From a virus: a DNA stretch of 26,088 nt. Under the pieces are notes generated by a model. It had not been told where the DNA came from, searched no databases, and saw only the letters and a program-made list of their open reading frames with translations. Where the stretch lies: IMG/VR virus record IMGVR_UViG_3300032360_000043, positions 1-26,088 of that record. The stretch is one strand, 5' to 3'. Within the stretch, counting starts at the first letter, position 1; each line of letters begins with the position of its first letter. Below are positions 1 to 26,088 of this stretch, one piece after another. The position numbers and the translations under genes were made by a program.

Positions 1-55
1 GGGGTGTTTGTGGGGTGGGGTACGTTTTGTGTGTGGGAGGCTCTTAGGGGGGCTG

Positions 56-658
56 TTAGAGGCCTTTGAGGGGATTTGTGTTTTGGGGGTGTGTGGGTTG
101 TTTTTCCAGTAGTGTCCATGCTCTGATGTGGTATCCGCAGCCGAGGGTTATGCCGTGTATGGAGAGTATTTTCATGGGTTTGCGTATTACTGGTATTTGG
201 GTGTGGAGGAGTCCGATGAGTCCTCCTGGTTTGAGTATGCGTGAGGCTTCTTTGATGATTTGGTAGGGTGTGGGGTAGTGGTTGGCTGTGTTGTAGAGGT
301 TGTTTGCGTATTCTTGGCTGTAGGGTGGGTCGGCTAGGATGTGTGTGAAGGTTTCGTCGGGGAATGGTGTTTGTCGGCAGTCGGCTACGATGTGTGGGTT
401 TGTTTGTGGCCGGATGTCGATTGTTGTTCCGGTTTTTACTGATCCGGAGCAGAGGTGGAGGATTTGTTCGGGTTGGGCGTTCATGTGTTGGAGTGCCCAT
501 TCGATGAATCCTTTGGGGTAGCCGCCTCCGTCGGGGAATGGGTCGAAGTGTGTGACGGGTTGCGGTTTGCCGTACATGATGGGGTGGCCTTGTTTTTTGG
601 CTCGGGGGTTTAGCGGGAGTTCTCCTTGTTGGTTTCCTGTTCCGATTCGTTTACCCAA
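56..658 (-). CDS. DPPY-motif DNA methyltransferase (class I SAM-dependent)
   Basis: This 200-aa protein is a probable amino-type (N6-adenine or N4-cytosine) DNA methyltransferase. A glycine/serine-rich LCSGS segment near residue 69 fits SAM-binding motif I. The DPPYS motif near residue 110 is the catalytic motif IV. A following RILKPGG segment near residue 140 is typical of the strand after motif IV in Rossmann methyltransferases. The basic N-terminus (MGKRIGTGNQQGELP) is kept if translation starts at TTG 658; GAGG lies about 11 bases upstream, and an internal ATG at Met28 is the alternative. No restriction endonuclease is adjacent, so it is probably an orphan phage enzyme used for self-protection or regulation. 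It is the last gene I can see in the leftward block. The mRNA-sense strand is very rich in C and A. Target specificity cannot be read from the sequence. Confidence 0.75.
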   Translation of the reverse strand: MGKRIGTGNQQGELPLNPRAKKQGHPIMYGKPQPVTHFDPFPDGGGYPKGFIEWALQHMNAQPEQILHLCSGSVKTGTTIDIRPQTNPHIVADCRQTPFPDETFTHILADPPYSQEYANNLYNTANHYPTPYQIIKEASRILKPGGLIGLLHTQIPVIRKPMKILSIHGITLGCGYHIRAWTLLEKQPTHPQNTNPLKGL

Positions 659-694
659 AAGAATGTGTCCTCATTGTACTCTTGAAATTTTTTT

Positions 695-874
695 TTAAAT
701 CTTCGTCAAGTCGGTGTTGACGAGAAGGTAGGTCCATAGTGTGTACCATAGGTGTGTGTGGATGGTCGCTAATGCGAGCCCTATGGTGATTGCGATAAGG
801 AGGTCTGATATGGTGTCTGGAAGCTGTGGGGCTTCTAGGTTGAATGTTGTGGCGCCGATTTGGTATTTAGTCAT
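695..874 (-). CDS. small membrane protein, 59 aa
   Basis: This 59-aa reading frame (MTKYQIGATTF...) was found by reading the gap between its neighbours. Its ATG overlaps the last codons of the upstream gene by 8 bases, which suggests translational coupling. Residues about 22-52 form one long hydrophobic stretch (SDLLIAITIGLALATIH, then an aromatic WYTLWTYLLV), enough for one or two membrane passes, with a short polar N-terminus and the C-terminus TDLTKI. I do not recognise a family. The coding shape, the overlap and the membrane segment support a real gene. A phage membrane or lysis-accessory role is possible but unproven. Confidence 0.6.
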   Translation of the reverse strand: MTKYQIGATTFNLEAPQLPDTISDLLIAITIGLALATIHTHLWYTLWTYLLVNTDLTKI

Positions 875-1163
875 ATGTTACGCCTGTGTCTAGCATGACT
901 CCGGTTGGTCTTGGTAGTTGACTGATGGGGCTTCCGTAGGGCGGGTCGTTGAACTCGGCGTGGATGATTCCCATTAAAATGTCGGTGATGTCGTCTGTCC
1001 AGTCTCCGAAGCTTCCGCTTCGGCAGTATTCCAACATGTCGTCAATTTCGTCTTGGGTGTCTAAACATTCGTGGTCTATCCAGAAGTTGAGTACGAGATG
1101 GATGCTTGTTTCTGAACTGTTTAGTTCTGAAATGCTTTCATCTGAAATTCGTTCGTTCATCAT
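867..1163 (-). CDS. hypothetical acidic protein, 98 aa
   Basis: An acidic 98-aa protein rich in Asp, Glu and Ile, with no motif I recognise. It starts at ATG 1163, directly behind an AAGGAGG ribosome-binding site that lies inside the 3' end of the preceding zinc-ribbon gene; the two overlap as ATGA. The C-terminus (DTGVTYD) overlaps the next small membrane gene. Strong ribosome-binding site and tight coupling on both sides make it very likely to be translated. The function is unknown. Small acidic phage proteins of this kind are often early host-takeover or DNA-mimic proteins, but nothing here proves that. Confidence 0.65.
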   Translation of the reverse strand: MMNERISDESISELNSSETSIHLVLNFWIDHECLDTQDEIDDMLEYCRSGSFGDWTDDITDILMGIIHAEFNDPPYGSPISQLPRPTGVMLDTGVTYD

Positions 1164-1303
1164 TCCTCCTTTATTTTTTTATCGCAAATTGGACACATGT
1201 TGTCTCGGTCGCGAAGTAGTCTCTTACCAATATACCACAAACATCGTTTGCAGTGAATGACTCCGCTTAGTTCTGTTTTCTTTTTGTCTTTGGGGATCAG
1301 CAT
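1160..1303 (-). CDS. zinc-ribbon peptide, 47 aa
   Basis: A 47-aa basic protein (MLIPKDKKKTELSG...) fills the space between two longer genes. It has two CxxC pairs (Cys18/Cys21 in HCKRC and Cys37/Cys40 in MCPIC), separated by an aromatic/basic loop (LWYIGKRLLRDRD). This is the pattern of a single zinc ribbon. It resembles small phage zinc-finger regulators in general design, but I cannot assign a family. Its last codons (KIKEE) encode the AAGGAGG that serves as ribosome-binding site for the next gene, and the stop overlaps that gene's ATG by 4 bases. The spacing from the upstream HNH-like gene is 12 bases. Confidence 0.65.
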   Translation of the reverse strand: MLIPKDKKKTELSGVIHCKRCLWYIGKRLLRDRDNMCPICDKKIKEE

Positions 1304-1315
1304 CAGGCGTTGGAT

Positions 1316-1771
1316 TTATGGTATTGGAGGATTTTGTAAAAAACTTAATGCTCGAGTTATGTCTTCTTTGGAGGAGTGTTCGGAAATGTTGTAGAAGCCG
1401 TCGTACATGGCGGCATGCCATAGGCTGTGATGTTTTGTGCATAGTGGACTGACGGGCCAATGGTCGGCTTCTCTTTTTCCAAAAATTTCTTTGGGTGCCC
1501 AATGATGGTATTCTATATTTTTACTTTTACATCCCTTGTAACTGCATAGCGTGTCTTCGTTTAGTTCTCGATGATCGTCAATGATTGGAGCGTCTGCAAG
1601 GTGGATGTATCTGTTGGCTGCGTTTTTTGAAATATACACTCCGCTTTTTAGGGGTCTGAGACATTCTTTGCAGGCCCATAAATAATTTTCTGCACCGTTT
1701 CTAAATATTAGTTTTCCTAAAAATTTTCCGTGGTTTTTGTCGCAGACGCAAGATTTATTTTCTGTAGCCAT
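1316..1771 (-). CDS. HNH-like zinc-binding protein, 151 aa
   Basis: This 151-aa protein has two cysteine clusters. An N-terminal pair (CVCDKNHG near residue 8, CKEC near 34) is likely a structural zinc site. The C-terminal half reads CSYKGC, then EYHHWAPKEIFG, then PLCTKHHSLWH, near residues 85-118. The order Cys-cluster, HH, PLCxxHHxxxH is the layout of HNH (His-Me finger) nucleases, with the first His of HH as candidate general base and the later His residues as metal ligands. It may be a homing-type or packaging-associated nuclease, or a non-catalytic zinc protein. It begins at ATG 1771, adjoining the stop of the upstream gene, with no good ribosome-binding site, so it is probably translated by coupling. 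Confidence 0.65.
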   Translation of the reverse strand: MATENKSCVCDKNHGKFLGKLIFRNGAENYLWACKECLRPLKSGVYISKNAANRYIHLADAPIIDDHRELNEDTLCSYKGCKSKNIEYHHWAPKEIFGKREADHWPVSPLCTKHHSLWHAAMYDGFYNISEHSSKEDITRALSFLQNPPIP

Positions 1772-1772
1772 G

Positions 1773-2003
1773 TTATTTTATATGTGTCCAAATGTCTCGC
1801 CATGTTGACGGAGAATGATTGCTTTCAATTGCTTGTTTGTGTTCTAAATCTATGTATGGGCGAATTATGTGAATGCATGGATCTTCTTTTTCCCAAAGTT
1901 CGTCTTCTTCATGAGATGACGGAATCCCATCGTGTGTGCTACACACTGGCGGGCCGCAAAAGTTTTCTTTAATTCCTATTGCTATCCATTCATTAAAGTC
2001 CAT
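1773..2003 (-). CDS. conserved-looking phage protein, 76 aa
   Basis: A 76-aa acidic protein beginning MDFNEWIAIGIKENFCGPPVC. The segments FCGPPVCSTHDG, DPCIHIIRPY and NHSPSTWR look like those of a family of small uncharacterised phage proteins that share FCGPxVCxTHDGxP and PCIHxxRxY. That recognition is from memory and was not searched. The two Cys residues and His of CxxxxxCxTHDG could bind a metal. It lies between two unknown genes in the leftward block, 3 bases after the upstream stop, and has only a weak AAGG element 12 bases before its ATG. Its function is unknown. Confidence 0.65.
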   Translation of the reverse strand: MDFNEWIAIGIKENFCGPPVCSTHDGIPSSHEEDELWEKEDPCIHIIRPYIDLEHKQAIESNHSPSTWRDIWTHIK

Positions 2004-2006
2004 ATT

Positions 2007-2339
2007 TTAGTTGAACCTTTCAGCGTCTGCGATTAAGGCTTCGAGATCTGATTTTGAATCTAATTGAGACATTTTTATTTTAGCTCCGTCGGTTGGGATA
2101 GTGACTGGGGTTTGGGGGCGTAGGTCAACGGTGAAGGTGAGTGTTCCTTTGGAAAGTTTAATTTCGCAGTCGCTAATTATTGAGAAGTCTTGGTAGTCAA
2201 GGTTTCGTTGTTTGATCCATTTGAGACGCATTTCTCCTTCTAGTGGAGGCATGCCTGCTTGTTTGATAACGTTGGCTCGTTCAATAAATCGGTTGTGTAG
2301 GGCGTCGGTCCATTCTTTTTCAGCGTCATTCATGCCCAT
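2007..2339 (-). CDS. hypothetical protein, 110 aa
   Basis: A 110-aa soluble protein (MGMNDAEKEWTDALHNRF...). The N-terminal ~35 residues look helical and charged. The middle is beta-rich (FSIISDCEIKLSKGTLTFTVDLRPQ). The C-terminus is helical (SDLEALIADAERFN). AGGA lies 7 bases before ATG 2339 and overlaps the stop region of the upstream gene, supporting this start. I recognise no family. Confidence 0.6.
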   Translation of the reverse strand: MGMNDAEKEWTDALHNRFIERANVIKQAGMPPLEGEMRLKWIKQRNLDYQDFSIISDCEIKLSKGTLTFTVDLRPQTPVTIPTDGAKIKMSQLDSKSDLEALIADAERFN

Positions 2340-2343
2340 TATC

Positions 2344-3003
2344 TTATCCTATGCGATACGGTGGATGAGCATCGAAAAGGCCTCGTGCGTTTAGTTCTTT
2401 TTGTTGTTCCATTGTTTCCTTCATTAATTCTTTACTGACAGCAGTAACGAATGGCCCTTCGCGCATCACTATCCAACCTTCATCAACAATTCGATTACTG
2501 CCGCAACATCCCATATATAAATCTACAAGATCATGGCAGAACAGGTATTCGCTATATTTATGATCTGCGTCACCTTGTTCTTCACTGACCCATGCGAGAG
2601 CATCGCAGACATCATCTTCAAACTTAAATGTAATATCACCAATATGACCATCGTAATCGATAAAGGGATATGTTTCCCTGTAGTTGGGATCTACGTTTAG
2701 AATAGCCTGCCACCAAGGTCCAACTCCATCCCATCGAACCAGCATGCTGCAACCCCATCTACCGGCCTGAGTCCACCAGATTTGTTTTGGATGTACCCGA
2801 TAATCCCAAATTTCAATTTCACGTTCGCTATCATAAGTGCCAGTAGCAAACTCAGTATATTGATGAATTTCGACTTGTCCTCCAAATTTATTATCCTTGG
2901 TTGCCATTCCTGTCCACCTAGAGAATTCTTTATTACCATTTTGAGAAATGGTTGGCCAATCAGGGATAATGCCTTCACTAATAGATGTTACATTAATTGT
3001 CAT
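2344..3003 (-). CDS. hypothetical protein, 219 aa
   Basis: A 219-aa acidic, tryptophan-rich protein with many WDG, YDGHIGD and FEDD segments, followed by a cysteine pair (GCCGSNR near residue 168) and a helical C-terminus (SKELMKETMEQQKELNARG). It has no signal peptide or membrane segment. The start at ATG 3003 is supported by AAGGAG 6-7 bases upstream. It follows the cytosine methyltransferase gene with a 20-base gap, so it is probably cotranscribed. I cannot assign a function. Codon use is more even than in the C/A-rich genes at the far left. Confidence 0.65.
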   Translation of the reverse strand: MTINVTSISEGIIPDWPTISQNGNKEFSRWTGMATKDNKFGGQVEIHQYTEFATGTYDSEREIEIWDYRVHPKQIWWTQAGRWGCSMLVRWDGVGPWWQAILNVDPNYRETYPFIDYDGHIGDITFKFEDDVCDALAWVSEEQGDADHKYSEYLFCHDLVDLYMGCCGSNRIVDEGWIVMREGPFVTAVSKELMKETMEQQKELNARGLFDAHPPYRIG

Positions 3004-3023
3004 TATTTTCTCCTTTTATTTTT

Positions 3024-4115
3024 TTATCTTACCGGAACAGGGTCTGATGTCATCCTGTCCAATAGAACGTTGTATGCCATTGTTACGCATTGTGGAACAA
3101 CTGAGTTTCCAAGGGAGCGAAGTCGGTCCACCCTAAAGGCAGACCCATCAGTGTCTCCACGAACTGTGGGTTTAGGTAAACCTGATTCAAGCCATCTGCT
3201 CCACGCGTCGTCATCTGTTCTCGTAGGTGGGAAGCATCCGTAAGTGTTGTGCCATCCTTTGATTTCCAAGAGTCCTTCTTGACTGTTTCTCTCCGAGAAT
3301 TTCCAGCGTCCCTTGCTGTTGGTGTTGGCCAAAGTGCTGCCCCCTCCAGATTCTCGTTTCCTTTGTGACCACTTTCCCTTCGTCCGTCCTTCAAGCTTTC
3401 TGGTCCACGACTCCCATCCCTCGCATTCGGGGTTGGCCACAAAACAGCCTGAACTGTCAAATTTGTAATACGATTCTCCGCTCGTTTCATCCAATCGATA
3501 TTCGGCCCCACTTCCTTCCACATGTTCGCCGTTGGGGTTGCCCATTGCTTGTCTTCTGAGTTGTGTGTACAGGCGCGTTCTATCCAACCATGGTTTAATG
3601 TCGATGTCCTCCCTGTGGGCAAGAAGGAATAGCCTTTGTCGTTTATGGGGCGCTTGACTGTCACTTGCGTTGAACAGACCCCATTCCGCAGCGTACCCCA
3701 TTTCGGCAAGATCGAAGAGAATTTCATAAAGGCCTCTGCTGACGAGACCGGGCGTGTTTTCAATAAAGATTTGGCACGGCCCGCAGTCCTGACTAATTCT
3801 ATAAATGTAAGGCCAGAGCCATCTTTCGTCGTTTGTTCCTGCATGCTTACCGGCATACGAAAAAGGTTGGCAGGGGAAGCCCGCAGATAGGATGTCCACG
3901 CATCCACTCCACTCTGCGCTTCCGAAGGATTCAATATCGTCCCAAATAGGCGCGACATCCATTGTCTGTTCTTCCATCCTCGCCACGAGAATGGCCGCAG
4001 CGAAGGCATCCCTTTCGACGTAACCCACAGTCTTAACTCCGAGTGCGCTTTGAAGTCCAAGGTCGATTGCTCCGATACCAGAGCAGAGTGATAAGTGTCG
4101 GGGGTGTATAGCCAT
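3024..4115 (-). CDS. dcm: DNA (cytosine-5) methyltransferase
   Basis: An orphan C5-cytosine methyltransferase of about 363 aa. Numbered from ATG 4115: motif I LCSGIGAIDLG (9-20) binds SAM. Motif IV GFPCQPF holds the catalytic Cys82. Motif VI reads ENT (119-121) rather than the usual ENV. Motif VIII is QAPHKRQRLF (154-163). A variable target-recognition region spans about 170-310. Motif X with RVDRLRSLGNSVVPQ lies near 328-342. All the catalytic landmarks are present, so it should be active. A GTG at 4136 would add seven residues, but ATG 4115 gives the normal distance to motif I. There is no clear ribosome-binding site; an extended -10 ends 11 bases upstream of the ATG. No partner endonuclease is visible. 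The same DNA is also open in the +1 frame over nearly its full length (see the 3083-4120 entry). Confidence 0.92.
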   Translation of the reverse strand: MAIHPRHLSLCSGIGAIDLGLQSALGVKTVGYVERDAFAAAILVARMEEQTMDVAPIWDDIESFGSAEWSGCVDILSAGFPCQPFSYAGKHAGTNDERWLWPYIYRISQDCGPCQIFIENTPGLVSRGLYEILFDLAEMGYAAEWGLFNASDSQAPHKRQRLFLLAHREDIDIKPWLDRTRLYTQLRRQAMGNPNGEHVEGSGAEYRLDETSGESYYKFDSSGCFVANPECEGWESWTRKLEGRTKGKWSQRKRESGGGSTLANTNSKGRWKFSERNSQEGLLEIKGWHNTYGCFPPTRTDDDAWSRWLESGLPKPTVRGDTDGSAFRVDRLRSLGNSVVPQCVTMAYNVLLDRMTSDPVPVR

Positions 4116-4120
4116 GTCAC
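3083..4120 (-). CDS. overlapping +1-frame product inside the methyltransferase gene, 345 aa
   Basis: A second reading frame on the same strand, shifted by +1 relative to the cytosine methyltransferase, is open for 345 codons from GTG 4120 to a stop at 3083. Its product has internal structure of its own: LPKWGTLRNGVC near 138-149; three copies of a W(A/P)TPxA motif (WATPTA 193-198, WPTPNARD 228-235, WPTPTARD 264-271); and LNPQFVETLMGLPLGWTDF near 316-334. From memory, stand-alone hypothetical proteins in phages and bacteria share LPRWG-RNG, WPTPxARD and LNPxxVEWLMGFPxGWT, so this may be a real overprinted gene. It could also be a fixed consequence of methyltransferase coding. The start lies 5 bases upstream of the methyltransferase ATG. 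There is no ribosome-binding site, but a TGATACACT element ends 6 bases upstream, which would fit a leaderless start. Translation is unproven. Confidence 0.45.
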   Translation of the reverse strand: MTWLYTPDTYHSALVSEQSTLDFKAHSELRLWVTSKGMPSLRPFSWRGWKNRQWMSRLFGTILNPSEAQSGVDAWTSYLRASPANLFRMPVSMQEQTTKDGSGLTFIELVRTAGRAKSLLKTRPVSSAEAFMKFSSILPKWGTLRNGVCSTQVTVKRPINDKGYSFLPTGRTSTLNHGWIERACTHNSEDKQWATPTANMWKEVGPNIDWMKRAENRITNLTVQAVLWPTPNARDGSRGPESLKDGRRESGHKGNENLEGAALWPTPTARDAGNSRRETVKKDSWKSKDGTTLTDASHLREQMTTRGADGLNQVYLNPQFVETLMGLPLGWTDFAPLETQLFHNA

Positions 4121-4126
4121 TAATGT

Positions 4127-4135
4127 AGTGTATCA
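4127..4135 (-). promoter_or_regulatory. possible extended -10 promoter for the methyltransferase pair
   Basis: Leftward TGATACACT is an extended -10 element (TGn plus TACACT) with no recognisable -35. The expected transcription start falls on or next to the GTG 4120 and ATG 4115 starts, so the message would be leaderless or nearly so. Neither start has a Shine-Dalgarno sequence. Weak evidence. Confidence 0.3.
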
Positions 4136-4170
4136 CAAAGAATGGTTGATGTGGAGGAACTGAGGGGGAT

Positions 4171-4542
4171 TTAGCGTGAGCCGCCGAAATATTCCACGGC
4201 GTGGCCTTCTTCGATCAGTACGTCGTTTAAACAAAGACCGTCGTGATTTAAAATGCGTCCGAGAACGCGGCCGAACTTTCCTTTTTTATCTAAACTAGTT
4301 TCGATGATAGGATTCATTCCTGTTTCTTCGAAAATCCAGTGACCAACAAATTCTTTTGCTGCGAGACCTAAAGCTTTTTCTTCTAAGTCTCTGGTTCTAG
4401 ATTCTGGAGTGTTCACTCCTGCGAATCGAACTCTAGCTTTGTATAGAATGTCAAACCCGAGATCGAAGGTTACATCGATGGTGTCTCCATCAATTATTCG
4501 ATCAACATGGGCATTGTAATGAAAAAGTTTGTTTGCAGCCAT
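4171..4542 (-). CDS. staphylococcal nuclease (thermonuclease) homologue
   Basis: An SNase-fold nuclease of about 123 aa that should cut DNA and RNA with Ca2+. The core shows DRIIDGDTIDV (Asp of the metal site), RVRFAGVNTPE (Arg and Glu spaced as Arg35 and Glu43 of the Staphylococcus enzyme), GKFGR (equivalent of Arg87), and the family C-terminal pattern LIEEGHAVEYFGG. The metal-site Asp40 position is Asn (VNTPE), which is common in homologues. There is no signal peptide, so it probably acts inside the cell, for example on host DNA or in nucleotide scavenging. I chose ATG 4542 (MAANKLFHYN), which matches the usual short N-terminus; in-frame ATG 4563 and TTG 4572 would add 7 and 10 residues, and none has a strong ribosome-binding site. 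It is the first gene behind the promoter at 4622-4650 and lies just upstream of the methyltransferase. Confidence 0.9.
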   Translation of the reverse strand: MAANKLFHYNAHVDRIIDGDTIDVTFDLGFDILYKARVRFAGVNTPESRTRDLEEKALGLAAKEFVGHWIFEETGMNPIIETSLDKKGKFGRVLGRILNHDGLCLNDVLIEEGHAVEYFGGSR

Positions 4543-4621
4543 ATCATTAGTGAGGAGCCCCATACCATTCAATTAGAGCCCTAAGGCAAATAATCGAAGA
4601 CGCGGGGCTTCTCTACGAAAC

Positions 4622-4650
4622 AGTATAACACATCTAAAATTAAATTTCAA
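4622..4650 (-). promoter_or_regulatory. leftward sigma70-type promoter upstream of the SNase gene
   Basis: On the leftward strand TTGAAA (4650-4645) and TATACT (4627-4622) are separated by exactly 17 bases of AT-rich DNA. The expected start is near 4615, giving a leader of 50-75 bases. This is the best consensus promoter in the leftward block. It would drive SNase, the methyltransferase and the genes to their left independently of the membrane-peptide cluster. Confidence 0.6.
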
Positions 4651-4663
4651 GCATTTAAGGGCG

Positions 4664-4846
4664 TTAGGTTTTTTCCGGCTTCTTATCCATCTTGTATAGA
4701 TTACAATTGATACACCATAGCCATTGTAAATGCTGACCATTGGTTAATGATGTCATCAAGTCGGTTGAGATCCAGTGATGGTCAATAAGTTTGAGTTGAC
4801 CGTTTTGGTAGGTACAGCACTTGTTTTTCAGGTGTGAGCTAAGAAT
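4664..4846 (-). CDS. HNH-like short ORF with no canonical start codon
   Basis: The leftward frame is open from 4849 to a stop at 4664 and encodes KCCTYQNG, then LIDHHWIS, then LQWLWCINCNLYK. The order Cys pair, DHHWIS, WCxxCNxxK is the layout of a small HNH or zinc-binding protein, and the residues look protein-like throughout. There is no ATG, GTG or TTG at the expected N-terminus. The candidates are ATT 4846, which has GAGG 9 bases upstream and overlaps the previous gene by 8 bases, or late codons that would remove the first Cys pair. It may be a rare ATT start, a +1 frameshift extension of the gene ending at 4839, or a decayed HNH gene. Confidence 0.4.
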   Translation of the reverse strand: MLSSHLKNKCCTYQNGQLKLIDHHWISTDLMTSLTNGQHLQWLWCINCNLYKMDKKPEKT

Positions 4847-5096
4847 TTTTCAAGACCTCAGAATTGATATGCACTGTAAACATGCCTCTCAATTCTGCTA
4901 CGTCTTCCTTAACTCCACCTAGTTCCCTGTAAACAAGGTCATATAACTGCCCTACCTGCTTATATAAATCTCCACGCCCATTCTTCACGCCATAGTTTTG
5001 ATTGTTATATTTCTTTTGGCGAATATATACAATACAAACTGCGGCAATATTTGTAATGGTTAGGCCGAATAGGCCAAACCAATTAGTTGCATCCAT
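4839..5096 (-). CDS. membrane-anchored coiled-coil protein, 85 aa
   Basis: An 85-aa protein with one N-terminal membrane segment (WFGLFGLTITNIAAVCIVYI, residues 6-25), a basic cytoplasmic stretch (RQKKYNNQNYGVKNGRG), and a helical, probably coiled-coil tail (DLYKQVGQLYDLVYRELGGVKEDVAELRG). This design is shared by small phage proteins next to lysis genes (holin or holin-accessory types), but no family can be fixed from sequence alone. GGGGAGG 5 bases before ATG 5096 gives a strong ribosome-binding site. Just upstream, CCTCC and GGAGG arms could form a small hairpin that hides it. Confidence 0.65.
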   Translation of the reverse strand: MDATNWFGLFGLTITNIAAVCIVYIRQKKYNNQNYGVKNGRGDLYKQVGQLYDLVYRELGGVKEDVAELRGMFTVHINSEVLKNS

Positions 5097-5196
5097 TGAG
5101 TCCTCCCCGGAGGCTGGCTTTAAGCGCCCTAGTCCTCCGATGTATGAACTCTATTGTACTATCTGTAGAATTATAATTCAAAGAATCTATGACCAA
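5083..5196 (-). CDS. possible small protein, 37 aa
   Basis: A TTG-initiated frame of 37 codons (MVIDSLNYNSTDSTIEFIHRR..., basic C-terminal half RTRALKASLRGGLNGCN). GGAG lies about 10 bases upstream. It starts 3 bases after the stop of the upstream membrane peptide and overlaps the next gene's start by 14 bases, the packing seen across this block. There is no homology I recognise, and the frame is short enough to be chance. Confidence 0.35.
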   Translation of the reverse strand: MVIDSLNYNSTDSTIEFIHRRTRALKASLRGGLNGCN

Positions 5197-5199
5197 CTT

Positions 5200-5316
5200 T
5201 TAAGAACTCCAATAATTCATTACTGCTACAACAAGCATTGTAATTAGTAGCAGGGGAGCCATAACTACAAGATACCCTATAACATCGATTAAAGTATTTA
5301 AATACTTTTTATTCAC
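5200..5316 (-). CDS. small single-pass membrane peptide, 38 aa
   Basis: A 38-aa GTG-started frame (MNKKYLNTLIDVIGYL...) whose residues 8-32 are almost wholly hydrophobic (DVIGYLVVMAPLLLITMLVVAVM), preceded by two lysines. It overlaps the upstream membrane peptide by 8 bases (GTGAATAA), and an AAGGA lies just before the start, although at short spacing. The positive-inside N-terminus and single span suggest an inner-membrane peptide, possibly a holin, pinholin or spanin-type accessory. No family was recognised. Confidence 0.5.
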   Translation of the reverse strand: MNKKYLNTLIDVIGYLVVMAPLLLITMLVVAVMNYWSS

Positions 5317-5398
5317 CGTCCTTGGGCTTTCCATACGTATGCTTTAGCGCAAAGAAGAATACCGCTGCTAATAATAAAACTAGTGCAAAGTCTTTCAC
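5309..5398 (-). CDS. very small membrane peptide, 29 aa
   Basis: A 29-aa GTG-started frame: MKDFALVLLLAAVFFFALKH followed by TYGKPKDGE. GGGAGG stands 4-5 bases before the GTG, the strongest initiation signal in this stretch. One hydrophobic span (residues 4-18) is followed by a short charged tail. It overlaps the next membrane peptide by 8 bases. The ribosome-binding site is the main evidence that it is translated. Confidence 0.5.
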   Translation of the reverse strand: MKDFALVLLLAAVFFFALKHTYGKPKDGE

Positions 5399-5413
5399 AG
5401 TTCCTCCCCCATG

Positions 5414-5716
5414 TCAGTCATCGTTGCTCTTTTGCCTTCTCCCATACACTGGAAGCAGAACATCTTCAAAAACAATATGTGCTTCTTCTGAAGAATAGTA
5501 CAGTTTCACATACGCTTTTCTTCCTTCATAGTCAAAGGCTGGGCAGGCTTCGTACCCGCACACAAAAATAGCCTTGTAGTGATGCACATCTTGATCAGAA
5601 TGAATAGCGTTGACTAATTGCAACGGCCGGCTGCAGAGATAGCAATCTCTTTCTGGATAGGGGAAGTCCTTTATGACTCTACCAAGAACGGCAGCGGAAC
5701 TATACTGGTTCCTCAT
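5414..5716 (-). CDS. cysteine-containing hypothetical protein, 100 aa
   Basis: A protein of about 100 aa with a CYLC pair near residue 25 and a second pair in VCGYEACPAF near residue 53-58. It could form one zinc site, with a mixed alpha/beta fold around it (KAYVKLYYSSEEAHIVFEDVLLPVY). GGAG is 7 bases before ATG 5716. An ATG at 5722 is only 1 base from it, so the second ATG is the better start. It overlaps the upstream gene by 17 bases. Function unknown. Confidence 0.6.
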   Translation of the reverse strand: MRNQYSSAAVLGRVIKDFPYPERDCYLCSRPLQLVNAIHSDQDVHHYKAIFVCGYEACPAFDYEGRKAYVKLYYSSEEAHIVFEDVLLPVYGRRQKSNDD

Positions 5717-6044
5717 CGTCATTCTCCAGACTGGCTATAAAGTTAAGGATCTTTTCTAATTCTACGGGGTTGTCTCCAAGCCCCATATTCTTCATTCCTT
5801 CTATAGCATTAAACTTCATAGCCTGAAGCATACAAGTAATCATGTTATCTAAACTGGAGATACCCAACTCCAGTCCACCGATTAATAGACGAAGGTGCAT
5901 TATGTTAACTTCGTATTCGTCTCCCGGTGACATGATATAAAATACCGGATTAAGTTCTCCCTCACTGTCTGGAAGAAGTTTAACGGTAAGGCAGATTTGT
6001 TCAATCTCTGATACGTCTTGCCCGGTTGCTGGAATGATTCTCAA
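5700..6044 (-). CDS. hypothetical protein, 114 aa
   Basis: A 114-aa acidic soluble protein (MRIIPATGQDVSEIEQICLTVKLLP...). The first half looks beta-rich and the second helical (HLRLLIGGLELGISSLDNMITCMLQAMKF), with an acidic end (LENDDEEPV). The start is TTG 6044, decided by AGGGAG 6 bases upstream, which also lies across the stop of the membrane gene before it (3 bases between genes). No family recognised. Confidence 0.6.
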   Translation of the reverse strand: MRIIPATGQDVSEIEQICLTVKLLPDSEGELNPVFYIMSPGDEYEVNIMHLRLLIGGLELGISSLDNMITCMLQAMKFNAIEGMKNMGLGDNPVELEKILNFIASLENDDEEPV

Positions 6045-6047
6045 TGT

Positions 6048-6227
6048 CTACTCCCTACGCACTGCCTGAATAACTGGTGCAGTAAGCATATGTATCGCAC
6101 ATACCATTAGTACAATACTCCAGTAGTTTACCACAACACCCGTTATTTTGAAAGACAGCCACGCTGGTAGCGCTACAAATAGGTCCCATAATACATAAGC
6201 GAAAAAACTTCCAACGGCTCGTTCCAT
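6048..6227 (-). CDS. small membrane protein, 59 aa, two predicted spans
   Basis: A 59-aa protein (MERAVGSFFAYVLWDLF...) with hydrophobic stretches at about 7-25 (SFFAYVLWDLFVALPAWLS) and 28-48 (ITGVVVNYWSIVLMVCAIHML), followed by a basic end (QAVRRE). ATG 6227 has AGGA 7 bases upstream. It is the first gene of the leftward block, next to the divergent control region, and would be the first product made from it. Class II holins have this two-span size, but so do many other phage membrane proteins. Confidence 0.6.
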   Translation of the reverse strand: MERAVGSFFAYVLWDLFVALPAWLSFKITGVVVNYWSIVLMVCAIHMLTAPVIQAVRRE

Positions 6228-6238
6228 GTACTCATCCT

Positions 6239-6244
6239 ATCATA
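6239..6244 (-). promoter_or_regulatory. possible -10 of the leftward divergent promoter
   Basis: TATGAT on the leftward strand ends 11 bases before ATG 6227, giving a leader of only about 5 bases. No -35 hexamer is visible at 16-18 bases. Weak evidence, based mainly on position. Confidence 0.25.
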
Positions 6245-6309
6245 AACTGGCTCAAATCACGGCATTTGAAAAAAAACTCTCACCATCCACCAGCCCCGTC
6301 AGAAATCGT

Positions 6310-6328
6310 GCTACCCTGATTTCGTAGC
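6310..6328. repeat. inverted repeat GCTAC-N9-GTAGC in the divergent control region
   Basis: Five-base perfect arms (6310-6314 and 6324-6328) lie midway between the divergent genes. It is a candidate operator half of the control region; arms this short can occur by chance. Confidence 0.3.
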
Positions 6329-6344
6329 CCGCGAGCAAGTAACT

Positions 6345-6359
6345 AGCTAGTCGCTAGCT
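6345..6359. promoter_or_regulatory. palindromic operator candidate AGCTAG-TCG-CTAGCT
   Basis: A perfect 6-bp inverted repeat with a 3-base centre sits exactly where the -35 of the rightward TATAAT promoter should be (positions 6354-6359). That promoter has no -35 hexamer of its own, so the repeat may bind an activator or repressor. This is inference from position and symmetry. Confidence 0.4.
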
Positions 6360-6376
6360 TTCTATGCTATTTAAGG

Positions 6377-6382
6377 TATAAT
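6377..6382 (+). promoter_or_regulatory. consensus -10 (TATAAT) of a leaderless rightward promoter
   Basis: A perfect TATAAT is followed by 7 bases and then ATG 6390, so transcription should begin on or one base before the start codon. There is no ribosome-binding site for that ATG, consistent with a leaderless mRNA. A -35 is not recognisable; a palindrome occupies that position. Confidence 0.55.
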
Positions 6383-6389
6383 AGATATT

Positions 6390-6602
6390 ATGGGAATGAG
6401 ATACATAGCCACAGCAGAATGCGATGATTGTCCACCGACACCTGTAATCGATGAAGATTATATATCTATTTGTAAGATAGATCAAGACTATATCGGTGTA
6501 ACAAGGTGTCAGTACTGCCGTAGGCCTATTCAATACTGGATGTCAGAGAAAGATGCTTTGGCGTTTGCAGAGTTAGGAATTAATATCCTTACATGGATTT
6601 AA
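6390..6602 (+). CDS. small zinc-binding protein, 70 aa
   Basis: A 70-aa protein with two CxxC pairs, Cys11/Cys14 (ECDDCPP) and Cys40/Cys43 (RCQYCRRP), that should hold one zinc ion. The middle is acidic (DEDYISICKIDQDYIG) and the C-terminus is a short helix (EKDALAFAELGINILTWI). It is the first rightward gene and probably has a leaderless message. It overlaps the glycosyltransferase start by 10 bases. Small zinc ribbons in this position are often transcription or translation modulators, but nothing specific can be assigned. Confidence 0.65.
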   Translation: MGMRYIATAECDDCPPTPVIDEDYISICKIDQDYIGVTRCQYCRRPIQYWMSEKDALAFAELGINILTWI

Positions 6603-7597
6603 AAACAGATATATCATGGTTCACTCCACAGTCTATGGACGCTACCGGAACTTCTTGGAGAAGCAGAGGATACACTGAAGTATCACTGAACATATTTGAA
6701 TCTCTGAGGAGTAAAGGGCAGCGGGTGCTATGGAACGCTACTGGCACTAAGTGGCACGTAAACTATTGTTTACCATACTACTTCCAGTTTGAAATGGAAA
6801 ATGTAGTTGGATATACTCCGTGGGAGTTTACAGCAATACCTGAAACTTGGGTTGATCAATTTAATCAATGTAAACAAATATGGACAACTAGCGAGTGGTG
6901 CAAGGCAGTGTTGGACAGTTATAACTTGAGTTCTCCAGTTCGTGTGCTTGCACACGGTATCTCCGATGATTGGGCGATAGAGGAAAGAGAAATTGGTGAC
7001 AAGTTTTATTTCCTACATGTTGGTGGAGAGCTTCCTAGAAAGAATATGGATATGGTAGTTAGAGCGTTCAAAGATTGCTTTGAAGGAGATTCTGACTTCC
7101 AGTTGATTCTTAAAACTGCTGGAGTAAAAGAAAACATTCCTAATCTAGCGGAATATGAACAGCATCCACAGATCACTGTGTTGCATGGGTTTATTCCAAA
7201 GGATGCTTTGATATCTTTATATCGCAATTGTCATTGCATGGTGTATCCGACAACCGGTGAGGGTTTTGGGTTGATTCCGTTTCAGGCGATAGCAACAGGT
7301 ATGCCGACAATCTGCACAAATCTTACCGGATGTGCCGATTTCGCTGATCTGTCCATGCCTCTTAACGCAGAGTGGATCGATGTTTCAGAGCAGGATCTTG
7401 AAGATTTTAATCTTGTTGGAACCGGCGCTCAGATAGCAGATCCAAACTATGACCATCTACTATTACTAATGAATAGTATCGCTGAGGACTACTATCCGTA
7501 CAAGGCTAAAACCATGCGAGGTGCCAAAGTTTTACATCAATATCAAACTTGGGATGACATCGTTAACGAGGCTCTAGATTTTCTAGAAATTTCTTAA
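6593..7597 (+). CDS. GT-B glycosyltransferase (GT4-like)
   Basis: A 334-aa glycosyltransferase of the GT-B fold, family 4 type. The N-terminal domain (about 1-125) ends in WTTSEWCKAVL and VRVLAHGISDD. The C-terminal nucleotide-sugar domain begins FYFLHVGGELPRKNMDMVVRAF (139-159), containing the RKN segment typical of the donor site. It continues with VLHGFIPKDALISLYRNC and MVYPTTGEGFGLIPFQAIATGMP. In the usual EX7E donor motif the first Glu (Glu223) is kept but the second is Gln231. Likely substrates are phage DNA bases, a phage structural protein, or the host surface polymer. There is no membrane segment. It is translationally coupled to the zinc protein before it and is followed by the RNR gene after 96 bases. 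Confidence 0.85.
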   Translation: MDLKTDISWFTPQSMDATGTSWRSRGYTEVSLNIFESLRSKGQRVLWNATGTKWHVNYCLPYYFQFEMENVVGYTPWEFTAIPETWVDQFNQCKQIWTTSEWCKAVLDSYNLSSPVRVLAHGISDDWAIEEREIGDKFYFLHVGGELPRKNMDMVVRAFKDCFEGDSDFQLILKTAGVKENIPNLAEYEQHPQITVLHGFIPKDALISLYRNCHCMVYPTTGEGFGLIPFQAIATGMPTICTNLTGCADFADLSMPLNAEWIDVSEQDLEDFNLVGTGAQIADPNYDHLLLLMNSIAEDYYPYKAKTMRGAKVLHQYQTWDDIVNEALDFLEIS

Positions 7598-7634
7598 AAC
7601 CGCAGGTCGCTGACTCGCTTCTGAACCCGAACCA

Positions 7635-7643
7635 TGCTAAGAT
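7635..7643 (+). promoter_or_regulatory. possible extended -10 promoter before the RNR gene
   Basis: TGCTAAGAT matches an extended -10 (TGn plus TAAGAT). No convincing -35 lies at 16-18 bases; CTGACT at 7610-7615 is 22 bases away. If used, the RNA would begin at about 7650, immediately before the hairpin at 7653-7671. Confidence 0.35.
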
Positions 7644-7652
7644 GGTATTTCT

Positions 7653-7671
7653 GCACCCACTTCATGGGTGC
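7653..7671 (+). other. stem-loop in the RNR leader
   Basis: GCACCCA and TGGGTGC form a perfect 7-bp stem with a CTTCA loop, ending 12 bases before the AGGAGG of the RNR gene. There is no T-run after it (GGATATTTATTT), so it is a poor terminator. It may stabilise the RNA 5' end or affect initiation. Confidence 0.45.
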
Positions 7672-7693
7672 GGATATTTATTTAGGAGGATTT

Positions 7694-9748
7694 GTGGCTG
7701 TTGTAAATGAAATCGTAGATACCGCTAAGCGTGGAGAAGTTGAGTTAAAGGAACAGGATGGAACAATTAAGGTTCCGTCCTTTTTTCACAAGAGTGGCTA
7801 TCAAGGATATAAGATATTTTTAGATAGGTATGCGTTGAAGGCCCCAAAGGGGGATGTGTCTGTTGGGGATATGGTGTTGGCAATAGTTGCCTCTGATCCC
7901 AAGTGGCCTGTCAAGGAGATTTCTAGGGTTAGTGAGGTAAATGAAGATGGACGATCTGTTACTGTAGTAACGTATCATGGTGATACTTTTGTGGTAGATA
8001 TTGATTTGATTTCAAAGCCGTTGGAACACGATGTAGATAGTGTGAAAAATAGAGTTGCTCGTGCATTAGCCGAATGTGAAGATCCTGCTGATGTTGATGA
8101 AATTGAACGCAAGTTTAAAGATATTTTATTTGATTATTTTATCCCTGGAGGCCGCATTTTAGCCGGCGCAGGAACCAAGGGGTTGACACTTCAGAACTGT
8201 TTTGTGCTACCATGTCCTGAAGACTCCCGTGGAGGTATTTTTGATAGTGTCAAAGAGATGGCGGAAACGCATTCGAGAGGTGGAGGGGTTGGTATCAATC
8301 TTTCTTCTCTCCGTCCTCGCTATGCTCCTGTTATCGGTGTCAATGGTATTTCTAGCGGGGCTGTCTCTTGGGGAAAGATGTACAACCTTTCTACGGGGCT
8401 TATTGAACAAGGAGGCTCACGGCGCGGCGCCACGATGCTGATGATCAATGATTGGCATCCAGACATCGAAGAGTTTATTAGCATTAAGCATACTCCCGGA
8501 GAATTCGAAAATGCTAATATGTCAATATGTATTTCTGATTCTTTTATGACTGCATTGGATAATGATGCTGATTGGGATTTGATTTTTCCTAATACCAAGG
8601 ATCCTGAATACGATGAGCTTTGGGATGGTAATCTGCATTATTGGCAAGATGTATTAGGAAAAGAAGTTAATCTTTACAAGACTGTAAAAGCTAGAGACAT
8701 TTGGAATCAAATTGTTTCCTCTGCTCATGCCTCTGCGGAACCAGGACTGCACTTCCTGGAGAGGTCAAATAAGATGAGCAACTCTTATTATTTTGCTCCA
8801 CTGGTTGCTACTAATCCATGTGGAGAGCAGCCACTCGAGGCTTATGGTGTATGTACACTTGGGGCTATCGATTTATCGAAGTTTGTTCATGTCGATCAGG
8901 ACTCTGAGTTTGATTGGGATGAGTTCAGGTATGTAATCAAAAATTCTGTTAGATTCCTTGATAACGTTATTACTATCAATGAATATCATTTTGATTCTAT
9001 CGAAAAGAATCATCGTGGAAATCGCCGCATTGGTTTAGGGGTTATGGGTCTTGGTGAATTGCTTATTAAGATGAGGCTTAGGTATGGATCTAAAGATAGC
9101 CTTATCTTTATTGATGAACTATTCAAGACGATGGCCGTCGAGGCGTATCAGGCGTCTATTGATCTTGCAAGGCTTAAGGGGGAGTTCAAGTTGTTTGATA
9201 CCGAGTCGTATCTCAGGTCGGGATACATGAAGAGAATGCCTGAAGATATTAGAGATCAGATCAAGAAGTATGGTGTTCGTAATGTTTGTTTACTCACAGT
9301 GGCTCCTACTGGCACCACTGGTACGATGATGGGTACTTCAACTGGCATTGAGCCACACTTTAGTTGGCAGTATACACGAACTTCTAGGCTTGGAACTGAA
9401 GTTGAAACTGCCCCGGTGATTGGGGAACTCGGGTTGGACGTTGAGAGTCTTCCAGATTATTGTGTAACAGCCATGGACTTGAAGCCAGAGCAGCATGTAG
9501 CGGTTCAGGCGGCCATTCAGCGTTGGGTTGACTCTGCCATTAGTAAAACCACGAACTGTCCATCTAGCTTCTCTGTTGAGGATACAGATAAGCTGTATAG
9601 ATTGGCTTACGAACTCGGGTGCAAGGGGATCACCATCTATCGAGATAGCTCTAGAAGCGAACAGGTTTTAAACCAAATGTCTTTAGAGTTGGAAGATGAT
9701 GCTGTATGCAGAATTGATGATCCAGACTGCGTGTCTTGCGCCCTATAG
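7694..9748 (+). CDS. nrdJ: class II (adenosylcobalamin-dependent) ribonucleotide reductase
   Basis: A 684-aa single-chain class II RNR that reduces ribonucleotides to deoxyribonucleotides with coenzyme B12, for phage DNA synthesis. Numbered from GTG 7694 (AGGAGG 4 bases upstream): the redox-active pair is Cys169 (LQNC) and Cys387 (YGVC). NPCGE at 374-378 supplies Asn374, thiyl-radical Cys376 and Glu378, and the 11-residue spacing of Cys376 to Cys387 matches the Thermotoga enzyme. PTGTTGTMMGTSTGIEP near 537 is the conserved C-barrel loop. A C-terminal CVSC (679-682) is the expected thiol shuttle. Residues 1-110 form an extra N-terminal domain (KVPSFFHKSGYQGYKIFLDRY...) seen in other phage class II enzymes (from memory). 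No intein and no small subunit are present. An ATG at 7634 would add 20 unlikely residues. Confidence 0.93.
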   Translation: MAVVNEIVDTAKRGEVELKEQDGTIKVPSFFHKSGYQGYKIFLDRYALKAPKGDVSVGDMVLAIVASDPKWPVKEISRVSEVNEDGRSVTVVTYHGDTFVVDIDLISKPLEHDVDSVKNRVARALAECEDPADVDEIERKFKDILFDYFIPGGRILAGAGTKGLTLQNCFVLPCPEDSRGGIFDSVKEMAETHSRGGGVGINLSSLRPRYAPVIGVNGISSGAVSWGKMYNLSTGLIEQGGSRRGATMLMINDWHPDIEEFISIKHTPGEFENANMSICISDSFMTALDNDADWDLIFPNTKDPEYDELWDGNLHYWQDVLGKEVNLYKTVKARDIWNQIVSSAHASAEPGLHFLERSNKMSNSYYFAPLVATNPCGEQPLEAYGVCTLGAIDLSKFVHVDQDSEFDWDEFRYVIKNSVRFLDNVITINEYHFDSIEKNHRGNRRIGLGVMGLGELLIKMRLRYGSKDSLIFIDELFKTMAVEAYQASIDLARLKGEFKLFDTESYLRSGYMKRMPEDIRDQIKKYGVRNVCLLTVAPTGTTGTMMGTSTGIEPHFSWQYTRTSRLGTEVETAPVIGELGLDVESLPDYCVTAMDLKPEQHVAVQAAIQRWVDSAISKTTNCPSSFSVEDTDKLYRLAYELGCKGITIYRDSSRSEQVLNQMSLELEDDAVCRIDDPDCVSCAL

Positions 9749-9751
9749 GAT

Positions 9752-9940
9752 ATGAATAAACCAGATGAATACACAACATATTGGTATGAAAGTCAAGATG
9801 GAGAGGTTGAGCCAATAGAAGTTAAGGCTTCGGACAACCCGCCCGTACAGATTAGAATGCCAACCGACACGGGGGTTGTCGAATCGTTTTTTCTTGTTGA
9901 CTACAATTTGGACGATTTTGATACAGTATTGGATGATTGA
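9752..9940 (+). CDS. small acidic protein, 62 aa
   Basis: A 62-aa, strongly acidic protein (MNKPDEYTTYWYESQDGEVEP..., ending DYNLDDFDTVLDD). It begins 3 bases after the RNR stop, with AGGA only one base from the ATG, so it probably depends on coupling to RNR translation. No cysteine pair is present, so it is not a glutaredoxin or thioredoxin. I recognise no family. Confidence 0.55.
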   Translation: MNKPDEYTTYWYESQDGEVEPIEVKASDNPPVQIRMPTDTGVVESFFLVDYNLDDFDTVLDD

Positions 9941-9941
9941 A

Positions 9942-9970
9942 TTGCTTTTTTAGATGAAATATGATACTAT
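9942..9970 (+). promoter_or_regulatory. promoter TTGCTT-17-TACTAT at the head of the structural block
   Basis: TTGCTT (9942-9947) and TACTAT (9965-9970) are 17 bases apart. The next ATG (9980) follows after 9 bases and has no ribosome-binding site, so the message would be leaderless or have a leader of at most about 3 bases. It would start transcription of the 116-aa protein, the basic peptide and the portal. Confidence 0.5.
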
Positions 9971-9979
9971 CGCTATTAG

Positions 9980-10330
9980 ATGAGTACACATAGCTCACAA
10001 AAACGCAAGAACATCATTGTACCGCAGTCAGCATTCGGCGTTTGTTTATGGAAAATGCCAGATGGTGGCTTTATCGCGGATGGGGATGGAAACTATATGT
10101 GCGCTGAAGGCATGGTGGGTGACCGCAGGGTTGAAGCGCAGATGGCGGAGGCTGCCAGATACTGGGCTGGAGATGACAATGGCGGGAAGCCACATTGGCT
10201 TGATGGTGCTAGAAAGGTGTCTGATTCTGAACGGGAAGAGCAGGAGGGCCGGTTGGGTGCGGGACTTTTGCCTGATCCGGTCGAGGATGCTATTATCGAA
10301 GTGGCGCCGTATAAGGGGGGTGCTCGATGA
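9980..10330 (+). CDS. conserved phage protein, 116 aa, head of the structural block
   Basis: A 116-aa hydrophilic protein. The N-terminal part holds VCLWKMPDGGFIADGDGNYMCAEGMVGDRRVEAQM, and the middle has AARYWAGDDNGGKPHWLDGARKVSDSEREEQ followed by LLPDPVED. This arrangement (WxMPDGxFLADxxGxxLxAxGMxGDxxxEAxMxEAAxYW, GARKVTDSExxDQ, PDPVEE) is one I recall from marine and freshwater phage genomes just upstream of packaging or portal genes, always without known function. The start at ATG 9980 lacks a ribosome-binding site and lies just behind a promoter. The stop overlaps the next ATG by 4 bases (ATGA). Confidence 0.7.
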   Translation: MSTHSSQKRKNIIVPQSAFGVCLWKMPDGGFIADGDGNYMCAEGMVGDRRVEAQMAEAARYWAGDDNGGKPHWLDGARKVSDSEREEQEGRLGAGLLPDPVEDAIIEVAPYKGGAR

Positions 10331-10461
10331 ATAAGGGCAAGAAGAATCCGCAAAAAATTGAAACTGAACTTGGTGGCGGGATACTGAACCAAAAGAAGAA
10401 GAAGAATGGAAAAAGGAAGGCGACACGATACCTAAAGAAGGTTAGGAAGAACCATGAATGA
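10327..10461 (+). CDS. very basic peptide, 44 aa
   Basis: A 44-aa protein (MNKGKKNPQKIETELGGG..., then NQKKKKNGKRKATRYLKKVRKNHE) with nearly half its residues Lys or Arg. It is stitched to both neighbours: its ATG overlaps the previous stop as ATGA, and its end overlaps the portal ATG by 8 bases. The composition suggests binding to nucleic acid or to an acidic protein. No family recognised, but the double overlap argues that it is translated. Confidence 0.6.
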   Translation: MNKGKKNPQKIETELGGGILNQKKKKNGKRKATRYLKKVRKNHE

Positions 10462-12112
10462 AACATCTTTTATAGAAGAAGACGGTGCTGATGTAGAAAT
10501 TGACGATGTTAGCTACACACAGGTGACTAGTCAGTTTGTCAACACTGATCCTTTTAAGAAAATAGATTTATCCAAGCAGTCCGCCAAGACAAAGAGGCGG
10601 TATCAGAGGTTACGGAAGGCTGCACCTAGCAAGCCAAACAAGGGTGTTGGGGAAGCCAAGTCTCGCTACGTTGATCCAGATTCGATTGATGGGTATGCAC
10701 TGTATGACGTTATAGAACCACCGCATGATTTAAACATTTTGGCTGACCTGTACGAAACCAACACTACTCACTTTGCCTCGATTAATGCTCGTGTAGCAAA
10801 CACGGTTGCTCTTGGATTTGCCTTTGAAGATTCCGACAAGACGAAGCGGCGTGTTGAGAAGGCAAACACTGCACCAAAGAAGGAAAAGATTAGAATCGAG
10901 TTGGCTCGAGAGCGTAAAAAGCTATACGCCTTGCTTGATGATTCAAATATTGAAGATACGTTTTCTGAAACGATGATTAAGTTGTGGACTGATTACTTAA
11001 CCGTCGGCAATGCATATTTAGAAATTGGTAGAACAAACATTGGCAAGATCGGATACATCGGCCACATTCCAGCAATTAATATGCGAGTACGTAGACAGCG
11101 TGATGGATTTGTACAGATTGCGCGACATAGTAAGATTCAATCTGTGTTCTTTAGAAACTTTCAAGATCTAGAAACATCAGATCCTATTAATAGTGATGGG
11201 AGGCCGAATGAAATTATTCATTTTAAGGCGTACACTCCTACAAGTAATTATTATGGAGTACCGTCTGCTGTAACTGCTATTGGTGCTATTTTGGGCGACA
11301 AGTACGCAAAGAATTATAATATTGATTATTTTGAAAATAAGGCTATCCCGAGATATGCAATTATTCTTAAAGGTGCCAAGCTTAGCAATAAGTCAAAGCA
11401 AGAATTGGTTAACTATTTTAGAACTGAGGTTAAGGGCAGGAACCATGGAACTCTTATTGTTCCTCTTCCTGCATCTCTTGGTAATGATGTGGATATAAAG
11501 TTTGAGAAACTTGAAGCCAACGTGCAAGACGCATCGTTTGATAAGTATAGAAAGTCTAATCGTGATGAGATTTTAGTTGCAAATAGGGTACCGGCGCCAA
11601 AGGTTGGTGTTTATGATAATGCAAATCTAGCAGTTGCTAGAGATGCAGATAAGACGTTTAAGGTCCAAGTAGTTGGACCGGATCAAAAAGTTATAGAAAA
11701 GAGAATTAACTATATAGTTAAAGAATTTACTGATCTAGTAGACTTTAGATTCGAACAAATTGATTTGATTGACGAAGATGTCCAATCGAAGATTAGAGAT
11801 CGTTATCTCCGCACTGAGGTGTTTACACCTAACGAGGTGCGGAACATGTTGGGTCTTCCAGACCGTGAAGCCGGTGAAGATGAGCTTCCATATCCAAGTA
11901 ATATTAGGAGAATGGAGTTGCTTATGCAAACGGGTGTTAATCCGTTTACTGGTGAAGACATGGTAGAGGAAGAACCAGAAAGGCCAGAGGGCGCTCCTGA
12001 GGGGAATGACAATGCTGACACTCCCCCAGCAGGAGATGACTCTGCGAATCCCGAGGCCAGCAATGAGAGGGGCACAGCCCAAGACTCAGACGGGGTTCGT
12101 GAAAATGATTAA
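10454..12112 (+). CDS. phage portal protein (PBSX/HK97-like)
   Basis: A 552-aa portal protein, the dodecameric ring at the capsid vertex through which DNA is packaged. The order of segments fits the PBSX-type family: EPPHDLNILADLYETNTTHFASINARVANTV near residue 90-120, then a middle domain with DYLTVGNAYLEIGRTN, NEIIHFKAYTPTSNYYGVPS near 250-270, and KNYNIDYFENKAIPRYAIILKG near 280-305. These are followed by a long stem and wing region and the crown-like RTEVFTPNEVRNMLGLPDRE near 455-475. The last 60 residues are low-complexity, acidic and Pro/Glu/Asn-rich (PERPEGAPEGNDNADTPP), as often seen at portal C-termini. No terminase gene lies upstream in this window, which is unusual. Confidence 0.88.
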   Translation: MNETSFIEEDGADVEIDDVSYTQVTSQFVNTDPFKKIDLSKQSAKTKRRYQRLRKAAPSKPNKGVGEAKSRYVDPDSIDGYALYDVIEPPHDLNILADLYETNTTHFASINARVANTVALGFAFEDSDKTKRRVEKANTAPKKEKIRIELARERKKLYALLDDSNIEDTFSETMIKLWTDYLTVGNAYLEIGRTNIGKIGYIGHIPAINMRVRRQRDGFVQIARHSKIQSVFFRNFQDLETSDPINSDGRPNEIIHFKAYTPTSNYYGVPSAVTAIGAILGDKYAKNYNIDYFENKAIPRYAIILKGAKLSNKSKQELVNYFRTEVKGRNHGTLIVPLPASLGNDVDIKFEKLEANVQDASFDKYRKSNRDEILVANRVPAPKVGVYDNANLAVARDADKTFKVQVVGPDQKVIEKRINYIVKEFTDLVDFRFEQIDLIDEDVQSKIRDRYLRTEVFTPNEVRNMLGLPDREAGEDELPYPSNIRRMELLMQTGVNPFTGEDMVEEEPERPEGAPEGNDNADTPPAGDDSANPEASNERGTAQDSDGVREND

Positions 12113-12123
12113 AGGAGGACGAA

Positions 12124-12381
12124 ATGTACGGAAATAGTAGTATTATGTATTCAAACCTCAGTGTAGATAGCACTGATTCAACAATCACTTTTACGCATCA
12201 CACTGATGGTATTTATTTTCATAATACTCATGCATCGACTGATGCCACAGTCAAGCTTAATAACCATGTGTCTGTGTTGATTCCTGCTGGCGGTACGGAG
12301 TATGTTTGCATTCCCGGTGATTACACTCAGTTTCAAGTGATCACTGCGTCTGTTACTCTGGCCGTTTTTGCTGTAGGCTAA
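12124..12381 (+). CDS. small beta-rich protein between portal and protease, 85 aa
   Basis: An 85-aa Thr/His/Val-rich protein (MYGNSSIMYSNLSVDSTDS..., HTDGIYFHNTHASTDATVKLNN, IPAGGTEYVCIPGDYTQFQVITAS). The alternating pattern suggests a small beta-sandwich. AGGAGG 5 bases before ATG 12124 is a strong ribosome-binding site, implying high expression. The position between portal and protease fits a head-decoration or capsid-fibre role, but that is inference; I do not recognise a family. Confidence 0.65.
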   Translation: MYGNSSIMYSNLSVDSTDSTITFTHHTDGIYFHNTHASTDATVKLNNHVSVLIPAGGTEYVCIPGDYTQFQVITASVTLAVFAVG

Positions 12382-12388
12382 GCAGTGT

Positions 12389-12417
12389 TTGTAACATAAA
12401 TAAAACTATGTTACAAT
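12389..12417 (+). promoter_or_regulatory. promoter TTGTAA-17-TACAAT with embedded perfect 10-bp inverted repeat
   Basis: TTGTAA (12389-12394) and TACAAT (12412-12417) are 17 bases apart. The same bases form a perfect inverted repeat, TTGTAACATA (12389-12398) and TATGTTACAA (12407-12416), with an 8-base AT-rich centre. Each arm covers one promoter element, so a dimeric protein bound here would block or reshape polymerase binding. Transcripts would start near 12424 and drive the protease-scaffold and capsid genes. A hairpin role at the end of the upstream transcript is less likely because no T-run follows. Confidence 0.6.
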
Positions 12418-12449
12418 GTTGCTCATAGCTTCACAAGGAGGCAATAATA

Positions 12450-13721
12450 ATGCATGGCGATAAATTACAACTAATATTCCCCATTTCCCTCGTTAAGAGT
12501 GAGGAGAGGGTTGTTGTTGGTGTTGCCACTGCTGATAATATAGATAAGTCTGGAGATGTTGTAAGTTTTGAGGCATCTGCGACTGCGTTTAAAAATTGGC
12601 AAGGCAATATCCGCGAGATGCATCAGCCTCTGGCTGTTGGCAAGGCTGTTGGTCATCGACCGGTTGAAATTAATCAGAATGGAAGCATCTATCGTGGTGT
12701 GGAAGTATCTGCTTATATTTCAAAGGGCGCTGAGGATACTTGGCAAAAGGTTTTGGATGGCACCCTCGGTGCTTTCTCTATCGGTGGCCGTATCTTGGAA
12801 CGTAAAGATGACGAGACTAGAAAGTTTCGTGGTCAACCGGTTAGTGTTGTTACCAAGTATGAACTTGGAGAGCTGAGCTTGGTAGATAATCCTGCCAATC
12901 CGGTTGCTAATATAACATTAATCAAATCCGATGACGAAGGTCTTACTTATGCTCTCGAAATTGATGAATCTGAGTGTCACAATATTGGTGACACTTTAGT
13001 TTGCATCACACATGATGATATTGAAAAAACTGAATGTAACTGTACTGTAACGAAAGACTTGCAAAATAGCAATAGTTCTGATATGGTTACTTACATGGAA
13101 AACACGGACGTTATCAATACGTCTGAAGATGCCCCGTCTGAAGACGGGGTATTCGAAGGTGTAGAGATGAACGAAAAGCTCTCACTTCTTCAGAGGTTTT
13201 TAACATGGCTGAACGATCCCGCTAATGCGGAGTCGATTGATTCTGTTGATTCTGATGAAGACGATGTAGAAAAAATTACTGCTGAGGTGGAAGAGATTGC
13301 GCTTGTAGCAGAAATCAATGAAGGAGATGATATTGATATGAATATCGATGAACTCACTGCGGCTCTAGGTACTGTCATTGATGAAAAGCTTGCTTCCCAT
13401 TCGGAGGCTTCGACCGGCAAGGTTGAGGCTCTTATCGAGGAGAAGTTGGCTTCTGCCATTAATGCAATGACTGAGAAGCAGGAAGAACTCACAGCTAAGG
13501 TTGATGAGTCCACAAAGTCAGTCACCGATAGCCTTGACGGGATCAACATGCGTGTTGAAACTGTTGAGAATGCCGGTGCAATTAAAAAGAGTGTTGACGA
13601 GACAGAAGAAGACGAGGCCAATGTAATCGCTAAGATTGCCGAAGAGGATGTCCCAGAATCATTTTGGGGTAACATTTTCCTCCCTCAGGACTTAATCAAG
13701 TCTCTTGGATACGAGTCATAA
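12450..13721 (+). CDS. prohead protease fused to scaffold-like C-terminus
   Basis: A 423-aa head maturation protease. Residues 1-160 match the HK97-type prohead serine protease (S78 family): VVVGVATADNIDKSGDVVS (22-40), the catalytic His58 in REMHQPLAVGKAVG, catalytic Ser110 in LGAFSIGGRI, and ELSLVDNPANP (141-151). Residues 165-290 are acidic and low in structure. Residues 296-370 form a long helical coiled-coil stretch rich in Glu, Lys and Ala, and the C-terminus ends SFWGNIFLPQDLIKSLGY. This layout suggests protease and scaffold in one chain, with the scaffold cut away after assembly. AAGGAGG lies 8 bases before ATG 12450. An internal AAGGAG (13321-13326) upstream of in-frame ATG 13338 could give a separate scaffold. 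The capsid gene follows with 13 bases between. Confidence 0.85.
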   Translation: MHGDKLQLIFPISLVKSEERVVVGVATADNIDKSGDVVSFEASATAFKNWQGNIREMHQPLAVGKAVGHRPVEINQNGSIYRGVEVSAYISKGAEDTWQKVLDGTLGAFSIGGRILERKDDETRKFRGQPVSVVTKYELGELSLVDNPANPVANITLIKSDDEGLTYALEIDESECHNIGDTLVCITHDDIEKTECNCTVTKDLQNSNSSDMVTYMENTDVINTSEDAPSEDGVFEGVEMNEKLSLLQRFLTWLNDPANAESIDSVDSDEDDVEKITAEVEEIALVAEINEGDDIDMNIDELTAALGTVIDEKLASHSEASTGKVEALIEEKLASAINAMTEKQEELTAKVDESTKSVTDSLDGINMRVETVENAGAIKKSVDETEEDEANVIAKIAEEDVPESFWGNIFLPQDLIKSLGYES

Positions 13722-13734
13722 GGAGGAAATTATA

Positions 13735-14754
13735 ATGGCTAACGAAGAACTACTTCAAAAAGCAAACGAGGTTACTACCTCGGTTGTTGGCAATGCCTCT
13801 GGCGGTATTTTAAAGCCCGCTCAGGCAAATCGTTTCCTCGACTTTGTTATCGATCAGTCTGTGCTAATGCAGCAGTCTAGAGTTGTTCGCATGCGCGGCG
13901 ATTCTATGGAGATTGATAAGCTGTCGGTTGGAAGTCGCTTGCTTGCAAAGGCAACTGAGGCTACTGACACTGGTGCTAACGCTGCTGTGACCTTTACGAA
14001 GGTTGCTTTGTCAACGGTTAAGCTCCGGTTGGATTGGGAGGTCAGCACTGAGTCCCTTGAGGACAACATTGCTGGTGACTCCTTGGAAGATCATATTGCT
14101 CAGGTCATGGCGCGTCAAACGTCGAATGACATGGACGATCTTCTGATTAATGGTGATACCACAAGCAGCAATGCGCTGCTTAAGGCTCAGGACGGCTTTG
14201 TTAAGCTCGGTACGGCCAGTGGTGTTACGCATGCTACTGAAACAAACATTAGCCGTGCGGTATATGACGCAACTTTGCGTAAGATGCCGAACAAGTACCT
14301 GCAGCGTCGCAACGAGTTGCGATTCTTTAGTGGTCCCGGCATTGTTCAGGACACTATTTACACATTGCAGAACCCAAATTCTGCAACTGAGGCTACTGCT
14401 GGTGCGCCTTCACCCGGTTCTACCATGGGTGACAGGCTCTACAGCAACCCGGGTGGTCCTAACGGAGGTCCCGGATCAACGGGGCTTGCTCCGTTTGGTA
14501 TCCCTCTGATTGAGGTTCCCCTCATGCCAGAGACAGTCGCGGGTAGCTATAGTGGTGCCAGTGGAAATCACGGTTATATCATTTTGACCTTCCCCAACAA
14601 TCATATTGTTGGTATTCAGCGCGAGATTACGGTTTACCGTGAATTCAAGCCGAAGAAGGACACAATTGAGTACACGCAGTACAACAGGGTTGCTCAGAAC
14701 ATCGAGAACGCTGAAGCATACGTGATCGTTAAGGACACTAAGCTCCGGACCTGA
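13735..14754 (+). CDS. major capsid protein
   Basis: A 339-aa major capsid protein that follows the protease-scaffold gene, the canonical order. ATG 13735 with AGGAGG 8 bases upstream fixes the start. Features of the HK97 fold include an N-terminal helical arm, the strand pair SRVVRMRGDSMEIDKLSVGSRLL, then TVKLRLDWEVSTESLEDNIAG leading to the long spine helix (DSLEDHIAQVMARQTSNDMDDLLINGD), a Gly/Pro-rich loop near residue 215-245 (SPGSTMGDRLYSNPGGPNGGPGSTG), and a C-terminal strand region with NHIVGIQREITVYREFKPKKDTIEYTQYNRV. The coding sequence uses C- and G-ending codons more than its neighbours, as expected for a highly expressed gene. A rho-independent terminator follows. Confidence 0.85.
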   Translation: MANEELLQKANEVTTSVVGNASGGILKPAQANRFLDFVIDQSVLMQQSRVVRMRGDSMEIDKLSVGSRLLAKATEATDTGANAAVTFTKVALSTVKLRLDWEVSTESLEDNIAGDSLEDHIAQVMARQTSNDMDDLLINGDTTSSNALLKAQDGFVKLGTASGVTHATETNISRAVYDATLRKMPNKYLQRRNELRFFSGPGIVQDTIYTLQNPNSATEATAGAPSPGSTMGDRLYSNPGGPNGGPGSTGLAPFGIPLIEVPLMPETVAGSYSGASGNHGYIILTFPNNHIVGIQREITVYREFKPKKDTIEYTQYNRVAQNIENAEAYVIVKDTKLRT

Positions 14755-14765
14755 TCAAGTTTGCG

Positions 14766-14795
14766 TATATAATTTAATAATTGATTAATTATATA
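14766..14795. repeat. AT-only inverted repeat after the capsid gene
   Basis: TATATAATT (14766-14774) and AATTATATA (14787-14795) are perfect 9-bp arms around a 12-base AT-rich centre. The stem would be weak as RNA. It sits between the capsid stop and the GC-rich terminator and could be a protein-binding site or only low-complexity DNA. Confidence 0.35.
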
Positions 14796-14803
14796 ATCAT
14801 CAG

Positions 14804-14846
14804 ACACCCCCGGGTCACGACATGTGCTCGGGGGTGTGCTGTTTTT
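14804..14846 (+). terminator. rho-independent terminator after the major capsid gene
   Basis: ACACCCCCG (14804-14812) pairs perfectly with CGGGGGTGT (14829-14837) around a 16-base loop, followed after four bases by TTTTT (14842-14846). It would end the capsid transcript before the fibre genes. Confidence 0.75.
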
Positions 14847-14873
14847 GCGTTTGATGTTACAATGTGCTATCAT
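14845..14873 (+). promoter_or_regulatory. promoter TTGCGT-17-TATCAT overlapping the terminator T-run
   Basis: TTGCGT (14845-14850) and TATCAT (14868-14873, preceded by TGC as an extended -10) are 17 bases apart. ATG 14881 follows 7 bases after the -10 and has no ribosome-binding site, so the message would be leaderless. The -35 shares its first two Ts with the T-run of the capsid terminator. Confidence 0.55.
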
Positions 14874-14880
14874 GTTGATT

Positions 14881-15168
14881 ATGGCTGATGATAAGAATAC
14901 AGTTACAACTAAAGATTTAAAGAGTGCCGAGGCTGAAACCGCTCCTGCTGCTCCTGCCAAAAAGGCCGCCCCTAAAAAGGCTGCTCCGTCAGGTGAAGTA
15001 ATGCTGTTCATGCGTCACGGATATGGATATTCTATAAGTGGAGGAGTTAACTTCACTAGGGATCATCCGTATCAGCTTGTAGATGCGGCGACTGCAGAGT
15101 CGCTTTTGGCTTCAACTCAGTTCGAGAAGGCTACTCAAAAGCAAGTTAAGGAACATTACGGCGAGTAG
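14881..15168 (+). CDS. small structural-block protein with Ala/Lys/Pro linker, 95 aa
   Basis: A 95-aa protein. The first 38 residues are a flexible Ala/Pro/Lys linker (ETAPAAPAKKAAPKKAAP), and the remainder is a compact domain (GEVMLFMRHGYGYSISGGVNFTRDHPYQLVDAATAESLLASTQFEKAT). The RDHPYQLVD segment followed by a helix resembles small head-tail or capsid-associated proteins that follow capsid genes, but I cannot name a family. The start at ATG 14881 (MADDKNTVTT) fits a leaderless message; an upstream ATG would extend the protein back through the terminator hairpin and is implausible. Confidence 0.65.
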   Translation: MADDKNTVTTKDLKSAEAETAPAAPAKKAAPKKAAPSGEVMLFMRHGYGYSISGGVNFTRDHPYQLVDAATAESLLASTQFEKATQKQVKEHYGE

Positions 15169-15184
15169 GCTGTAGGGAAAATCT

Positions 15185-15559
15185 ATGTCGGGGCTGTCTA
15201 ATTATTTAGAAAACAAACTCCTTGATCATGTACTAAAGAATGACGCCTATACGTCGCCTAGCGGCGTGCATTTGGCATTATTCAATGGCAGCCCTACTGA
15301 TACGGGCTCGTCTGGTACTGAAATCAATATTGCAAGGCAGGAGATTACATTTAGCACCGCTGCATCAGGCAGCGCGTCTAATTCTGCTCAGATCTCGTTT
15401 GCGAGTATGCCGGCGTCTACAGTTACACATATAGGTATATATGATAGTGGTAGTGGTGGCAACTTATTGATTCATGGAGCTTTGTCGTCTCCGGTGACAG
15501 TTGCTCTAAATGATACATTTACTATTGAAATAAATGATTTAGACATTACACTTGATTAG
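15185..15559 (+). CDS. tail-fibre-associated protein (phage structural family), 124 aa
   Basis: A 124-aa beta-rich protein that matches a widespread phage structural family by its signature order: SNYLENKLLDHVL, VHLALFNGSPTDTGSSGTEI, ARQEITFSTAASGSASNSAQISF, VTHIGIYDSGSGGNLLIHGAL and VTVALNDTFTIEINDLDITLD. Members are usually annotated as tail fibre or minor tail proteins; this is recognised from memory. AGGGA stands about 8 bases before ATG 15185. It leads the group of fibre-related genes and probably forms part of the fibre base or a receptor-contact module. Confidence 0.75.
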   Translation: MSGLSNYLENKLLDHVLKNDAYTSPSGVHLALFNGSPTDTGSSGTEINIARQEITFSTAASGSASNSAQISFASMPASTVTHIGIYDSGSGGNLLIHGALSSPVTVALNDTFTIEINDLDITLD

Positions 15560-15562
15560 CTT

Positions 15563-15591
15563 TTGGTAAAAAAACTCCAGTATGATACAAT
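15563..15591 (+). promoter_or_regulatory. promoter TTGGTA-17-TACAAT, leaderless start at 15598
   Basis: TTGGTA (15563-15568) and TACAAT (15586-15591) are exactly 17 bases apart. ATG 15598 begins 7 bases after the last base of the -10, the normal position of +1, and no ribosome-binding site precedes it. The -10 lies inside a small palindrome, ATGAT-ACA-ATCAT (15582-15594). Confidence 0.6.
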
Positions 15592-15597
15592 CATGTT

Positions 15598-15942
15598 ATG
15601 GCCTTTAGCTACAATTTAACTATCAATCAAGGCGAAACGTTTTCAAAAACGTTTACTTATAAATCCGGCGGCAATGCTGTCGATTTGAGCACTCACACTG
15701 CCCGAATGCAGATACGTACCAGTTATGATGCAACCAGTACTTTGGTAAGCTTAACAAGTGGTGCTAGCGATATTACTCTTGCATCAAATGGTGTTATAAC
15801 TGTAACAATTGCTTCATCTGTTACAACGGCGCTTGCTGCGCCAAATACTGGCGTGTATGATCTGGAGATCATTACTGCAGCAGGCGCTGTTACTAGGCTA
15901 CTGCAGGGCAGCGTAACAGTTTCGCCAGAGGTGACTAAGTAA
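15598..15942 (+). CDS. phage structural protein, beta-sandwich type, 114 aa
   Basis: A 114-aa protein that resembles a common phage family (from memory) with the order YNLTINQGETFSKTFTY, DLSTHTARMQIRTSYDA, GASDITLASNGVITVTIAS, TGVYDLEIITAAG and VTRLLQGSVTVSPEVTK. These proteins look like single Ig-like or BppU-N-type domains and occur beside fibre genes. The start at ATG 15598 is leaderless behind a good promoter. The stop and the next ATG overlap by one base (TAATG), so the next gene is coupled. Confidence 0.75.
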   Translation: MAFSYNLTINQGETFSKTFTYKSGGNAVDLSTHTARMQIRTSYDATSTLVSLTSGASDITLASNGVITVTIASSVTTALAAPNTGVYDLEIITAAGAVTRLLQGSVTVSPEVTK

Positions 15943-16505
15943 TGGCTGATACATCTATTATTGTAAACGAGACACTTCAAACCATGACCGTCGTGGCAGA
16001 CGACAGGACGGTCATTATTGAAGACCCTGCGCAATCATTAACGATTGTAGAAGACAATACTACTTTGACAATAGAACAGATTAATGAAACCCTAGTTATT
16101 ACAGAAGGCGCCCAGGATCTTCAGACTGATTCGCCAACGATAGTTTTAACTGACGTCGAAGCGGGGCCGCAGGGGCCGCAAGGCAACTCTGGCACAATAT
16201 CAGTTGGAACAATTTCTACTGTAGCTAATGGGGTAGGTAGTTCTGTTACCAATTCTGGTACGGCAACTGCCGCAGTTTTCGATTTCACATTAGAGGCTGG
16301 TCCTGCTACAAACTCCACGGAGTTATTTGAGCAGGCCATTTCTGCGTCCACATGGACGATAAATCACAATCAAGGTCGATATCCATCAATAGACGTTATT
16401 GATTCTGCTGGTACACACGTTATAGGTGACATTTCCTATACATCGTTGAACCAAGCAGTTGTAACATTCGATAATGCTTTTGCAGGTAAGGCCATTATAG
16501 TTTAG
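15942..16505 (+). CDS. short fibre protein with collagen-like segment, 187 aa
   Basis: A 187-aa protein. The first 70 residues are repeated beta-strand units rich in Val, Ile, Thr and acidic residues (ADDRTVIIEDPAQSLTIVED, TTLTIEQINETLVITEG). A short collagen-like AGPQGPQGNSG follows near residue 75. The C-terminal domain (STWTINHNQGRYPSIDVIDSAGT, then SYTSLNQAVVTFDNAFAGKAIIV) is a small beta domain seen at the ends of other phage fibres. Trimer formation through the collagen-like part is likely. It is coupled to the preceding gene by TAATG. Confidence 0.75.
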   Translation: MADTSIIVNETLQTMTVVADDRTVIIEDPAQSLTIVEDNTTLTIEQINETLVITEGAQDLQTDSPTIVLTDVEAGPQGPQGNSGTISVGTISTVANGVGSSVTNSGTATAAVFDFTLEAGPATNSTELFEQAISASTWTINHNQGRYPSIDVIDSAGTHVIGDISYTSLNQAVVTFDNAFAGKAIIV

Positions 16506-16513
16506 GAGGAAAA

Positions 16514-18076
16514 ATGGCTAAAAAGTTTTTGGTCCCTATCGACTTAGAGTCGTATATTGACCTGAATAAAAATGAGTTAAGAAATGCTGTTCTGCAGAAT
16601 CTTAGCACCGCTCCCTCTTCCCCGTCCAATGGTCAGATCTATTATGACACTGATGATAATAAGATGTACCTGCGGGCCAATGGGGCTTGGGAGATTGTAA
16701 ATAGGAGTAATGCGACTACGGGTGCAGATGGATATATGTCTTCGGCTGACAAGACGAAGATAGACGCTATTGAAGCTTCAGCAGATGTTACTGATGCGAC
16801 AAATGTTAATGCCGCTGGCGCGGTTATGGAGAGTGATTTCGATGCTGGAACATTTTTGTATGCAACGAATGACAACACGCCGGCAGTTAAAACATTAGCA
16901 CAGGTTAGGACGCTTCTAAATATTGAGGATGGTTCTACCGCAGATCAAACTGCTGCCGAAATACTGACGCTCCTCCTGACAGTAGACGGCACTGGAACTG
17001 GTCTTGATGCGGACAAGGTTGACGGTCAAGAAGGTTCGTATTATCTTGCAAGGGGAAATCATACTGGAACACAAGTAGCCAGCACAATTTCCAACTTTGA
17101 TACGCAGGTTCGTACAAATCGTTTAGACGAAATGGCATCGCCAACAGCGTCTACGTCGATGAACTCTCAGCGTCTCACGAGTTTGGGTGCGCCTAGTTCT
17201 GATACTGATGCTGCTACTAAGGCATATGTTGATGCTACGAAGGCGGGTTTAAATGTTAAAGATCCTGTTCGTGCTGCAAGTACTGCCAATGTTGCTCTCA
17301 CTAGCGCTCTTGAGAATGGTGACGCAGTTGATGGTGTGACGCTTGCTACTGGTGACCGTGTTCTTCTGAAGAACCAGTCAACTGGGGCGGAGAATGGAAT
17401 CTATGTTGTTGTTTCTTCCGGTACAGCCGGTAGGGCAACAGACTTCGATTCATCAAGTGAAGCCGTTGGTGGCGCATTTGTGTGGGTCAATGAAGGTACT
17501 GTAAATGCTGACACGCAATGGGTGGTAACTACAAATGATCCCATTACGCTCGGCACCACTGCATTAACGTGGACTCACTATGCTTCAGCCACTGGTGTTA
17601 CTGCCGGAAATGGTTTGTCCAAGAGCGGCAGCGCGTTGGCTGTCAATTTGGATTCAAACCCAGGACTGACAGTTGGCGGTAACGGATTAAAGGTTGCAGA
17701 CACATTGGCGGGTGGAGGTATTACTCTTACGAATGGTGTTTTGAGTAGAGACACCATTGATCTTACTTCTGATGTTACGGGTGCTCTGCCAATCGCAAAT
17801 GGCGGTACGGCTGGAACGTCTGCCGCTGCAGCAAAAACAAATCTTGGTTTCATGACAAGAGCGGTTGCTACTTTGACTGGCAATGCAAGCACCGCAGCGT
17901 TCACTGTTACACACAGTCTCGGAACTCGAGATGTTGATGTGACGGTGTATACTTCAGCTTCACCGTATTCTGAGGTCGAAGTTGATATTGCTCATGCTAC
18001 AACGAATACAGTTACAATTACTTTTGCAACCGCTCCAGCGAGCGGAACCGATTATCGGGCAGTAGTGATAGGCTAA
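16514..18076 (+). CDS. tail fibre protein, 520 aa
   Basis: A 520-aa fibre. Residues 1-65 carry the attachment-type motif SSPSNGQIYYDTDDNKMYLRANGAWEIV found near the N-terminus of many phage fibres. Residues about 70-200 have the repeating GYMSSADKTKIDAIE and ADKVDGQEGSYYLARGNHTGTQ segments. A middle domain (about 225-360) has VKDPVRAAST, DGVTLATGDRVLLKNQSTGAENGIYVV and TQWVVTTNDPITLGTTALTWTHY. The segment LPIANGGTAGTSAAAAKTNLG near 424-445 is a common fibre linker, and the last 80 residues are the C-terminal beta domain ending AVVIG. AGGAGG is 4 bases before ATG 16514. It would contribute to host recognition. There is no self-cleaving chaperone at its end. Confidence 0.82.
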   Translation: MAKKFLVPIDLESYIDLNKNELRNAVLQNLSTAPSSPSNGQIYYDTDDNKMYLRANGAWEIVNRSNATTGADGYMSSADKTKIDAIEASADVTDATNVNAAGAVMESDFDAGTFLYATNDNTPAVKTLAQVRTLLNIEDGSTADQTAAEILTLLLTVDGTGTGLDADKVDGQEGSYYLARGNHTGTQVASTISNFDTQVRTNRLDEMASPTASTSMNSQRLTSLGAPSSDTDAATKAYVDATKAGLNVKDPVRAASTANVALTSALENGDAVDGVTLATGDRVLLKNQSTGAENGIYVVVSSGTAGRATDFDSSSEAVGGAFVWVNEGTVNADTQWVVTTNDPITLGTTALTWTHYASATGVTAGNGLSKSGSALAVNLDSNPGLTVGGNGLKVADTLAGGGITLTNGVLSRDTIDLTSDVTGALPIANGGTAGTSAAAAKTNLGFMTRAVATLTGNASTAAFTVTHSLGTRDVDVTVYTSASPYSEVEVDIAHATTNTVTITFATAPASGTDYRAVVIG

Positions 18077-18092
18077 AATTTAATAATTTAGC
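18072..18092 (+). repeat. weak hairpin GCTAAA/TTTAGC after the 520-aa fibre gene
   Basis: GCTAAA (18072-18077) and TTTAGC (18087-18092) pair around a 9-base AT-rich loop just after the stop, overlapping a second small palindrome, AGCAG-A-CTGCT (18090-18100). There is no T-run. It could slow 3' degradation or bind a regulator; a strong terminator is not present. Confidence 0.3.
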
Positions 18093-18111
18093 AGACTGCT
18101 TGAGGGTGGTG

Positions 18112-18120
18112 TGCTATAAT
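18112..18120 (+). promoter_or_regulatory. extended -10 promoter (TGCTATAAT) for the long fibre genes
   Basis: A perfect extended -10 is present. The best -35 at 17 bases is CAGACT (18092-18097), a partial match inside a small palindrome. The start would be near 18127, giving a 14-base leader with a weak GGACGG before GTG 18141. Confidence 0.5.
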
Positions 18121-18140
18121 ACACAAGGACGGTTGAGGTC

Positions 18141-20789
18141 GTGGCTAGATCTTTTAAGACATCTATATCAATTGACGACGCAGGATCTGCCGCATCTGAG
18201 GCACTTAGAACCCGTGTAACTGGGGATTCTCAATCCCGTCTTTTAATCGATGCTGGTGGCAAACTAACTTGGGGCAGCGGTTCCGCTACTGGAGATGCAA
18301 CATTATACCGTTCCGCAGCCAATGCCCTCAAAACCGACGACACCTTAGAAGCTGCGTTGGGCCTGATTACTGCCACCTCAAGTGGAGCGCCTTCTTCCTC
18401 CCTGTCTGACGGTGCCCTTGCCGTTGACACGACGAACAATGCGTTCTACTTTAGATCAGGCTCAACGTGGCGCCAGGTTAGTGGCGGGGGTAGTTCAAGT
18501 ATTACTACTTCTGATACTGCTCCCTCTAGTCCTTCTGATGGTGATTTGTGGTATGAGACTGATACTGGCCGTACCCTTGTTTATTATGCTGATGGGTCTT
18601 CTAGTCAGTGGGTTGAGATTGGTGTTGCTTCTGCTTCTGGTGTGTCTGGTGCTGCTGGAAAGATTCAGTTTTCTGAAAGTAATTCTTTTGCGTCGGATAC
18701 GCTTTTGCATTGGGACAATACGAATAATCGTCTTGGTGTAGGTACGGCTTCGCCGGGGTATCCGTTGGATGTGTCTGGTACGAGTAGATTCACGGGGGCG
18801 ATCACGGCTTCTGGTGGGGTTGTAGGTAACGTCACAGGCAACGCCTCCGGTACTGCATTGACGGTTACGCAGGCAGCGCAGTCTGCAATCACTTCGGTTG
18901 GCACGCTTTCTTCGGCCACTATCACTGGCGATCTGATAGTTGATACGTCCACGTTGAAGGTGGACTCATCGAACAATCGTGTCGGTATCGGCACCGCCAG
19001 TCCAGACAAGTTGCTTCATGTAAGTCATGGTGATTCGGGCATTACTCCAGCGTCATCACAGCACGCTATTTTTGAATCAGATGGAAATATGGCTGTTGTT
19101 ATTGGCTCGGGAACTACGAGCGAAGGTTTCCTTAGATTTGGCGACTCGGGCAATACGGCGGTTGGTGGTTTCAAGTATGACCATGATGGTGATGAACTGA
19201 GTATTCGGGTTGGCGGTAGTGACTTTGTTTATTTCAAGGATTCCAAGGTCGGTATCGGCACCACCAGCCCTGCTGTTCCGTTGGATGTTACTGGCAGCAT
19301 TCGGACGAGCGGTCAGTTGATTGTCCAAGGCACGAACGCTTCGGCTATTGCAATCACCCAGACCGACACCTTGGGCGGCTACATCACCTTCAACGACACG
19401 AACGGTACAACTCGAATCGGGTACATCGGTTTTCCTTCTACTGATGACATTTATATCAAGAATGAAACCGCTGGCGGTCACGTTTATCTGTCAACGAACA
19501 ATACGACTCGCATGATAATCAACTCGTCGGGCAATGTCGGTATCGGCACCACCAGCCCTGTTTGTGCCCTTTCTGTTACCTCGGGGGCAACTAATTCAAG
19601 CGCTCACTTTGGTAGATACGACGATGAGGGGCTGTTCCTTCACTCTGACGCAGGCAGCGGGAATTACAACTGGCGGGTCACCACGCAGACTGTGGTGGAT
19701 CAGGGGTTTGAGATTGCTCCTTCAACTGCTGTTGGGGGTCAGACTTGGGCTACCCCGGTCTTTGTAATCAAGGTAGACGGCAAGGTCGGTATCGGCACCA
19801 CCAGCCCTGTCAGCGCATTAGAGATCGCCTCCGACGAAGACTTGACGACTTTCATCAGCAACAGTCGTGGCGCGTTGACGATCTCAAACACGGACTACAA
19901 CTCTGGCGACTACCAGTCAATCGACTTCCGATATAACACATCGTCAGGCCCGAATGCTCGTGTTGCGGCGAAGCATACGGGTAGTGGCTCATACCTGTCG
20001 TTTGGAACTTCCAACAACTATGGCAATGGGGTTACGAACGAGGCGATGGTGATCGACTACTTGGGCCGTGTCGGCATCGGGAAAGCCGCGATGTCTTACG
20101 GCAACCTGACTGTCTCAGATGGGAGTTCAGGAGCGAACGCTCATTCATACACGGCAATGATTATTGAAAGTAACACTTATTGCGCGCTTTCGATTCTGAC
20201 TCCTAACGACAGGGTTGGCTACATCATGTTTGCCGATCCGCAGGGTACGGCGACAAGTGCCATCTCGTATGACCACAATAATAACAGTTTCCACATTTCT
20301 ACAAACAGCATCACCCGTATGACTATCAATTCGTCGGGTGCCATGTCCAAGACTTCGGGGACATTCGACATTCCTCACCCGACGAAGGGCGGTGACTGGC
20401 GGCTTCGCCACTCGTTCATTGAGGGACCGAAAGCCGACTTGATCTATCGCGGAACCGTAACTTTGTCGGGCGGTACGGCAACCATAGACCTTGACACCGA
20501 AGCCGATATGACGGATGGGACATGGGAAGTACTCTGTCAAGACCCGTGGTCGATGGTCGCCTCATCGGGCAATGCGGTAGAGTGGTCCCTATCGGGTAAG
20601 ACATTGACAATTACTTCCGATACGGCTGACGCGGTGTGTTCATGGATGGTTATTGGTGAACGGCAGGATGACCACATGGTCATCGACAACGATTGGGCTG
20701 ACGATGAGGGTCACCTAATCACCGAATACGAGGGTGTTGACAATCACACGCCCCCGTATGAGCCGGGAGCCGAAGAGGAGGCTGCGTAA
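18141..20789 (+). CDS. long tail fibre protein 1, 882 aa, with GIGTTSP repeats
   Basis: An 882-aa fibre made of repeated beta-helix-like units. The marker of each unit, VGIGT(A/T)SP, appears about six times between residues 195 and 560, each following an SSGNVGI- or DSKVGI-type turn. An early block has PSSPSDGDLWYETDTGRTLVYY near residue 135-155. The segment VGNVTGNASGTALTVTQAAQSAITSVGTL near 230-258 recurs in the next two genes. The C-terminal domain (about 790-882) has GTVTLSGGTATIDLDTEADMTDGTWEVLCQDPWSMVASSG and VIGERQDDHM, ending acidic (EPGAEEEAA). It has no S74 chaperone. The start is GTG 18141 behind an extended -10 promoter. It overlaps the next fibre gene by one base (TAATG). Confidence 0.82.
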   Translation: MARSFKTSISIDDAGSAASEALRTRVTGDSQSRLLIDAGGKLTWGSGSATGDATLYRSAANALKTDDTLEAALGLITATSSGAPSSSLSDGALAVDTTNNAFYFRSGSTWRQVSGGGSSSITTSDTAPSSPSDGDLWYETDTGRTLVYYADGSSSQWVEIGVASASGVSGAAGKIQFSESNSFASDTLLHWDNTNNRLGVGTASPGYPLDVSGTSRFTGAITASGGVVGNVTGNASGTALTVTQAAQSAITSVGTLSSATITGDLIVDTSTLKVDSSNNRVGIGTASPDKLLHVSHGDSGITPASSQHAIFESDGNMAVVIGSGTTSEGFLRFGDSGNTAVGGFKYDHDGDELSIRVGGSDFVYFKDSKVGIGTTSPAVPLDVTGSIRTSGQLIVQGTNASAIAITQTDTLGGYITFNDTNGTTRIGYIGFPSTDDIYIKNETAGGHVYLSTNNTTRMIINSSGNVGIGTTSPVCALSVTSGATNSSAHFGRYDDEGLFLHSDAGSGNYNWRVTTQTVVDQGFEIAPSTAVGGQTWATPVFVIKVDGKVGIGTTSPVSALEIASDEDLTTFISNSRGALTISNTDYNSGDYQSIDFRYNTSSGPNARVAAKHTGSGSYLSFGTSNNYGNGVTNEAMVIDYLGRVGIGKAAMSYGNLTVSDGSSGANAHSYTAMIIESNTYCALSILTPNDRVGYIMFADPQGTATSAISYDHNNNSFHISTNSITRMTINSSGAMSKTSGTFDIPHPTKGGDWRLRHSFIEGPKADLIYRGTVTLSGGTATIDLDTEADMTDGTWEVLCQDPWSMVASSGNAVEWSLSGKTLTITSDTADAVCSWMVIGERQDDHMVIDNDWADDEGHLITEYEGVDNHTPPYEPGAEEEAA
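18801..18902 (+). repeat. fibre module repeat (GNVTGNASGTALTVTQAAQ-AITSVG), copy 1
   Basis: This roughly 100-base segment encodes ITASGGVVGNVTGNASGTAL and the following TVTQAAQSAITSVG. Related copies lie at about 21001-21060, 21250-21340, 23880-23980 and 24420-24495. The copy at 21265-21340 is close in DNA as well as protein; the copy at 23880-23980 encodes a near-identical protein with mostly T-ending codons. Confidence 0.75.
19248..19809 (+). repeat. exact 25-base repeats encoding VGIGTTSP
   Basis: The same 25-base sequence (starting GTCGGTATCGGCACCACCAG) occurs exactly at 19248-19272, 19536-19560 and 19785-19809, in frame each time. Close variants occur at about 18980, 21558, 21988, 25220, 25465 and 25675. 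The spacing is irregular (288 and 249 bases), so this is a protein-repeat signature and possible recombination site, not an array of the CRISPR type. Confidence 0.8.
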
Positions 20790-23488
20790 TGGCTATTGAC
20801 TTTCCCAATTCCCCATCGAATGGCGACATTCACACGGTCAGCGGTAAGCGTTGGGAGTGGGATGGCGAGAAGTGGACCGCTTATGGTGCGTCCCTGGCTC
20901 CTGATGTTTTAAAGGTTGATGTTGCAAATAATCGGGTTGGTATTAATGATACTACCCCTTCTTATAGTCTTGATGTAACCGGCACTACTCGTGTTACGGG
21001 AGTTATTACGGCTTCTGGTGGAGTGGTTGGCAACGTCACGGGTAACGCTTCGGGGTCATCTGGCTCTACTACGGGTAATGCTGCGACTGCAACTGAAGCA
21101 ACAAATATTACAGCAGTTGCTAACAACTCAACAGACGAGACAGTGTATCCGACTTTCGTTGATGGTGCTACCGGCACGCAGGGTATTGAGACAGACACTG
21201 GGTTTACATATAATCCTAGCACTGGTCTACTGACTGCTGCTGCGTTCTCTGGCCCATTGACTGGCAACGTCACCGGCAACGCCTCAGGTACCGCATTGAC
21301 AGTTACACAGGCAGCCCAGACTGCTATTACTTCAGTGGGTTCTCTGACTGACCTGAAGATCGACACTTCGACAGCCCGTGGCGGCTACACCAATCTGGCT
21401 CTCGGCGCAGGTGGCGACAACCCGCAAATCGAGTTCTACAATGCGAACACCAGTTGGTCGTTCTCCCATTACGACAATGATCGTCTACAGATTTCCTCCA
21501 ACGTCAGCGGATCGTGGGTTGAGGCTCGTGGCATCACGATCAAGGACGCAACCGGCAACGTCGGTATCGGAGACACTTCGCCTTCTTACAGACTGGAAGT
21601 AGCGGGCACCTTCCATGCAGTAGGCGACCATGATGACAACGTACTCCTTGAGAACACGGGGACAGGCTTAGGAATCATTGCTTCTCATACGGGAAGCGGC
21701 ACCCCTGTTCCTTGGGACATTCGTGAGGATTCCAGTACCGATCACAACTCAGCGTCTTATGCTCCGCTCTATGTCAGCAGACTGAACGTGACCGCAGACG
21801 GCGCAGGTTCCAATCTTCAGTTCAGGACCAAGAAGAACGACGGCACGGCACAAGAGGTGGGTGGCCTTGGTGCCACGATAGACACTGGCCTGACAGCCTC
21901 GGCCACGGTAACTGGCAGCCTTCATTTCTATACAACTGACGCTGGTACACAGCGTTCAGAGAAGATGACCATCAAGTCAACAGGCAACGTTGGTATAGGC
22001 ACTACTAGCCCGACTCACAAGTTGCACGCTGCTGGGGCCACATTCCTGCTGGACGGGCTGTTGTACCTCGGGGACAACGCTGGGAGCGTGTCATCCGTCT
22101 ACAACCTTTACTCCAACTCATCGAACCTGTTCCTGAACTGCGCCTCCGGTTCGGCGCACTACATTCGTGTCAACAACGCCACGGCCATGAAAGTCAGTGC
22201 CGCTGGGGCAGCCATAGGTACTGGTGACGGTGGGCCATCAGCACCGTTGCATGTTCTTGGTGCGGCCAACAGTGGCACCTATACGACCAACGGTATAAGT
22301 AATACGGCTGCCTATATCAAGGGCAACGGCGACTGGCCGACAGCGTTGATTCTAGACGGTGAGGGTTCCAACGATAATCAGGTCCGTGTTCGTTATTTGA
22401 ACGCTGGGACTAGCAAGTGGCAGATGAATGTTGGTGCTGACATTATTTGGTCGTCAACCTCATGGACTGAGCGGCTGCGGATTAAAGGTTCGAACGGCAA
22501 CGTCGGTATCGCCAACTCTTCTCCACATGCGGCAGCAAGGTTGCATGTAGCGGGTCAGAACATCTTCCTTCAGGACATGACAGCGATGGGCCGTACCAAC
22601 TCAGGGGCTATGGCGATCTTCGGCCACAATGTCTATGCGTCCCAATCAGCGAACGACACGGTGAACTGTATAAACGCCAACTATTACGGCCAGTTTATGA
22701 AGATGTACCACGCCTATGGAATCACGTTCCATGTTTCGACGGCGGGTCATTCGGCTAATGCGGTGGTGCAGAACTCATGGACGGGTGTGGCAACCACAAA
22801 CACTTGCGATGAAGCCGTTCAGATTCAGCGCGGCACCCAAGGCGGGCAACTCAGGATCAGAGGCTACGGTACCCGTGAGGGCGGTCAGTTACATCTTGAT
22901 GGCGGGAGTTCCCATACGGGAGACTTCTACATTGACCGCTACGACGACGATATTCGCATGTTGTGGGGAGGTGTTACAAGGGTTTCGTTTACGTCCGCTG
23001 GCAACTGTTACAACACGAACGGCACATGGGGTCAAATCTCGGACGAACGTCTCAAGATGGACATTGAACCTGCCCGCGACTACCTCGCTGATTTGCTGAA
23101 CCTAGAGGTTGTCAACTTCGTCAAGGACAAGCAGTTCGTGCCGACGAGGATTCCTGAACTGGACGATGATGGCAACCCGACCTATAAGCCGGTGTCTGTT
23201 CTGGACGATGATGGCAACATGACTTATGACGCCGACGGGTTGCCGATTACCACGAATGGTGACGCTATCTATCACCAGTCACCAACAGAAGGTGCCTTTG
23301 AGATGCTTGACGAACCAAGCATCAAACAACTCGGGTTGGTCGCCCAACAGGTTGAAGCACACATACCCGGTCTAGTCTCAACGGATCAATATGGCGTGAA
23401 GGCCATCAAGTCTTCGATACTGGTGCCGATGCTGCTACAGGCCGTCCAGACCCTTACCGCTCGGGTTACCGAACTGGAGTCTGCATAA
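20789..23488 (+). CDS. long tail fibre protein 2, 899 aa, with S74 self-cleaving chaperone
   Basis: An 899-aa fibre with a C-terminal intramolecular chaperone of the peptidase S74 family. The start (MAIDFPNSPSNGDIHTVSGKRWEWDGEKWTAY) is a fibre attachment motif shared with the next gene. The body has GNVTGNASG modules near residues 75-90 and 158-185 and several NVGIG units. The S74 domain begins ISDERLKMDIEPARDYL, with Ser751 and Lys756 in the conserved SDxRLK motif. Family knowledge predicts cleavage just before that Ser after trimer folding. Within the domain, about 50 residues with two DDDGN repeats precede the conserved IKQLGLVAQQVEAHIPGLV. The C-terminal VPMLLQAVQTLTARVTELES is the trimeric coiled coil. 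GAGGAGG lies 7 bases before the ATG, inside the previous gene. Confidence 0.87.
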   Translation: MAIDFPNSPSNGDIHTVSGKRWEWDGEKWTAYGASLAPDVLKVDVANNRVGINDTTPSYSLDVTGTTRVTGVITASGGVVGNVTGNASGSSGSTTGNAATATEATNITAVANNSTDETVYPTFVDGATGTQGIETDTGFTYNPSTGLLTAAAFSGPLTGNVTGNASGTALTVTQAAQTAITSVGSLTDLKIDTSTARGGYTNLALGAGGDNPQIEFYNANTSWSFSHYDNDRLQISSNVSGSWVEARGITIKDATGNVGIGDTSPSYRLEVAGTFHAVGDHDDNVLLENTGTGLGIIASHTGSGTPVPWDIREDSSTDHNSASYAPLYVSRLNVTADGAGSNLQFRTKKNDGTAQEVGGLGATIDTGLTASATVTGSLHFYTTDAGTQRSEKMTIKSTGNVGIGTTSPTHKLHAAGATFLLDGLLYLGDNAGSVSSVYNLYSNSSNLFLNCASGSAHYIRVNNATAMKVSAAGAAIGTGDGGPSAPLHVLGAANSGTYTTNGISNTAAYIKGNGDWPTALILDGEGSNDNQVRVRYLNAGTSKWQMNVGADIIWSSTSWTERLRIKGSNGNVGIANSSPHAAARLHVAGQNIFLQDMTAMGRTNSGAMAIFGHNVYASQSANDTVNCINANYYGQFMKMYHAYGITFHVSTAGHSANAVVQNSWTGVATTNTCDEAVQIQRGTQGGQLRIRGYGTREGGQLHLDGGSSHTGDFYIDRYDDDIRMLWGGVTRVSFTSAGNCYNTNGTWGQISDERLKMDIEPARDYLADLLNLEVVNFVKDKQFVPTRIPELDDDGNPTYKPVSVLDDDGNMTYDADGLPITTNGDAIYHQSPTEGAFEMLDEPSIKQLGLVAQQVEAHIPGLVSTDQYGVKAIKSSILVPMLLQAVQTLTARVTELESA
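23159..23218 (+). repeat. 18-base direct repeat inside the S74 domain
   Basis: CTGGACGATGATGGCAAC occurs at 23159-23176 and again at 23201-23218, 42 bases (14 codons) apart and in frame. It encodes the duplicated LDDDGN unit in the insertion of the chaperone domain. Confidence 0.8.
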
Positions 23489-26088
23489 TGGCTATCAACT
23501 TCCCCGACTCTCCGTCCACAAATGATACCCATACCGTTGGTGATAAGACATGGACTTGGAATGGTACTTATTGGCACTTAAACCAGAATTCATCTACCTA
23601 CTATGCTCAAGACGGTGTTCCGTCTGACGCTAGTGGTGGTGACTTCTGGTTTGAGTCTGACACTGGTCAATTGTTTGTCCGGTATGATTCGGCTTGGGTT
23701 GAGATAGGTCACGCTACTGACTTTGGCTCGTCTATGTCTGATGCTGATGGTGACACTCTGATTCAGATGGAGCAAGCTTCTGATGAAGATATTATTCGTT
23801 TTGATACTGCCGGCACGGAGCGTATGATAATTGCAGCTAATGGCGCTGTTGACGTTGCCGGCACGTTAACTGCCGGTGCTTTTTCTGGTCCTCTTACTGG
23901 TAATGTGACTGGTAATGCTTCTGGTACTGCTAATACTGTTACGAATGCTGCTCAGACCGCTATCACTTCTGTTGGTACGCTGACCGGATTAACTATTAGT
24001 GGCGACATGTCGGTTGATGGTGGTGATTTGACTGTCGGTAATTCAGGCGATTCGATTCTGACTCGTCAGTCTGGAACCAATGCTGATTTGATTATTCGTA
24101 ATACAGGTACTGGCAATATTGTTATTCGACCTGATGATGCGTCTGGTAATGATGTGGTGTTCTCGGATACAGGGTTGACTATTTCTGGTGACTTGGTTAT
24201 TAATGGGACAACCACTACGGTTAATTCTACAACGTTGACGGTGGACGATAAGAATCTTGAACTTGGTTCTGTTGCTACACCGTCTGATACGACTGCTGAT
24301 GGTGGCGGGATCACGTTGAAGGGGGCGTCGGATAAGACGATCCTGTGGACTAATTCGACAGATACTTGGGATTTCAATCAGGGCATCACCGTTACAGGCA
24401 CCGCCACGGCAACAGCCTTTGCTGGTCCCTTGACGGGCAACGTCACAGGCAACACCTCGGGGTCGTCTGGCTCCACTACGGGCAATGCTGCGACCGCCAC
24501 TGCCTTGGCAACAGCCCGCACCATTAACGGAGTGTCATTTGATGGCACTGGAAATATCACGGTTACGGCTGCTGCTGGCACGCTCTCTGGTAGCACGCTG
24601 GCTTCGGGGGTTACAGCGTCATCGCTTACCTCAGTGGGCACACTGACTTTATTGTCCTTTGCTAATGCTGTGGGCAACAAGATCGACTTCTATCACAGCA
24701 CTGGTGGCTCGGGGGATCGTTACGGTATTCAGGTTCAGTCCAACGAGTTGCGTATCCATTGCGGGGCGACGGCTAAAACCACATTCGGGTCGTCTACAAC
24801 TGGGACGTTCACTGAGCGTATGCGGATCACTAATACAGGCAGCGTCGGTATAGCGGATTCAACGATCCACGACTACACGACATGGGCCGAACCCAAACTA
24901 CAGGTCAGCGGACCCGTTCATATCAAGAACTGGACAGGAACTCCTGCCAGTTCTACTGAAGTTCTTGATTGGCCCCACACGTTGCTGCATATCACTACCA
25001 AGTCGGACTATGCGTGGGCACGGTTGCAGTCGTGGGGCTACTCCAACGATGCACCGTATAACACTTCGTTCGATGCTATGTGGAATCTGGGTATCCTACA
25101 GAACAGTACGCTTTCCCAGACGGTATCCAACTCGGGTACGGATTTGAAGTTTGCTGGACCGGGGGCATTTGCTATTCGCTGCGGCGGCGATGAACGGTTC
25201 AAAATCACCAATACGGGCAACGTCGGTATCGGCACGACGGCTCCTGCATCTAAACTTCACGTTTATAATGGTGATATTAGGATTGAAGGTGGTACGAGTG
25301 GTAATTCAAATAAGATTATCTTTAAAACAACAGATAATGCTGATTTAAATAAGTACATCGGCACTACTGCTTACTGGGTGGAAATTGGTGTACATAATAA
25401 TGAAGGACTAAGAGTAAATAATAGCAGTGGAACCAATATCTTTCAAATATCTGGCGGCGGCAACGTCGGTATCGGCACCACCACCCCTAACAACATTCTG
25501 CATCTCGCTGGCACGACTGCTAACCACCGTCTGATATTTACAAACACCGCTAATACTTCCGGCCAGCGGGGCATGAGTATCGGGTTCGACAATAACCGTA
25601 TGGCTTTCCAACGTACCGATGATTCGGGCAACTGGGAAGCCAACTATATGACCATCAACCAAAACACGGGTTTCGTCGGTATCGGCACCGACACAGCGAA
25701 TAGTGGGCTTACAGTAGCGACCAGTTCTGGTGCTTCTCATTACATGAACGCCGTGTTCCAGAACGTAGTTGCCATCCGTCACTTGAACGGGAAGTCATGG
25801 AATGGCAACGGGATGAACGATGGCGATCTGTATTTCAACTATGGGCAAGCCCTCAGTACCTACATCAACTGGACAGGTTCAGGTTCGACGTTTATTCGTG
25901 AAGAAGCCCTGACGGGTTCCACGATGATTATGACCGGCGGCAAGGTCGGTTATTCGTCGTCACGGGCAGCGATGAAAGACAACGTGCGTGATCTTACTGG
26001 TGCTGTTGATCTCGTCAAGCAGATGCGGCCTGTGCGATTCAACTTCAAGCCGTCGGCTATCGGTGACGGTACTAATGAGATGGTTGCA
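23488..26088 (+). CDS. long tail fibre protein 3, partial (at least 867 aa, 3' end outside window)
   Basis: A third paralogous fibre, open from ATG 23488 to the last base of the window without a stop. Its N-terminus (MAINFPDSPSTNDTHTVGDKTWTWNGTYWHL) matches that of fibre 2 and is followed by a second attachment-like block (SDASGGDFWFESDTGQLFVRYDSAWVEI). GNVTGNASG modules lie near 137-165 and 315-335. A middle block GDLVINGTTTTVNSTTLTVDDKNLELGS near 230-258 is a common phage fibre motif. VGIGT units occur near 580, 660 and 730. The visible end (SSSRAAMKDNVRDLTGAVDLVKQMRPVRFNFKPS, from Ser823) is the beginning of an S74-type chaperone with a diverged SDxRLK motif. The ATG overlaps the previous stop by one base. 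Confidence 0.85.
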   Translation, partial: MAINFPDSPSTNDTHTVGDKTWTWNGTYWHLNQNSSTYYAQDGVPSDASGGDFWFESDTGQLFVRYDSAWVEIGHATDFGSSMSDADGDTLIQMEQASDEDIIRFDTAGTERMIIAANGAVDVAGTLTAGAFSGPLTGNVTGNASGTANTVTNAAQTAITSVGTLTGLTISGDMSVDGGDLTVGNSGDSILTRQSGTNADLIIRNTGTGNIVIRPDDASGNDVVFSDTGLTISGDLVINGTTTTVNSTTLTVDDKNLELGSVATPSDTTADGGGITLKGASDKTILWTNSTDTWDFNQGITVTGTATATAFAGPLTGNVTGNTSGSSGSTTGNAATATALATARTINGVSFDGTGNITVTAAAGTLSGSTLASGVTASSLTSVGTLTLLSFANAVGNKIDFYHSTGGSGDRYGIQVQSNELRIHCGATAKTTFGSSTTGTFTERMRITNTGSVGIADSTIHDYTTWAEPKLQVSGPVHIKNWTGTPASSTEVLDWPHTLLHITTKSDYAWARLQSWGYSNDAPYNTSFDAMWNLGILQNSTLSQTVSNSGTDLKFAGPGAFAIRCGGDERFKITNTGNVGIGTTAPASKLHVYNGDIRIEGGTSGNSNKIIFKTTDNADLNKYIGTTAYWVEIGVHNNEGLRVNNSSGTNIFQISGGGNVGIGTTTPNNILHLAGTTANHRLIFTNTANTSGQRGMSIGFDNNRMAFQRTDDSGNWEANYMTINQNTGFVGIGTDTANSGLTVATSSGASHYMNAVFQNVVAIRHLNGKSWNGNGMNDGDLYFNYGQALSTYINWTGSGSTFIREEALTGSTMIMTGGKVGYSSSRAAMKDNVRDLTGAVDLVKQMRPVRFNFKPSAIGDGTNEMVA

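Follow-up and report, generated by a model that had tools for sequence, protein, structure and literature searches.

The window analyzed herein, a virus record of IMG/VR with a total length of 26,088 bases, carries head genes in which a 68-nt gap separates a small upstream gene from the head maturation protease gene, followed by the major capsid protein gene (Table 1). At the DNA level, the capsid gene resembled genes annotated as capsid in Streptomyces phages; a capsid scan of genome contigs found no relative and thus gave no host clue. Within the gap, TTGTAACATA (12389-12398) was the exact reverse complement of TATGTTACAA (12407-12416), located 8 nt apart, as the preliminary description had claimed from the letters, and its account of the overlap with the promoter hexamers proved equally accurate, as TTGTAA opens the left arm and the right arm contains TACAA of TACAAT. 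A promoter scan of the window listed the same two hexamers, with 17-nt spacing and a TG ahead of the -10. In addition, a small hairpin (GCTTC-ACAAG-GAGGC, 12428-12442) was predicted to overlap the Shine-Dalgarno sequence of the protease gene; it is not universal, as L011 and L030 lack the TTC.

Table 1. Features in and around the gap preceding the protease gene (positions in the window).
Feature	Position	Strand	Remarks
Upstream 85-aa gene	12124..12381	+	Ends 7 nt before the -35; without family match
Perfect 10-bp inverted repeat	12389..12416	.	Arms 12389-12398 and 12407-12416; 8-nt loop
-35 element TTGTAA	12389..12394	+	TTG invariant in 18 aligned sequences
Extended -10 element TATGTTACAAT	12407..12417	+	TRTGn + TACAAT; TG.TA...T invariant in 18 sequences
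-10 hexamer TACAAT	12412-12417	+	17 nt from the -35; TG one base before
Predicted transcription start (A)	12425	+	8 nt past the -10; deduced from promoter geometry
Shine-Dalgarno AAGGAGG of protease gene	12435..12441	+	Invariant in alignment
Head maturation protease gene	12450..13721	+	phrog_9427, E 1.4e-58
Major capsid protein gene	13738..14754	+	phrog_1623, E 2e-82

The right arm together with the next T (TATGTTACAAT) has the form of a normal TRTGn extended -10 element, in which TGTTACAAT places TGn directly before a TAnnnT hexamer, and the TTG-type -35 lies 17 nt away in the window and its close relatives and 17 or 18 nt away in distant ones, within the 16-18 nt typical of such promoters. 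TRTG is the consensus in the extended -10 promoters of Gram-positive bacteria (PMC2613000), with which the window shares the TTG-type -35, the 17-bp spacer, and TATG-T-TACAAT; it differs from them in the perfect dyad over both hexamers, which occurs in the window's lineage only. Literature searches for related promoters yielded general reviews only. A housekeeping-type (σ70/σA-like) RNA polymerase would read the extended -10 promoter in the gap, and transcription of the protease and capsid genes would begin a few bases downstream of it.

The preliminary description had proposed checking whether the repeat is conserved upstream of the protease genes of related phages. For this comparison, protease relatives were drawn from viral contigs, the gaps before their protease genes were compared, and 18 sequences were aligned. 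The promoter stayed and the symmetry went. The columns invariant in all 18 sequences included the TTG of the -35, the TG.TA...T of the extended -10, and the Shine-Dalgarno sequence. All 13 distinct sequences of the close clade (protease 79-92% identical) retained the -35, the 17-bp spacer, and the extended -10, and the inner arm pairs were lost in 11 of them, leaving 6-7 of 10 positions matched; full 10/10 symmetry was limited to the window and one sister contig, L013. In a second clade (approximately 58% identical), TTG-N3-17-TAnnnT was kept with symmetries of 2, 3, and 5/10, and contigs at about 36-63% identity likewise kept the promoter, with a spacer of 17 or 18 bp and symmetries of 1-5/10. 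Over distinct, mostly more distant loci, TTG-N3-17/18-TAnnnT was present in the gap in 22 of 22, with a symmetry of 1-5/10 at the conserved site. A second scan, anchored on the Shine-Dalgarno sequence and start codon and independent of the promoter letters, recovered only one extra locus (L169), which carries the L012 sequence.

This retention went far beyond expectation, with TTG-N3-17-TAnnnT lying within 70 nt of the start codon in 16 of 18 representative relatives (4% expected from shuffles), and the same arrangement plus TG in 9 of 18 (0.3% expected), although these representative gaps come from kin sequences and are not independent trials. Despite this kinship, those that share only 36-60% protein identity separated long enough ago for ample divergence. 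The head gene cluster of Streptomyces phage Faust (Stanwilliamsviridae), which shares with the window the gene order portal, small gene, protease, and capsid and shows only distant DNA similarity to it (about 70% in short stretches), also has TTGCCT-17-TAATAT in the gap before the protease gene (read by eye), but lacks the window's dyad. A different dyad, ATATTGTT...AACAATAT, was seen between the hexamers in the protease gaps of a more distant clade (L042, L051, L059, and L071), and is broken in L039.

The substitutions in the relatives indicated which of the two properties has been maintained. The change of TACAAT to the consensus TATAAT in L002, L004, L005, L017, and L019, and of TTGTAA to TTGTTA in L012 and L018, broke the symmetry and left the promoter sense intact. 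When the 10-bp structure was projected onto the alignment, no pair had both of its positions altered, and covariation scored 0.078, not above the 0.080 of shuffles. The symmetry itself is mostly built in, with TTGTAA and TTACAA being mutual reverse complements and TATG serving as the TRTG of the extended -10. Roughly half of it comes with the hexamers, TTGTA being the reverse complement of TACAA, and, once the extended -10 is taken to account for the entire right arm, the left arm holds just four unexplained letters (CATA); these would have arisen in one small lineage and are probably idle as a dyad. Promoter symmetry can thus stem largely from the hexamers themselves, and it is the relatives that settle the question.

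Considered together, the locus is most probably an ordinary extended -10 promoter for the protease and capsid genes whose halves mirror each other incidentally. Comparison of the sequences shows that the promoter elements are conserved and that the symmetry is lost, whereas actual transcription, the polymerase used, and the absence of a regulator are inferred. Of the protease-capsid promoter with a dedicated operator envisaged in the preliminary description, the promoter part holds, its -35, spacer, and -10 being conserved down to approximately 36% protease identity, and the part concerning a symmetrical site for a dedicated late-gene regulator finds no support, the promoter being asymmetric in all relatives except one sister contig. 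The perfect dyad is most likely, judging from the alignment, a coincidence confined to one lineage or, at the most, an operator that this lineage acquired recently. The gain is a comparatively well supported late promoter in an uncultivated phage group.

The rarity of the dyad deserves consideration in this regard. Dinucleotide shuffling of the window yielded an average of 0.35 perfect 10-bp repeats having a 3-20 nt loop, and the one at 12389-12416 was the only such repeat in the actual window. A repeat landing exactly on the promoter is less likely than one falling anywhere in the window: with the hexamers fixed, the probability of 10/10 symmetry was approximately 0.0014-0.0018 per promoter, and, with the right arm taken as extended -10, CATA would occur by chance at local composition in approximately 0.6% of cases (hand calculation). 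These figures are small, yet not decisive for one site chosen from the whole window. A search of 2.9 million viral contigs for the exact dyad with its 8-nt gap returned one other contig, the sister (L013/L155), and a degenerate search with loops of 4-14 nt added four AT-rich viral contigs (L156-L159) in which the arms recur around a shorter or longer loop and for which no link to the window was seen. Against the ordinary promoter, the arms of L013 are identical to those of the window, even though its outer flank differs. The probability that six free arm positions escape change by chance is, however, approximately 0.12 (hand estimate based on about 7 substitutions among 23 free positions of flank and spacer), and this identity counts only as weak evidence.

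Operators overlapping the -35 and -10 occur at phage and bacterial promoters, e.g., lambda OR/PR. In the lineage of the window and L013, the dyad might be occupied by a dimeric protein, either a repressor or an activator encoded by the phage or its host, that times head-gene expression, as would befit a perfect 10-bp dyad placed exactly on both hexamers, repeated letter for letter in the sister contig, and expected by chance at only about 0.1-0.6% per promoter. We nevertheless regard this as unlikely. A regulator usually has several sites, but no further copy of the dyad was found in the 26-kb window even at 3 mismatches; at the orthologous promoters, the symmetry was absent from every relative other than L013; and a scan of ten small proteins from the window gave no match to any DNA-binding-regulator family, a weak argument as the contig is a fragment. 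While the window resembles the lambda OR/PR-type operators in having a dyad on a promoter, it differs from them in carrying a single copy over its 26 kb, in having no known regulator, and in its lack of conservation in relatives. Under such a reading, four letters would have drifted in the window and L013 so as to make a conserved late promoter a perfect dyad, which a dimeric phage or host protein would now use for timing protease-capsid expression; a newly born operator of this kind, recognizable against its asymmetric relatives, is likewise unlikely.

An intercistronic RNA hairpin, in which mRNA reading through from the portal gene folds at the repeat and thereby affects decay or processing, is more doubtful than the operator. 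A stem was indeed predicted in the window (z about -4.5) and L013 (z about -4.0), and a 6-8 bp core, extendable outward, was kept in relatives. When the promoter letters were fixed and the rest permuted, none of 500 permutations folded as well as the window and 0.8% as well as L013, compared with 4-20% for the other relatives, several of which were borderline at 4-6%; the better folding of the window and L013 also counts, though weakly, against the ordinary promoter. The core, however, is forced by TTGTAA/TTACAAT, and the second clade folds differently. The outward-extending stem was judged weak, as the added pairs differ in place between sequences and show no compensatory changes. The repeat lacks both a G+C-rich stem followed by a T-run and a covarying stem; having no U-tract, it is no intrinsic terminator, it had no Rfam match, and it is absent from the window's terminator list. 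Moreover, the predicted start is downstream of the stem, which would therefore be missing from transcripts of this promoter and exist only in read-through RNA. The reading that there is no promoter at all and that the inverted repeat arose by chance within AT-rich sequence of the gap, in line with at least one equally good repeat in 27% of shuffled windows and with the commonness of promoter-like matches (28 found, 18.5 expected), is scarcely credible given that the -35, spacer, and -10 positions are conserved across relatives far beyond shuffles.

The ordinary promoter also fits into a wider set. TGnTAnnnT was found upstream of the RNR gene and of the genes at 9980, 14881, and 15598 in the phage and its relatives, making extended -10 promoters the norm for this region; the symmetry at the other promoters of the phage was 2-5/10, and none had the dyad. 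At the neighbouring late genes 9980, 14881, and 15598, nearly every relative listed has an extended -10 whose end is 6-9 nt from the ATG, mostly with no Shine-Dalgarno match. With the approximately 6-9 nt that separate the -10 of such promoters from the start of transcription, the first transcribed base would lie at or next to the ATG, so that leaderless late mRNAs are predicted from all three genes on the basis of promoter position. The protease gene, by contrast, has a leader with AAGGAGG. Under the leaderless reading, the gene mechanically listed from 14824 should begin at 14881. As a lead, this wider set, several members of which are placed directly at start codons, is of more use than the palindrome. 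After the capsid gene, a strong G+C-rich inverted repeat, ACACCCCCGGG...CTCGGGGGTGT (14804-14837), with TTTTT shortly downstream, is conserved in relatives and is immediately followed by the promoter of the next gene, an arrangement that resembles a terminator-promoter unit. The listed start of the RNR ORF (7634) overlaps the extended -10-like ATGCTAAGAT, and the alignment of relatives suggests a downstream GTG after AGGAGG as the true start.
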